A DNA stretch of 64,000 nucleotides from Vreelandella nanhaiensis (GTDB lineage: Bacteria; Pseudomonadota; Gammaproteobacteria; Pseudomonadales; Halomonadaceae): NCBI RefSeq assembly GCF_003990185.1, contig NZ_RZHF01000025.1, positions 143 through 64,142 on the forward strand, in the 5' to 3' direction. Both the position numbers and the translations under genes were made by a program. Under the pieces are notes generated by a model, which made no database searches, was not told the origin of the DNA, and was given only the letters and a program-made list of their open reading frames with translations. Positions 1-64,000 of the stretch are shown here, one piece after another; within the stretch, counting starts at the first letter, position 1; each line of letters starts with the position of its first letter.

Positions 1-43
1 CTGCCGGCTTGGCAAGGCCTTTTTGAAATTTAGCGGAAAAAGT

Positions 44-1243
44 TTAAATAAGCGTTACACGGGCGTAGCGTTTCTTGCCAGCTTGAATGACATAGGCATT
101 GCCTGTCGCCAGCATGGTGTCCTGGGCAACCGCTTCGCCATCTACCTTTACGCTACCGTTTTTAAGCATATCCTTGGCTTGGGCGCTGTTCTTGGTGAGC
201 CCGGAGCGGTTAAGCACAGTCGCGATAGGTGCCTGCTTGCTGCCTTCAAAGTCCACCTCTACTTCTGGCAGGTCTTCCGGCAGTTCACCATCGGCCAGCT
301 GGTTGCCTGCCGACTTGTGCGCATTGGCGGCCGCCTCGTCTCCGTGGTAACGGGCTATCAACTCACGCGCCAGTTCCATCTTTACGTCGCGCGGGTTCGC
401 CCCCTGCTCAACGCTTTGCTTAAGCGCATCAATCTCTTCGTTGGATTTCAACGACAGTAATTCAAAGTAGCGCCACATTAAACTGTCGGGCATAGACACC
501 AGCTTGTTGAACATGGAACCCGGCGCTTCATCGACTCCCACATAGTTACCTAGCGACTTGGACATCTTCTGCACGCCGTCCAGACCTTCCAGCAGCGGCA
601 TAGTGATCACCACCTGCGGCTCCTGGCCGAAGTGCTTTTGAATCTCGCGTCCCATCAGCAGGTTGAACTTCTGGTCGGTGCCACCCAGTTCGATATCGGC
701 CTCAAGCGCTACAGAGTCATAGCCCTGAACCAGCGGGTAAAGGAACTCATGAATCGCGATCGGCTGGTTAGCCTTGTAACGCTTCTCGAAGTCATCACGC
801 TCCAGCATACGCGCAACGGTGCTTTGAGCCGCCAGCTCAATCATCTTGGCCGCGGTCAGTTCACCAAACCACTCAGCGTTAAAGCGCACCTCGGTCTTTT
901 CAGGATCCAGTATCTTGAAGACCTGTTCTTTATAGGTTTCGGCATTGGCTTTAACGTCTGCTTCGGTCAGCGGCTTACGCGTTACGTTCTTGCCGGTTGG
1001 GTCGCCAATGCGGCCGGTGAAGTCACCGATAAGGAAAATCACGGTGTGACCGAGGTCCTGGAACTGGCGCATCTTGGTCAGCAGTACGCTGTGACCCAAG
1101 TGCAGGTCAGGGGCCGTGGGGTCAAAACCAGCCTTGATACGCAGCTTGCGCCCAGAGGCCAGCTTTTTCTTAAGCTCGTCCTCTATCAGGATTTCATGCG
1201 TACCCCGCGCCAGCAGCGCTAAAGCCTGATCCACCTCACTCAT
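44..1243 (-). CDS. tyrS: Tyrosyl-tRNA synthetase
   Basis: Charges tRNA-Tyr with tyrosine in the cytoplasm. The 399-residue protein is a full-length class I synthetase. The HIGH-type motif HLGH lies at residues 48-51 and KMSKS at 226-230. A C-terminal S4 RNA-binding domain covers about residues 330-399, ending in the usual KKRYARV tail. It is transcribed away from anmK, from which it is separated by about 115 bases that must hold both promoters. The same tyrS/anmK divergent pair is common in Pseudomonas and Halomonas. The stop lies 44 bases from the window edge and nothing further is visible beyond it. Confidence 0.97.
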
Positions 1244-1358
1244 TGCCTCTCTCCACTTTAAACTTTGCCCCTCAGGGCATACAGATGATAAATAGCCGAC
1301 GATGTTACCATGCCTCTCGGCCCTGGTTGAGCCTTCGCCCCGCTTTGGATGACGCTTT

Positions 1359-2501
1359 ATGAAAACGCCCCCTGCCGCTACGCCGCTTTATTATCTGGGT
1401 TTAATGTCGGGCACCAGCCTTGACGGTATTGATGTGGCCCTTATTTCGATTGAGCCTAGCGCCCCACCCCGGCTGGTGGCCACCCATGCCGAACCCATGC
1501 CTGATGCGCTGCATAGCGCGCTATTAGCGCTGTGCCATGCAGAACAGACAAGCTTTGCAGAGCTCGCCTTTGCAGAGGATGCGTTTTGCAAACTGCAGGC
1601 TCAGGCTGTTAAAGCACTACTGAATAAGCAAGGTCTCTCACCTGACAATATTTGCGCTATCGGAAGCCACGGGCAGACTGTAGAACACGCACCCAGCGGT
1701 CATCACGGCGGCCCGGCCTACACACTACAGCTGGATAATCCGAGTCTTTTGGCAGAATTGACGGGCTGCACAGTAGTGGCTGATTTTCGCCGGCGCGATT
1801 TGGCCGCTGGCGGCCAGGCGGCTCCACTGGCTCCCGCGTTTCATCAGGCGCTATTTGGCAGACACACCCATGAGCAGCTGATTCTTAACCTGGGTGGCTT
1901 TGCCAATGTGACCTGGATGCCACGTGATACATACCAACCGGTCATGGGGTTTGATACCGGCCCAGCCAATGTCCTGCTGGATGCCTGGTTTGCCGAGCAT
2001 CAGACCGGCCGGTTTGACCAAAGTGGCGCCTGGGCCGCAAGCGGAAAGATAGATCATGCGCTGTTATCCCGCCTGCTGGCCGAGCCATTCTTCCACCAGC
2101 CACCGCCGCGCAGTACCGGTCGGGAGCTTTTTCACCTGGCCTGGTTGAAGCAACAGCTAACAGGCAAAGAAGCGCCAGCGGATGTGCAGGCAACGCTCGC
2201 TGAGTTGACGGTCATCAGTATCACCCAGGGTATCGAGCAGCTGCTGCCCGAAAGGCCCAGCGTTACGCTGATTACCTGCGGCGGCGGCGCCCACAACAGC
2301 TATCTAATGGCACGTCTTGCACACCATCTGCCCAGCGCCACGCTGACCTCCCCCTCGGCTTACGGCTGGCCGGAAGACTGGATTGAAGCAGGCGCTTTTG
2401 CCTGGCTTGCCCATCAGCGCCTGCACCTAAAGCCCGGAAACCTGCCATCCGTGACGGGTGCCCAGGGGTATCGTGTGCTGGGGGGCATTTATGCGCCTTA
2501 A
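1359..2501 (+). CDS. anmK: Anhydro-N-acetylmuramic acid kinase
   Basis: Phosphorylates and opens 1,6-anhydro-MurNAc to MurNAc-6-phosphate in peptidoglycan recycling. The 380-residue length is normal for the family. The N-terminal nucleotide-binding motif [13 protein letters not shown] (about residues 14-26), the FDTGPAN segment and the ITCGGGAHN segment near the C-terminus are characteristic of AnmK in the ASKHA superfamily. It is divergent from tyrS. A small ORF (2511-2666) begins nine bases after its stop, so the two are probably co-transcribed. Confidence 0.95.
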
Positions 2502-2510
2502 GGCATGCCT

Positions 2511-2666
2511 ATGAAAAGCCAACAAACAGTGCGCGCAACCCGTATCATGGTGGGCGGGCCACTGGAAATATGCGCCAAGCGCATTGCGCTTTGCCGACAG
2601 TGCCAGCAGTTCGTTAATATCCCTATCTCTTCCAGCTGCGGTAAGGTGCTTGAGCATGATACATAG
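2511..2666 (+). CDS. Small Cys-rich protein of unknown function (51 aa)
   Basis: I do not recognise this gene. The ORF starts with ATG eight bases after an AAGG Shine-Dalgarno sequence that overlaps the anmK stop. It ends in a TAG that overlaps the first codons of yggS in another frame, so the spacing looks like a translated operon member. The product is basic at its N-terminus and has four cysteines (21, 28, 31, 43) with a CRQC pair. This could be a degenerate zinc-ribbon or metal-binding knuckle, but no family can be named. The ORF could also be fortuitous. Its support is position, ribosome binding site and the coupling overlap with yggS. Confidence 0.45.
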   Translation: MKSQQTVRATRIMVGGPLEICAKRIALCRQCQQFVNIPISSSCGKVLEHDT

Positions 2667-3360
2667 CGCACTTCCAGAGTCGCTTGCAAAGGCGCGCGAA
2701 CGCCTGCACCAGGCATTAAAAGAAGCAGGTCGCCCCCTGAATAGCGCGAGCCTGCTGGCGGTGAGCAAAACCAAGCCTGCCGCCGTGATTCGCCAGGCCT
2801 GGCAGCTTGGCCAGCGCGAGTTTGGTGAAAATTACCTACAGGAAGCCTTGGAAAAGCAGGCGGACCTGGCGGATCTGGACGACATCGTGTGGCATTTCAT
2901 TGGTCCGCTCCAATCCAATAAAACGCGCGCAGTTGCGGAGCGCTTTGACTGGATCCACAGCGTTGATCGCCTGAAAATTGCCAAGCGGCTGAGCGAACAG
3001 CGCCCTGCTCACCTGCCTCCTCTGAATATTTGTCTGCAGGTAAACATAAGCCGTGAGGACTCCAAATCTGGCGTTCTACCGGAAGAGACCGCCGCGCTGG
3101 CCGCTGAAGTAGCTAAGCTGCCCAATGTACAATTACGCGGTTTGATGGCCATTCCAGCACCGGCTACCACGCTTGAAGCGCAGCGCGAGCCGCTAGCCGC
3201 GCTGCGCAACCTGCTGGTATCCCTTCAGGCGGCACTGCCTCAGGCACCGCTGGATACGCTGTCGATGGGCATGAGCGACGATTTGGAAGCAGCTGTATTC
3301 GAAGGGGCGACGCTCGTGCGCTTGGGCACCGCCATTTTCGGCGCACGTAACACAGACTAA
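2656..3360 (+). CDS. yggS: YggS/PLPBP family pyridoxal-phosphate homeostasis protein
   Basis: PLP-binding, single-domain TIM-barrel protein of the alanine-racemase fold that buffers PLP and influences amino-acid pools. It is not known to be catalytic. I chose ATG 2656 (234 residues), which has an AAGG ribosome site ten bases upstream. An in-frame start at 2584 would add 24 residues that overlap the preceding small ORF. The PLP lysine lies in AVSKTKPA near residue 36. The conserved GENYLQE segment, the LHFIGPLQ-like WHFIGPLQSNK segment and the C-terminal LSMGMSDD motif are all present. It precedes proC and yggT, the usual gammaproteobacterial order. Confidence 0.93.
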   Translation: MIHSALPESLAKARERLHQALKEAGRPLNSASLLAVSKTKPAAVIRQAWQLGQREFGENYLQEALEKQADLADLDDIVWHFIGPLQSNKTRAVAERFDWIHSVDRLKIAKRLSEQRPAHLPPLNICLQVNISREDSKSGVLPEETAALAAEVAKLPNVQLRGLMAIPAPATTLEAQREPLAALRNLLVSLQAALPQAPLDTLSMGMSDDLEAAVFEGATLVRLGTAIFGARNTD

Positions 3361-3425
3361 TCCACTGACAGCATGCGATAAGGTTGCTGGCGCAGCGGAT
3401 TCACAAAACCGAACAGGACATAGAC

Positions 3426-4250
3426 ATGGCGAGCAGGATTACTTTCATTGGTGCGGGCAACATGGCAACCGCCATTATCGGCGGACTTATCGACAGCGGC
3501 GTTGCGCCCACCAACCTAACCGCCACGGCCCCGAACAGCAGCGAGCTTGCCCCCATTAAAGAGCGCCTGGGCATTCATACCCAGACCGACAACAGCGCAG
3601 CTGTCAGCGGTGCTGATGTGGTGGTGCTTGCAGTAAAGCCACAAATCATGCGGGTCGTATGTGAAGAACTTAAAGACACTATTCAGCAAACGCGACCGCT
3701 AGTGATCTCCATTGCCGCCGGGCTTGACGCTGCCACCATTGATCAGTGGCTGGGCGGCAACAACGCGCTGGTACGCTGCATGCCCAATACACCTTCGCTG
3801 GTTGGCTGCGGCGCCAGCGGCTTGTATGCCAACAGCGCCGTAAGCGAAGCGCAGCGTACGCTGGCCACCCAGCTAATGGAAGCGGTAGGTATTGTCGAGT
3901 GGGTGGAAGACGAGTCCCTTTTAGCCGCGGTTACCGCCGTGTCCGGCAGTGCCCCGGCCTACTTCTTTTTGATGCTGGAAGCCATGGAAGAGGCCGCAGT
4001 CGCCCAGGGCCTTTCGGCTGACACCGCACGCCGCCTGGCGATTCAGACTGCGCTGGGCGCTGCGACCATGGCGCAGCAAAGTGATAAAGACCCCGCCACA
4101 CTCAAGCAGAACGTCATGTCGCCCGGCGGCACCACCGAGCGCGCCATCCAGCATATGGAAGAAGCGCACCTACGCACAATTGTTGCTGATGCCATGCAAG
4201 CCTGCGCCAAACGCGCCCAGGAAATGGCCCAGGAATTAGGCAGTCACTGA
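3426..4250 (+). CDS. proC: Pyrroline-5-carboxylate reductase
   Basis: Last step of proline synthesis, reducing pyrroline-5-carboxylate with NAD(P)H. The start chosen is ATG 3426 (274 residues), which follows an AGGA ribosome site. The upstream in-frame extension from 3384 uses a weak non-ATG start and adds 14 non-homologous residues. The N-terminal Rossmann motif is GAGNMATAIIGG. The C-terminal domain has the family signature SGSAPAYFFLMLEAM and the MSPGGTTERAI segment that forms the active-site helix. The gene lies in the yggS-proC-yggT run. Confidence 0.96.
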   Translation: MASRITFIGAGNMATAIIGGLIDSGVAPTNLTATAPNSSELAPIKERLGIHTQTDNSAAVSGADVVVLAVKPQIMRVVCEELKDTIQQTRPLVISIAAGLDAATIDQWLGGNNALVRCMPNTPSLVGCGASGLYANSAVSEAQRTLATQLMEAVGIVEWVEDESLLAAVTAVSGSAPAYFFLMLEAMEEAAVAQGLSADTARRLAIQTALGAATMAQQSDKDPATLKQNVMSPGGTTERAIQHMEEAHLRTIVADAMQACAKRAQEMAQELGSH

Positions 4251-4278
4251 ATACCCTTAACGAGACGGAGAATCATCA

Positions 4279-4872
4279 ATGGGCAATCAATTGGGCAGCG
4301 CCGGGTTAATGCTGGTTAACACGCTGATCAACATTTATCTGTTTTTACTTATGCTGCGGTTTTTATTGCAGGCATCAAGGGCGGATTACTACAACCCGCT
4401 GAGCCAGACGGTCGTTAAGATCACCCAGCCGGTAGTCGGGCCTTTTCAAAGCTTTTTAGGTCCGGTGGCCGGGCGTTTTGATCTTGCTACCCTGGCCGCC
4501 GGCTTTGTACTGAAGGTGGTAAGCATCATCGCTATTTTCATGGTGATTGGCATTGGCATGCCACCAATTGCCGGGCTTGTGATTGCAGGTGTCGCCGCCC
4601 TGGCCAATGCAATTTTAAAGATCTACTTCTTTGCCATGATTGTGATGATCATCTTAAGCTGGGTTGCCCCCAACGCAAGCCACCCCGCCGCCCTGCTGGT
4701 CATGCAGTTGGTTGAGCCGATCATGGCGCCGGTACGCCGGATCATTCCACCGCTGGGTATGATTGATCTATCGCCCATTGTGGTATTTATCGCCATTAAC
4801 CTTATCGATGGACTCGTGATTGGCTCGCTGATTCGCGCAGCCGGCATTTCTGGTGCGCTGGTAGGCCTTTAA
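4279..4872 (+). CDS. yggT: YggT family integral membrane protein
   Basis: Small inner-membrane protein of 197 residues with two YGGT repeats. Each repeat consists of a hydrophobic helix pair, for example the segments around residues 10-25 and 105-130. The conserved PxxxPxxxxVxP-type prolines appear in the segments ending [13 protein letters not shown] and [13 protein letters not shown]. The family has been linked to osmotic shock tolerance and K+ uptake, but its molecular role is not settled. A GAGACGGAGAA ribosome site lies upstream, and the gene is close behind proC. Confidence 0.92.
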
Positions 4873-4915
4873 GGGCCTGCCCGCTACCCATTCATCAGCA
4901 GGACTAACGCTTTCG

Positions 4916-6097
4916 ATGCCCGACTCAGATACGCTTGCCTTTGCTGACCGACCAACCGGCTCCGTTGGTCTTGTCACCCCTCACATTGCGCAGTTTGATA
5001 CGCCGCTTGCCCTCGCCTGCGGCAAAGTGCTGCCAGAATATGAGCTAATTTATGAGACCTACGGCACGTTAAACGCTGAACGTAGCAACGCCGTGCTGAT
5101 TTGCCATGCGCTCTCCGGCCATCACCATGCCGCGGGCTATCATAGCCAGGATGACCGCAAACCCGGCTGGTGGGACGACCATATTGGTCCGGGAAAATCG
5201 ATCGATACCAACCGTTTTTTTGTCGTATCGCTGAATAATCTGGGCGGCTGCCATGGCAGTACCGGCCCGGTTAGCCACAATCCGGAAACCGGCCGCCAAT
5301 GGGGGCCGGAGTTTCCCATCGTAACGGTGAGCGACTGGGTTGCAAGCCAAGCCCGGCTTGCCGACCACCTGGGCATTGAACGCTGGGCCGCCGCAGTAGG
5401 CGGTAGCCTTGGCGGCATGCAGGTACTCCAGTGGACAATCACTTACCCCGAGCGGGTAGCCAATGCGGTGGTGATTGCGGCAACGCCACGCCTCTCAGCC
5501 CAGAACATTGCGTTTAACGAAGTAGCCCGTCAAGCCATCCGTTCAGACCCCGATTTTTTTGGCGGCTGGTACGCCGAGCACGATACCGTTCCCAAGCGCG
5601 GGTTAAAACTGGCGCGCATGATAGGCCATATTACCTATCTGTCTGAAGATGCCATGGGCAGCAAGTTTGGCCGCGACCTTCGAAGCGACGACCTCAACTT
5701 CGGTTTTGACGTCGAGTTTCAGGTGGAGTCCTACTTGCGCTACCAGGGCGATACCTTTTCAACCGCCTTTGATGCCAACACCTACCTGCTGATGACCAAG
5801 GCCTTGGATTATTTCGACCCGGCTTCCCTGGCTGACGGCGATTTAGCCAAGGCGTTAGCACCTGCCCAGTGCCCTTTTTTGATTGTCAGCTTCACCACTG
5901 ATTGGCGATTCCCGCCGGCGCGCTCACGCGAGTTGGTAGATGCCCTCACCCGGGCAGGCAAGGCAGTTAGCTACGCCAATATTGAGTCGCCTCATGGCCA
6001 CGATGCGTTTTTATTGCCAGACCCCCGCTACCAGGCTCTGTTCAGCGCCTTTATGAACCGTACTGCTCGTGAGCTAGGCCTGGAGGAGACCCGTTGA
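4916..6097 (+). CDS. metX: Homoserine O-acyltransferase (acetyl or succinyl), MetX family
   Basis: Activates the hydroxyl of homoserine for methionine synthesis. It is an alpha/beta hydrolase of 393 residues with nucleophile Ser164 in GGSLGGMQ. The catalytic aspartate lies in TDWRFPP and the catalytic histidine in SPHGHDAF. MetX proteins of gammaproteobacteria are often annotated as acetyltransferases, although several have been shown to be succinyltransferases, so I leave the acyl donor open. The stop codon overlaps the metW ATG by one base. This is the conserved metX-metW pair. Confidence 0.95.
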
Positions 6098-6690
6098 TGC
6101 GCGCCGACCTTGAACTGATTTACGATTGGGTGCCCCAAGGCGCTCACGTGCTGGACCTTGCCTGCGGAGATGGCGCGCTTCTGGAAAGCCTTGCCCGCAA
6201 CAAGGACGTGACCGGCTACGGGCTTGAGATTGACCCTGACGGCATCACCCAGTGCGTGGCCCGGGGCGTGAACGTTATCGAGCACAACCTGGACGATGGC
6301 CTGGCAAGCTTTTGCGATCACAGCTATGACCAGGTGATCATGACCCAGGCGCTTCAGGCGCTGCGCCGCCCAGACAAGATGCTCGATGAGATGCTGCGCG
6401 TCGCCAATGAGGGAATTATCACCTTTCCCAATTTCGCCTACTGGCGGCACCGGGTTTATCTTGGCCTGCGCGGCTATATGCCGGTTTCCAAGTCGCTGCC
6501 TCACGCCTGGTACGACACCCCGAATATTCACCTGTCGACCTTTAACGACTTCGAGCAACTATGTCGTGAAAAGGGGCTGGTGATTGTGGACCGTGCCGTT
6601 GGCGTAGGCGAGCGCCGCGGGCACTGGACCTCAAAGTGGTGGCCCAACCTGTTTGGCGAGATTGCCATCTTCCGCGTACGTCGCCGCTAG
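6097..6690 (+). CDS. metW: MetW, methionine biosynthesis methyltransferase-like partner of MetX
   Basis: SAM-methyltransferase fold protein of 197 residues with motif I LDLACGDGALL near residue 20. It is required with MetX for full homoserine acyltransferase activity in several bacteria, and its own methyl acceptor is not established. Start ATG 6097 overlaps the metX stop (TGATG) and sits behind a GGAGGAG ribosome site. The 3' end overlaps the 3' end of the convergent sfsA gene by 60 bases, so the last 20 codons are also antisense sfsA coding sequence. Confidence 0.94.
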   Translation: MRADLELIYDWVPQGAHVLDLACGDGALLESLARNKDVTGYGLEIDPDGITQCVARGVNVIEHNLDDGLASFCDHSYDQVIMTQALQALRRPDKMLDEMLRVANEGIITFPNFAYWRHRVYLGLRGYMPVSKSLPHAWYDTPNIHLSTFNDFEQLCREKGLVIVDRAVGVGERRGHWTSKWWPNLFGEIAIFRVRRR

Positions 6691-7416
6691 GCGAACCGGC
6701 AGCGTACGTTCAAGCGCTACGCTGACCGGAACGCCCGCCTGCCACGCGACCTGCGTGCCGTAGGCCAGCACTTCAACGCCGCTGGCAACCGCGGCCACAA
6801 GCCCAGCGGCGTAAGCTGCATCGATGTGCCCGGCGGCGGCGACATCCTCAATACCCTCATGAGCAATGCAGAACAGCAGTATCGCGCGCTCGCCCTGCCC
6901 GGCGAGCGCGCTCAGTGTCTGCAGGTGCTTGAGCCCTCGCGTGCTGACCGAGTCCGGGAAGTAGCCATGCCCATCCGGCTCTTTCAGGGTCACCTGCTTG
7001 ACCTCGATATAGGCGCGCCCTTTCACCGGGTCTTCCAGCAGGAAATCAAGCCGCGCCTCGCCCACCTTCACCTCACGGCGATGGTGGGCATAACCGGCTA
7101 GCGCCTTAAATCGCCCTGAGCAAAGCGCCGCCTCAACAATCCGGTTCGTCCGCCCGGTATGCACCGATACCAAAGACGCGTTGCCATCCGGCTGAGGCAA
7201 TTCAATCAGTTCCCACGTCCATAAAAGCTTGCGCTTGGGGTTATCGCTGGGTGATAGCCAGACGCGACAGCCGGGCACATTCACGGCTTTCATTGACCCG
7301 GTATTAGGGCAATGGGCAATCACCTCGCGGCCATCATCCAGACGCACGTCAGCGAAGAAGCGCTTGTAGCGGCGCAGCAGCGTGCCGGGGACCAGCGCCG
7401 GATAGTGGAGCGTCAT
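6631..7416 (-). CDS. sfsA: SfsA, sugar fermentation stimulation family protein
   Basis: DNA/RNA-binding family named after an E. coli gene that, in excess, stimulates maltose gene expression. The biochemical role is uncertain, and an OB-fold joined to a nuclease-like domain has been proposed. The protein is 261 residues, slightly longer than the usual 230-240. The core motifs are present: the CPNTGSMK segment, the nuclease-like segment RLDFLL...AYIEVKQVTL and FPDSVSTRGLKHL. The C-terminal extension of about 20 residues lies in the 60-base overlap with metW. Its ATG overlaps the stop of the upstream aminotransferase (ATGA), so the two are translationally coupled. Confidence 0.93.
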   Translation of the reverse strand: MTLHYPALVPGTLLRRYKRFFADVRLDDGREVIAHCPNTGSMKAVNVPGCRVWLSPSDNPKRKLLWTWELIELPQPDGNASLVSVHTGRTNRIVEAALCSGRFKALAGYAHHRREVKVGEARLDFLLEDPVKGRAYIEVKQVTLKEPDGHGYFPDSVSTRGLKHLQTLSALAGQGERAILLFCIAHEGIEDVAAAGHIDAAYAAGLVAAVASGVEVLAYGTQVAWQAGVPVSVALERTLPVRLAATYAEDGNLAKQVGPPL

Positions 7417-8573
7417 AACCGCTCCACGAAGCGCGCCATCCGCGCGACGGCCTCCTCAAGCCGGGCAACATTGTTGGTAAACGCAATCCGCACATGGTGC
7501 TCACCACCGCGCACGGCAAAATCAATGCCGGGGGTAATGGCCACGTTCTCCTCTTCCAGAAGCCGTTCACAAAACGCCTGGCTGTCGTGGCTATAGCGGG
7601 AAATATCCAGCCACACATAAAACGCGCCCTGGGGCGGTAAATCCGGCGCCAAACTCAGCTGAGCCAACCCATCCAGCAACACCTGGCGGCGCTTCGCGAG
7701 TATTTCGCGGCGCTGTTCCAGAATAGCCCGACACTCGGGTGTGAAGGCGGCAAGTGCTGCATACTGAGAGGGCGTAGACGCCGCCAGAAAGACATTCTGG
7801 GCAAGCCGGGTTAACGGCTCGACCGCCCGCTCTGGCGCGATCAACCATCCCAGGCGCCAGCCGGTCATACCGAAGTATTTTGAAAAGCTGTTAACCACAA
7901 ACGCCTCACTGGAAAGCGACGTGGCTGACAGTGGCACGTCATCATAGTTGAGCCCTTGGTAAATCTCATCGACAATCACTTCGCCCGAGCGCCTGGCCAC
8001 GGCGTCCAGCACTTGGGTGAGCTGTTCAGCGCTCAACGTGTGGCCCGTTGGGTTGGAGGGCGAAGCCAACATGGCCAGGCGAGTCTGGTCACGCCAGTGC
8101 CGGTTGATCAAGTCAGCATCCAGTTGCCAGCCGCTCTCGCGCCCCACCGAAACGGCATCTATTTCAGCGCCCGCCAGCGCCATGAAATGGCGGTTGCAGG
8201 GGTAATTGGGATCTGCCATCAACACCCGATCGCCGCTCTCCACCAGTAGCTGGCTTGCCAGCAGCAGCGCACCAGAAGCGCCAGGGGTGACCAGAATTCG
8301 CGAAGGGTCCACCTCGGCATTAAAGTGCTCGGCGTAATGGCCAGCAATGGCTTCACGCAGAGCCGGCAGCCCGGCGGCGGGGGTATAGCGTGTTTTCCCA
8401 AAGGCAAGCGCCTGCTGACCTGCCGCAATGATCGGCTCAGGCGTAGCAAAGTCCGGCTCGCCGACCTCCAGGTGAATCACATCATGCCCGGCGGCCTCCC
8501 GCGCCTGAGCCATTTCCAGCAGATGCATCACACGAAAGGGCGCCACGTGGCTGACTCGCGAATTCCAGGCCAT
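7413..8573 (-). CDS. PLP-dependent aminotransferase, class I/II
   Basis: Fold-type I aminotransferase of 386 residues. The start ATG at 8573 has a GGAG ribosome site and begins MAWNSRVSHV. Upstream in-frame codons to 8651 were excluded. The PLP lysine is in SFSKYFGMTGWRLGW. The N-terminal GEPDF motif, NPSNPTG-like SPSNPTG and the C-terminal HVRIAFTNN (substrate carboxylate arginine) are typical of the aspartate aminotransferase superfamily. The substrate cannot be read from the sequence. Relatives are annotated as aspartate, aromatic or alanine-type aminotransferases. It is coupled to sfsA downstream and divergent from dksA. Confidence 0.9.
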   Translation of the reverse strand: MAWNSRVSHVAPFRVMHLLEMAQAREAAGHDVIHLEVGEPDFATPEPIIAAGQQALAFGKTRYTPAAGLPALREAIAGHYAEHFNAEVDPSRILVTPGASGALLLASQLLVESGDRVLMADPNYPCNRHFMALAGAEIDAVSVGRESGWQLDADLINRHWRDQTRLAMLASPSNPTGHTLSAEQLTQVLDAVARRSGEVIVDEIYQGLNYDDVPLSATSLSSEAFVVNSFSKYFGMTGWRLGWLIAPERAVEPLTRLAQNVFLAASTPSQYAALAAFTPECRAILEQRREILAKRRQVLLDGLAQLSLAPDLPPQGAFYVWLDISRYSHDSQAFCERLLEEENVAITPGIDFAVRGGEHHVRIAFTNNVARLEEAVARMARFVERL

Positions 8574-8758
8574 AACGGCTCCTTCACCTAACAGAGTTAA
8601 AACATGACATAGGTCGTACAAACGGTAGGACCATAGTCGCAAACGCACCATTATGCTTGCAAAGTGGTCATTTTTCAGCTAAACAAGCATCCCTTTGGCG
8701 TGAGATCGTGGCACACGCTCATGGTCGATCAGCAGTCACATACGTAAGGGGCAATCCC

Positions 8759-9196
8759 ATGCCAGTAGCGGAAAAAAAACCGGAAGCGACCAAGTCCTTC
8801 ACCCCGTATGAGCCGGCACCGGGTGAAGAGTACATGAACGATAAGCAGTTGGCGCATTTTCGTCAGCTGCTATTGGACTGGAAGCAGGACCTCATGGAAG
8901 AGGTGGATCGTACCGTGCGCCACCTACAAGAAGATGCTAACAACTACGCAGACCCCGCCGACCGGGCAACGCAGGAAGAAGGCTTTAGCCTTGAACTACG
9001 CACGCGTGATCGCGAGCGTAAGCTGCTCAAGAAAATCAATGAAACCATCGAGAAAATCGACGAAGACGATTATGGTTTCTGCGAAGCGTGTGGCGTAGAA
9101 ATTGGCATTCGCCGCCTGGAAGCCCGGCCAACGGCGACACTTTGCGTGGATTGCAAAACGCTGGCAGAACTTAAAGAAAAACAGCTGGGCGGCTAA
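8759..9196 (+). CDS. dksA: RNA polymerase-binding transcription factor DksA
   Basis: Acts with ppGpp in the RNA polymerase secondary channel during the stringent response. I chose ATG 8759 (145 residues), preceded by TAAGGGG. The upstream in-frame extension to 8657 has no family resemblance. The coiled-coil tip has the acidic pair Asp65 and Asp68 in DPADRATQEE. The C4 zinc finger is formed by Cys108, Cys111, Cys129 and Cys132, so this is a zinc-type DksA rather than a C-minus paralogue. A rho-independent terminator follows at 9233-9257 and gluQ comes next, as in E. coli and Pseudomonas. Confidence 0.97.
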   Translation: MPVAEKKPEATKSFTPYEPAPGEEYMNDKQLAHFRQLLLDWKQDLMEEVDRTVRHLQEDANNYADPADRATQEEGFSLELRTRDRERKLLKKINETIEKIDEDDYGFCEACGVEIGIRRLEARPTATLCVDCKTLAELKEKQLGG

Positions 9197-9232
9197 AAGG
9201 TGGCCAAACCACCTCTACGCTAGCGCTGAAGG

Positions 9233-9257
9233 CGGGCACCTTGGGGTGCCCGTTTTT
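9233..9257 (+). terminator. Rho-independent terminator of dksA
   Basis: An 8-bp stem (CGGGCACC with GGTGCCCG) closes a TTGG loop and is followed by five T residues. It ends 19 bases before the gluQ ATG, so gluQ needs read-through or its own signal. Confidence 0.85.
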
Positions 9258-9276
9258 GTTACGGGTAAAGGCTTTT

Positions 9277-10167
9277 ATGACTCCTTCTGCTTGCTATCGG
9301 GGGCGCTTTGCTCCCACGCCTTCAGGTCCCCTGCACTTTGGCTCTCTCGTGGCAGCACTGGGTAGCTACCTGGATGCCCGCGCCGCAGGCGGCCAGTGGC
9401 TGGTACGTATTGAAGATATCGACCCGCCGCGTTGCCCCCAAGGCGCTGATAGCATCATCTTGCGCCAGCTGGAAACCTTTGGCCTGGAGTGGGACGAGAA
9501 GGTACGCTGGCAGCACGACCGCCATGAGGCCTACCAGCAGGCGCTTGAGCAATTGGCCGCCCAGGGCCTGGCCTATCCTTGCAGCTGTTCGCGCAAGCAG
9601 TGGCAGGCCTATGCTATTTACCCAGGCTGGTGTCGTGACGGGCTAAGCGATCCAGACAAGCCGGCCGCCTGGCGGCTGCGCAGCGACCTGGCCAGGCGGC
9701 CGATCATCTGGCAGGACCGCCTGTTTGGCTACCAGCAGTTTGACCCTGCCGACTTAGGTGATGTGGTACTCAAGCGCAAGGATAACCTGTGGGCCTATCA
9801 GTTGGCGGTGGTGGTGGACGATGCCGAGCAGGGTATTACCGACGTGGTCAGAGGGCTGGATCTGCTTGATAACACGCCCTGGCAGCGTCAGCTGCAAATT
9901 GCTCTGACCCTGCCCGAGCCACGTTACCTGCACCTGCCGCTGGTGGTCACGCCAGAAGGCCAAAAGCTTTCCAAGCAGAACCTGGCGCCTGCGCTTGCCG
10001 AAGAAGCGGACGACGTGCGCCGCCAGCTTTTTCAGGCCCTTCAAGCGCTTGACCAAACGCCTCCTGCCGAATTGGCAACAGAGCCACCTACCAGCCAACT
10101 ACACTGGGCAGTGGCAAATTGGTCGGTTGGTCGGTTAACGCCATCTGAACACCGCTTTTCGCCGTAA
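9277..10167 (+). CDS. gluQ: Glutamyl-Q tRNA(Asp) synthetase
   Basis: Truncated GluRS-like enzyme that attaches glutamate to queuosine at position 34 of tRNA-Asp. The protein is 296 residues, has the HIGH-like HFGS motif just after RFAPTPSGPL and the KLSKQN version of KMSKS, and lacks an anticodon-binding domain, as expected. Zinc ligands are visible in the CSCS...Y...GWC stretch. Start ATG 9277 was chosen over 9241, because the earlier codons run through the dksA terminator. It sits between dksA and the cbr genes, as in Pseudomonas. Confidence 0.94.
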   Translation: MTPSACYRGRFAPTPSGPLHFGSLVAALGSYLDARAAGGQWLVRIEDIDPPRCPQGADSIILRQLETFGLEWDEKVRWQHDRHEAYQQALEQLAAQGLAYPCSCSRKQWQAYAIYPGWCRDGLSDPDKPAAWRLRSDLARRPIIWQDRLFGYQQFDPADLGDVVLKRKDNLWAYQLAVVVDDAEQGITDVVRGLDLLDNTPWQRQLQIALTLPEPRYLHLPLVVTPEGQKLSKQNLAPALAEEADDVRRQLFQALQALDQTPPAELATEPPTSQLHWAVANWSVGRLTPSEHRFSP

Positions 10168-10177
10168 GGATACGTCT

Positions 10178-10354
10178 ATGTATGTCTACCGCATCATGCT
10201 GTTTCTGGTGTTTGGCGGTTACCTACTCTCTCCACTTCTGATGGATGGCTGGAGCAACCCAAGCGTTGCCTGGTACCGCCCGTTTGCGATTTGGGGTGTA
10301 TTGATTTCGCTGACGCTTTGGCTTGAGCAAAAAAGGAAGTTAGATGAGCGTTGA
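10178..10354 (+). CDS. cbrX: CbrX-like small membrane protein upstream of cbrA
   Basis: This ORF of 58 residues starts ten bases after the gluQ stop, behind TAAGGA. It ends 11 bases inside cbrA in another frame (TGA 10352-10354), which suggests translational coupling. It has two hydrophobic segments, about residues 5-22 and 37-50, separated by a short polar loop, and ends in a basic/acidic tail (EQKRKLDER). A small ORF called cbrX occupies the same position in Pseudomonas putida. I recall that it overlaps cbrA and affects its expression. Identity here rests on position and topology, not on a search. Confidence 0.72.
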   Translation: MYVYRIMLFLVFGGYLLSPLLMDGWSNPSVAWYRPFAIWGVLISLTLWLEQKRKLDER

Positions 10355-13286
10355 GTTAATCGGTGTCTTGCTACTGGGCATTGGGTACCTGGCCCTGCTG
10401 TTCGGTTGCGGCACTGCCGTGGAGCGTGGCTGGGTGCCAGCAAGCGTTACACGCCACCCAGTGGTCTATACACTTGCCTTGGGCGTTTATGCCAGTGCCT
10501 GGGCAATCTACGGTAGCGTTGAACTTGCCGCCCACGCAGGCTTTGGCTATCTGGCCTATTACCTGGGCGCAGCGGGAACCTTTCTGCTTGCCCCGGTGCT
10601 GCTGGTTCCCATCCAGCGGATTACCCGCACCTATCAACTTGCCTCTCTGGCGGACCTGTTTGCGTTTCGCTTTCGCTCGCGCTGGGCAGGCACCCTGGTC
10701 ACGCTGATCAGTCTAGTAGCGGTGTTGCCGCTTTTAGGCATTCAGGTACAAACTCTTAGTGATGCGATCCACTGGCTCACCGGTAGCCCGTATAGCTCAA
10801 GCGCCGCGCTGCTGTTTTGCGGGCTGATTGCCGTCTTTGCGGTGGTCTTCGGCGCACGGCCTAACCACTCCCGCCAAGACCCACTGATTAGCATTCTAGC
10901 CTTTGAATCGCTGATCAAGCTGTTCACCATGCTCTGCCTGGGAGCTGTGGCACTGTGGCTAGTATTTGATGGACCGCAAGATTTGCAGCGCTGGTTGGAA
11001 GGGCCAGGATTACCTGCCCAGCAGGCTACTCCGCAGCTAGAAGCCGCTCAGTGGCGAACGCTGCTGCTGCTATTTTTCGCCTCTGCCCTCATGATGCCGC
11101 ACCTGTTCCACATCACCTTTGCTGAAAACCTGTCGCGCCATACGCTGCTGCAGGCCAGCTGGGCGCTGCCGCTCTTCCTACTCCTGATGGCCCTTCCCGT
11201 TCCGCTTATCTGGTGGGCGGCACAATCAGTCAACAATGAGATACCAGTGGCGGCCTACGCGGTGTACATGATGAGCGAGCACTGGTGGGTCAAGGCGCTG
11301 GCGTTTATCGCAGGACTGGCCGCAGCCAGTGGCACCATGATCATGATCTCTCTGGCACTTTCCGGGATGGTGCTTAACCATATCGTGCTGGTAGCCAGAC
11401 CCCCGGAAGCGCGTAGTGACCTGTACGGCTGGCTGCTCTGGTTGCGTCGGGCACTGGTAGTCGGCGTAATCGTTAGCGGCTGGCTGTTTTATGAGGGGGT
11501 GGGGCGGCATCATGATCTGGCCAATCTGGGCATGACCTCCTTCGTGGGGATGGCCCAGTGCCTGCCCGGCATGCTGGCGCTGCTTTATTGGCCGGGAGCA
11601 AATCGCAAAGGCATGGTGGTCGGGCTTATCGCGGGCGTCGCGGTATGGCTTTGGGGGCTTTGGCTGCCGCTTATCTTCTCGCTACCCACGCCACCCCTGC
11701 CTTTCACCCACCTGATCCCGAGCGATGCACCGCCCTGGTATACGGTAACGCTGCTGTCGCTTGCCACCAATATTGTTCTCCTGATCGTGATATCGCTTTT
11801 CACGCGTATTTCAGAAGGTGAACGCTCGGCGGCGGAAGCCTGCTCGGTGGATGCGGTTATCCGCTCAAAACGCCTGCCGCTGGAAGCCGCCACGGCGGCT
11901 GATTTTTCCACCCACCTGGCCCAGGCCATTGGCGATGAAGCGGCCCAGCGCGAGGTCTCCCGGGCGCTGAGCGCACTCAAGCTAACCCCGCAAGAGCGCC
12001 GCCCCTACGCGCTGCGGCGCCTGCGCGACCGCATCCAGGCTAACCTGTCGGGTTTGATGGGCCCCTCAGTAGCGCGCGATATCGTTGACCGCTACCTGCC
12101 CTATCGCCATGACGATGCGCCTGTCACCGATGACATCCACTTTGTGGAAAGCCGCCTGGAAGCCTATCGGTCGCGCCTGACCGGGCTTGCTCGCGAGCTT
12201 GACGGATTGCGCCGTCACCATCGCCAGACGCTGGCTTACCTACCGGTGGGGCTATGCGTATTTGGCGATGACAAGGAGCTTCTGATGTGGAACCAGGCGC
12301 TCTCCCAGCTTTCAGGCATCAGCGGTGAAAGCGTTATCGGTTCACGCTGCGACAGTCTTCCCACCCCCTGGCCCGAGCTCTTGGGCAATGTCCTGCTGGC
12401 TACCCATACGCCGCTTTATAAACAGGCCGTCACGCTGCACGGCAAGGATTACTTTCTGACCCTGCACAAGGCGGAATTGAGCGGCCATGATAGCCGGGGT
12501 GGCAGCGTCATCCTGGTCGAGGACCATACCGAAATGAAGTGGCTGGAAGATGAACTGGTGCACGCCGCCCGCCTTGCCTCCATTGGCCAGCTGGCGGCCG
12601 GCGTCGCCCACGAGATCGGCAACCCGATAACCGGGATCTCATCGCTGGCGCAAAACCTGCGCTACGATACCCAGGACCCAGCCCTGCTTGAGACCGCCGA
12701 CCAGATTCAGCAGTTGACCCAACGCGTGACCAAGATCGTCAACTCCCTGGTCGGCTTCGCCCATGGCGGACGCCATGCGGGGCCGCCACCGGACTCGCCG
12801 GTGGCGCTTACCACGATAAGCGAAGACGCATTACACTTGATCCATCTGGCGCGCTCGGGTGAGGATGTAACTCTGACTAACGCTTGCCCTGAAGGGATAG
12901 TAGTGCGTGGTGATGCCCAGCGTCTGACCCAGGTGATGGTCAATCTGCTCAGCAATGCCCGTGACGCCTGCATGCCTGACGGCCAGGTGGTCATTACTGC
13001 CGGGCGCGAGGCAGGCAGCGCTTGGTGGCGGGTCAGTGATAACGGCCAGGGAATCGACCCGCGCGTGCGCGACCATCTGTTTGAGCCCTTTACCACGACC
13101 AAGCCCGCCGGCGAGGGAACAGGTCTTGGGCTATCGCTTGCGTACCAGATTATTAGTGAACACCAAGGCCGCATAGAGGTGGCCTCGCCACCTCCCCAAG
13201 AGTCACGCGGTACGGCCATTACTCTTTGGCTGCCGCTTTACCAACAGGATGACCAGCAACCTCATGCCCAGGATTCTGATTGTTGA
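10344..13286 (+). CDS. cbrA: Sensor histidine kinase CbrA with SLC5-type transporter domain
   Basis: Controls carbon and nitrogen balance through CbrB. The 980 residues comprise an N-terminal sodium/solute symporter (SLC5) domain of about 13 membrane segments to about residue 490, a STAC-like linker, a PAS region near 640-740, a HisKA domain with phospho-acceptor His756 in AHEIGNP, and a HATPase with N box [10 protein letters not shown], the DNGQGI G1 box and the GTGLGLSL G2 box. In Pseudomonas the SLC5 part transports histidine but is not the only signal input. The gene overlaps cbrX upstream and cbrB downstream, so the three form one translational unit. Confidence 0.95.
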
Positions 13287-14637
13287 AGATGAAGCGATTA
13301 TTCGCAGCGCCCTAAAGCGTTTGCTTGAGCGTCACGATTATACGGTCAGTGAGGCGGGCAGCGCCGAAGAAGCCGCCCAGCTGGCGCTTTGTGAGTTCAA
13401 CCTCATCATCAGTGACCTGCGTTTGCCAGGGGAGCCGGGGACCACGCTGATCAAGGCCGCCGCCCCTGCGCCGGTACTGATCATGACCAGCTATGCCAGC
13501 ATGCGCTCGGCGGTGGATGCCCTAAAGCAAGGCGCGGTCGACTATATTGCGAAACCGTTTGATCATACCGAGCTGCTAGAGACTATCGAGCGCATCCTGC
13601 ATCAGCAGGCGATGCAGCACAGCGAGCCGCCCGCAATTACCGATGATGGCGGTAGCCAGCAAATGATGATTGGTGACTGCGCCGCCATGCAGCAGGTATA
13701 TACGCGTATTCGCAAAACTGCGCCTGCCGATGTCACTGTACTGATTCTGGGCGAATCAGGTACCGGCAAAGAGCTTGTGGCCCGAGCCATTCATCAGCAG
13801 AGTAAGCGCGCCAAAGCACCGCTGATCAGTGTCAACTGCGCCGCCATTCCCGAAACCCTGATTGAGTCGGAGCTGTTCGGTCATGAGAAAGGTGCGTTTA
13901 CCGGGGCAAGCGCGGCACGCACCGGCCTTGTGGAAGCCGCCGATCAGGGCACACTATTTTTAGATGAGATTGGCGAACTGCCCCTTGATGCCCAGGCGCG
14001 CCTTTTGCGCGTGCTGCAAGAGGGGGAAATCCGCAAGATCGGCTCGGTAGAGACTCGCCACGTCAACGTTCGCCTGATTGCGGCCACCCACCGTGACCTG
14101 CGGGCACTATCCAAGAGCGGCGAGTTTCGTCTCGATCTTTACTACCGTTTGAACGTGATGCAGATTGAACTGCCTCCGCTTCGCGAACGCGAAGACGACG
14201 TGCTGCAGATTGCCGATATCCTGCTTAAAAAAGCCTGCAAGCGGCACGAGCGCCCGGAGCTGCGCCTTTCCAGGGCCGCCCGCCAAGACCTGCGCGATTA
14301 TCCGTGGCCCGGTAATGTACGCGAACTTGAAAATGCCCTGGAGCGCGGTGTCATTCTGGCTGAAGGGCATTTGATTCACCCTGATGACCTGGGGCTTGGC
14401 CCTGTCTCACCGCGCGCCCATGCAAGCTCGACGACATCCAACGGTGAAGAAAGCCTAGCGGAGGAAGAGGACGATTTGTCCCTTGAAGACTATTTCCAGC
14501 ACTTCGTGCTTGAGCATCAGGACCAAATGAGCGAAACCGAGTTGGCCCAGAAACTGGGGATCAGCCGGAAAAACCTTTGGGAGCGGCGTCAACGTTTGGG
14601 CATACCGCGTAAAAAAACCGCTCGGCGTCCTGGCTAG
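13264..14637 (+). CDS. cbrB: Sigma-54-dependent response regulator CbrB
   Basis: NtrC-family activator of 457 residues. The receiver domain has the acidic pocket in IVEDE, phospho-acceptor Asp51 in ISDLRLPG and the Lys of IAKPF. The AAA+ domain has Walker A GESGTGKE and the sigma-54 contact loop GAFTGA. The C-terminal Fis-type helix-turn-helix spans [23 protein letters not shown] 13264 ([10 protein letters not shown]) matches the family start. An in-frame ATG at 13249 would add five residues. It overlaps the cbrA 3' end. In Pseudomonas its principal target is the crcZ RNA, and a matching element lies immediately downstream here. Confidence 0.95.
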
Positions 14638-14759
14638 TGCGTTAGCGAAGCCGGCGATGCCAGCATTTCGCATCTTCGTCTTTTGGGCGCTGGCTTTCAT
14701 ACTCAAGGCTTACGACCAACGTCTAATATACTGATTTAAATAAAAAATAATCACTTTTT

Positions 14760-14845
14760 CGTTACCTCCGCAATGTTACCTGACCACACAACCCACCTAA
14801 AAAACACACACAAATGCGGTAACACTCACTAGCCCCATTGGTTAC
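14760..14845 (+). promoter_or_regulatory. Candidate CbrB upstream activating sites
   Basis: Four copies of the half-site GTTAC/GTAAC lie in 86 bases: cGTTACc (14761-14765), TGTTAC (14774-14779), the reverse GTAACA (14819-14824) and gGTTACt (14841-14845). The CbrB operator described in Pseudomonas putida is an inverted TGTTAC/GTAACA repeat. The half-site matches, but the spacing here is irregular and no pair has the reported 14-base spacer. The sites lie 55-140 bases upstream of the sigma-54 promoter, a normal range for an NtrC-type activator. Confidence 0.6.
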
Positions 14846-14898
14846 TTGGCACGCCAATTCAACCCCAAACTACTGAAATATATAAACTCCCCAACAAG

Positions 14899-14914
14899 TG
14901 GCACAACGAGTGCA
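14899..14914 (+). promoter_or_regulatory. Sigma-54 promoter of the CrcZ-like RNA
   Basis: The sequence TGGCACAACGAGTGCA matches the sigma-54 consensus TGGCACGNNNNTTGCA, with GG at 14900-14901 and GC at 14912-14913 at exactly the canonical 12-base register. Transcription would start near 14924-14926, just before the first A-rich motif. No ORF follows for almost 600 bases, so the product should be an untranslated RNA. Confidence 0.8.
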
Positions 14915-14924
14915 ATATATTCAG

Positions 14925-15375
14925 GTAAGAAAAACAAACTGGGCCAAGCGGTGGGTCTTCAATAAAAACAACATGACGCCACCCCAACCTGAGCCATAAC
15001 AAAAACAATACGGCCGGGCGAGATAACAGCACCAATAACAATAACAGGCTTACATCTCACGACTTGCTGGCGCTAAGAAAAATAAGCGCAGCCAATAAAA
15101 ACAACATATAGCAAGTGCCCAAAACGGACGCGACGTACACCAGGTGATCTGCACACCAATAAAAATAACAGCAGTGAGTGTGTACACCCCCGGAACCAAC
15201 AACAATACGCCGGGGAAGAAAAGTTCGCGGTTGGATTATTGTTTTGAATACGAGGCGGTCGGAAACGCCTACCGACTGCGGTGCGTATTCAGGGCGATGT
15301 GCCATCATGAAGAAAAACAGCAGCATGGACGCTGATTAAATACTTTACAGGGGAGGCTCCCTTAGCCTCCCCTTT
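14925..15375 (+). ncRNA. crcZ: CrcZ-like small RNA, predicted Hfq/Crc decoy
   Basis: An RNA of about 450 bases is predicted from the sigma-54 promoter to a rho-independent terminator, in the cbrB-pcnB gap where Pseudomonas encodes CrcZ (about 400 bases). It carries clusters of the AAnAAnAA (CA) motif at about 14927-14938, 14961-14971, 14998-15008, 15034-15044, 15075-15085, 15094-15104, 15158-15168, 15198-15205 and 15310-15317. CA motifs are the Hfq-distal-face/Crc binding signal in catabolite repression. Several sit in hairpin loops: AACAACAA inside CCCCGG/CCGGGG (15188-15215) and AAGAAAAATA inside GCGCT/AGCGC (15070-15089). A larger hairpin spans 15246-15290. Boundaries and function are inferred. 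The two minus-strand ORFs across it look spurious. Confidence 0.82.
15350..15375 (+). terminator. Rho-independent terminator of the CrcZ-like RNA
   Basis: A perfect 9-bp stem GGGGAGGCT/AGCCTCCCC with a five-base loop, followed by TTT. It lies about 134 bases before the pcnB ATG, which separates the RNA from pcnB. Confidence 0.85.
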
Positions 15376-15508
15376 CCGCGTTTAAAAACTTGAGCGCCCG
15401 TAAACCCACAAGCGAGACTTTGCAAGCGTAAAGGGGTCGGCTACACTCAGCCACTTACTGCTTACTTCACGGCCACTTTTTAGATACCCTGCGAGTCGAT
15501 ATCGCCGC

Positions 15509-16891
15509 ATGTTCAAAGGATTTACCCGTTTCTTACATAATCAGGAAGAGCAAGTGAAAACGCTGCTCGATCCCCAGGAGAGTGTAGCCACTCTCAGCCC
15601 TCGTATTATCCCCCGGTCCGAGCACCCCGTTTCTCGCCAGCACATTAGCGACGCCGCATTAAAGGTCCTTTATCGCCTTAACGGTGCAGGCTTTGACGCT
15701 TATCTGGTGGGCGGCTGTATTCGCGATGCGCTGCTTGGCAAAATGCCCAAGGATTTTGACGTGGCCACCAACGCCACGCCTGAGCAAGTGCGCGACCTGT
15801 TTCGCAACTCGCGCCTGATCGGTCGGCGGTTTCGTATAGTGCACGTCCGCTTTGGCCGTGAGGTCATTGAAGTGACCACCTTCCGAGGCAAGCCTCAGGA
15901 TGAGCACGGGGAAAATATTGCCCACCAGTCTGACGCGGGCCTGCTGCTGCGCGATAACGTATGGGGCAGTATTGAAGAGGATGCCGTGCGGCGTGACTTT
16001 ACCGTCAACGCGCTGTACTACAACATCGCCGACTTTAGCCTGCATGACTTTGCCAACGGCGCCCAGGATATAGAATCGCGCACGCTGCGCCTGATTGGCG
16101 ACCCGGCCACGCGCTATCGCGAAGACCCGGTACGCATGCTGCGCGCCGTACGCTTTGCCGCTAAGCTCGGCTTTACCATTGAGCCGGCTACCGAAGCGCC
16201 GATGTACGATCTTGCACCGTTATTGCTGCAAATTCCGCCAGCGCGGTTGTTTGACGAAGTGCTCAAGATGTTCATGTCTGGCCACGGGCTTACCACCTTC
16301 CGCCTGCTCAGCCACTACGGGCTGTTCGGCATGCTCTTTCCCGAATCGGAAGAAGCCATGGCGGATGCGGCGTGGGCGGAAAAACTGATTGAATTTGCCC
16401 TTGCCAATACCGACAAGCGCATCGCTGAAGATCGCCCAGTAACGCCGGCGTTCCTGCTGGCCGCCTTCTTGTGGGCACCGGTTGCCCAGCGCCAAGCTGA
16501 ACTTGAGAGCGAAGGCATGCCTGCCATCCCTGCCCTGCAGACAGCTGCACAGGAAGTCGTTTCGCGCCAGTTGGAGCATACGTCGATTCCCAAGCGCTTT
16601 GGCATGCCCATGCGTGATATCTGGGAGCTTCAGACCCGTCTGCCGTTACGGCGCGGCAAGCGAGCCTTCCAGACCCGTGAGCATCCGCGTTTCAGGGCCG
16701 CTTATGATCTACTGCTTTTGCGTGAGCAGGCTGGCGAAATACCGCGTGGTTTAGGCGACTGGTGGACAGCCTTCCAGCAGGGCGATGAGCATGAGCAGCG
16801 CCGCTTGCTTCAAAAAGTGGGTGCTGACCCGGCAAGCCAGGGTGACCGTCGGCGCAAACGGCGTCGCAAGCCGTCGCGCAGCTCAGAATAG
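15509..16891 (+). CDS. pcnB: Poly(A) polymerase I
   Basis: Adds 3' poly(A) tails that mark RNAs for decay. The 460-residue protein has the class II nucleotidyltransferase head: VGGCIRDALLG, then the metal-binding DFDVATNATP (the two aspartates), then RRFRIVHVRFG. The tRNA-nucleotidyltransferase-like RDFTVNALYY segment and the DPVRMLRAVRFAAKLGF motif follow, and the C-terminus is basic (RRRKRRRKPSR). The N-terminal extension of about 45 residues is typical of PcnB rather than CCA-adding enzyme. It is followed by folK in the usual order. Confidence 0.95.
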   Translation: MFKGFTRFLHNQEEQVKTLLDPQESVATLSPRIIPRSEHPVSRQHISDAALKVLYRLNGAGFDAYLVGGCIRDALLGKMPKDFDVATNATPEQVRDLFRNSRLIGRRFRIVHVRFGREVIEVTTFRGKPQDEHGENIAHQSDAGLLLRDNVWGSIEEDAVRRDFTVNALYYNIADFSLHDFANGAQDIESRTLRLIGDPATRYREDPVRMLRAVRFAAKLGFTIEPATEAPMYDLAPLLLQIPPARLFDEVLKMFMSGHGLTTFRLLSHYGLFGMLFPESEEAMADAAWAEKLIEFALANTDKRIAEDRPVTPAFLLAAFLWAPVAQRQAELESEGMPAIPALQTAAQEVVSRQLEHTSIPKRFGMPMRDIWELQTRLPLRRGKRAFQTREHPRFRAAYDLLLLREQAGEIPRGLGDWWTAFQQGDEHEQRRLLQKVGADPASQGDRRRKRRRKPSRSSE

Positions 16892-16926
16892 TAAATCAGG
16901 TAATGTGCCCGAACAGAGAGCAGAGC

Positions 16927-17427
16927 ATGACAATATTATCGCTTGTGTATATTGGCCTGGGCAGCAATCTGGAGAATCCGATCACCCAGGTGCGGCAGGC
17001 TATTTCCGAGCTTGCCACCCTGCCGCTTAGCCAAATGCACGGCGTCTCTTCTCTGTATGCAAGCCGCCCGGTAGGCCCTCAGGATCAACCGGACTTTATC
17101 AACGCGGTGGTCGCGCTCAAGACGCAACTATCGCCGCTTGCCCTGCTCGACCAACTTCAGAGTTTGGAACAGCGCCATCGGCGCCAGCGCGAGCGCCACT
17201 GGGGGCCGCGCACGCTCGATCTCGACCTGCTGCTATATGGCCAAGAAACGATTTCCCATCCGCGCCTGAGCGTTCCCCACCCGCATATGCAAGCCCGCGC
17301 TTTTGTGCTCGCTCCGCTTGCCGAGCTTGATGCATCGCTCACCCTTCACCAGCAGCCCTTGAGCCACTGGCTTGGCCAGATTCCCGACCTTGGCATTCAG
17401 CGTTTAGTCGAAGATGGCCCCGGCTAG
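16927..17427 (+). CDS. folK: 6-Hydroxymethyl-7,8-dihydropterin pyrophosphokinase
   Basis: Transfers pyrophosphate from ATP to the pterin precursor in folate synthesis. The protein is 166 residues from ATG 16927 (MTILSLVYIGLGSN). The ORF extends to 16903, but those residues are not family-like. The signature YIGLGSNLENP opens the protein, RPVGPQDQPDFINAV is the substrate loop and GPRTLDLDLLLYG carries the two magnesium-binding aspartates. It lies between pcnB and panB, and folP is elsewhere in the window (34222-35136). Confidence 0.95.
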   Translation: MTILSLVYIGLGSNLENPITQVRQAISELATLPLSQMHGVSSLYASRPVGPQDQPDFINAVVALKTQLSPLALLDQLQSLEQRHRRQRERHWGPRTLDLDLLLYGQETISHPRLSVPHPHMQARAFVLAPLAELDASLTLHQQPLSHWLGQIPDLGIQRLVEDGPG

Positions 17428-17559
17428 GCGGCTTTGCGCCTATTGGAGTCTCGACAGGCAGCGCTTGAAGGGTAACAATCACGCTCCGTATTGCATTCGT
17501 GATATCAACAATGGTCGGTTGCCCATGTCGCGCCGCCCCACGACAATAGAGAGCACGCC

Positions 17560-18351
17560 ATGAAACCCGTTACACTGAGCACGCTTCAGGCGTACAAACG
17601 CACTGGTGAAACGTTCAGTTGCTTAACCGCTTATGATGCCTCTTTCGCTCAGGCGGCCAGCCACGCCGGTATTGAGGTACTGCTGGTTGGTGATTCGCTG
17701 GGCATGGTGCTTCAAGGTCACGCCAGTACCCTGCCCGTTACCATTGAAGATATCTGCTATCACACCCGCTGCGCGGCGCGCGGCAAAGGCCCTAGCCTGC
17801 TGATGGTTGACCTGCCGTTTATGAGTAATGCCACCACCGAGCGTATGCTTGAAGATGCTGGCGCGCTGATGCGTGCCGGTGCTGAGCTTGTAAAGGTGGA
17901 AGGCGAAGCCTGGATGGCCGATGGCATTCGTGAACTTACTCGGCGCGGTGTTCCCGTTTGTGCTCATCTTGGTTTGACGCCACAGGCTGTTTATCAGATT
18001 GGTGGTTACAAGGTGCAGGGCCGGGAAGCTGCTCAAGCTGAACGCATCATCTATGACGCCAAGGCGTTGGTTGAAGCCGGTGCTTCGGTCATTCTGCTTG
18101 AGTGTGTACCGGCAAGCCTTGGCAAAGCGGTCACCGACGCGCTTGATGTGCCGGTTATCGGCATTGGCGCGGGGCCTGATACCGACGGCCAGATACTGGT
18201 CATGCACGATGTGCTCGGCGTTACCCACGGCCGCCCTCCTCGGTTTGTCAAAAACTTCTTGAATGAGGCCGACTGCATTCAGTCAGCGTTTCGGCGCTAC
18301 CATGAGGCGGTAAAAAGCCGCGTCTTTCCCGCTCAGGAGCACTGCTTCTAA
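17560..18351 (+). CDS. panB: 3-Methyl-2-oxobutanoate hydroxymethyltransferase
   Basis: First committed step of pantothenate synthesis, adding a hydroxymethyl group from methylenetetrahydrofolate to ketoisovalerate. The 263-residue (beta/alpha)8 barrel is normal size. Recognisable motifs are LTAYDASFA, LLVGDSLGMVLQGH, the metal/substrate region MVDLPFMS, the KVEGE segment and the C-terminal IGIGAGPDTDGQILVMHD. The ATG follows AGAGAGCACGCC. It probably forms an operon with panC and panD. Confidence 0.96.
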   Translation: MKPVTLSTLQAYKRTGETFSCLTAYDASFAQAASHAGIEVLLVGDSLGMVLQGHASTLPVTIEDICYHTRCAARGKGPSLLMVDLPFMSNATTERMLEDAGALMRAGAELVKVEGEAWMADGIRELTRRGVPVCAHLGLTPQAVYQIGGYKVQGREAAQAERIIYDAKALVEAGASVILLECVPASLGKAVTDALDVPVIGIGAGPDTDGQILVMHDVLGVTHGRPPRFVKNFLNEADCIQSAFRRYHEAVKSRVFPAQEHCF

Positions 18352-18393
18352 TCTGCTCATTTAACGGTCATGCCACTACAACGCGAAATCACT

Positions 18394-19263
18394 ATGCGCA
18401 CCTTACGAGACATTACTGACCTGCGTAGCACTCTGCGCGAGTACCGACAGCACGACCACCGGATTGCGCTGGTACCCACCATGGGTAACCTTCATGCCGG
18501 GCATTTGGCTCTGGTAGCGAAAGCCCGGCAACACGCGGATATCGTAGTAACGAGCCTGTTCGTCAATCCTATGCAATTTGGTCCCAATGAAGACTTGGAC
18601 GCCTATCCGCGCACCTTTACTGAAGATCAGGCAAAGCTCGCTGACGCTGGCTGCCACGTGCTGTTTGCCCCGTCCAACACGGCGCTTTATCCCAACGGGC
18701 TAGACGCGCAAACTCGTGTGCACGTACCAAAGGTGAGCGAAGGACTCTGCGGTGGCGCCCGCCCCGGCCATTTTGACGGTGTGTCTACCGTCGTTACACT
18801 GTTGTTCAACCTAGTTCAGCCAGACGTAGCCTGCTTTGGCGAAAAGGATTACCAACAGCTTGCCGTTATTCGCAAGTTCGTTCGTGACCTGCACATGCCC
18901 ATAGAGATCATCGGCGTGCCGATCGTACGTGCTGAGGATGGTCTGGCGCTTTCCTCGCGAAACGGTTACCTAAGCGCCGCTGAACGCGCCATAGCACCTG
19001 CCCTGTACCGCACTTTATGCACACTGCGTGACGCACTCGAACGGGGGGAACCCGTTGAAACCGTACTGCACCAAGGGCATCAGGACCTCAAAGCGGCTGG
19101 CTTTATACCGGATTACCTGGAGCTTCGGGATACACACCTAAACCCCGTCAGCTCTGCAACACGTGATGCTGTACTGCTGGCAGCCGCCAAGCTGGGCCCG
19201 GCCCGGCTACTCGACAACCTAAGCGTGCGGCTGCCTTCTCAACCAATTACGTCCCACCATTAG
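18394..19263 (+). CDS. panC: Pantothenate synthetase
   Basis: ATP-dependent ligation of pantoate and beta-alanine. I chose ATG 18394 (289 residues, [11 protein letters not shown]). An in-frame ATG at 18370 would add eight residues and cannot be ruled out. The class I-like nucleotidyl-transferase motif [26 protein letters not shown], the [15 protein letters not shown] segment and the KMSKS-equivalent LSSRNGYLS are all present. It is 42 bases downstream of panB and just upstream of panD. Confidence 0.95.
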
Positions 19264-19289
19264 GCAGCCTGTGCTGCTCAGGAGTTGTT

Positions 19290-19670
19290 ATGCATACCAT
19301 CATGCTCAAAGCCAAGCTGCATATGGCACGCGTCACCCACGCCGTTCTCAATTACGAAGGCTCCTGCGCCATTGACGGCGACCTGCTGGACATGGCGGGC
19401 ATTCGGGAAAACGAGCAGATTCAGATCTACAACGTGGAGAACGGCGAGCGCTTTACCACCTATGCAATTCGCGGTGAGGAAGGCTCTCGGCTGATTTCCA
19501 TTAACGGCGCAGCGGCGCACCTGGCCGCCCCCGGCCACCGGATCATTATCTGCAGCTATGCCCACTACTCAGAGGCCGAGCTTGAACAGCACCGCCCGGC
19601 ACTGGTGTATTTGCAAGAAGGCAACCACGTCAGCCATACCAGCCACGCCATTCCGGTGCAGCTGGCCTAA
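19290..19670 (+). CDS. panD: Aspartate 1-decarboxylase proenzyme
   Basis: Makes beta-alanine for PanC. The proenzyme is 126 residues and cleaves itself between Gly24 and Ser25 (NYEGSCAID), generating the pyruvoyl group on the alpha chain. It is preceded by AGGAG at good spacing. With panB and panC it completes the pantothenate branch in one cluster. A terminator follows directly. Confidence 0.97.
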
Positions 19671-19687
19671 GCCGTGTACTTATGAAA

Positions 19688-19711
19688 ACGGGCCATTAAG
19701 GCCCGTTTTTT
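19688..19711 (+). terminator. Rho-independent terminator of the pan cluster
   Basis: A 7-bp stem ACGGGCC/GGCCCGT with an ATTAA loop, followed by six T residues, located 18 bases after the panD stop. Confidence 0.88.
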
Positions 19712-19851
19712 ATTTGCGTCCAAATGCGTATTGCCGCAATGCACAACCATCCCCTATGCTGAATAGCACGGCTGACATAAAAGATAGATAGCGTACGTTC
19801 AACCTATAGCAATAACAGGCTGTCTAGCTTACTCACTCCAGGAGTCCTCTC

Positions 19852-21030
19852 ATGCAAGAAGTAGTCATTGTTGCAGCTCGCCGCACCGCTATCGGCGCGT
19901 TTGGTGGTTCACTTGCAGACATTCCAGCAAGCGATCTTGGCGCCTTGGTCATCAAGGAAATTCTCGCCTCCACCGGTGTTTCTCCAGACCAGGTTGATGA
20001 AGTATTGCTGGGCCAGGTACTAACAGCAGGCGCTGGCCAAAACCCGGCGCGCCAGGCGGCAATCAAAGCGGGCCTGCCAGCCAGCGTACCGGCCATGACG
20101 ATTAACAAGGTATGCGGCTCGGGCCTTAAAGCCGTACACCTGGCCACCCAGGCTATCCGTTGCGGCGACGCCGAGCTGATTCTGGCCGGTGGCCAGGAAA
20201 ACATGTCCGCCTCGCCCCATGTATTGCCCCACTCGCGCACCGGCCAGCGTATGGGCGACTGGAAAGCCATCGACACCATGGTTCACGACGGCCTATGGGA
20301 TGCGTTCAACGATTACCACATGGGCATCACTGCCGAGAACCTTGCCGAAAAATACGGTATTACCCGCGAGCAGATGGACGAGTTTGCCGCCCAGTCGCAG
20401 CACAATGCGGCCAATGCCATAAAAGAAGGCAAGTTCAAGAGCCAGATCGTGCCGGTCGAGATTCCCCAGCGTAAAGGCGACCCCATCGTCTTTGATACCG
20501 ATGAAAATCCGCGCGAAGTGACCGCTGAAAAGCTTGCCAGTATGAAGCCTGCGTTCAAGAAAGACGGCACCGTTACCGCAGGTAACGCCTCATCGCTCAA
20601 CGATGGTGCGGCAGTGGTCATGATCTGCTCGGCGGAAAAAGCCAAAGAACTAGGCCTTGAACCGCTGGCCCGGATTGCTGCTTACGCCAATGCAGGCGTT
20701 GACCCGGCAATCATGGGCATTGGCCCGGCACCGGCCACGCGCCGCTGCCTGGAAAAGGCTGGCTGGAGCCTGGACGACTTGGATCTCGCTGAAGCCAATG
20801 AAGCCTTTGCGGCTCAGGCGTTATCGGTTAACAAGGAACTTGGCTGGGACGCTTCAAAGGTCAACGTTAACGGTGGCGCGATTGCATTCGGCCATCCGAT
20901 TGGCGCCTCGGGCTGCCGCGTGCTGGTATCGCTTCTTCACGAAATGATTGCCCGCGATGCCAAAAAAGGCCTCGCTACACTTTGTATCGGCGGGGGTCAG
21001 GGCGTTGCGCTAGCAATTGAGCGCCCTTAA
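19852..21030 (+). CDS. Acetyl-CoA C-acetyltransferase (thiolase II)
   Basis: Biosynthetic thiolase of 392 residues that condenses two acetyl-CoA to acetoacetyl-CoA. The acyl-accepting Cys88 is in [11 protein letters not shown], the catalytic His is in GHPIGASG and the second Cys is in CIGGGQG. Paralogues are named atoB or phaA. In halomonads PhaA feeds polyhydroxybutyrate synthesis, but no phaB or phaC is next to it, so I give no symbol. A GGAG ribosome site precedes the ATG. The gene stands alone between two terminators. Confidence 0.93.
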
Positions 21031-21057
21031 GCACTTGCTTTAACCGCTTCAAAACAA

Positions 21058-21089
21058 ATGCCCCTGTCACTGGACAGGGGCATTTTTTT
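21058..21089. terminator. Terminator between the thiolase and the MFS gene
   Basis: An 11-bp perfect stem ATGCCCCTGTC/GACAGGGGCAT with an ACTG loop is followed by seven T residues on the plus strand. It lies between two convergent genes and can serve the thiolase. Use on the minus strand is less likely because the A-tract there is short. Confidence 0.88.
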
Positions 21090-21100
21090 ATTGCCGACGC

Positions 21101-22270
21101 TTAGCGGTGTTTCATGCCCACAATATTTGGCGGCGTTCGCCATACCAGCAAGGCGCCCAACAGGAAAAGCGCCGAGGCGGCCCACATGGTGACCGGCAGG
21201 CTGGTAACATCGACGACTCGACCACCGACCATGGCGCCCAAACCAATGGAAAGGTTGAACACAAAGGCCATCAGCGCCGTAGCGGCTTCCGTGTTCGGCG
21301 CGGTGCGCAGAATCCAGGTCTGGATACTCACCGAAACACTGCCAAATACCGCCCCCCACATCATTAACATCAGTACACCACTGCTGGGCTGCACACCAAA
21401 AAACGGAAACACAGCGACCACAACCAGCAGAAGGCTAGGGATCGCCAGCACCGCCCGGTAAGGATGGCGTGCGGCAAACATACCTGCTGCAATATTTCCA
21501 ATGATTCCTGCCGCCCCATAAAGCAGCAACAGACTGCCCACATGGCGCTGGGCTACACCGCTGATGTCTTGCAGAATGGGACTGATAAAGGTGTACGCTG
21601 CAAAGTGCCCTACCACTACAAAGCCCGTGGCCAATACAGCCACCCGCACACCGCGATTGCTGAACTGCTGAGCCAACACCTTCAAACGCACCGGCTCTCT
21701 GGGCGGCAAAGGCGGCAACCAGCACCATAGGGCCAGTGCAGTCAAAAGGCTGAAACCGCCCAACGCCCCAAAGGCAACCCGCCAGTTGCTGAGATCCCCC
21801 AGCAGGGTGCCCAGGGGTACACCTAACACTGAAGCCGCCGCCACGCCGCCAAAAATAACTGTCATGGCCTTGGCAACCTGGTCGCCGGGCACTAGGCGCG
21901 GGGCGATACTGCCAGCCACAGCCCAATAGCCGCCGATGCTGATGCCCACCAGCACTCGCGCCGCCAGCAGAAATATAAAGCTGCTCGCCAGCGCTGAAAG
22001 CACGCTGCCAATGACCATTACACCCATTAGCAACGTCAACATGACCCGCCTATCCATACGGCCTACCGCCACCGGTAACAGTGGCGCCGAAAAGGCAGCC
22101 ACCACGCCGGGTACCGTCACCATCAATCCGGCGACACCGGGAGTAACATCCATTGACGAGGCCACTTGAGAGAGCAGCCCAATAGGCAGCTGCTCAGCAG
22201 TTACCAATAAAAAAATGCCGATCATCACGGCCACCACCGCCCACCAGCGCGGTGCCTGTTCCTTCTCCAT
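21101..22270 (-). CDS. MFS transporter, DHA1-type drug/metabolite efflux
   Basis: Twelve-helix major facilitator of 389 residues. The loop 2-3 motif GRMDRRVML and the motif C-like region of helix 5 (GVAAASVLGVPLGTLLG) place it in the drug:H+ antiporter-1 group. Nearest named relatives by eye are the AraJ/NepI-type exporters of sugars or purine ribonucleosides. The substrate cannot be assigned. It is convergent with the thiolase and monocistronic. Confidence 0.85.
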   Translation of the reverse strand: MEKEQAPRWWAVVAVMIGIFLLVTAEQLPIGLLSQVASSMDVTPGVAGLMVTVPGVVAAFSAPLLPVAVGRMDRRVMLTLLMGVMVIGSVLSALASSFIFLLAARVLVGISIGGYWAVAGSIAPRLVPGDQVAKAMTVIFGGVAAASVLGVPLGTLLGDLSNWRVAFGALGGFSLLTALALWCWLPPLPPREPVRLKVLAQQFSNRGVRVAVLATGFVVVGHFAAYTFISPILQDISGVAQRHVGSLLLLYGAAGIIGNIAAGMFAARHPYRAVLAIPSLLLVVVAVFPFFGVQPSSGVLMLMMWGAVFGSVSVSIQTWILRTAPNTEAATALMAFVFNLSIGLGAMVGGRVVDVTSLPVTMWAASALFLLGALLVWRTPPNIVGMKHR

Positions 22271-22327
22271 GCCTACTCCCTTCTATCCCAACGTCCTTCC
22301 AGCCAAACTTTCTTTTAACCAAACAAC

Positions 22328-22360
22328 GCCGCCCCCGCAGCCAGGGGCTACGGGGGCGGC
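22328..22360 (-). terminator. Terminator of pnp
   Basis: A 10-bp G/C stem GCCGCCCCCG/CGGGGGCGGC lies 21 bases after the pnp stop on the minus strand. It is followed by the moderately T-rich GTTGTTTGG. Confidence 0.7.
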
Positions 22361-22380
22361 ATAGGGAACTCAGCGGAGGT

Positions 22381-24525
22381 TTAGCCCGCGGTGTTCTCGT
22401 TTTCAGCGGCAAACGCCGACTTCTCTTCTTCGGTGATCTCTTTGATCGAGAGCTTCACGCGGTTGCGGTTATCAATGTCGAGCACCTTCACCACCACCTC
22501 ATCGCCTTCGTTCAGGAAATCGCGCACGTTGTTCACGCGCTCGGCCACGATTTGTGAGATATGCACAAGACCATCGGTGCCCGGCATAATATTCACAAAG
22601 GCGCCGAAGTCGGCAATACGCACTACTTTGCCCTGATAAAGCTTACCGATTTCCGCTTCGGCGGTAATCGCCAGTACGGTATCGATAGCTTTCTTGGCGG
22701 CCGCTTTATCTTCGGCGTAGATACGCACAGTACCATCGTCATCCAAGTCGATAGACGCGCCGGTGTCTTCGCAGATCTTGCGAATGGTAGCGCCGCCCTT
22801 GCCGATAACGTCACGGATCTTTTCCGGATCGATCTTGATCGTCGCCATAGAAGGTGCATTCTCGGAGACGTCGGTACGGCTCTGGCTGATGACCACGTTC
22901 ATCTGCTCAAGGATACCCAAACGCGCCTTATGGGCCTGCTGAAGCGCCGTCTCCATGATCTCTTCATCGATGCCTTCGATCTTGATGTCCATCTGTAGAG
23001 CGGTCACGCCCTCTTCAGAACCGGCAACTTTAAAGTCCATGTCACCCAGATGATCTTCGTCACCCAGAATATCGGTCAGGACCGCGTAGCCGTCTTCATC
23101 TTTCACCAGGCCCATGGCAATACCGGCTACCGGGGCCTTCAGCGGCACACCTGCATCCATCAGGGCAAGCGAGGAGCCACATACCGACGCCATGGAGCTT
23201 GAACCATTGGATTCGGTAATTTCCGATACCACGCGGATGGTGTAGGGGAAGGCTTCTTCAGAGGGCAGCATGGCTTGAATACCACGGCGCGCCAAACGGC
23301 CATGGCCAATTTCACGACGCTTCGGGCCGCCCATGAAGCCAGCTTCGCCGACCGAATAAGGAGGGAAGTTGTAGTGCAGCATAAAGCGGTCTTTACGCTC
23401 GCCTTCAAGCGATTCAATCAGCTGCGAGTCACGCAAGGTGCCCAGCGTTGCCACAGCAATTGCCTGCGTCTCACCACGGGTGAAAACCGCTGAGCCGTGG
23501 GTTTTCGGCAGAACACCCACTTCGATGGCCAGCGGGCGCACGGTAAAGTTGTCGCGACCGTCGATACGCGGCTCACCCTTGACCACGCGTGAACGTACTA
23601 CGCGCTTTTCAAGGCTGGCAAAGGCGCCTTTGACTTCTTCCTTATCGAACTTGTCGTTAACCGGCTCGCCTTCAGCGGAGGCCAGCTGTTCAACGGCCTG
23701 TTCTTTCAGTGCGGCAAGCGCGTCCTGACGGGCCATTTTATCGGTGATGCGATAGGCATCGCCCACCTTGGCTTCAAACGCGTCAGCCATGGCGTTTTTC
23801 AGCGCAACGTTCTCAGGTGCCGGCTGCCAATCCCAACGCGGCTTGCCCGCCTCTTGAACCAGTTCGTTAATGGCGCTGACGGCCACCTGCATTTCCTGGT
23901 GGCCAAACAGCACGGCACCCAGCATTTCATCTTCCAGAAGCTCTTTGGCTTCTGACTCAACCATCAGCACGGCTTTTTCAGTACCGGCGACGACCATGTC
24001 TAGCTCAGAGGTGGCGAGCTCTTCAACGGTCGGGTTTAGGAAGTAACCCTGCTCTTCGTTGAAGCCAACGCGTGCAGCACCGATCGGGCCGTTGAACGGC
24101 ACGCCGGAAATCGAGAGCGCCGCTGACGTACCCAGCATTGCGGCAATATCGGGGTCATGGTTACGGTCGGTAGACAGAACGGTACAGATGACCTGCACTT
24201 CGTTCATAAAGCCTTTGGGGAACAGCGGGCGGATCGGACGATCGATCAAACGCGAGGTCAGCGTTTCTTTCTCAGTCGGACGTCCTTCGCGCTTAAAGAA
24301 GCCGCCAGGAATTTTACCTACCGCGTAGGTTTTTTCCTGATAGTGAACCGAGAGCGGGAAAAAGGGTTGGCTGGGGTTAGCTTCTTTGCGAGCTACCACG
24401 GTACACAGCACAACGGTTTCGTCCATGGTGACCATAACGGCACCGGTGGCCTGGCGAGCGATACGCCCGGTTTCTAGCGTGACGGTGCTACGACCGTACT
24501 GGAACGTTTTTTTTACCGGATTCAC
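22381..24525 (-). CDS. pnp: Polyribonucleotide nucleotidyltransferase (PNPase)
   Basis: Phosphorolytic 3'-5' exoribonuclease of the degradosome. The 714 residues hold two RNase PH domains (the second has the [17 protein letters not shown] and [12 protein letters not shown] active-site segments), a KH domain ([11 protein letters not shown]) and a C-terminal S1 domain ([15 protein letters not shown]). I prefer the GTG at 24525 because AAAGGAAG stands seven bases before it and the N-terminus then aligns with E. coli PNPase. An ATG at 24543 would add six residues. The gene follows rpsO across a terminator, the arrangement that allows RNase III autocontrol in E. coli. Confidence 0.96.
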
Positions 24526-24626
24526 GGCGACTTCCTTTAACATAAATATCTACTTGTCTATTCGCTTTGGTCGTTTTGACTCGCCACTATTCTAGGCGCT
24601 GTAGCGCGTTACGGCTACCAGAAACA

Positions 24627-24661
24627 CAAAAAACGGGCAGCTCCTTGGGAGCTGCCCGTTT
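24627..24661 (-). terminator. Terminator between rpsO and pnp
   Basis: A 13-bp stem AACGGGCAGCTCC/GGAGCTGCCCGTT with a three-base loop, followed on the minus strand by six T residues. Part of the transcription would end here and part continue into pnp. Confidence 0.85.
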
Positions 24662-24709
24662 CGACCTACAATAGAAAAGCTTAATTTCGCGAAGCGAAAT
24701 ACGCCTTTC

Positions 24710-24979
24710 TTAGCGACGCAGACCGAGGCGCTGAATCAGCGACTGGTAGCGATCGAAATCTTTACGCTTCAGGTAGTCCAGCAGTTTACGACGCTGGTTT
24801 ACCATGCGGATCAGACCACGACGAGAGTGGTGATCCTGCTTGTTGGTCTTGAAGTGGTCCTGAAGGCCATTGATATTGGCGCTCAGCAGTGCAACCTGTA
24901 CTTCAGGGGAACCGGTATCGTTATCGCCGCGGCCGTATTCGTTAACGATCTCGGCCTTCTTCTCAGCGGTTAAAGCCAT
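24710..24979 (-). CDS. rpsO: 30S ribosomal protein S15
   Basis: Primary 16S rRNA-binding protein of the platform, 89 residues as in E. coli. The family signature [14 protein letters not shown] appears here as [18 protein letters not shown], and the C-terminus reads [13 protein letters not shown]. It is preceded by TGGAGAGA. It lies between truB and pnp, the conserved gammaproteobacterial position. Confidence 0.98.
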
Positions 24980-25100
24980 CTGTCTCTCCAGTAAGCAATA
25001 TGCCTAAAAATGAATGGGTGAGACCACGCATATTTGCAGTCTCAGTCGACTCTTTTCAACGTACAATTTTCGCGCAAATCGCCACATCCTTGCAACGGTT

Positions 25101-26021
25101 TTACGAGATAGCGACGGTACTCAACAATCGCTTGGGTGCTACTTCCTGAGCACTTTTTACAACGCCAAGGCCGATAAACGTCTTGGCGTAATAAAGTCTT
25201 GCCAAGGCATCCGGGGCCAGTGTGCCGATCGCAAGGTTTGCCGATTGGCCGTGGGCGAGACGCCCGTACGCCGTTTCGTCCACTTCAAGCGGGGGCAGAT
25301 GGTCCACCAGAACATCAGCGGGCATCAGCTCAGCCTCGCGTGAGGCCTGGTCAGCCAGTGCCTCAAGCGCTTCCAACGTCCACATCATGTCACCCGTAAA
25401 AGGCCCGGTTTTGAGTCTGCGCAGCTGACTGATGTGAGCGCCGCATCCAAGCGCCAGACCGATATCTTCGGCCAACGTACGGATGTAAGTCCCCTTGCTG
25501 CAGGTGACTTCAAGCTCAAATGCCGTGCCGTCAAAGGCAAGCAGGCGCGCATCATACACGCTTACCCGCCGCGCTGCACGCGCTACCTGCTTACCTTCAC
25601 GGGCCAGCTCATAAAGCTTTTTGCCTTGATGCTTTAACGCCGAATACATTGGCGGCACCTGATCGATCTCACCACGAAAGCGTGCAATAGCGGCTTCAAT
25701 GTCATCAGCCGTTAAAGACGGCACATCGCGGCGCTCGATCACCGTGCCTTCGGCATCGCCGGTGTCGGTTATCGCCCCAAGCTCAACGCGAGTGCGATAC
25801 ATCTTGTCGGCTTCCAGCAGGTGCGCGGAGAACTTGGTGGCCTCCCCCAGGCAAATCGGCAACAAGCCAGTGGCCATGGGGTCCAGCGTGCCGGTGTGCC
25901 CGGCCTTTTGTGCCTCGAACAAGCGACGCACACGCTGCAGGGCATGATTGCTGGAAATACCCTTAGGCTTATCCAGCAGCAACACCCCATTAACCGGTAA
26001 ACCGCGACGGCGACGAGCCAT
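25101..26021 (-). CDS. truB: tRNA pseudouridine-55 synthase
   Basis: Makes pseudouridine 55 in the T-loop of all elongator tRNAs. The 306-residue protein has catalytic Asp47 in [12 protein letters not shown], the [16 protein letters not shown] segment and the [10 protein letters not shown] strand. A C-terminal PUA-like domain with the [10 protein letters not shown] motif follows. The ATG overlaps the rbfA stop (TAATG), so it is translationally coupled to rbfA. Confidence 0.97.
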
Positions 26022-26431
26022 TAGCGCGTCTCCTCACCTTGATCCGTATCGTCCTCCTCATCCGCCTGACGGGCACGGTCGGTTGAAACCGCTTCGTCAA
26101 TCAAGGACGAGAGATGCTGGCCGCGCACCACACTTTCATCGTAATGAAAGCGCAGCTCAGGCACGTGGCGCAGCTTAATGCGTTTGGCAATCTGGCTTCT
26201 TAGAAAACCTGCAGCGCGCTTGAGCACCTGCAGGTTCTCCTTGATACGCTCGGGCTCTTGCTCACCCAAAAGGGTGACGTAGATATCGGCGTAACCCAGG
26301 TCACGGCTAACGGTTGCGCCGCTCACTGTGATCATGCCCAGGCGCGGGTCTTTGACTTCGCGCTGGATGAGTACCGCCAGCTCCTTCTGGAGCTGGTCGG
26401 CTACCCGGTCGGTACGCTTGAATTCGCGCAT
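26021..26431 (-). CDS. rbfA: Ribosome-binding factor A
   Basis: KH-fold 30S maturation and cold-adaptation factor, 136 residues. The N-terminus (REFKRTDRVADQLQKELA) and the DPRLGMITVSGATVSRDLGYADIYV core are diagnostic, and the C-terminal tail is acidic. It is 18 bases downstream of infB and overlaps truB by one base. Confidence 0.96.
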   Translation of the reverse strand: MREFKRTDRVADQLQKELAVLIQREVKDPRLGMITVSGATVSRDLGYADIYVTLLGEQEPERIKENLQVLKRAAGFLRSQIAKRIKLRHVPELRFHYDESVVRGQHLSSLIDEAVSTDRARQADEEDDTDQGEETR

Positions 26432-26449
26432 GGTTGTCTCCTCGCGGCC

Positions 26450-28993
<2,544 letters not shown>

Positions 28994-29020
28994 AATGATC
29001 CTCCTCAGCCCGTGACCTGT

Positions 29021-30535
29021 TTACTGTGTGTTCGAATCCGATGCGTCATCTTCTTCGAACCAGGGCGCACGGGCAGTCATGATCAGTGCCGCTGCGCGCG
29101 CTTCGTCCAACTCCTCGATATCGACCAGATCGTCGACAGACTGTTCGGCGAGATCTTCCATAGTGACAATGCCGCGACTGGCCAGAATGAAGGCCAGATG
29201 GCGCTCCATGCCGTCCATTTCCAGCAAATCAGCCGCTGGCTGGGCACCGTCTAACGCTTCTTCCGAGGCAATGGCCATCGTCAGCAGCTCGTCTTTGGCA
29301 CGTGCACGCAGCTCTTCAACCAGTTCTTCATCGAACTCTTCGATTTCGAGCATCTCTTCCAGCGGCACGTAGGCTACTTCTTCAAGCGTGGTAAACCCTT
29401 CTTCCACCAACAGGCGAGCGACATCATCGTCCACACCCAGATGCTGAACGAAGGAGTCCACCAGGCTATCAATTTCCTGCTCGCGCTTGGATTCAGCTTC
29501 CTCTTCGGTCATGACGTTAATACGCCATCCGGTGAGCTCTGAAGCCAGGCGGACGTTCTGGCCGCTACGGCCAATCGCCTGAGCCAGGTTATCCTGAGCC
29601 ACGGCAACGTCCATCGCGTGGGCGTCTTCGTCAACTAGGATAGACCCAACATCGGCAGGTGCCATGGCGTTAATCACCAACTGAGCGGGGTTGTCGTCCC
29701 ACAGCACGATATCCACACGCTCATTTTGCAGCTCGGATGAGACTGCCTGAACACGTGAGCCGCGCATCCCCACACATGCCCCTACCGGGTCGATGCGGCG
29801 ATCGTTGGTTTTGACCGCAATCTTGGCTCGCGAGCCCGGGTCGCGGGCAGCGCCCTTGATTTCAATTAGTTGTTCAGCAATCTCAGGCACTTCAATTTTA
29901 AACAGCTCAATAATCAGCGCCGGATTGGTACGCGACAGCTGGAGCTGGGCGCCACGAGCGTCCGGGTCGACTTTAACCAGCAGTGCGCGAACCCGCTCAT
30001 TCATGCGGTAGCGCTCACCGTGAATCATCTCATTGCGCGGCAGGAACGCTTCGGCATTCTCGCCCAGGTCAATGATCAATCCGTCGCGGGTAGTCTTTTT
30101 AACGATACCGGCCACCAGCTCGCCTTCACGGTCGGCGTACTGGCGGACCACTTCGGCACGCTCGGCTTCACGTACTTTCTGTACGATGACCTGTTTGGCT
30201 GTTTGCGCCGCAATACGTCCAAACATCGCGTTTTCGATCTGTTTTTCGACAACGTCGCCAAGTTTCAAAGGCGGGTCGCGCTGCTCGGCGATGCTTTCCT
30301 TGATTTCGTAGTCTGGCGTTTCGAACTCGTCATCTTCCACCACGGTCCAGTAGCGGAAGGTATCGTATTCCCCCGTGCGACGGTCAATATGTACGCGCAC
30401 GTTGGCTTCTTCATTTTCAAAACGCTTGCGTGACGCGCTTGCAAGAGCGGCTTCTACCGCCTCAAAGATGACATCCCGGGGAACGCCTTTCTCATTAGAG
30501 ATCGCGTCAACGACCATTAAAATTTCTTTACTCAT
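29021..30535 (-). CDS. nusA: Transcription termination/antitermination factor NusA
   Basis: RNA polymerase-bound elongation, pausing and antitermination factor. The 504 residues give an N-terminal polymerase-binding domain, an S1 domain ([22 protein letters not shown]), KH1 and KH2 ([16 protein letters not shown] and [15 protein letters not shown]), and two acidic C-terminal repeats that bind the alpha CTD in E. coli. It lies between rimP and infB. Confidence 0.97.
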
Positions 30536-30607
30536 GCGTTTGCCTCGCCAGAAAACCTGTCCTTTTGTGCATCACCCCGGCAGCCTGCCGGCAGCGCCGC
30601 CACCCGG

Positions 30608-31069
30608 TTAATCGTCGAACTGCGGTACGATGTGCGCTGAATCAATGCTTTCAATGGGAAAGCAGTACTCCTCGCCATCCATTTGTAGCAGTACTTCGTC
30701 GCCCTCGATACCTGCCAAAAGCCCTTGGTACTTACGCCGGCCGTCAAATGCAACGCGTAACTTAAGCGCGACCTGATGGCCTTGGTAACGGGTGAATTGG
30801 TCCAGGGTATACAAGGGGCGTGCCATACCGGGCGAAGAGACTTCCAAGCGGTATTCGCCAGGAATAGGGTCTTCCACGTCCATCACGGCACTGACTTGGC
30901 GGCTAATGTCAGCGCAGTCTTCCACGCTGACACCACTTTCGCGCTCAATATAAATTACCAGCCGCGATTGCTTGCCCTGGGAAAGATGGTCGATACCCCA
31001 CAGTTCAAAGCCCATGGCGGCTACGACAGGTTCAATTAGCGCATGAAGCGCCGCGTGTTTTGTGGCCAC
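30608..31069 (-). CDS. rimP: Ribosome maturation factor RimP
   Basis: Assists 30S assembly. I place the start at the GTG at 31069 (153 residues), eight bases after GGAG, because the family begins at the helix LHALIEPVVAAMGFELWG. The open frame runs on to 31270 but crosses the terminator hairpin upstream. The motif RLVIYIERESGVSVEDCADISR and the C-terminal SH3-like domain (LLQMDGEEYCFPIESI) are typical. It is first in the rimP-nusA-infB-rbfA-truB-rpsO operon. Confidence 0.93.
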   Translation of the reverse strand: MATKHAALHALIEPVVAAMGFELWGIDHLSQGKQSRLVIYIERESGVSVEDCADISRQVSAVMDVEDPIPGEYRLEVSSPGMARPLYTLDQFTRYQGHQVALKLRVAFDGRRKYQGLLAGIEGDEVLLQMDGEEYCFPIESIDSAHIVPQFDD

Positions 31070-31220
31070 AGACAAAGCTCCTACAGCCGTTGCATCAGGC
31101 ACCTGGCCGGGAGTCATAAGAAAAGCTAGGTGGCTGATTGGCGTTACCCGGAAATGTGTCTCCGGCAACTCGGACGATATCCGCTCTGAGACACTCTTGT
31201 TAACAAAAAGCTTGCTAACA

Positions 31221-31248
31221 AAAAGCCCCTTCACAGGAAGGGGCTTTT
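31221..31248 (-). terminator. Hairpin terminator between tRNA-fMet and rimP
   Basis: A 12-bp perfect stem AAAAGCCCCTTC/GAAGGGGCTTTT with an ACAG loop, followed by further T residues on the minus strand. It would end the tRNA transcript or act as a partial stop ahead of rimP, about 150 bases downstream. The rest of the 300-base gap between rimP and the tRNA holds a two-copy 15-base tandem repeat (31196-31225) and otherwise nothing that I recognise. Confidence 0.8.
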
Positions 31249-31373
31249 CGTAAGAAACCTGTAATACCATCTTAGCAACACAGCGCAGGCTTCACCTACT
31301 TGACGATTTACCCTTATCGACATTTCATCATGATCTGTCAGGCTAGTCGTCCATCTAACGTGTTACCAGAAAA

Positions 31374-31450
<77 letters not shown>

Positions 31451-31562
31451 TCAATCTAGGTCGACGATAATAGACACTTGAACCACTTACGTCAAGTTAT
31501 CTTTTTCGCTTCAGGTGCCAAACCTGGTTTTCTCTGACAAGCTGGCGAGCCAGCAAAACAGA

Positions 31563-31649
31563 TGGTGCCGAAGGCGGGACTTGAACCCGCACGACCATAC
31601 GGTCACTACCCCCTCAAGATAGCGTGTCTACCAATTCCACCACTTCGGC
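31563..31649 (-). tRNA. leuU: tRNA-Leu (GAG)
   Basis: An 87-base class II tRNA with a long variable arm and encoded CCA. The acceptor stem is GCCGAAG/CTTCGGC, and anticodon GAG is complementary to 31613-31615 in the loop TTGAGGG. It reads CUC and CUU codons. Its place directly downstream of secG matches leuU of E. coli. Confidence 0.95.
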
Positions 31650-31683
31650 ATCAGGGGAGGCTAAAGAAAGCGATATCAAACAA

Positions 31684-32043
31684 TTACTCGCTGCTTTCCT
31701 CTAGCACTGGCGCGGTATTATCCACACTTACCGGCCCGTCGTCAAGCGTTGGAACATTTTGCTGCTGTTCGATCAGGCGCGCATCAGGAATACCCGCTTC
31801 CGGCGCCTGCCCCGCTTGGGTGGCAAAGTATGCCAACGCCATAGAGGTAACAAAAAAGCCTGCCGCCAGAATACCAGTAGTGCGCGACAAGAAGTTGCCG
31901 CTGCCGCGCGAGCCAAATACCGTTTGTGAAGCACCGCCTCCGAAAGAGGCACCCGCATCAGCACCTTTACCCTGCTGGAGCAGGATCAATACCACCAGGG
32001 CGATCGCAATCACCACATGGACCATAAGAATTGCAACTTGCAT
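31684..32043 (-). CDS. secG: Protein-export membrane protein SecG
   Basis: Small subunit of the SecYEG translocon. From ATG 32043 (AGGAT ribosome site) the product is 119 residues with two transmembrane helices (about residues 3-23 and 54-75). The connecting loop is glycine-rich and well conserved (GKGADAGASFGGGASQTVFG). The acidic C-terminal tail is variable in the family. It lies immediately downstream of tpiA, with four bases between them. Confidence 0.95.
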   Translation of the reverse strand: MQVAILMVHVVIAIALVVLILLQQGKGADAGASFGGGASQTVFGSRGSGNFLSRTTGILAAGFFVTSMALAYFATQAGQAPEAGIPDARLIEQQQNVPTLDDGPVSVDNTAPVLEESSE

Positions 32044-32047
32044 GGCG

Positions 32048-32797
32048 TTATCCTGCTGACTGACAAATGGCGTAGAAATCGTCGGTTTTGAGCGAAGCAC
32101 CACCCACCAAACCGCCGTCGATATCCGGCTGGGCAAGTAGCTCAGCCGCATTTTTTGCATTCATACTGCCGCCGTAGAGCAGCGTGAGCTGCTCGGCAAG
32201 CGCCGTATTGAACCCTGCCTGATAGGCCCGAATACCGGCCATTACTTCCTGCGCCTGCTCAGGCGTTGCCGTGCGCCCTGTACCGATGGCCCATACAGGT
32301 TCATAGGCAATCACTACCTGCTGACGCTGCTCCGGGTCCAGACGGGCCATAGCGTAGCCAACCTGACGCAACACCACGTCCATGGTCTGGCCGGCGTCTC
32401 GTTCGGCAAGTGACTCACCAACGCAGAGAATTGGCTTAAGCCCCACATTAAGGGCGGCCAGCAAGCGGTCAAACACCTGCTCGTCACTTTCACGGTATAG
32501 CTCGCGGCGCTCGGAATGACCTACCAATACGTAGGCTACCTCGAGCTCTTTGAGCATACGGCCACTGACTTCTCCGGTATGCGCCCCTGAGTCGATCGGA
32601 TTGAGCGTCTGCGCACCTAGCTGAAGCGGCGTATTGCGAAACGCCTGACGAGCCGCATCTAGATAGGGAAAGGGCGGAATCACTACAACATCCACAGCCT
32701 CGGGCAGCGTTACATCAGCAAACGCACTGCTAAAGTCGTTAATCAGTGCCGTGGAGCCGTTCATTTTCCAGTTACCGGCAATCAATCGCGTACGCAT
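32048..32797 (-). CDS. tpiA: Triosephosphate isomerase
   Basis: Interconverts dihydroxyacetone phosphate and glyceraldehyde-3-phosphate. It is a 249-residue TIM barrel. Catalytic Lys is in GNWKMNG, the electrophile His in VGHSERRE, and the base Glu in YEPVWAIGTG, which also holds the flexible loop. The phosphate-binding YGGSMNAKN closes the set. It precedes secG and follows glmM, a common proteobacterial order. Confidence 0.97.
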   Translation of the reverse strand: MRTRLIAGNWKMNGSTALINDFSSAFADVTLPEAVDVVVIPPFPYLDAARQAFRNTPLQLGAQTLNPIDSGAHTGEVSGRMLKELEVAYVLVGHSERRELYRESDEQVFDRLLAALNVGLKPILCVGESLAERDAGQTMDVVLRQVGYAMARLDPEQRQQVVIAYEPVWAIGTGRTATPEQAQEVMAGIRAYQAGFNTALAEQLTLLYGGSMNAKNAAELLAQPDIDGGLVGGASLKTDDFYAICQSAG

Positions 32798-32875
32798 CAG
32801 CTCTCCTCACTCAAGGTGGAGCGAAATGGTATAGGAGCGGCCCTGCCAAGACAACCGCTGACAAGCACAGTCGTG

Positions 32876-34225
32876 TTATTCGAGCAAGGCCTGAACACGC
32901 TCAGCCAGCTCATTAGCCAGCTGGCCAACGTTCAAATGCTCTGCCCCTTCCACCATAACCCGAATCAGGGGTTCGGTACCTGAAGGACGCAATAGCACTC
33001 GCCCCTGGTCGCCCAACTTCTCCTCAAGCATGGCCACGGCTTCTTCCAGCGCGCTTGAAGCCATGACATCGCTCGCCTTGGTGCCTGCAGGCAAGCGCAC
33101 GTTAACCAACGCCTGAGGGGTCTTTTCAAGACCCTGGAGCAAAAGGGGCAGGGATTTCTGCTCACGCATCATCAGCGCCAATACCTGCAGGGCGGCGACA
33201 ATCCCGTCACCGGTGGTTTGCACATGGCTGCAAACGATATGACCTGAGGCCTCGCCACCCAACTCCCAACCGTTCTCGGCCATCATCTCCATGACAAAGC
33301 GGTCTCCCACCTTGGCACGCTTGAAAGGAATACCTAGTTTTTCAAGCGCCACAGCAAGGCCGAAGTTGCTCATCAGGGTACCCACTACGCCACCTTCCAG
33401 CAGGCCGCGCTCAAAGCGGTCGCGGGCGATGAGATACAGAATATCGTCGCCATCTACCTCGCGGCCGTCGCCATCCACTAGCAAGACGCGATCACCGTCA
33501 CCGTCAAATGCAATTCCCAGGTCAGCGCCCTGATGGATCACCGATGCACGCAGGGATGCCGGGTGAGTCGAGCCGACATGGTGGTTGATATTCAGGCCAT
33601 CGGGGGAGGCACCAATCACACTGACCTCCGCCCCCAGCTCACGGAAAACGCTCGGCGCAATATGGTAGGTTGCGCCATGTGCGCAATCCAACACGACCTT
33701 CAAGCCATGCAGGCTCAAGCGATCCGGCAATGTCGATTTACAAAACTCTATATAGCGCCCGGCCGCATCGTCAATGCGTGCGGCTTTGCCGAGCTGCGCC
33801 GCCTCGGCGGTGGTAAGCGGTGCATCCAGCATCGCTTCGATACGGTTTTCCATCTCATCAGGAAGCTTCTTGCCTTCTGACGAGAAAAACTTGATGCCGT
33901 TATCGTCAAACGGATTGTGCGAGGCCGAAATCACGATCCCTGCATCAGCCCGAAAGGTGCGGGTCAGATAGGCGATCCCCGGCGTCGGCATGGGGCCGAG
34001 AAGCGAAACATCGACACCTGCCGCTGACAGTCCAGCTTCAAGCGCTGACTCAAACATATAGCCTGAAATACGCGTATCCTTACCGATCAACACCCGCGTC
34101 CGGCCCTTTTCGCGCCGCAACACTTGACCGGCAGCCCAACCAAGCTTAAGCATGAAATCGGCGGTTATAGGTGACTGCCCGACCGTTCCGCGAATACCGT
34201 CGGTACCAAAATAGCGTCGTGTCAT
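32876..34225 (-). CDS. glmM: Phosphoglucosamine mutase
   Basis: Converts glucosamine-6-phosphate to glucosamine-1-phosphate for UDP-GlcNAc synthesis. The 449-residue alpha-D-phosphohexomutase has phospho-serine Ser102 in [11 protein letters not shown], the metal-binding loop DGDGDR and the sugar-binding GGEASGH. The phosphate-binding [11 protein letters not shown] lies near the C-terminus. The ATG overlaps the folP stop (ATGA), giving the usual ftsH-folP-glmM order. Confidence 0.97.
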
Positions 34226-35136
34226 AACTGACTTTCCTCATTCAAAGGCATTTCACAACCCTCCTGCAGTACCGCCCATGCCATATTGACAGCATCCACC
34301 GTTGGCCCCACATCGTGAACACGCAGGATTCTGGCGCCACGTTCAACGGCCATGGCAGAGAGCGCAAGCCCCCCCGCCAGACGTTCTTCAACCGGCCTTC
34401 CCAGCACCTTGCCAATCATGCTTTTGCGCGACATTCCGACAAGCAGCGGTAGCTCAAGAGACTGCAACGAATCCATATATTTCAGCAGGCGCAAGTTATG
34501 CTCAACGGTTTTGCCAAACCCAAACCCCGGGTCCAGCACCAGGCGACTACGTCGCAGCCCTGCCGCCTCACACTCCGCCACCCGCCGCGCCAGATAATCC
34601 ACCACGGCTTTTTCTACCGGCTGATCATAAGCAGGCGAATGCTGCATATCCTGCGGCTCACCCTGACGATGCATCAAACATACCGGCAAGCCACTACCAA
34701 TCGCCGCCATCAGGGCACCCTCGCGCTCCAAGGCACGCACATCGTTCAGCATTCCTGCCCCTAACGCACCGGCCTCACGCATCACCAAAGGACTACTGGT
34801 ATCCACTGACACCAGCGCATCCAATTCACGCACCAGCGCTTCCACGACGGGCGCCACGCGATCGAGTTCTTCCTGCTCACCCAGCGGGACGGCGCCAGGA
34901 CGCGTGGACTCTCCCCCCACATCGATGATGGCAGCACCTTCAGCCAGCATGCGCTCAGCATGACGCAACGCATCGTCCGGAGCGACATGACGGCCGCCAT
35001 CAGAAAACGAGTCAGGAGTAACGTTCAGAATACCCATTACCCGAGGAAAGGAGAGATCCAGCAGATGGCGCCCGCAGCGCATGTTCACATTATCATTCAT
35101 TGCTTGGGACTTAGGAGGGTCGATGATTGATTTCAT
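34222..35136 (-). CDS. folP: Dihydropteroate synthase
   Basis: Joins p-aminobenzoate to the pterin pyrophosphate made by FolK. It is the sulfonamide target. It is a TIM barrel with the pterin-binding motif [15 protein letters not shown], then [11 protein letters not shown], the [13 protein letters not shown] segment and [13 protein letters not shown] keep the ATG at 35136 (304 residues) because it has an AGG at seven bases. An in-frame ATG at 35100 lacks a ribosome site but would give a length closer to the family. It overlaps glmM by four bases. Confidence 0.95.
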
Positions 35137-35189
35137 GCTGACGCCTATAAAAAAGAAGCAGCGTTATTTAATCTCAGCATAGGATAACA

Positions 35190-35216
35190 AAAAGGCGCCC
35201 CACGATGGGGCGCCTT
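35190..35216 (-). terminator. Terminator downstream of ftsH
   Basis: A 10-bp stem AAGGCGCCCC/GGGGCGCCTT with a five-base loop followed on the minus strand by five T residues. It lies 20 bases after the ftsH stop, so folP-glmM-tpiA-secG need a promoter of their own or read-through. Confidence 0.85.
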
Positions 35217-35234
35217 AATGAACCGCAAAAGCGC

Positions 35235-37232
35235 TTATTGTCCAGCTGGGCCACCCAGCGGGTTAGAAGGACGGCGACGTGGACCATCATCGTCCTCTTC
35301 CTCGCCTTCATCGCCAGCGTTATCTCCTGATGGCGACGTTGAGTCGCTCTGCGCCTTGGGCTTGTCGTCGCTGACGCGCATACCGCCACCCGAGGAGTCA
35401 CCATCGTTCCAGCCTTCCGGCGGACGCGGCTCGCGGCCTTCCATGATATCTTTCAGCTGATTGGCATCGATAGTTTCGTACTTCATCAACGCTTCAGTCA
35501 TGGCGTCCAGCTTGTCACGATTATCGTGCAGGATCTGACGCGCCTGCTCATAGCACTCATCGATGATCTTGCGTACTTCCTTATCCAGACGCGTAGTGGT
35601 ATCGCCCGACTTCAGCTTGCTACCACCTTGGCCCGGGCCACCGAGGAACTGATGCGACTCATCCTCGTCGTACATGATCGGCCCCATCTCATCAGACAGA
35701 CCCCACTTCGCGACCATGTTATGGGCAAGCTCGGTAGCCCGCTTGATATCATTGGAGGCGCCCGTGGTTACACCATTTGGCCCCAGGGTCATCTCTTCAG
35801 CAATACGCCCGCCGAATAACGAGCAGATCTGGCTGAGAATCTGCTGACGCGACAGACTGTAACGGTCTTCCTCAGGCAGGAACATCGTCACCCCCAGCGC
35901 ACGGCCGCGCGGAATGATAGTGACCTTGTAGACCGGATCATGCTCTGGCATTACCAGGCCGATAATCGCGTGGCCAGATTCGTGATATGCCGTATTGAGT
36001 TTCTCTTTATCGGTCATGACCATGGACTTGCGCTCGGCGCCCATCATGATCTTGTCCTTGGCAAGCTCAAGCTCTTCCATACCTACCAAGCGCTTGTTAC
36101 GGCGCGCGGCAAACAGAGCTGCCTCATTGACCAGGTTGGCAAGATCTGCCCCAGAGAAGCCCGGCGTACCGCGTGCAATGACCGAGGGCTTGACGTCTTC
36201 AGCCAGCGGCACCTTGCGCAGGTGAACACCCAGAATATGCTCACGACCCCGGATATCCGGCAGGCCTACAGTAACCTGACGGTCAAAACGGCCAGGCCGC
36301 AGCAATGCAGGGTCGAGTACATCAGGGCGGTTAGTCGCAGCAATCACGATAATGCCTTCGTTGGCTTCGAAGCCATCCATCTCGACCAGCAGCTGGTTCA
36401 ATGTCTGCTCGCGCTCGTCGTTACCACCGCCCATACCCGCGCCGCGTGAACGGCCTACCGCGTCAATCTCGTCGATAAAGATGATGCAGGGTGCCTGCTT
36501 CTTGGCCTGCTCGAACATGTCGCGCACACGAGACGCACCGACACCCACGAACATTTCAACGAAGTCAGAGCCTGAAATCGAGAAGAACGGCACCTTCGCT
36601 TCGCCAGCAATGGATTTCGCCAGCAGCGTTTTACCGGTTCCCGGCGGGCCCACCATGAGAACGCCGCGGGGGATAGTGCCGCCCAGACGCTGGAACTTGG
36701 TAGGCTCACGCAGGAAGTCGACCAGCTCTTCCACTTCTTCCTTGGCTTCATCACAACCGGCTACGTCGGCAAAGGTGGTCTTGATCTGATCTTGAGAAAG
36801 CAGCTTGGCCTTGGACTTGCCAAAGCTCATGGGGCCGCCTTTACCGCCCCCTGCGCCGCCCTGCATCTGGCGCATGAAGAACATGAAGATGGCCAGGATC
36901 AAGAGAATCGGGAAACTTGCAATCAGCAGGCGCGTCCAGATGCTTTGCTGCTCTGGCTCTTTACCTACGACCGTCACGTTATTGCTTAGCAGGTCATCCA
37001 TCAGTTTGGGGTCTTCAGCCGCCGGGCGAATGGTCTGGAACTGCGAACCATCCGTGCGCTCACCCCGAATGGTATAACCATCAATGGTGACACTACGGAC
37101 CTGCTGATTTTGCACCTGCTGCACAAACTGGGAGTAGTTCGTGTTTTGCGGAGCGCTTTCCGTACTAAAATTGTTGAACACTGTCAGTAGCACAGCCGCA
37201 ATGACCAGCCACAGAATCAGGTTCTTCGCCAT
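35235..37232 (-). CDS. ftsH: ATP-dependent zinc metalloprotease FtsH
   Basis: Membrane-anchored AAA+ protease for misfolded membrane proteins and regulators. It has 665 residues from ATG 37232 ([10 protein letters not shown], as in E. coli). A TTG three codons upstream is less likely. Two transmembrane helices (about residues 4-24 and 100-120) flank a periplasmic domain. Next come Walker A GPPGTGKT, Walker [13 protein letters not shown], the [23 protein letters not shown] and the zinc site HESGHAIIG. The acidic, Pro/Gly-rich C-terminal tail of about 50 residues is variable in the family. It is downstream of rlmE across a 257-base gap in which I see no gene. Confidence 0.97.
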
Positions 37233-37489
37233 ATCGTTCAAGGGGCTACCCTCATTACAAGAATCCGTCAGTTAACCGCCGATACTTCGATTTTAAAGCC
37301 ATACGATCTTCAAGCTATATGACCTTAAATCCATACCAGACGTTCAACCCTTGCCAAAGCACCGTTGGCTTTGGGCCATCTGTATCACACTTATCTCATA
37401 CGCATAATGTGACACACCTTGCGCCTGCCTGTCTGGCAATCGCGATGATAAATCTTTGCTATGCACGTTTTCATGTCCGTTTTGATAGT

Positions 37490-38137
37490 TTAGCCGCGAA
37501 ACCCCTCTGCTAGAAAGTAAACTTCCCGAGAACGTGCTCGCGAGGCATCCGGCTTACGTGTGACAACACGGTCAAAACTGCCGCGCAGCTCTTTAAGGTA
37601 GGTATCAAACCCCTCCCCCTGAAACACTTTGGCTAAAAACCGCCCGCCGGGCGGCAGCGTTTCACGGGCAAGCTCAAGGGCGAGCTCAACCAGATACATA
37701 GCCTGGGGTTGGTCAATAGCTGCCATACCACTCATATTGGGGGCCATATCGGACATCACAAGGTCTACCGGCCGATTTCCCAGGCGCTCAAGAATCGCAT
37801 TCAGCACCGACTCTTCGGTAAAATCGCCCTGGATAAAGTCCACACCTGCAAGCGCATCCATCTCCAGTATGTCTGAGGCTATCACCACACCGCCAGGCCC
37901 CACCTTCTCTGCGGCAATTTGACTCCACCCGCCCGGCGCTGCTCCCAAATCGATCACCGTCATGCCCGGACGAAACAGCTTATCCTTCTCGTCCAGCTCC
38001 AGCAGTTTATAGCTTGCACGGGAACGATAGCCGTCCTGCCAGCTCTGTTTTACATACTGGTCGTCAAAATGTTCCTTCTTCCAGTTATTGCTGGTCTTGC
38101 TGACGGAATGTTTACGGCTTGGAGGCTTTTGCTGCAT
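37490..38137 (-). CDS. rlmE: 23S rRNA 2'-O-ribose methyltransferase (Um2552)
   Basis: Methylates U2552 in the A-loop of 23S rRNA, a late 50S assembly step. The start is placed at ATG 38137 (215 residues) by family length. No strong ribosome site is visible and longer forms to 38206 are possible. The SAM motif [11 protein letters not shown] and the K-D-K-E tetrad segments ([32 protein letters not shown] and the C-terminal SREVYFLA) are present. It is divergent from yhbY and upstream of ftsH, as in E. coli. Confidence 0.94.
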
Positions 38138-38251
38138 ATGAGAATCTAACACTGGAATAAGAGATGAGCGCGTTAACGCGATAGCTTTCACTCGGTGGCA
38201 TTTCACCGTAAGATGGAACGTTAAGCGCTAACCGGGATACCGCAAGATACC

Positions 38252-38578
38252 ATGAGCTTGTCACAGGCACAAAAGAAAGCATTTCGTAGCATTGGCCACC
38301 ATCTGAACCCGGTGGTCACCGTTTCTGAAAACGGCGTCTCCGAAAATCTGCTCGCAGAACTCAACCGCGCGCTCAACGATCACGAGCTCATCAAGGTGAA
38401 ACTTGCCCTGCCTGAGCGTGACGATCGAGCAACCATGCTCAACGAGCTTATCGCCGACAGCCGCGCCGAAGTGGTTCAAACCATTGGCAAGATGGCGCTG
38501 CTTTATCGCCGAAATCCTAAAGCCAATTCGAAGCTCTCTAACGTTTCACGCTTCGAGGATCATCACGGCCGTCATTAA
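38252..38578 (+). CDS. yhbY: YhbY-type CRM-domain ribosome assembly protein
   Basis: Single CRM (CRS1-YhbY) domain RNA-binding protein associated with pre-50S particles. It has 108 residues. The RNA-binding loop is seen in IGHHLNPVVTVSENGVSENL, followed by ALNDHELIKVKLA and the GKMALLYRRNP segment. It is divergent from rlmE, which is also a 50S factor. A bidirectional terminator follows. Confidence 0.94.
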   Translation: MSLSQAQKKAFRSIGHHLNPVVTVSENGVSENLLAELNRALNDHELIKVKLALPERDDRATMLNELIADSRAEVVQTIGKMALLYRRNPKANSKLSNVSRFEDHHGRH

Positions 38579-38596
38579 AGCCGCTGACTGATCAAT

Positions 38597-38645
38597 AAAA
38601 AGCCCGCGATTCGGTTGTTATAAACCTGAGACGCGGGCTTTTTTT
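38597..38645. terminator. Bidirectional terminator between yhbY and greA
   Basis: The stem AAAAAGCCCGCG/CGCGGGCTTTTT with an inner GGTT/AACC extension has a T-run on both strands, between convergent genes. Confidence 0.87.
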
Positions 38646-38696
38646 ATGGGCGCCCTAACCAGCCGGGCGCCACCTTGCATCTATACCAGCACGTGC

Positions 38697-39173
38697 CTAG
38701 AGATATTCGACGCTTTCAATTTCATATTCTACGTCGCCCCCTGGGGTTTTCACCACGGCAACATCACCCTCTTCCTTGCCAATCAGCGCGCGCGCAATGG
38801 GCGAGCTAACCGAGATGCGGCCAGACTTAATATCCGCCTCATCCTCGCCCACAATGCGGTAGGTTACGCTGGCATCGGTATCCAGGTTAAGCAGCGATAC
38901 CGTGACACCAAAGATCACCTTGCCGGTTTTAGGCAGCTTAGTGACATCAATGACCTGGGCAACGGACAGCTTGCTTTCAATCTCCTGAATACGGCCTTCA
39001 ATAAACCCTTGCTGCTCGCGAGCGGCATGGTACTCGGCGTTCTCCTTGAGATCACCGTGCTCGCGCGCTTCAGCGATAGCAGCAATCACCTGAGGGCGAG
39101 CTGTGCCCTTTAGATGCTCAAGCTCTTCGCGAAGACTCTTTTCGCCTGCAACGGTCATCGGGACCTTGTTCAT
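38697..39173 (-). CDS. greA: Transcription elongation factor GreA
   Basis: Stimulates cleavage of backtracked RNA by RNA polymerase. The 158-residue protein has an N-terminal coiled coil ([18 protein letters not shown] to about residue 75) whose tip has the acidic DLKENAEY. The C-terminal FKBP-like domain contains [21 protein letters not shown] and [11 protein letters not shown]. Its ATG overlaps the carB stop by four bases, so it is part of the carAB transcript. Confidence 0.97.
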
Positions 39174-42100
39174 TGACTTGCTCCTGCATGCAGATCCTGA
39201 AGGCGCCGCACCGTAATTTCCCTACCGTACTCAAGTGCCATACAAACGGCATTAGCGCCCGCCAAGGTGGTTGCATAAGGCACCTTGCGAGCAAGAGCAG
39301 TACGGCGAATGATCGAAGAGTCGTTAATCGCCTGACGACCTTCGGTGGTGTTCACAATGTAGGCAATTTCGTCGTTCTTCAACAGATCGACGATATGGGG
39401 GCGGCCTTCGTAGACTTTATTGACGCGCTCCACCGCCAGGCCAGCCGCTTCCAGCGCTGCTGCCGTGCCGTGTGTTGCACATAGCGTGAACCCCAATGTT
39501 AGCAGAGAACGACCCACTTCGATAATCCCCTCCTTATCCGGCTCGCGTACGGAAAGGAAGGCCTTGCGCTCGCCTTCAAGCGCCGGAATCGCCTCACCCG
39601 CCCCTAGCTGCGCCTTGAAAAATGCCTCGGCAAAGGTGTCGCCGGAGCCCATCACTTCACCGGTCGACTTCATTTCCGGAGAAAGAATCGGGTCAACACC
39701 CTGGAACTTGTTGAACGGGAAGACCGCTTCTTTCACGCTGTAGAAGTGCGGAATGATTTCGCGCTCAAAGCCCTGCTCGGCAAGTGTAGTACCCGCCATG
39801 CAGCGTGCGGCAATCTGGGCAAGCGAAGTGCCGATACACTTGGAGACAAACGGCACGGTGCGCGAAGCGCGCGGGTTAACCTCGATGACGTAGATTTCGC
39901 CATCCTGCCAGGCCAGCTGCACGTTCATCAGTCCTTTGACACCCAGCTCGACGGCCATCCGTTTGACCTGATCGCGCATTTCGTCCTGCACGTCGGCCGG
40001 CAGCGAGTATGGCGGCAGTGCACAGGCAGAGTCACCGGAGTGAACGCCCGCCTGCTCGACGTGCTGCATGATACCGCCGATAACTACCTGCTGGCCGTCA
40101 GAAACCGCATCAATATCCACTTCTACCGCCGCGCTCAGGAAGTGGTCCAGCAGCACCGGCGAATCGTTGGAAACCTTGACCGCATTGGTCATGTAGTTCT
40201 CAAGTTCGGAGGCATCGTAGACGATCTCCATGGCCCGGCCACCCAGTACGTAGCTCGGGCGCACCACCAGCGGGTAACCAATTTTTTCCGCCTTGGCGAA
40301 GGCTTCATCAAAGCTGCGCGCGGTAGCATTGGGCGGCTGCTTCAGGCCGAGCTTGTCGATCATCACCTGGAAGCGCTCGCGGTCTTCGGCGCGGTCGATG
40401 GCATCCGGTGTAGTACCAATAATCGGTACGCCAGCGGCTTCAAGCTCACGGGCCAGTTTTAGCGGCGTCTGGCCACCGAACTGAACAATTACGCCTACCG
40501 GCTTCTCTTTATCGGCAATTTCGAGCACGTCTTCAAGTGTCACCGGCTCGAAGTAGAGACGATCAGACGTGTCGTAATCGGTTGAGACGGTTTCCGGGTT
40601 GCAGTTGACCATGATGGTTTCATAGCCATCGTCGCGCATGGCGAACGCCGCATGTACGCAGCAGTAGTCAAACTCGATACCCTGGCCGATACGATTGGGG
40701 CCACCGCCTAGCACCATGATTTTCTGGCGATCAGAAACATCCGCTTCGCACTCTTCCTCATAGGTGGAGTACATGTAGGCGGTATCAGAGGCGAACTCGG
40801 CGGCACAGGTGTCTACACGCTTATAGACCGGGCGAATCCCCGCGGCCTGACGAGTTTGACGGAATTCTTTTTCGCTGACATTGAGCAGCTTCGCCAGACG
40901 CGCATCGCCAAACCCCTTACGCTTGAGCTGGTACAACTCGCGCGTGGAGAAATCTTTGAGCGCGCGCTTGGCCACGGCCGCTTCAGTCAGCACCAGATCT
41001 TCCATCTGCACCAGGAACCAACGGTCGATATTGGTCAGCGCGAAAATTTCATCAACACTCATGCCAGCGCGCATGGCATCAGCCACATAAAAGATGCGCT
41101 CGGCACCCGCGGCCTGAAGCTCGCCCTTGATCTGGGCCATGGCCTCGTCGGTAAAGTCGGTGATGATCGGATCGAGGCCGTCGTTGCCGGTTTCCAGGCC
41201 GCGCAGCGCTTTCTGCAGTGATTCCTGGAAGGTACGACCGATAGCCATGACCTCACCCACCGACTTCATCTGAGTGGTCAGGCGATCATTGGCTTGCGGA
41301 AATTTCTCGAACGTGAAGCGCGGAATCTTGGTAACTACGTAGTCGATAGACGGCTCGAACGATGCCGGAGTACGCCCACCGGTAATATCGTTTTGCAGCT
41401 CGTCCAGCGTGTAGCCTACCGCGAGCTTGGCGGCAATCTTGGCGATCGGGAAACCGGTGGCCTTGGAGGCCAGCGCGGATGAGCGCGATACCCGCGGGTT
41501 CATCTCGATCACGACCAGGCGGCCGGTTTTCGGGTCCATACCAAACTGGACGTTGGAGCCGCCGGTTTCTACGCCAATCTCGCGCAGTACCGCGAGGCTA
41601 GCGTCACGCATGATCTGGTACTCTTTGTCCGTCAGCGTTTGCGCCGGGGCCACGGTGATCGAGTCACCGGTATGCACGCCCATCGGGTCAAAGTTTTCGA
41701 TCGCGCAGACGATGATGCAGTTGTCGTTCTTGTCGCGAACAACCTCCATCTCGTACTCTTTCCAGCCAAGCAAAGACTCGTCGATGAGAAGCTCGTGGTT
41801 GTTGGAAAGCTCGAAACCGCGCGTACAAATCTCTTCGAACTCTTCTTTGTTGTACGCCACACCGCCGCCAGAGCCGCCCATGGTGTAGGAAGGCCGGATG
41901 ATGGTCGGAAAGCCAAGTTCTGCCTGGATTTCCCATGCCTCATCCATGGTGTGCGCGACTTTTGCCTTCGGGCACTCCAAACCAATGCGCTTCATGGCCT
42001 GGTCGAACAGATCGCGGTCTTCCGCCATGTTGATGGCATCGGCGTTGGCCCCAATCATCTCCACGCCGTGCTTTTCCAGCACACCATGCTTTTCAAGATC

Positions 42101-42400
42101 CAGCGCGCAGTTGAGCGCGGTCTGGCCACCCATCGTGGGCAGAATGGCATCCGGGCGCTCGGCTTCGATGATTTTCTCAACAGCCTGCCAGGTAATCGGC
42201 TCGATATAAGTCGCATCGGCCATCGCCGGGTCGGTCATGATGGTCGCCGGGTTGGAATTGACCAAAATAACGCGGTAACCCTCCTCACGCAGCGCTTTAC
42301 ACGCCTGGGCGCCAGAGTAGTCGAATTCGCAGGCCTGGCCGATGACGATCGGGCCAGCACCAATGATCAAAATACTGTTTAAGTCGGTACGCTTAGGCAT
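39170..42400 (-). CDS. carB: Carbamoyl-phosphate synthase large subunit
   Basis: Makes carbamoyl phosphate for arginine and pyrimidines from ammonia delivered by CarA. It has 1076 residues from ATG 42400 ([17 protein letters not shown]). It contains two homologous ATP-grasp halves, each with a preATP-grasp domain, the oligomerisation domain between them, and the C-terminal MGS-like allosteric domain ([16 protein letters not shown]) where UMP and ornithine act in E. coli. It follows carA by 71 bases and precedes greA. Confidence 0.98.
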
Positions 42401-42471
42401 AACGGTTCCCACAAAAAATGGTGACGATGAGCGACAAAAGACGACGATACGGTGATGACTAGAGCAACGAC

Positions 42472-43632
42472 TTAGCGGCGCGCCCGCATCATCTCAACGA
42501 AGCGGTCGAACAGCGGCGCCACATCACGCGGGCCAGGGCTCGCCTCGGGGTGCCCCTGAAAACTGAACGCTGGCCGATCAGTGCGCTCAATACCTTGCAA
42601 CGTACCGTCGAACAACGAGCGGTGCGTGGCGCGCAGATTGGCAGGCAGAGTCGCTTCATCCGCTGCAAAGCCGTGGTTCTGACTGGTGATCATAACTGTG
42701 CCGGTATCCAGGTCCTGCACCGGGTGGTTGGCACCGTGGTGACCATGGCTCATCTTGACGGTCTTGGCACCCGAGGCGAGCGCCAGCAGCTGGTGACCCA
42801 GGCAGATACCGAACACAGGAGTATCGGTTTCGAGCACTTCTTGGATGGCCTTGATGGCGTAGTCGCAGGGTTCGGGGTCACCCGGGCCGTTGGCCAGAAA
42901 AATGCCGTCCGGGTTCATTGCCAGCACGTCCGCCGCGGGCGTTTGTGCCGGCACCACCGTCAGGCGGCAGCCGCGTGCTGCCAGCATACGCAGAATATTG
43001 AATTTCACCCCGTAGTCATAAGCCACCACGTGATAGGGGCGCTCGCCCTGGGTGGTATCGGCATAGCCTTCGCCCAGCGTCCACTCACCTTCCGACCACT
43101 CATAGGTTTCCTTACAGGAAACTTCTTTAGCCAGATCCATGCCCTTCAGACCAGGGAAAGCCTTGGCAGCCGCCAACGCGCGCTCTACCGCGTCATCACC
43201 CTCAGCTTCTGCACCGGCCAGAATTGCACCGTTCTGCGCACCCTTGTCGCGCAGAATGCGCGTCAGGCGGCGTGTATCGATATCCGCAATACCCAGCACA
43301 TTCTGGCTTTTCAAATAGTCAGACAGGCTCTGCTCAGACCGGAAGCTGCTGGCCATTAGCGGCAGGTCACGAATCACCAGGCCGGCCGCCGCGATAGAGG
43401 CAGATTCGACGTCCTCGGTGTTAATGCCGGTATTGCCAATATGGGGATAGGTAAGGGTAACGATTTGGCGGGAATAAGAGAGGTCAGTGAGAATTTCTTG
43501 ATAGCCAGTCATGGCCGTATTGAACACCACCTCACCGCTTGTTACTCCCTCCGCGCCAATGGCTATTCCATGAAACACACTGCCATCTTCCAGGGCCAAT
43601 ATTGCGGGTTTGCTCAATGCGGGGTTATTCAA
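42472..43632 (-). CDS. carA: Carbamoyl-phosphate synthase small subunit
   Basis: Glutamine amidotransferase subunit of 386 residues. The class I GATase triad is the Cys of [10 protein letters not shown] and the His and Glu of the C-terminal HPEASPGP. The initiation codon is TTG (43632-43630), eight bases after a strong GGGAGG. I recall UUG also for Pseudomonas carA. A 25-codon leader ORF ends one base before it, and the ribosome site lies in a hairpin, described separately. It is downstream of dapB, with a 500-base leader and intergenic region between them. Confidence 0.96.
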
Positions 43633-43633
43633 G

Positions 43634-43711
43634 TCAAGGTCCTCCCATGCTGGTGGGAGCCTGTGGGCGCAGGCTCAGCAATCCTGGTTGAAAGCCCCCG
43701 TAGGGCGCCAT
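43634..43711 (-). CDS. Possible carA leader peptide (25 aa)
   Basis: An ATG at 43711 opens a 25-codon frame (first residues [10 protein letters not shown], last TSMGGP) whose TGA ends one base before the TTG of carA, in a different frame. The upstream TCTGGTG is at best a weak ribosome site. The frame runs through both halves of two overlapping hairpins, so ribosome movement along it would change access to the carA start. Leader-peptide control has been proposed for Pseudomonas carAB, and this is the basis for the call. It may also be a chance ORF. Confidence 0.4.
43641..43676 (-). promoter_or_regulatory. Alternative hairpins over the carA ribosome binding site
   Basis: On the minus strand the stem CTCCC/GGGAG (43659-43655 with 43646-43642) folds over the GGGAGG Shine-Dalgarno sequence. 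A stronger upstream stem GAGCCTG/CAGGCTC (43676-43670 with 43663-43657) uses three of the same bases, so only one hairpin can form at a time. This is a recognisable translational or attenuation switch layout. The signal it senses is unknown. Confidence 0.5.
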
Positions 43712-43730
43712 CACCAGAATCGAGATTAAT

Positions 43731-43770
43731 TTTTTTGAAGCTAGTTTTTTGAAACCTAGTTTTTGAAATC
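43731..43770. repeat. Short AT-rich tandem repeat upstream of carA
   Basis: Two near-identical 15-base units, CTAGTTTTTTGAAAC (43741-43755) and CTAGTTTTTGAAATC (43756-43770), follow a partial third copy (TTTTTTGAAG). They lie in the carA promoter/leader region. Confidence 0.7.
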
Positions 43771-43849
43771 AGGTTCCTAAAACCAAGTTGCTAAAACTTC
43801 CGTATCAAACGCTCGAGATTTCTCATCAAACGTTCAAAATTCGGGTCGT

Positions 43850-43898
43850 AAAAAAGCGGGACGAAGCCGATAGAGAAAAAATCGGTTTCATCCCGCTT
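43850..43898 (-). terminator. Long hairpin terminator between dapB and carA
   Basis: An 18-base inverted repeat (43854-43871 and 43881-43898) contains one mismatch and one wobble pair. On the minus strand six T residues follow. It lies 236 bases after the dapB stop and 220 bases before carA. It either ends the dapB transcript or, if the carA promoter is upstream, acts as an attenuator. The stretch 43899-44133 holds nothing that I recognise. Confidence 0.75.
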
Positions 43899-44133
43899 GT
43901 TGTTCTATGCGCATCAGGTCTATGCGTCTCAGCTCTATATCTCGCAGCCTTATGTGCCACAGGCAATACAGACGCTGTAACTAGCCTGGGCAGGCAGTGG
44001 GCTGACCAACGCAACAAGCGCGCCGCCTGCCATCCATGAGCCACCCGGCCAAAATTTATGGAATGTTACAGGATTTGTTCGCCTTCGGCTAGCCTTTTAT
44101 TCCACATTAGGTATCGAGATTAGCGTTGGTTGG

Positions 44134-44979
<846 letters not shown>

Positions 44980-45109
44980 CTACAACGCACGGACAAATCG
45001 AACGATTCAAGATAGCCGCCGATTATAACAGACACGCCGAAGGATTCAGCGCCCGTCTAAAGAAAGCCTGCTTCTTGCAAAGCTATTCTTACAAACCCAT
45101 CTTGCGAAC

Positions 45110-45394
45110 TTAGTTTTCCCAGACCACTACCAGCTCTTCATCCTTGGCCATCCGTACCAGATGGTTCTCAACCACGCCTTCCAATTGATCGAGATGCTCT
45201 TCTTCCAGCGTTTCGATAGACACCGACAGCTTGTCAGCTTCTGCATGCAGCAGGCAGGTGCCCTTTTCCGGGAACACGATCTTGGCATCTTGCGCGTTGT
45301 ACTCCACTTCCAGCTTATGCGCCCAGTGCTTGCAAAGCCGGTTGATGATGCGCTCGCCTGAAGCGGTAGTGATTTCGGCACGGGATAAAGGCAT
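45110..45394 (-). CDS. DUF2218 family protein
   Basis: Small cytoplasmic protein of 94 residues belonging, by eye, to the DUF2218 family (pattern ASGERIINRLCKHWAHK followed by a G-CLLHA strand). The function is unknown. In other bacteria such proteins are often next to siderophore-interacting proteins or iron ABC transporters. Here it is divergent from an iron-type ABC importer, separated by 279 bases, so a role in iron handling is a reasonable guess only. Confidence 0.8.
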   Translation of the reverse strand: MPLSRAEITTASGERIINRLCKHWAHKLEVEYNAQDAKIVFPEKGTCLLHAEADKLSVSIETLEEEHLDQLEGVVENHLVRMAKDEELVVVWEN

Positions 45395-45570
45395 GCGTAA
45401 TTCTCCACAAAATAGGGGACGGCCATTAGCTTATGGGTCTATGTCCAAGGCTGCCAATCACTTAATTCAACAATAGTGCAACAGGGTGTTCGCCACCTTA
45501 AATATTGTGGTGTAGCAGGCGCTATCTCGACAGCTCTGGTGGTTTCCCTGATAATGGTCCGCCATGCGAA

Positions 45571-45585
45571 TGCGAATTATATACA
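45571..45585. promoter_or_regulatory. Weak candidate Fur box before the iron-type importer
   Basis: TGCGAATTATATACA agrees with the 7-1-7 Fur motif TGATAATNATTATCA at about nine of fourteen positions, including both outer ends and the central AAT-AT. It lies about 90 bases before the importer, between it and the divergent DUF2218 gene. The match is partial. Confidence 0.3.
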
Positions 45586-45673
45586 AAGACATCCTGGATA
45601 CCGTTTGTCTGCTGCAGTGTACTGATATTAGGCCATGGATAGTGGCTAGCGGTTACCCACTCTTGAGCAAGTA

Positions 45674-46813
45674 ATGAGCAGGCCTATGAATTCTTATATC
45701 TTAAAAACCCTAACAAGCGCCGCCGCTGCCCTGAGCTGCACTATTGCAGCAGCCAATGAGATCACGGTCACCGACGTCACCGGCCGCCAAGTCACGCTGG
45801 GCGCTCCCGCCGAGCGGGTGATTCTGGGTGAGGGCCGACAAATCTATCTGCTGGGGCTGCTCGAACCCGAAGCGCCTTTCACCCATGTAGTGGGCTGGCG
45901 CGAAGACTTCTCCCAGGCCGACCCGGACAACTACGCCCGCTACGCCGAGCGCTTTCCTGAAATAGCCGATATTCCCACCTTCGGCGGCTTCAAGGACGGC
46001 ACCTTCGACGTTGAGCAGGCCGCCTCGCTCGAACCGGATGTGGTATTCATGAACCTTGAGGCCAAGGCGGCTACCGAAGACGCGGCTTATGATGCCAAGC
46101 TTGCCCAGTTGGGCATTCCGATTGTTTATGTCGATTTTCGCGAAGATCCAATAGCGCACACTATTCCCTCCATGCGTATCATGGGCCAGATAATGGGCGA
46201 TGAAGCAGCGGCCGAGGAGTTTATCGCGTTTGCTGAAGCACAGATGGCCCGCGTGACCGATGTAATTGCCGAAGCCGACCCTGAGCGCCCCAGTGTGTTT
46301 ATCGACCGGGCAGGCGGCTACTCCGACGAGTGCTGCATGAGCTTTGGGCCGGGCAACTTTGGCGAGTACGTGACACTTGCGGGTGGCACCAACATCGCCG
46401 ATGGCATCATTCCCGGCAGCTTCGGCACACTGAACCCCGAACAGATCATTGCCGCCAACCCTGAGCACGTGGTGGTGACTGGCGGCAATTGGGATGCTTA
46501 CGTCCCCGGCGGCGCCTGGGTAGGCGTAGGACCCGGCTCTGACATGCAGGCAGCACGCGCCAAGCTTGAAGCGCTGACCTCCCGCACTGCCATGACCGGC
46601 ATTCAGGCGGTGGAAGAGGGCAATTTCCACGCCATCTGGCATCAGTTCTATAACAGCCCTTACTACTTTGTGGCCATTCAGCAGCTAGCCAAATGGCTGC
46701 ATCCGGCGCTTTTCGAAGACCTGGACCCGGAAGCCACCATGCAAGAACTTCACGAACGCTTCCTGCCCATCGACTACGAGCCAGGCTACTGGGTATCGCT
46801 CAATGATGACTGA
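45674..46813 (+). CDS. Iron-siderophore-type ABC transporter substrate-binding protein
   Basis: Periplasmic binding protein of 379 residues with a Sec signal peptide (basic start, hydrophobic LTSAAAALSCTIAAA, cleavage near AAANE). The mature N-terminus ITVTDVTGRQVTLGAPAERV is the class III (FecB/FhuD/BtuF) start. A second in-frame ATG at 45686 is equally possible. The C-terminal half has an unusual CC pair in DECCMSFGPGNFG. Ligand class is inferred from the family and from the neighbouring FecCD-type permease. The substrate could be a ferric siderophore or haem. Confidence 0.87.
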   Translation: MSRPMNSYILKTLTSAAAALSCTIAAANEITVTDVTGRQVTLGAPAERVILGEGRQIYLLGLLEPEAPFTHVVGWREDFSQADPDNYARYAERFPEIADIPTFGGFKDGTFDVEQAASLEPDVVFMNLEAKAATEDAAYDAKLAQLGIPIVYVDFREDPIAHTIPSMRIMGQIMGDEAAAEEFIAFAEAQMARVTDVIAEADPERPSVFIDRAGGYSDECCMSFGPGNFGEYVTLAGGTNIADGIIPGSFGTLNPEQIIAANPEHVVVTGGNWDAYVPGGAWVGVGPGSDMQAARAKLEALTSRTAMTGIQAVEEGNFHAIWHQFYNSPYYFVAIQQLAKWLHPALFEDLDPEATMQELHERFLPIDYEPGYWVSLNDD

Positions 46814-47873
46814 AACGACTGTGGCGGCGCCTCTCTCTCAGGGGCGTGCCTTCTACCGCACCCAGGTCTTTCGCCGCCAGATGATACTGCTGGCATTGGT
46901 CGTAGCACTCTTTTTCAGCCTCTGCGTGGACTTGGCCCTTGGCCCTGCTCGCTACAGCCTAAATGAAGTGATCGCCGCCCTGCTGACACCAGACAGCGTC
47001 AGCCAGCAGGCACGGGTGATTTTGTGGGAGATCCGCATGCCGGTAGCGCTAATGGCGCTAGTGGTAGGGGCGAGTTTGTCAGTCGCCGGGGCGCAGATGC
47101 AGACCATTCTGAGCAACCCGCTGGCCAGCCCCTTTACGCTGGGAATTTCTGCAGGCGCAAGTTTCGGTGCCGCGCTCGGGCTTGCCTTTGGCGTGGCGAT
47201 CATCCCCGCCGCCATCGAGTTTGTTGTGCCCCTTAACGCCTTCATCATGGCCATGTTCACCGCGTTTCTGATCCATGCGTTGAGCCTCAGGCGCGGCGTC
47301 ACGGTGGAAACCATCGTCCTGCTCGGCATTGCCATGGTGTTCATCTTCAACTCGCTGATGGCGCTGATTCAGTTTTTCGCAAGCCAAGAGGCCGTCTCGG
47401 CGGTGGTGTTCTGGACCATGGGCAGCCTGACCAAGGCCACCTGGCCCAAGTTCTGGATTGCGCTGGGCATTCTCGCTGCCGTCATGCCCCTGCTTGCCCG
47501 TCACGGCTGGGCGCTGACCGCCATGCGCCTGGGTGATGCCAAGGCGGAAAGCATGGGCGTCAAGCCCCGCGCGCTACGCCTGGAGGTACTGATACTGGTT
47601 TCCCTTCTGGCCGCCGTGGCGGTAGCTTTCGTGGGCACTATCGGCTTTATCGGCTTGGTGGGACCGCACATTGCACGCATTCTGCTAGGTGAAGACCAGC
47701 GTTTCTTCCTGCCGGGTTCGGCGCTGTGCGGCGCGCTGATCCTTTCCGTGGGATCGGTGATCTCCAAGATCATCATTCCAGGCACCATCATCCCCATCGG
47801 CATCATCACTTCTCTGGTGGGCATTCCCTTCTTTCTGTTTCTCGTGCTCAACCACAAGAAGGCCTCATGGTAA
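46803..47873 (+). CDS. FecCD family ABC transporter permease
   Basis: Inner-membrane permease of 356 residues with about ten helices. Family motifs include EIRMPVALMALVVGASLSVAGAQMQ-type sequence near residue 80 (RMPVALMALVVGASLSVAGA) and the coupling-helix region GTIGFIGLVGPHIAR. The ATG overlaps the binding-protein stop by 11 bases and the stop overlaps the ATPase ATG, so all three are coupled. Confidence 0.93.
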   Translation: MMTETTVAAPLSQGRAFYRTQVFRRQMILLALVVALFFSLCVDLALGPARYSLNEVIAALLTPDSVSQQARVILWEIRMPVALMALVVGASLSVAGAQMQTILSNPLASPFTLGISAGASFGAALGLAFGVAIIPAAIEFVVPLNAFIMAMFTAFLIHALSLRRGVTVETIVLLGIAMVFIFNSLMALIQFFASQEAVSAVVFWTMGSLTKATWPKFWIALGILAAVMPLLARHGWALTAMRLGDAKAESMGVKPRALRLEVLILVSLLAAVAVAFVGTIGFIGLVGPHIARILLGEDQRFFLPGSALCGALILSVGSVISKIIIPGTIIPIGIITSLVGIPFFLFLVLNHKKASW

Positions 47874-48616
47874 CCCTACAGCTAACCCGTGTTTCAGCGC
47901 GCTACGGGCGCCGTGCCATTCTGGAAGACATCACCACGCCCCGCTTCCAAGGCGGGCAGGTAGTGGCGCTACTGGGGCCTAACGCTGCTGGTAAATCGAC
48001 GCTATTTAGACGCATTTTGGGCTTATTGAAAGGCGAAGGCGATGTCACCATCAGCAATACAAGCGCCGAGCGCCCCGTGGCCTATATGCCCCAGGACACA
48101 GGCGCCAAAGCGGTATTGACGGTATATGAATCAGTGCTTTTAGCGCGCATGCAAGGACGCAGCCTTAAAGTGCAGCCGGAGGATCTCGCCCAGGTAGATC
48201 GGGCCCTTGAGGAGCTCAACATCGCCTCGCTTGGTGAGCGCGACATTGGCGACTTGAGCGGCGGGCAGCGCCAGCTGGTCAGTGCAGCCCAGGCGCTGGT
48301 GCAGGAGCCCGAGATTCTGATGCTGGATGAGCCTACCTCGGCGTTGGACTTAAATCGCCAAATCAACCTGTTGACGGTCTTACGCCGCCTGGCCGACGAG
48401 CGCCAGATGCTGATTCTGGTAGCGCTTCATGACCTTGGCCACGCGCTGCGCTTTACCGATGCCTCAATGGTGCTGGAAAACGGCCGCCTGATTGCCTGCG
48501 GCCCGACCGAAGAAGTGATTACCCCCGATCTTCTGCGCCAAGTATATAAAGTGGCGGCGCGTATCGAGCCGTGCTCGAAAGGCCGCCCTCAGCTTATCGT
48601 TGAAGAGGCCGTTTAA
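47867..48616 (+). CDS. ABC transporter ATP-binding protein, iron-siderophore type
   Basis: Importer ATPase of 249 residues from ATG 47867, which overlaps the permease stop by seven bases and sits behind AGAAGG. Walker A is GPNAAGKS, the signature is LSGGQRQLV, Walker B is ILMLDEPTSALD and the H-loop is ALHDLGH. Its last 23 bases overlap the 3' end of the convergent EamA gene. It completes a binding protein-permease-ATPase importer. The outer-membrane receptor is not in this window. Confidence 0.94.
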   Translation: MVTLQLTRVSARYGRRAILEDITTPRFQGGQVVALLGPNAAGKSTLFRRILGLLKGEGDVTISNTSAERPVAYMPQDTGAKAVLTVYESVLLARMQGRSLKVQPEDLAQVDRALEELNIASLGERDIGDLSGGQRQLVSAAQALVQEPEILMLDEPTSALDLNRQINLLTVLRRLADERQMLILVALHDLGHALRFTDASMVLENGRLIACGPTEEVITPDLLRQVYKVAARIEPCSKGRPQLIVEEAV

Positions 48617-49493
48617 ACCGCCGCCCTTCCAGGGCGGCCAGCCCCACCCCACTCAACATCAGCGGTAGCGCCAGCACAAAACCACTAGAAACTGGCAGGC
48701 CAAACAGCAGCCAGTCGGCCAGCACCGGCCATACCAGCGCGATGTACTCAAAGGGCGCCAGGCGGGACGCTTCGGCGTAGCGCAGTGCCAGCGTCATTGC
48801 GATATGCGCTGCCCCACCAAATAGGCCTGAGAGCACCAATAACCCGAACTCAGCCGGAGTAAGCGTTGCCCAACCCCAAGGCAGTGTTGCCAGCCCCGCT
48901 AGTGCAGATACCAAGATAAAATAAAAGGCGATAGAAGCAGCGGTTTCGGTTCTGGAAATACGCCTGACGGTAAGCAGCGCCCCAGCAGTGAGCAGCGCGC
49001 TCAAGGCTCCTAGCAAGTATCCGGTCATCTGCCCACCGCCGGACCTTGGGTCAAGCCCTGGCAACACCAGTACGGCCATACCGGCAAGTGCCAGCGCAAC
49101 GGCTCCCGCCCGATAAAACGAGAACCGCTCGCCCAGCAGCAGCACGCCCCCCACTACCATAAATACCGGCGTTAGCTGGGCCAATAGCGTGGCCTCGGCC
49201 ACCGGCAGCAGCGCCACGGCGGCAAAGGATGCAAACATGGCCGCTGCCCCCAAACCTGAGCGCAACGCATGCCCCAGCGGGCGCCGAGTGGCCAGCCCCC
49301 CCGGAAACTCTCGACGAACCATCAGAAAAACCATAATCGGCAGAAGCGCAAACAGCGAGCGAAAAAACACCGACTGCCCCACCGGCACTGCATCGCTCAC
49401 GGCCTTGATGCATACCAGCATGCCGGTAAACAGCACCCCAGACAGAATTCGCAGCCCAATACCCAGTCCAGGACGATCTTCTACACCCGTCAT
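48594..49493 (-). CDS. EamA/DMT family transporter
   Basis: Ten-helix drug/metabolite exporter of 299 residues with two EamA repeats. The first runs about residues 12-145 and the second from about 155, with RTETAASIAFYF between them and the typical RYAEASRLAPFEYIALVW near the C-terminus. The substrate is unknown. It is convergent with, and overlaps, the ABC ATPase. Confidence 0.88.
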   Translation of the reverse strand: MTGVEDRPGLGIGLRILSGVLFTGMLVCIKAVSDAVPVGQSVFFRSLFALLPIMVFLMVRREFPGGLATRRPLGHALRSGLGAAAMFASFAAVALLPVAEATLLAQLTPVFMVVGGVLLLGERFSFYRAGAVALALAGMAVLVLPGLDPRSGGGQMTGYLLGALSALLTAGALLTVRRISRTETAASIAFYFILVSALAGLATLPWGWATLTPAEFGLLVLSGLFGGAAHIAMTLALRYAEASRLAPFEYIALVWPVLADWLLFGLPVSSGFVLALPLMLSGVGLAALEGRRFKRPLQR

Positions 49494-49652
49494 CGTTGAT
49501 TACTTTCCTTATGTATTTAAGTTGGTCCGCCCAAAATTGTGACCAGCGGCAACGCCATCTTATTGCAGGTTCGCGTTTACTGACCAAATTGCTGAATTAA
49601 CAACTGTGCTATTGTGCTCGCTAATTTTCCCGAGTCGTCAGGAGAAAAGTCT

Positions 49653-50597
49653 GTGGTTGAGTCACTTGACTGCCTGAAAAAGCTAAGAGTGGGGCATCGC
49701 CAAGGCCAGCCGGCACCCAACAAGCCTTGCTTACTGATAGCCATCATCTGCGACATTCAAAGCAGCTATATCAGCTCACCAGTGGTAGAGATCAATGATC
49801 GATTGATCGCACGCTATTACGATATCTACGAAGTTGCGACCAACCAACGTTCATCCGCTAATCCCCATCTTCCACTTTGGCATTTAAAAAGTGACAAAGG
49901 GCCCTCAAGCGCCTTGTGGTCACCTGACTTTAAAAATGAATTCGGCCAATTCGCAGGTCAACTTGGTCAACCCAAATCACTCAAAAGCTTGAGAGCGCGC
50001 TTCGATTCGGCCAGATTTAATAGCGAACTATTCAACACCTTTCAGTACCAGCAAAATGCTCGAGCAGCATGCGACATTTTGATCACTTACTACTTCGCCT
50101 CAAACCTACAGGCGCAGCAGCGCTTGCGCGCCTATATCGAAGGCGCTCTACAGAGCAGTGAATATGAGAAGCATCCAGAAAAGCTCGCCGGTAGTGTAAC
50201 GGAAAACAGTCAGCGTTATGTCCGCTCCGCGGCTTTTCGCTCTCTTGTACTAGAAGCTTATGACTACCGGTGTACCGCCACGCGATTACGTCATATTACG
50301 CCTGACTATCGTTACTTGGTCGAAGCAGCGCACATTATCCCTTTTTCAGAAAGCCAAGATGATCGTCCTACCAACGGCTTGGCACTCACCCCAAACTTAC
50401 ATTGGGCGATGGATAATAACTTGATTGCCCCAGGGCCAGACCTTAAATGGCATGTTAGCCCTCGCATTGATCGCTTGGTTACAGATAATCACTGGCTATG
50501 TAGTCTTGATGGGCAATCGCTGGTAGCTCCACGCAAGCCTCACTTCAGGCCTGACCCGGATGCTTTGACCTTGAGGTTAAAGCGACTTCATCGCTGA
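49653..50597 (+). CDS. HNH endonuclease, possible modification-dependent restriction enzyme
   Basis: This protein of 314 residues starts at GTG 49653, seven bases after AGGAGA. An earlier in-frame GTG at 49614 lacks such a site. The C-terminal part is an HNH domain of the HNH_2 type: the CTATRL knuckle, then AAHIIPFSESQDDRPTNG with His227, and LTPNLHWAMD with the second Asn and His. The N-terminal part resembles the APxKPxLL domain seen in ScoMcrA-like enzymes, where it reads phosphorothioate DNA. That resemblance is by eye. The gene is alone, has no methylase partner, and looks lower in GC than its neighbours, which suggests acquisition. Confidence 0.8.
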   Translation: MVESLDCLKKLRVGHRQGQPAPNKPCLLIAIICDIQSSYISSPVVEINDRLIARYYDIYEVATNQRSSANPHLPLWHLKSDKGPSSALWSPDFKNEFGQFAGQLGQPKSLKSLRARFDSARFNSELFNTFQYQQNARAACDILITYYFASNLQAQQRLRAYIEGALQSSEYEKHPEKLAGSVTENSQRYVRSAAFRSLVLEAYDYRCTATRLRHITPDYRYLVEAAHIIPFSESQDDRPTNGLALTPNLHWAMDNNLIAPGPDLKWHVSPRIDRLVTDNHWLCSLDGQSLVAPRKPHFRPDPDALTLRLKRLHR

Positions 50598-50610
50598 GTA
50601 TTAGTCAAAA

Positions 50611-50648
50611 AATAAAGCCCCAGCATTAAGCAATGCTGGGGCTTTATT
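50611..50648. terminator. Bidirectional terminator between the HNH gene and dnaJ
   Basis: A perfect 17-bp inverted repeat (50611-50627 with 50632-50648) with an AAGC loop and AT-rich ends. It lies between convergent genes 14 bases past the HNH stop. Confidence 0.88.
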
Positions 50649-50670
50649 GACTACTAAGACGCAATGCTTC

Positions 50671-51828
50671 TTACGGCTTCATCTCTTCAAAGAACTTCTT
50701 CACGCTGTCGAAAAAGCCGGTTTTCTTGGGTGAATGACTATGGCTATTGCTGCCTTCCAGGCTTTCCTGGAATTTACGCAGCAAATCGCGTTGCTCGTCG
50801 CCCAGGTTGACCGGGGTTTCGATGACGACCTTGCAGAGCAGGTCGCCCGGCGCGCCGCCGCGGACCGGCTTCACACCTTTGCCGCGCAGGCGGAAGAGCC
50901 TGCCGGTCTGGGTTTCCGGCGGAATCTTAAGCTTCACGCGGCCATCAAGCGTGGGCACTTCAAGCTCACCACCGAGTGCGGCATCGACGAAGTTGATCGG
51001 CACGTCGCAGTGCAGGTTCTTGCCGTCGCGCTGGAAGATATGGTGCGCCTTGATCGCTACCTGAACGTACAGGTCGCCCGCCGGGCCACCGTTAACGCCG
51101 CTTTCACCTTCGCCGTTAAGGCGAATGCGATCGCCGGTATCCACACCGGGCGGAATCTTCACCGATAGCGTGCGGGTTTCGCGCACACGGCCTTCGCCGT
51201 TACATTTATGGCACGGCACCTTGATGTGCTGACCATTGCCGTGGCAGGTCGGACAGGTTTGCTGCACGGCAAAGAAGCCCTGCTGCATGCGCACCTGGCC
51301 GTGGCCATGACACGTGGGGCAGGTCTCTTTAGTAGAGCCTGGCTCGGCGCCATCGCCTTCGCAGCGGTCGCAGTTGATATGACGCGGTACACGGATATCC
51401 ACCGTGGTGCCCGCCACTGCGCTTTCCAGATCAAGTTCTAGGTTGTAGCGCAGGTCAGAGCCGCGCGCCGGTGCGTTGGGACCGCGCCGACGGCCACCGC
51501 CGCCGCCACCGAAAATATCGCCAAACACATCGCCGAAGATGTCGCTAAAGTCGCCAGCGCCACCCCCACCAAAACCGCCGCCGCCAAAGCCGCCGCCCTG
51601 GCCATCCACACCGGCATGACCAAACTGGTCATATGCCGCGCGCTTTTCGCCATCGCTTAGAACTTCGTAGGCCTCTGACACTTCGCGGAATTTTTCCGCC
51701 GAGGTGTTATCGTCCGGGTTTCGATCAGGGTGGAATTTTTGCGCCAGGCGGCGGTAGGCCTTTTTGATCTCTTTCTGATCGGCCCCTTTATCGACACCCA
51801 GGACTTCATAATAATCGCGTTTGGACAT
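50671..51828 (-). CDS. dnaJ: Chaperone protein DnaJ
   Basis: Hsp40 co-chaperone that stimulates DnaK ATPase. It has 385 residues: a J domain with HPD in [10 protein letters not shown], a Gly/Phe-rich linker, four zinc-binding CxxCxGxG repeats ([32 protein letters not shown]) and the C-terminal substrate-binding domains. It is separated from dnaK by 125 bases that contain a hairpin. I see no separate heat-shock promoter there. Confidence 0.98.
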
Positions 51829-51902
51829 GGGTCCTACGCCTCCTGGTTAACTATGCACGTGATGACGATGCACATGATGAGGGTCTCAACCACGGAAACA
51901 GC

Positions 51903-51926
51903 AACGCGGGAGGCATCTCCCGCGTT
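51903..51926 (-). terminator. Intercistronic hairpin between dnaK and dnaJ
   Basis: A 10-bp stem AACGCGGGAG/CTCCCGCGTT with a GCAT loop, followed on the minus strand by a short T-rich stretch. It is probably a partial terminator or mRNA-stabilising hairpin that sets a lower dnaJ level. Confidence 0.6.
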
Positions 51927-51953
51927 ACCTTCTTCCTTGGCAGAAAGAGGTTA

Positions 51954-53885
51954 TTACTGCTGTTTCTTGTCGTCGTTGACTTCTTCGTACTCGGCGTCAA
52001 CCACGTCATCTTCCTGCTTGGTACTGGCTTCTTCAGCGCCTTCACCACCCTGCTGGGCCGCTTCTGCCTGCTCGGCATACATCTTTTGCGCCAGCTGGCC
52101 TGAGGCTTCGGTCAGAGCATCCAGTTTCTTCTGAATGTTCTCCTGATCGTCAGTCTTGACGGCTTCTTCCAGCTCGCTGATCGCAGTTTCGATAGCCTGT
52201 TTCTCGTCATCGGTCGCTTTATCACCTGCTTCCTGCAGGGTTTTGCGCGTGGCGTGAATCATGCCGTCGGCCTGGTTGCGCAGCTGTACCAGCGCTTCGA
52301 ATTTTTTATCTTCGTCAGCGTGGGCTTCAGCGTCGCGTACCATTTGGTCGATCTCTTCATCAGACAGACCGCTGGACGCTTTAATGACAATCGACTGCTC
52401 TTTACCGGTCGCCTTGTCTTTGGCCGATACGTTCAGGATACCGTTGGCATCCAGGTCAAACGCGACCTCAATCTGCGGAACACCGCGCGGTGCCGGCGGA
52501 ATATCGCTGAGATCAAAACGACCCAGTGATTTGTTCTGCGCGACCTGCTTACGCTCACCTTGGGCAACGTGAATGGTCACGGCCGTCTGGTTGTCATCCG
52601 CAGTTGAGAAGGTTTGCGTCTTCTTGGTCGGGATGGTGGTGTTCTTTTCAATCAAGGGCGTCATCACGCCACCTAACGTTTCGATACCCAGCGTCAGCGG
52701 GGTAACGTCGAGCAGCAGAACGTCCTTGACGTCGCCGCCCAGTACGCCGCCCTGAATCGCAGCACCCACGGCAACCGCTTCGTCCGGATTCACGTCTTTA
52801 CGCGCTTCCTTGCCAAAGAAGTCAGCCGCTTTTTTCTGCACCATCGGCATGCGGGTCTGACCGCCGACCAGGATCACTTCGTCGATTTCAGACGCAGACA
52901 GGCCAGCATCTTTCAGCGCCATCTTGCAGGGCTCGAGCGAACGCTGAACCAGCTCTTCTACCAACGACTCCAGCTTGGCACGGGTCACCTTGACGTTAAG
53001 GTGTTTCGGGCCAGTGTTGTCGGCAGTGATGTAAGGCAGGTTGACGTCAGTCTGCTGGGCGCTGGAAAGCTCGATCTTGGCTTTCTCGGCCGCTTCTTTC
53101 AGGCGCTGCATGGCCAGATTGTCACCAGACAGGTCGATACCGCTGTCAGACTTGAACTGGTCAACCAGGTAGTTGATCAGCGCCAGGTCGAAATCTTCAC
53201 CACCCAGGAAGGTGTCACCGTTGGTGGCAAGCACTTCAAACTGAGTTTCGCCTTCAACATCGGCCACCTCGATGATCGAGATATCGAAGGTACCACCACC
53301 CAGGTCGTAAACCGCGATAGTTTTATCGCCGCGCGATTTGTCCATGCCATAGGCAAGGGCCGCTGCGGTCGGCTCGTTGATGATGCGCTTGACGTCCAGA
53401 CCGGCAATGCGGCCAGCATCTTTAGTGGCCTGACGCTGGCTGTCGTTGAAGTAAGCCGGAACGGTAATAACCGCTTCAGTAACGGTCTCGCCCAGGTAGT
53501 CTTCGGCGGTTTTCTTCATTTTCTTCAGCACTTCCGCGCTTACCTGCGGCGGTGCCATTTTCTTGCCTTTAACTTCCACCCACGCATCGCCGTTATCGGC
53601 TTCAGCGATCTTGTAAGGCACCATCTTGATGTCTTTTTGAACGACGTCGTCTTTAAAACGACGGCCGATCAAACGCTTGATGGCGTACAGGGTATTTTCC
53701 GGGTTGGTAACCGCCTGACGCTTAGCGGCCTGGCCTACCAGGGTTTCGCCATCATCGGTGTAAGCGATAATGGAAGGCGTAGTACGGCCGCCCTCAGCAT
53801 TTTCGATAACTTTAGCACTGTCACCATCAAGTACTGCCACACAAGAGTTGGTAGTACCTAGGTCAATACCAATAATGCGTCCCAT
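51954..53885 (-). CDS. dnaK: Molecular chaperone DnaK
   Basis: Hsp70 ATPase of 643 residues. The actin-like nucleotide domain has [24 protein letters not shown] and the VGGQTRMP motif. The substrate-binding domain begins after the [13 protein letters not shown] linker, and the lid ends in the acidic tail [12 protein letters not shown]. It is downstream of grpE and has its own sigma-32-type promoter (53953-53985). Confidence 0.98.
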
Positions 53886-53952
53886 AGCAAAAACCTCGAA
53901 TTCAGTTGTCTCATTACTTAAAACGTTTGCGGGATGTCCCGCGGGGTTGGCC

Positions 53953-53985
53953 TTTATCTGGGGGCCGCCTGTGACTTTTCAAGGG
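53953..53985 (-). promoter_or_regulatory. Sigma-32 heat-shock promoter of dnaK
   Basis: On the minus strand CCCTTGAAA (-35, containing CTTGAA at 53983-53978) and CCCCAGATA (-10, 53963-53955) are separated by 14 bases from the end of CTTGAA. This is a close match to the E. coli consensus CTTGAA-N14-CCCCATNT. The dnaK ATG is about 65 bases downstream. Confidence 0.75.
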
Positions 53986-54014
53986 CTTTTTTTGCGCTTT
54001 ATGTCACTATTGGC

Positions 54015-54644
54015 TTAACTTGCCTTCTGACTGACCACTACCATTGCCGGGCGAACCAGACGGCCATTCAGCAAATAACCTTTCTGCATGACATCCATGA
54101 CGGTATTGGGCTCAAGCTCCGGATTAGGCACCATGGCCATGGCTTCATGCACTTGAGGATCAAAGGGCTCGCCCTGGGGTTCGATGCTCTCAACGCCAAA
54201 CCGGCTCAGCACGTCGAGCTGCATTTTCAGCGTCATGGAGACACCTTCACGGTGCACGTCAGAGGCGCCGTCCTGCATGGACTCCAGAGCTTTTTCCAGG
54301 CTATCCACGACAGGAAGTAGATCCTTGACGAACTTCTCCAGCGCGAACTTACGCGCCTTGTCGGCTTCCTGTTCGGCGCGGCGGCGAACATTCTGAGCTT
54401 CGGCAGCGGCGCGAAGCGCCTGATCTTTGGCTTCCGCCAGACTCTGCTCAAGCTCTTCTACCTGGGCAGCCAGGATGTCCGCCTCCGGATCGGCGATGCT
54501 GCCCTCAAGCGGCGCTTCATCGTTGATCAACCCTTCCAGCTCGCCATCGACCAGGCGCTGTTCAGCATCTTGAGCGTTAAATTCAGCTTCCTGCTCCTGA
54601 CGGGACAGTTCGTTATCCTGCGGCGTTTGCGGTTCTTTAGCCAT
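54015..54644 (-). CDS. grpE: Nucleotide exchange factor GrpE
   Basis: ADP-release factor for DnaK, 209 residues. It has a long acidic N-terminus, a central coiled coil (about residues 55-125, [20 protein letters not shown]) and the beta-wing domain with the signature [30 protein letters not shown]. It is first in the grpE-dnaK-dnaJ group and divergent from recN. Confidence 0.97.
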
Positions 54645-54747
54645 GCCATGCTCCTGAAAAGTGAAGACGGGCCTTGCATGCCCGGCGTTACCAAAATGCT
54701 TATAAATAAGTGCCCGTCAAACACGGACGGTGAATCATATGCTCGCT

Positions 54748-54780
54748 ATATGGGGGCCATAAAAGCCATCTCAAGAGGGG
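54748..54780 (-). promoter_or_regulatory. Sigma-32 heat-shock promoter of grpE
   Basis: On the minus strand CTTGAG (54775-54770) and CCCCATATA (54755-54747) are spaced 14 bases apart, with CCCCTCTTGAG matching the extended -35. It differs from the sigma-32 consensus at one -35 base. About 100 bases separate it from the grpE ATG. Confidence 0.75.
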
Positions 54781-54867
54781 CATTGAAGTGAGTTATCGAC
54801 TACTGTATAAAACACCAATTATTGGATAAGTATCCAGCTTCTGTGTCGCACCGCCTCAGGAGGCATC

Positions 54868-56541
54868 ATGCTTACTCAGCTAGCGATTCAAGATTACGCC
54901 ATTGTCGACCGCCTTGAGCTTGACCTGACCCAGGGCATGACCGCCATCACCGGGGAAACAGGCGCCGGTAAATCCATCCTGCTCGGCGCTCTAGGCCTTT
55001 GCCTGGGTGAGCGCGCCGATGCGGGAAGCGTTCGCCATAACTGCGAGCGCACCGACCTTTCCGCCCGGTTTGATATTCAGCACCTGCCTGCCGCCATCGA
55101 ATGGCTTTGTGCTCGTGAGCTGCCCAGCGACGAATGCTTGCTGCGCCGGGTAGTCACGGCTAGCGGGCGTTCAAAGGCTTGGATCAACGGTCATCCGGCG
55201 ACCATTAGCGACCTGAAATCTCTGGGTGAGCTGCTTATCCAGATACACGGCCAGCACGCCCATCAGGCGTTGATGCGCGAAGAGATGCATCTGGCCCTGC
55301 TGGATGACTATGCGGGCCTGCAGGAAGCGCGCAACCAGTTGGCCACTACATTTCGCGAATGGCGCAATACCCGCCGTCGGCTTAAAAAGCTCACCGAGGA
55401 AGGTAGCGAGGTAGAAGCCAAGCGCCAGTTATTGCGCTACCAAGTGGAAGAGCTGGATCAGTTAGCCCTTGGCGAAGGCGAATTACAGATGCTGGAAGAA
55501 GAGCAGCATACGCTTGCCCACGCCGAAGAGACGCTGCGTGAAACGCAGTTTGCCGCTGACTGCTGTGAAAGCGATGAAGGCGGCGCACTGTCGCTGCTCA
55601 ATCAGGCTTACGCTCGCTTGAGCGCTCTACCGGGTAGCGACAAGGGTACCCTGGCCAATACGCTGGCTATGCTGTCTGATGCGCGCATTCAAGTGGAAGA
55701 GGCATCTGGTGAGCTGCACCGTCTTGCCAGCACCACGGAACTTGATCCCGAGCGCCTGGCGTGGGTAGAGGACCGTCTGGCCGATGTGCACCGCGTAGCA
55801 CGCAAGCATCATGTTGCGCCGGAAGAGATTTATGCACTGCACGAATCCCTGCAGCGCGAAGTTGCTCAGCTGGAAGCCAGCGACGATGATCTTGAATCGC
55901 TCAGCAACCAAGTAGCCGAGTATCGTGAACGCTACCGTCGCGACGCCAAGCAGATCAGCGATGCCCGCCAGAAAGCGGCCGTCCGTTTAGGAAAAGAAGT
56001 ACAGCAGCAACTGGGATTTCTGGCCATGGGCAAGGCCCGTTTTGAAGTGGCGGTATCACCGCGGGAAACGCCGACCCCGGAAGGCCTGGATTACGTGCAG
56101 TTCCTGATCAGCGCCAACCCGGGCCAGCCCGCGCGCCCGCTTGCCAAGGTGGCATCAGGCGGCGAGCTTTCTCGCATCAGCCTTGCCATTCAAGTAGTGG
56201 CAGCCTCGCACTCCACTATTCCAAGCCTTGTATTTGATGAAGTGGATGTGGGTATTTCAGGCGCCACGGCGGAAATTGTCGGCCAACTGCTGCGCAAGCT
56301 GGGGAAAAAAGGCCAAGTGATGACCGTGACACACCTCCCTCAAGTGGCGGCACAGGCTCACCAGCATCTGCATATCGAAAAACGCGCCAAGCGCGATACC
56401 ACGCTTACCCATATGGCGCTTCTGGATGAGCGCGGCCGAATTAGCGAGCTTGCCCGCATGCTGGGCGGGGTTACGCTTTCTGACCAGACACTGGCCCACG
56501 CCCGGGAAATGCTCCACGCCAGCCAGCGCCCACCCCACTGA
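54868..56541 (+). CDS. recN: DNA repair protein RecN
   Basis: SMC-like ATPase of double-strand break repair. The 557 residues have Walker A GETGAGKS at about residue 29, two coiled-coil arms (about 150-350), the ABC signature SGGELSRISLAIQV and Walker B LVFDEVDVGISG. It is divergent from grpE. I see no clear LexA box (CTGT-N8-ACAG) in the 223-base intergenic region. Confidence 0.96.
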   Translation: MLTQLAIQDYAIVDRLELDLTQGMTAITGETGAGKSILLGALGLCLGERADAGSVRHNCERTDLSARFDIQHLPAAIEWLCARELPSDECLLRRVVTASGRSKAWINGHPATISDLKSLGELLIQIHGQHAHQALMREEMHLALLDDYAGLQEARNQLATTFREWRNTRRRLKKLTEEGSEVEAKRQLLRYQVEELDQLALGEGELQMLEEEQHTLAHAEETLRETQFAADCCESDEGGALSLLNQAYARLSALPGSDKGTLANTLAMLSDARIQVEEASGELHRLASTTELDPERLAWVEDRLADVHRVARKHHVAPEEIYALHESLQREVAQLEASDDDLESLSNQVAEYRERYRRDAKQISDARQKAAVRLGKEVQQQLGFLAMGKARFEVAVSPRETPTPEGLDYVQFLISANPGQPARPLAKVASGGELSRISLAIQVVAASHSTIPSLVFDEVDVGISGATAEIVGQLLRKLGKKGQVMTVTHLPQVAAQAHQHLHIEKRAKRDTTLTHMALLDERGRISELARMLGGVTLSDQTLAHAREMLHASQRPPH

Positions 56542-56574
56542 TAGCCGGTTCCTCAATTAATCGCTGCCACGCAA

Positions 56575-56623
56575 AATACCCCCATGCCGCTTCCTGTTAA
56601 CAGGGGCGGCATGGGGGTTTTAG
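56575..56623. terminator. Bidirectional terminator between recN and fur
   Basis: The 12-bp stem CCCCCATGCCGC/GCGGCATGGGGG has an inner CCTGTT/AACAGG palindrome, with TTTT on the plus side and a T-containing run on the minus side. It lies between convergent genes. Confidence 0.82.
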
Positions 56624-56655
56624 GCAACGGTTAAATAGGCGGGCTGGCTAAACAC

Positions 56656-57108
56656 CTATTTTTTGTTGCTGGTCACGTTGATCTGGCGCGTTACGTCCGA
56701 CCCGTTGGGACGTACATAAAGGACCAGAGCGTGATCGACAAGCTCGTAGCCGTGTTCTTCGGCAATCTCTTGCTGGCGACGCTCGATGATATCATCAAGA
56801 AACTCGATAATTTCACCGCTCTCTAGACACACCATATGGTCGTGATGGTCTTCTTGGGTCATCTCAAAGACTGCATGACCACCGTCAAAATTGTGACGAA
56901 TCACAAGCCCCGCTGACTCAAACTGAGTCAGTACACGGTAGACAGTCGCCAAGCCAACATCTTCGCCCGCATCAATCAGTGTTTTATACACTTCTTCTGC
57001 GCTAAGGTGATGCTGACCCGAAGCATTTTCGAGAATTTGCAGGATCTTGACGCGCGGCAGGGTCACTTTCAGCCCGGCTTTGCGCAGTTCATGGTTCTGA
57101 TCGGCCAT
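56656..57108 (-). CDS. fur: Ferric uptake regulator Fur
   Basis: Iron-responsive repressor of 150 residues from ATG 57108. It has an N-terminal winged helix (LPRVKILQILE...VYRVLTQFESAGLV) and a C-terminal dimer/metal domain with HHDHMVCLESGEIIEF. Only the first cysteine of the E. coli CxxC is present and the second C-terminal pair is absent, as in Pseudomonas Fur, so the structural zinc of the E. coli type is not expected. It is divergent from bamE with 72 bases between the ATGs. Confidence 0.96.
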   Translation of the reverse strand: MADQNHELRKAGLKVTLPRVKILQILENASGQHHLSAEEVYKTLIDAGEDVGLATVYRVLTQFESAGLVIRHNFDGGHAVFEMTQEDHHDHMVCLESGEIIEFLDDIIERRQQEIAEEHGYELVDHALVLYVRPNGSDVTRQINVTSNKK

Positions 57109-57180
57109 GGTTGCTCTTCGCAGTAACAGGTTAGGTCGGGTATGATCGACCGAAACCACGATAGTGAAGAACAGGCTCAA

Positions 57181-57651
57181 ATGCAAAAATTGACTCGCAT
57201 CATCACCCTTTCCGTTGCCCTTACCGTTGTAAGTGGCTGTAGTTACGTTGGTGTTTACAAACGTGACATTCCCCAGGGCAATCTGGTAACCGAAGAGATG
57301 GTTAGCCAGCTACAACCGGGCATGACCCAGGAGCAGGTCACTTACGTGATGGGCCGTCCGCTGATGGAAGCACCGTTTGATTCCAATCAGTGGGATTACG
57401 TGTACCGGCTAGACGAAGCTTACGGCGGCGTTGAGCAGCGACGCGTGACGCTTACCTTTGACTCCATGGGCCGATTAACCAATGTGCAGCAACAAGGCGA
57501 TTTCTCGCGCGATATACCGGTAAGCACGGACGACGGCGTTGGGCCTGCTGTTGAAGGCGCCGACCCACTAAATGCGCTTCCAACAGAGCGCGTACAGTCG
57601 CAAACGCCGGAGACAGCCCCGGCACCGCAACCGGTGATCCGCGCCGAGTAA
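57181..57651 (+). CDS. bamE: Outer-membrane assembly lipoprotein BamE
   Basis: Accessory lipoprotein of the BAM beta-barrel insertion complex. It has 156 residues from ATG 57181. The signal peptide ends in lipobox VSGC, with Cys19 the lipidated residue. The SmpA/OmlA domain contains LVTEEMVSQLQPGMTQEQV and VMGRPLMEAPFDSNQWDYVY. A proline-rich C-terminal tail of about 40 residues is extra and variable. The fur-bamE divergent pair is common in Pseudomonas and relatives. Confidence 0.95.
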   Translation: MQKLTRIITLSVALTVVSGCSYVGVYKRDIPQGNLVTEEMVSQLQPGMTQEQVTYVMGRPLMEAPFDSNQWDYVYRLDEAYGGVEQRRVTLTFDSMGRLTNVQQQGDFSRDIPVSTDDGVGPAVEGADPLNALPTERVQSQTPETAPAPQPVIRAE

Positions 57652-57654
57652 CGG

Positions 57655-57966
57655 CTATTGCCCGCTTGCCTGGCGTTTGGCGCGTTCCAAGCGGGCGGCC
57701 TTGGGGTCAATTTCCAGAGGGCGGTACACTTCCACGCGATCCCCGGTACGCAGCACCTGCGTATCGGGGTGGCGTAACGCTTTGCCGAAAATGCCCAGCG
57801 GCGCTTTGCTGAACGTCTCCTCAGGCAGTTCAGGAAATAGCTCAGGCAGATTGGCAAGCGTTACGGCCTGGCGGGCTGTGGTGCCTGCAGGCACGCTTAG
57901 GGCGACCAGACGCTGTTTATGCGGCAAGGCAAAGGCTACCTCTACCGCGAGGCTACTAGCGGCCAT
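57655..57966 (-). CDS. rnfH: RnfH family (UPF0125) protein
   Basis: Beta-grasp, ubiquitin-like protein of 103 residues from ATG 57966. The family motif VEVAFALPHKQ starts the domain and DRVEVYRPLEIDPKAAR ends it. It pairs with ratA, whose 3' end it overlaps by 11 bases, as in E. coli ratA-ratB. The function is not firmly established. Confidence 0.9.
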   Translation of the reverse strand: MAASSLAVEVAFALPHKQRLVALSVPAGTTARQAVTLANLPELFPELPEETFSKAPLGIFGKALRHPDTQVLRTGDRVEVYRPLEIDPKAARLERAKRQASGQ

Positions 57967-58390
57967 ACAGCTCGTCAGCGCGCTTGGTGAAGGCTTCCAC
58001 AAGCTGCCCGGCAATCTGTTGGAACAGCTTGCCAAATGCCATGCTCAACAGGCGGCTGGCAAACTCGAATTCCATTTCCAGGCTCACCTTGCAGGCATTC
58101 TCGCCCATCGGGGTAAATAGCCAGCGCCCTTTCAAGCGCTTGAATGGCCCTTTTACCAGCGAGAGCTCGATTCGCTCCGGGGCAAACAGGTCATTGCGTG
58201 TCGTGATAGTTTGCTCCACCCCCGCACGACCCAGGGTCATTTCCCCGATCAGGTGGGTTGTATCGCGCTCAAGCAGGCGTGCCCGACGACAGCCCGGTAA
58301 GAACTCGGGATAGTGTTCGAAATCGTTAACCAAATCGAACATTTGCTGGGGGGTGTGCCGCACTAAGGCAGAACGATTGACGGTTGGCAT
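57956..58390 (-). CDS. ratA: RatA/coenzyme Q-binding START-domain protein
   Basis: Polyketide-cyclase/START fold protein of 144 residues from ATG 58390, behind GGAGAG. The motif FDLVNDFEHYPEFLPGCRRARLLE is diagnostic. In E. coli RatA has been reported to block 70S assembly. Relatives bind ubiquinone like Coq10. It is translated ahead of rnfH and divergent from smpB. Confidence 0.91.
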   Translation of the reverse strand: MPTVNRSALVRHTPQQMFDLVNDFEHYPEFLPGCRRARLLERDTTHLIGEMTLGRAGVEQTITTRNDLFAPERIELSLVKGPFKRLKGRWLFTPMGENACKVSLEMEFEFASRLLSMAFGKLFQQIAGQLVEAFTKRADELYGR

Positions 58391-58516
58391 TGACCTCTCC
58401 GCTGACTTCACAGTGCCCAAAGCGTATCATGGGAAACATTTATTCAGACCTTGAATGGTATCACGCCTCCCCGCATAACAAAGGGGATGCCACTGACAGA
58501 TTAATGATGAGGTTTC

Positions 58517-59008
58517 ATGGCCACTAAGAAAGGTAACAGCAAGGGCCCTAGCAGCAGCGTTATTGCCCAGAACAAGAAGGCAAGATTCGAGTACCATATT
58601 GATGAGACTTTCGAAGCAGGCTTAGCCCTTGCCGGTTGGGAGGTCAAGAGCCTGCGCGCGGGTAAAGCCCAGCTTACCGACACCTATATTCTGGTGCGTA
58701 ACGGCGAGGCCTTTCTGCTCGGCAGCCACATCATGCCGCTCAATACGGCAAGTACTCACGAAATTGCTGACCCTACACGCACACGCAAACTGTTGCTGCA
58801 CCGTAAAGAGATCGCCAAGATCTTCTCGGTCACCCAAGACAAGGGGCATACCTGTGTGCCGCTCAAACTCTACTGGAAGCGCAATAAAGTGAAGTGCGAA
58901 CTGGCGCTGGTGACCGGTAAACAGCTGCACGACAAACGCGCCACCGAGAAGGATCGCGATTGGAGCCGTCAAAAAGGTCGGATTATGCGGGAACATAATA
59001 AGGCATAA
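58517..59008 (+). CDS. smpB: tmRNA-binding protein SmpB
   Basis: Partner of tmRNA in trans-translation, 163 residues. The OB-like core has [23 protein letters not shown] and [14 protein letters not shown]. The C-terminal tail [20 protein letters not shown] enters the mRNA channel. The tmRNA gene follows 44 bases downstream. Confidence 0.97.
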
Positions 59009-59052
59009 CTGGTCAATTGGTTCTGAGCACGTTAGAATACGGCTCTGAATAA

Positions 59053-59432
59053 GGGGGCGACATGGTTTCGACGCCGGTGACAACCCTTGCGGTGCATGCC
59101 GAGAGCGTGATGTATCTCGTAAATCCCACATCACGAAAAATAGTCGCAAATGACGAAAACTACGCTCAAGGCGCGCTAGCAGCTTAAACTCTGTTAGCTT
59201 CTTGTCTGGCCCCAAAGTGATGTGCCTATTCATCGCGGCGGGGATATGAGCTAAAGCTGATAGGATCGCGGTTGGTGGTGTCTTCTCGTCAACCGTTAAA
59301 CTTTAGAAGGCTCGCGTGGCTGAATCCTGATCGTCGGAGTCAGTTGCGTTAAAGCAAATGACGAAATCTAAGCATGTAGAGCCAATAGGCGCGTGCTGGC
59401 GGACGCGGGTTCAATTCCCGCCGCCTCCACCA
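59053..59432 (+). ncRNA. ssrA: tmRNA (ssrA)
   Basis: The 380-base gene begins GGGGGCGACATGGTTTCGAC and ends in GGTTCAATTCCCGCCGCCTCC plus ACCA. The acceptor stem GGGGGCG/CGCCTCC contains one G-U pair. The tag frame starts at GCA 59146 and ends at TAA 59184-59186, encoding ANDENYAQGALAA. The C-terminal LAA is the ClpXP/ClpAP degron. The 3' end is a frequent integration site for islands, but the sequence downstream shows no integrase or repeated attachment core. Confidence 0.97.
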
Positions 59433-59448
59433 GACACCCCTACAAATC

Positions 59449-59472
59449 AAGCACCTTTAGGTGCTTTTTTTG
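59449..59472 (+). terminator. Rho-independent terminator of ssrA
   Basis: A 7-bp stem AAGCACC/GGTGCTT with a TTTA loop runs into seven T residues. Confidence 0.88.
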
Positions 59473-59550
59473 TGCCTATAGCCTGTAAAAAGCTGTTTTA
59501 GGTATAGCTTGGCCAATATTTTGGTCAGCATTTTTTCTTAAAATCGCCGC

Positions 59551-60207
59551 TCAAGCTGGGTTGATCAACTCATCGCCCTGCCCTTCCGCTGGCTTGTTGA
59601 CAGCAGTACTCACCGGCCAGTACTCGATCAGATCCGCATCGATATGCCGCACCATTTGCTTGATTGTCTCGTGATCCGTGATGTCAGGTGCCAACCAGTG
59701 TTCGAGGCTATCGTCATCAAGAATCAATGGCATCCGGTCATGCACCTCGGCAGCACTACCCCGCCCAGGCTCCGTAACAATAGCGCAGCCTAAACTGCCA
59801 TCATCACGCTCAGTGAAAATGCCTGCAAAGAACAGCGGCTCTCGATCCTTTCGACAAATGAAATAAGGCTGCTTGGGCTTCGAATTCTTAACCCACTCAT
59901 ACCAGCCGTCCGCTGGTATCAAACACCGATGTTTTGCGAAAGCTGATTTGAAATAGGCGTTGGTAGCTACCGTCTCCACCCGGGCATTGATCGGCTGATT
60001 ACCCGACCCTTTCGCCCACTTCGGACGATACCCCCACCACATCTCGTCAACTATTGGTGCCGCGTCTTCTGAAGGCTGGTGGATGGCAGCGATCCAAGTG
60101 CCCGGTGCAACGTTGTAGCGCGGCCTTAGTGTATTCTCAGGCGCTGAAGCGCCGACCCTGTTGGCCAAACGTTCTAACGGGCTGAATAATGCGAATCGTC
60201 CACACAT
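59551..60207 (-). CDS. SRAP family protein (YedK/HMCES type)
   Basis: SOS-response-associated peptidase family protein that forms a thiazolidine crosslink to abasic sites in single-stranded DNA. It has 218 residues from ATG 60207, which puts the catalytic Cys at position 2 (MCGRFALF). The AP-site pocket residues appear in RPRYNVAPG, INARVETV, PADGWYEW (Glu) and DRMPLIL (preceding His). It stands alone after ssrA. Confidence 0.93.
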   Translation of the reverse strand: MCGRFALFSPLERLANRVGASAPENTLRPRYNVAPGTWIAAIHQPSEDAAPIVDEMWWGYRPKWAKGSGNQPINARVETVATNAYFKSAFAKHRCLIPADGWYEWVKNSKPKQPYFICRKDREPLFFAGIFTERDDGSLGCAIVTEPGRGSAAEVHDRMPLILDDDSLEHWLAPDITDHETIKQMVRHIDADLIEYWPVSTAVNKPAEGQGDELINPA

Positions 60208-60371
60208 AAGCGAAGCATAGCTCAATATTTTATTAGAGCACCTTCAGCCAACGATACTCATCGTCTATGTTTCACAGTTCTGCTACGTGCCTCACTTGAT
60301 GGCACCATAGCAGCCCCTGACAATTTAATGTGCGGTCAGGGGCACTACAGACCTAAGGCAATAGGCACTCT

Positions 60372-61733
60372 TTACAACAGCACCAACGATAGCCCGTACA
60401 CCAAGAGCATCGCGGTAACGCCCTGAACGAGCGTTGCCATCGTTTGTGCCCGGTAGGCAAGCCCCACGCTCATACGGCTAAAGCGCGAGACGACCCAGAA
60501 GAAACTGTCGTTGGCATGCGAGACCGTCATGGCACCGGCTCCGATAGCCATCACCGTGAGCGTACGCCCGATATCACTGCCCAGGCCTAACGAGTCCAGC
60601 ATAGGGGCTACTAGTGCGGATGTAGTCACAAGCGCCACCGTGGAAGAACCCTGTGCTGATTTCAGCCCGGCCGATACAATAAACGGCATCAGGATACCGA
60701 TACCCAGCGTGGATAGCGTGCTACCCAAGTAATCACCCAGCGGCGAGGCACTAAGCACGGCACCAAAAGCGCCCCCGGCACCGGTAATCAGCAAAATAGG
60801 CGCTGCCGCCAGAATACCTTCGCTGATACGCTCGCTGAACTCTGCAATCTTGTCATCGCTTTTTAGCAAGGTGCAGGAAAGCAGCAGGCCAATCAGCAGG
60901 GCTGTTAACGGCTGCCCGAGCAGGCTGAGTATGTCCATTACCGCTCCGTCACCGACAGGCGCTGCCGGCAGACGGGCAATCGTGCCGATACAAATAAGCA
61001 AGATGGGCACGACGATAGGAGCAAACGCCGCCATTGGCCCAGGAAGACGCCCGTAGCTTGCCTTGAGCGCTTCCCAATCCTGCCATTGGTCATCAGCGTG
61101 CTGGGGCGTGTCGTGCACGTCAGGGGCCGTATGCGCAAAACGTTTCGCCCAAAGCATACCGGCGATGGCCGCGACAGCGGCAATGGGAATGCCCGCGGCA
61201 ATCACTAACCCCAGATTGGACTCCAGCCCCAGGTTGCCTGCCGCCGCAATAGGGCCAGGCGTTGGGGGCACAAAGGTGTGCGTGGCATAAAGGCCAGTGG
61301 CGAGTGCCACGCTCATCGTAATTGAGGAGGTATGCAGCTTTTTGGCCAGTGACTCCTTGAGCGAATTGAGAATGATAAAACCGGAATCGCAAAAAACCGG
61401 AATCGAGACGATATAACCAATCATTGACATCGTCAGCGTAGGAAAGCGGTCCCCCAGTCGGGCAATAATAAAATCGGCCATGGTAATAGCCGCCCCACTT
61501 TTCTCCAGGATCACCCCAATGATGGTGCCCAACACAATCACCAGGCCTATGTAGCCTAGAATGCCCCCAAACCCTGAGGTGATCGTACTGACGACCGAGT
61601 CAATGGGTAACCGGTAAGCAAAGGCCGCTATAAAGGCCGCGCCTAAAAGCGCCAGGAAGGGATGCACTTTCCACTTGCTGGTGGCAAGCACAATAAACCC
61701 CACCACTATTAACAATATTAAGACCAACCCCAT
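60372..61733 (-). CDS. GntP family gluconate/organic-acid permease
   Basis: Inner-membrane symporter of 453 residues with about 12-14 helices. Typical GntP segments are TSGFGGILGYIGLVIVLG, the PVFCDSGFIILN motif, the THTFVPPTPGPIAAA loop and the C-terminal SHANDSFFW. Gluconate, glycerate or another sugar acid may be the substrate. No kinase or regulator accompanies it, so I give no symbol. Confidence 0.9.
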   Translation of the reverse strand: MGLVLILLIVVGFIVLATSKWKVHPFLALLGAAFIAAFAYRLPIDSVVSTITSGFGGILGYIGLVIVLGTIIGVILEKSGAAITMADFIIARLGDRFPTLTMSMIGYIVSIPVFCDSGFIILNSLKESLAKKLHTSSITMSVALATGLYATHTFVPPTPGPIAAAGNLGLESNLGLVIAAGIPIAAVAAIAGMLWAKRFAHTAPDVHDTPQHADDQWQDWEALKASYGRLPGPMAAFAPIVVPILLICIGTIARLPAAPVGDGAVMDILSLLGQPLTALLIGLLLSCTLLKSDDKIAEFSERISEGILAAAPILLITGAGGAFGAVLSASPLGDYLGSTLSTLGIGILMPFIVSAGLKSAQGSSTVALVTTSALVAPMLDSLGLGSDIGRTLTVMAIGAGAMTVSHANDSFFWVVSRFSRMSVGLAYRAQTMATLVQGVTAMLLVYGLSLVLL

Positions 61734-61961
61734 GCTTTTCCCCTGAATAGTTGTTTATTCAATGCGATGCGTATCACCTTGCGCCCAGCACTTTGTCGCT
61801 CAAGCAGCCACACAATGTACCCGAAGCGGTTATATGACGTACATAAGAGGGTGAAAAGCTATGCGGTATATATTGAGAACGTGATGTATTTCACTAGGTG
61901 CCCTTTCGAAAAAAGCCCCCTCAGGTGCTTTTTCATATCTAACAACAGTCTTTGTGTTTGC

Positions 61962-62360
61962 TTACCTGACGCAACTCAGGTCACCTTCTTCGCAGCTGGC
62001 ATGCTCTTGCAGTCTCTGCGTTCGCGCTTTCGTGAGTACTTCAAGGCAGCCGTTGCGTACCATGGGCTGGGCGCTACCGCCTTCTACCGCGCTACTCTCG
62101 AACGCACACTCGGCATCACGAAAACCAATCCACTTGCGCTGGGCCGCCCTGAGTTTTTCAAGCGACAACTCATTATTTGCAAGTCTTCCGACCAGCGCTT
62201 GATAAGCCTCGTTAAGTTCGTCATCGGCCGCTTGATACGTCTGCGCCGAGCATTGGGTCATTTCCGTCTGTGTGTTAGGGCTATCGCACTCGTCGCTGGC
62301 ACTTACAAAACCATTGGAGATTAAAAGCCCCACACCTGCCCATAGTGACAATAATCGCAT
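61962..62360 (-). CDS. DUF1311/LprI-like secreted protein
   Basis: Periplasmic protein of 132 residues from ATG 62360, which lies six bases after AAGG. Longer starts at 62366 or 62438 are possible. A signal peptide (LLSLWAGVGLLISNGFVSA) precedes the domain with ECDSPNTQTEMTQCSAQ and the RKWIGFRDAECAFE motif. The cysteines probably form two disulfides. LprI of mycobacteria inhibits lysozyme, but for this family generally the role is unknown. It is monocistronic. Confidence 0.85.
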   Translation of the reverse strand: MRLLSLWAGVGLLISNGFVSASDECDSPNTQTEMTQCSAQTYQAADDELNEAYQALVGRLANNELSLEKLRAAQRKWIGFRDAECAFESSAVEGGSAQPMVRNGCLEVLTKARTQRLQEHASCEEGDLSCVR

Positions 62361-62451
62361 CGTCATCCTTATTGCTGGTTTAAAAGCCAAAACGACAATA
62401 TAGATACTATCTACCTTACAGGTTAGCTCCTTTTTCATGCTCCTATAACAT

Positions 62452-62481
62452 CAAGGCGCCAGCATTTCTACTGGCGCCTTG
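62452..62481 (-). terminator. Hairpin downstream of zinT
   Basis: An 11-bp perfect stem CAAGGCGCCAG/CTGGCGCCTTG, 35 bases after the zinT stop, with no long T-run. Confidence 0.6.
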
Positions 62482-62515
62482 TTGATACCCTAACTATAGA
62501 AACGACGACTCAATC

Positions 62516-63214
62516 TCAGTGAGCGATCATTTCTTCCGCGATTTCATCACCGTTTAAATCAGATGGATAGTACGTCGGCCAATGGGTGACTTCATCAAGC
62601 AGCGCTGCGCGGTCATCGCCCCAGTAAAGGTGGAAGTGATGAGCATCGGTCGGGTAAATGTCGTGATCGCTGAATTGAATGTATTGAGGAAGATTGTCAG
62701 CAGCGTCATCATCCACTAGTTCGAAAATGAACCGTACACCGCGGTTGCCTGCTTCATAGGTTAAAATTTCATAGCCATCGTATTGATACTCGCCCGTGCT
62801 CTCTTCTCCGCCTTCATAGAAGGTAATGTTGTTACCGTCGATAACGATACGCTCAACCGCTGTCTTATAACCCGTGTTGTAGTACTCCTTGTACTCTTCA
62901 GCTGTTTTATCTCCATGCTCCGCTTTATAGGCAAACACCTCATCCAGCGTGCCATCTTCTAGATAGGGGTAGACGGACTGCCAATCGCCTTCCCAATCGG
63001 ACAACGAACGGTCCGCCACCTGTTCATCATCAAAATAGCCCGAGTAGATATCATTGTTGTGATCATGTCCGTGATCGTGTGAATGGCCATGTGAATGGCT
63101 ATGGTCATGATCGTGGTGTTCATGCTTGTCATCTGCAACAACAAACTGAATACCCGTCAGCGCCAGCGAGCTGATGGCTAACGCGCTGAGTGATTTTGCT
63201 GAAAGTAGCGCCAT
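62516..63214 (-). CDS. zinT: Zinc-binding periplasmic protein ZinT
   Basis: Periplasmic zinc/cadmium chaperone thought to help ZnuA under zinc limitation. It has 232 residues from ATG 63214, seven bases after AGGATCG. A signal peptide ends near VVADD. It is followed by a His/Asp-rich stretch (about residues 31-55, alternating HDHSH) and then the calycin-like ZinT domain with LSDWEGDWQSVYPYL and SDHDIYPTDAHHFHLYWG, whose three histidines bind metal. A Zur-like operator lies upstream. Confidence 0.94.
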   Translation of the reverse strand: MALLSAKSLSALAISSLALTGIQFVVADDKHEHHDHDHSHSHGHSHDHGHDHNNDIYSGYFDDEQVADRSLSDWEGDWQSVYPYLEDGTLDEVFAYKAEHGDKTAEEYKEYYNTGYKTAVERIVIDGNNITFYEGGEESTGEYQYDGYEILTYEAGNRGVRFIFELVDDDAADNLPQYIQFSDHDIYPTDAHHFHLYWGDDRAALLDEVTHWPTYYPSDLNGDEIAEEMIAH

Positions 63215-63268
63215 GGTGCGATCCTTTTTTGAAGTATGGTTCAAGATCAAACTGCATCACCCCATAAA

Positions 63269-63293
63269 GATACGATATAACATTTCACGTATC
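63269..63293 (-). promoter_or_regulatory. Candidate Zur operator of zinT
   Basis: The sequence contains TATAACATTTC, one full half of the gammaproteobacterial Zur motif GAAATGTTATA-N-TATAACATTTC, inside an outer inverted repeat GATACG/CGTATC. It is 55-80 bases upstream of the zinT start. Confidence 0.55.
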
Positions 63294-63468
63294 AATTTAG
63301 TTTTTTGAAAACCTACTCCGCGCCCTAGGGTAGCCTGCTCTGATCACCCCATTCATTGCCGTCAGGCCCCTTTACGACAATACCTTAACCTCGCCATCTA
63401 ACTAATGGCTGTCTATAGTCGCTAATGTAGGTTTCGCCTGAACTTCAGGCTTCGCTTTGGAGTGTCTT

Positions 63469-64000
63469 ATGCTGCTGTATGGACTGAGTTTATTAGCTGG
63501 TATTGCGCTTTTAACCCTAGGCGGTGAAGGACTGATTCGCGGCGCCGTGGCCGGAGCGAAGCGGCTGGGCGTATCACCTCTGTTTACCGGGCTGGTCATC
63601 GTGGGGTTTGGCACCTCATCGCCCGAGCTGGTGGTGTCGATTCACGCCGCTATGAACCAACAGCCCGACATCGCAATTGGCAACGTAGTCGGCAGCAATA
63701 TTGGCAATATCTTATTGATTCTTGGCCTTTGTGCTCTTATCTGCCCGCTGACCACCCAGCCACAGGCGCTCAAGCGCGATGGGCTGGTAATGATGCTGGC
63801 TGCAGGACTGTTTATTGTTTTAGCTTTCAACGGTAGCCTGGGCCGCTTCGATGCGGTGCTACTTCTCATAAGCCTGGCGGCCTATCTGATATGGGCGTAT
63901 CAAAGTGAAAGTGGCCAGCACTCCCCTTCTGCCGAGTTACATACTGCCGAGGCAAACGAAGTCACCAAGCTGCCTAGTAGTACGCTCTTTATTGTGGTGG
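63469..64000 (+). CDS. Calcium/sodium antiporter, CaCA family (3' end outside window)
   Basis: Partial ORF of at least 177 codons, open to the right edge. The first alpha repeat is present: FGTSSPELVVSIHAA and GNVVGSNIGNILLILG, which carry the cation-binding glutamate and asparagine. The hydrophobic pattern is of the YrbG-like/K+-independent branch. A loop begins near residue 145 (QSESGQHSPSAELH). The second repeat lies beyond the window. Confidence 0.9.
   Translation, partial: MLLYGLSLLAGIALLTLGGEGLIRGAVAGAKRLGVSPLFTGLVIVGFGTSSPELVVSIHAAMNQQPDIAIGNVVGSNIGNILLILGLCALICPLTTQPQALKRDGLVMMLAAGLFIVLAFNGSLGRFDAVLLLISLAAYLIWAYQSESGQHSPSAELHTAEANEVTKLPSSTLFIVV

Follow-up and report, generated by a model that had tools for sequence, protein, structure and literature searches.

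The window, by which we mean the whole stretch of 64,000 nucleotides analysed from Vreelandella nanhaiensis, carries cbrA, cbrB and pcnB on its forward strand, with a candidate regulatory RNA gene between the last two. The features, with positions counted along the window, are as follows.

10344..13286, + strand: cbrA, encoding an SLC5 transporter-histidine kinase fusion (980 aa; HisKA and HATPase_c domains)
13249..14637, + strand: cbrB, encoding a sigma-54 response regulator (Response_reg and Sigma54_activat domains)
14774..14779, + strand: CbrB forward subsite TGTTAC, 125 bases 5' of the -24 box
14819..14824, + strand: CbrB reverse subsite GTAACA, 80 bases 5' of the -24 box
14899..14914, + strand: conserved sigma-54 promoter TGGCAC-N6-TGCA (TGGCACAACGAGTGCA, -24/-12), 10 of 11 consensus positions
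14923..15375, + strand: predicted CrcZ-like non-coding RNA of about 450 nt, its start placed from the promoter
14927..15205, + strand: eight AAn-repeat motifs forming an array, located in single strands or hairpin loops
15225..15335, + strand: near-invariant, family-specific 3' domain, a long hairpin with a variable apical loop and the ninth motif
15349..15375, + strand: terminator-like hairpin with a short U-tract (helix 19; 97.7% of cells paired)
15509..16891, + strand: pcnB, encoding poly(A) polymerase, the syntenic marker (TIGR01942, 531 bits over cut-off)

The cbrA and cbrB genes overlap (10344-13286 and 13249-14637), and their products form an SLC5 (SSS)-histidine kinase fusion adjoining a sigma-54 response regulator. 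A phmmer search matched CbrA residues 1-589 to 10ed_A, an entry named as a histidine kinase (E 1.7e-178). From PMC13022988 and the SLC5 length of the match, we infer that 10ed is the CbrA transceptor. Because the Pfam domain search listed no transporter domain for CbrA, its SLC5 part is assigned from the 10ed match. CbrB matches at E≤1e-100 were obtained in 57 of 58 genomes, counting that of the window. The cbrB-pcnB gap, originally predicted to span about 870 bases without a credible gene, measures 871 bases (14638-15508) and contains no credible open reading frame (ORF). Elsewhere in the window, Rfam cut-offs were exceeded by a ribosomal S15 leader (RF00114; 24923-25047, minus strand), a tmRNA (59053-59432), and two tRNAs (31377-31649).

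The near-perfect sigma-54 promoter described in the original prediction was recovered at 14899 and recurs in all 37 same-genus genomes, where it lies 194-266 bases past the cbrB stop and agrees with 9-10 of 11 consensus positions. Because the pattern itself is frequent by chance (28 matches with at most two mismatches in the window versus 47 in shuffles), its support comes from this conservation. Upstream are the two CbrB subsites, TGTTAC and GTAACA, as given in portions of a Pseudomonas putida CbrB study (PMC6296734). Both are exact in 37 of 37 genus members, the first at -114 to -126 and the second at -79 or -80. Two exact hexamers are rare by chance: when the window's upstream stretch was shuffled 500 times, 4 shuffles reached this number. 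Both are exact in all 43 whole genomes of the same family with cbrB that were examined. Among the matches listed, a script found both in 50 of 51 named loci with cbrB; in the 51st (L251) the promoter pattern failed, yet both hexamers are visible in the sequence. A Pseudomonadaceae-type genome (G056) has a similar layout, with the forward subsite at -124, the reverse subsite at -103, and a near-match at -80. The candidate gene thereby has the RpoN promoter and CbrB subsites of a CrcZ-type locus.

Beyond the promoter, nine AAnAAnAA clusters, or CA motifs as defined in PMC12533007, start at 14927, 14961, 14998, 15034, 15075, 15094, 15158, 15198, and 15310. The eight to nine clusters first proposed for this strand were thus counted as nine in 14899-15375, versus a mean of 1.08 and a maximum of 5 in 2000 dinucleotide shuffles, and no 480-base segment outside this region has more than three anywhere in the 64 kb. 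Several such motifs are characteristic of CrcZ-type RNAs. In an alignment of 22 of the 37 same-genus RNAs, the A positions of the motifs are 94% identical to the window, whereas the N positions are 53% identical and the remaining 5' array is 69% identical, so the A-rich motifs are conserved among relatives as anticipated. The accessible text of PMC8266614 describes (AAN)n or (ARN)n repeats as engaging six pockets of the Hfq distal face, with Crc joining the complex. The triplet-register constraint therefore matches what Hfq distal-face binding asks for.

The predicted RNA has a fold z score of -5.17, and its centroid structure leaves 92 of 93 motif bases unpaired, compared with 181 of the first 300 bases. 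When the fold derived from the window is applied to the alignment, 90.7% of cells are paired. Two-sided changes occur in 40 of its 103 pairs, versus 16.0 in shuffles and 14-26 with slid partners, where the slid control favours the fold (it was derived from one aligned sequence) and the shuffle control ignores relatedness. These data bear on the idea that the region is low-complexity A-rich sequence or hides a small protein, for which an 89-aa minus-strand ORF in the region could be cited. Both the motif shuffles and the covariation oppose it, as do differences in spacer and loop length among relatives, which are not multiples of three. We regard this idea as already largely refuted and its probability as negligible.

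The RNA is predicted to end in a G+C-rich stem of 10 pairs (15349-15373), six of which show two-sided, compensatory change. The strong terminator of the original prediction therefore stands with respect to its stem but not its U-tract, which has two or three U, and the terminator scan of the window did not list this hairpin. Among the matches listed, pcnB was seen to follow the element in 76 of the 79 named loci, and this steady association might suggest that the region is a long 5' leader of pcnB, or else a 3' untranslated region of cbrB, with no separate RNA gene. Such an arrangement is very improbable, because a sigma-54 promoter with CbrB sites belongs to the region itself, which also has a terminator-like stem, marked by covariation, 133 bases before pcnB, and because the element and its promoter survive the loss of cbrB in relatives described below.

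Neither the CbrB subsites nor the conserved 3' domain figured in the original prediction. We modelled the 3' domain (15225-15335) with a covariance model, R1, built from 21 same-genus sequences. R1 matched 18 of 390 sampled genomes of the order, comprising all 18 of the window's family, once each (six belong to the genus from which R1 was built), and it matched none of the 372 order genomes outside the family under the stricter filters of large searches. A coding role for the domain was ruled out, since its length varies by non-multiples of three. The AAn motifs could pair with its U-rich strand UUAUUGUUUU, to which they are complementary, so the RNA might conceivably switch between this pairing and the hairpin.

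At 94%, the 3' domain also matches the motif A positions in conservation, and its core helix holds five U.G pairs that seldom vary, as if something else read each side. Together with its presence in every sampled genome of the family, these traits could mean that the domain carries the main function of the RNA through a protein or RNA partner other than Hfq and Crc, and that the array only stabilizes the transcript or recruits Hfq. We consider this unlikely, because the array has a triplet-register constraint of its own and because a promoter followed by motifs is also seen in other families, where the sampled genomes lack a 3'-domain match. The family-specific 3' domain nevertheless constitutes a highly constrained RNA element for which no assigned role was found.

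The preferred reading, in which the array would act as a decoy for Hfq and Crc, was tied in the original prediction to the presence of these partners, and the same genome encodes both. Its single Hfq match aligns with P. aeruginosa Hfq residues 1-78 (E 5.9e-40), and one of its four Exo_endo_phos matches corresponds to P. aeruginosa Crc (249.7 bits). A Crc-type match alone cannot separate Crc from a nuclease. In an alignment with the nuclease 2jc5, the Crc of the window genome has N, T, and F in place of E, D, and H, which we take to be the catalytic residues. Crc-type matches at E≤1e-30 were found in 56 of the 58 genomes (own included), with 31-51% identity outside the genus. One of the two remaining genomes is 75% complete, and the other (G054) also lacks CbrB at E≤1e-100.

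Candidate target mRNAs were sought with motif patterns. The pattern AAYAAYAAGAGG occurs at six places in the window genome versus none in a reversed control, and five of these stand 6-12 bases before ORFs. The encoded proteins resemble an aspartate-glyoxylate aminotransferase and a UrtD/LivG ATPase (both resemblances falling below NCBIfam cut-offs), succinylglutamate desuccinylase, DctP, and an SDR dehydrogenase. At the sixth place, the rule used gave no ORF longer than 40 aa. The target pattern contains a Shine-Dalgarno piece and hence is found before genes anyway. Wider patterns were not enriched, with 9 places versus 7 in the control for AANAANAAGAGG and 3 versus 1 for AACAAYAANAAN{3,13}ATG. 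Evidence for motif-bearing target mRNAs in these sequences is thin, and we claim no genome-wide regulon because the wider patterns are not enriched.

The window RNA shares with Pseudomonas CrcZ (with CrcY and CrcX) its slot between cbrB and pcnB, its sigma-54 promoter with TGTTAC/GTAACA subsites, several AAnAAnAA motifs, a terminator-like hairpin, and a genome carrying Hfq and Crc. It differs in that its 8-9 motifs lie mostly in one 5' array, R1 did not find its 3' domain in the sampled Pseudomonas-type genomes, and each of the 18 genomes of the family has one R1 match, versus two Rfam CrcZ matches in several Pseudomonas-type genomes. The RNA also falls below the cut-off of the Rfam CrcZ model (RF01675), scoring 15.3 bits against 95, and searches of the window at gathering and E-value thresholds returned CrcZ only as sub-threshold pieces. 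The suspicion that this model is too narrow for the lineage was thus borne out. Across the order, RF01675 matched 71 of 390 genomes at E≤1e-3, and 19 exceeded the cut-off. The latter belong only to families f21, taken as Pseudomonadaceae from the name of the Rfam family, and f2; matches below the cut-off extend to further families. None of the 18 sampled genomes of the window's own family passed the cut-off, and one had a match (E 8.4e-4).

We also examined a short sequence as a link to CrcZ. The 8-mer GGTTGGAT is exact in 33 of 37 gaps of the genus and in a Pseudomonas-type genome (L049), is absent in exact form from the other 19 non-family gaps examined, and has a core, GGTTGG, that is common to most other CrcZ loci examined. 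These sequences may signify homology with Pseudomonas CrcZ. Overall, the window RNA and CrcZ are probably the same locus by descent, and the window RNA is distinct from CrcZ in its failed Rfam test and its own family-specific 3' domain. Protein-sponge RNAs such as RsmZ and CsrB likewise use repeated hairpin-loop motifs to titrate an RNA-binding protein, and they differ in pairing GGA motifs with CsrA rather than AAn motifs with Hfq. A 2022 review (PMC8871633), in the portion available, describes the cbrA-cbrB-crcZ arrangement only from Pseudomonas and Azotobacter. By description, Azotobacter vinelandii CrcZ/CrcY has the same arrangement as the window, but within Pseudomonadaceae.

Within the genus, the promoter, both subsites, and 7-10 clusters past the promoter are present in 37 of 37 genomes, and six of six further genomes of the family with cbrB have the same layout. 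An exact DNA pattern taken from the 3' domain matched at least 119 named stretches, of which 80 were inspected. Seventy-nine of these come from Halomonas, Vreelandella, Salinicola, Kushneria, Chromohalobacter, Cobetia, Halotalea, and like genera, including gammaproteobacterium MFB021, which groups with Salinicola in a pcnB tree. The remaining match, in Pseudomonas guguanensis (L197), was a chance hit in a repeat without motifs and was dropped. Among the matches listed, the named genome closest to the window is that of Vreelandella populi (CbrB 100%).

The layout extends beyond the family. In 16 of 20 non-family order genomes with CbrB, the 600 bases past cbrB contain a promoter-like site and, after it, 2-12 motif clusters, although two of these have a degenerate -12 element and several gap counts are not above their shuffles. 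Two of the remaining four are matched by the Rfam CrcZ model on a different contig (G037, 110.8 bits; G043, 48.9 bits). Neither a decoy element nor a CrcZ match was found in the other two (G045 and G053) or in the order genome G071, where cbrB is present. At least one exact subsite lies upstream in all 14 order genomes whose promoter was located by pattern, and both do in 10 of the 14, at distances that are not always equal. CbrA with its SLC5 and kinase parts precedes cbrB in 12 of 14 representative order genomes. Two loci (L123 and L124, in G048 and G050) keep cbrB, promoter, motifs, and pcnB, and no CbrA-like kinase was found in roughly 3.5 kb upstream of them. By eye, the cbrB-pcnB gaps of two others (L053 in G041 and L062 in G047) seem to contain a pair of sigma-54-type promoters with AAn motifs after each one, and thus two decoy RNAs in tandem.

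Passages of the 2022 review and of a 2018 regulon study (PMC8871633 and PMC6296734) call CbrAB exclusive to Pseudomonadaceae. Outside the order, we obtained a strong CbrB match in 25 of 274 class genomes searched and examined 24 of them (L150-L173; G688 was left out). Both CbrA parts lie beside cbrB in 22 of the 24; one locus is truncated at a contig end, and another has no CbrA part there. None of the 24 has pcnB within the stretch examined, and over as much as 900 bases past cbrB each shows at most one motif cluster. CbrAB beyond the order without the motif array indicates that CbrAB is wider in distribution than the RNA, which appears, from the genomes sampled, to be confined to the order. 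In the openly licensed literature, we found no prior report of CrcZ or CbrA in Halomonas, of CrcZ in Marinobacter or Alcanivorax, of CrcZ homologs outside Pseudomonadales, or of Crc/Hfq catabolite repression in Halomonas. The available part of a marine metatranscriptome study (PMC5073097) includes cbrAB transcripts and does not assign them to Halomonas.

Some relatives keep the RNA and lack cbrAB. Among the 79 named loci in the matches listed, 51 have cbrB and six have gluQ adjacent without it; cbrB was not seen within the other 22 loci. The six are three Salinicola, Kushneria avicenniae, Halotalea alkalilenta, and a Halomonas metagenome-assembled genome (MAG), each judged at the locus. The same gluQ-RNA-pcnB order, with neither cbrA nor cbrB between, occurs in G072, G210, and G290 (one genus) and in G165. 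No CbrB ortholog was found genome-wide in these four (best score 323 bits at 42% identity, compared with 801 bits and 82% for the cbrB-bearing genome G137). The first three group with Kushneria avicenniae in the pcnB tree (100/99), and we refer to the three together with K. avicenniae as the Kushneria group. The sigma-54-type promoter, array, and 3' domain are retained in Salinicola, Halotalea, the Kushneria group, and the MAG, with a degenerate promoter in Halotalea and the MAG. The pcnB tree requires at least two changes between lost and kept cbrB, and because its outgroups have long branches, one deep loss and several are not separable in it.

The CbrB sites follow the presence of cbrB. None of the six named loci without cbrB has both subsites by script, versus the 50 of 51 given above. 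Likewise, no exact CbrB site was found near -125 or -80 in ten upstream regions without cbrB that were compared (in one, L227 of Salinicola, cbrB was not seen within the locus; L179 and L235 are one genome, counted once). The upstream region of G072 has GTAACC at -78 and TGTTAC at -67. Salinicola upstream regions (L179, L208, L227, and L257) share conserved blocks such as GTCTAAGCGAAA and CGCCACCCTGTCGCCA, which are possibly sites of another sigma-54 activator.

Three of the four Kushneria-group genomes (L175, L177, and L248) have an exact GCAC-N7-GTGC, which we take to be an NtrC-type palindrome, at -111 to -113 with differing spacers. Upstream regions with cbrB have no exact copy in 43 and a copy within one mismatch in 2 of 43. 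As a control, the ntrC loci of G072, G290, and G210 each hold one such palindrome upstream of the presumed ntrB, although in G290 it falls within the longest ORF that can be read. On the NtrC model, the regulator of G072 reaches 739.6 bits and exceeds the cut-off, and those of G290 and G210 were named by likeness. A literature check yielded no usable NtrC consensus. No exact site was found upstream of the RNA in G210, Salinicola, Halotalea, or the MAG, so the NtrC idea is limited to three of the four Kushneria-group genomes. The four are related and hence not independent cases. We see about equal chances for and against a scenario in which the decoy RNA is a movable output module that outlived its activator at least twice in Halomonadaceae, and in which NtrC took over the Kushneria-group promoter, such that Hfq/Crc repression would be relieved when nitrogen, and not carbon, is scarce. 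The genera whose locus lacks cbrAB offer a natural experiment on which input drives the decoy RNA after loss of its sensor.

In the window and its genome, CbrA, CbrB, both subsites, the promoter, the motif array, Hfq, and Crc are all identifiable, as would be needed for the CbrA-CbrB-CrcZ-like circuit originally proposed. With the predicted fold, the motif constraint, the promoter, the activator sites, and the partner genes recognized by sequence analysis, we think it highly probable that the region is a CbrAB- and sigma-54-driven gene for an Hfq/Crc decoy RNA that works like CrcZ. On poor carbon sources, CbrA would phosphorylate CbrB, which would bind TGTTAC/GTAACA about 80-125 bases upstream and open the sigma-54 promoter at 14899. 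In the resulting transcript of about 450 nt, a conserved fold would present eight to nine AAn-repeat motifs in its loops. By the mechanism known from Pseudomonas, these motifs would occupy the Hfq distal face, and Crc would stabilize the complex. Capture of Hfq would free catabolic and uptake mRNAs that carry the same motif at their ribosome sites. We infer that the window RNA is transcribed, binds Hfq, and relieves repression. Halomonas and Vreelandella are used for bioplastic and ectoine production. If the proposed function is correct, carbon control of Hfq and Crc by a decoy RNA would be a property of much of the wider order, these two genera included.
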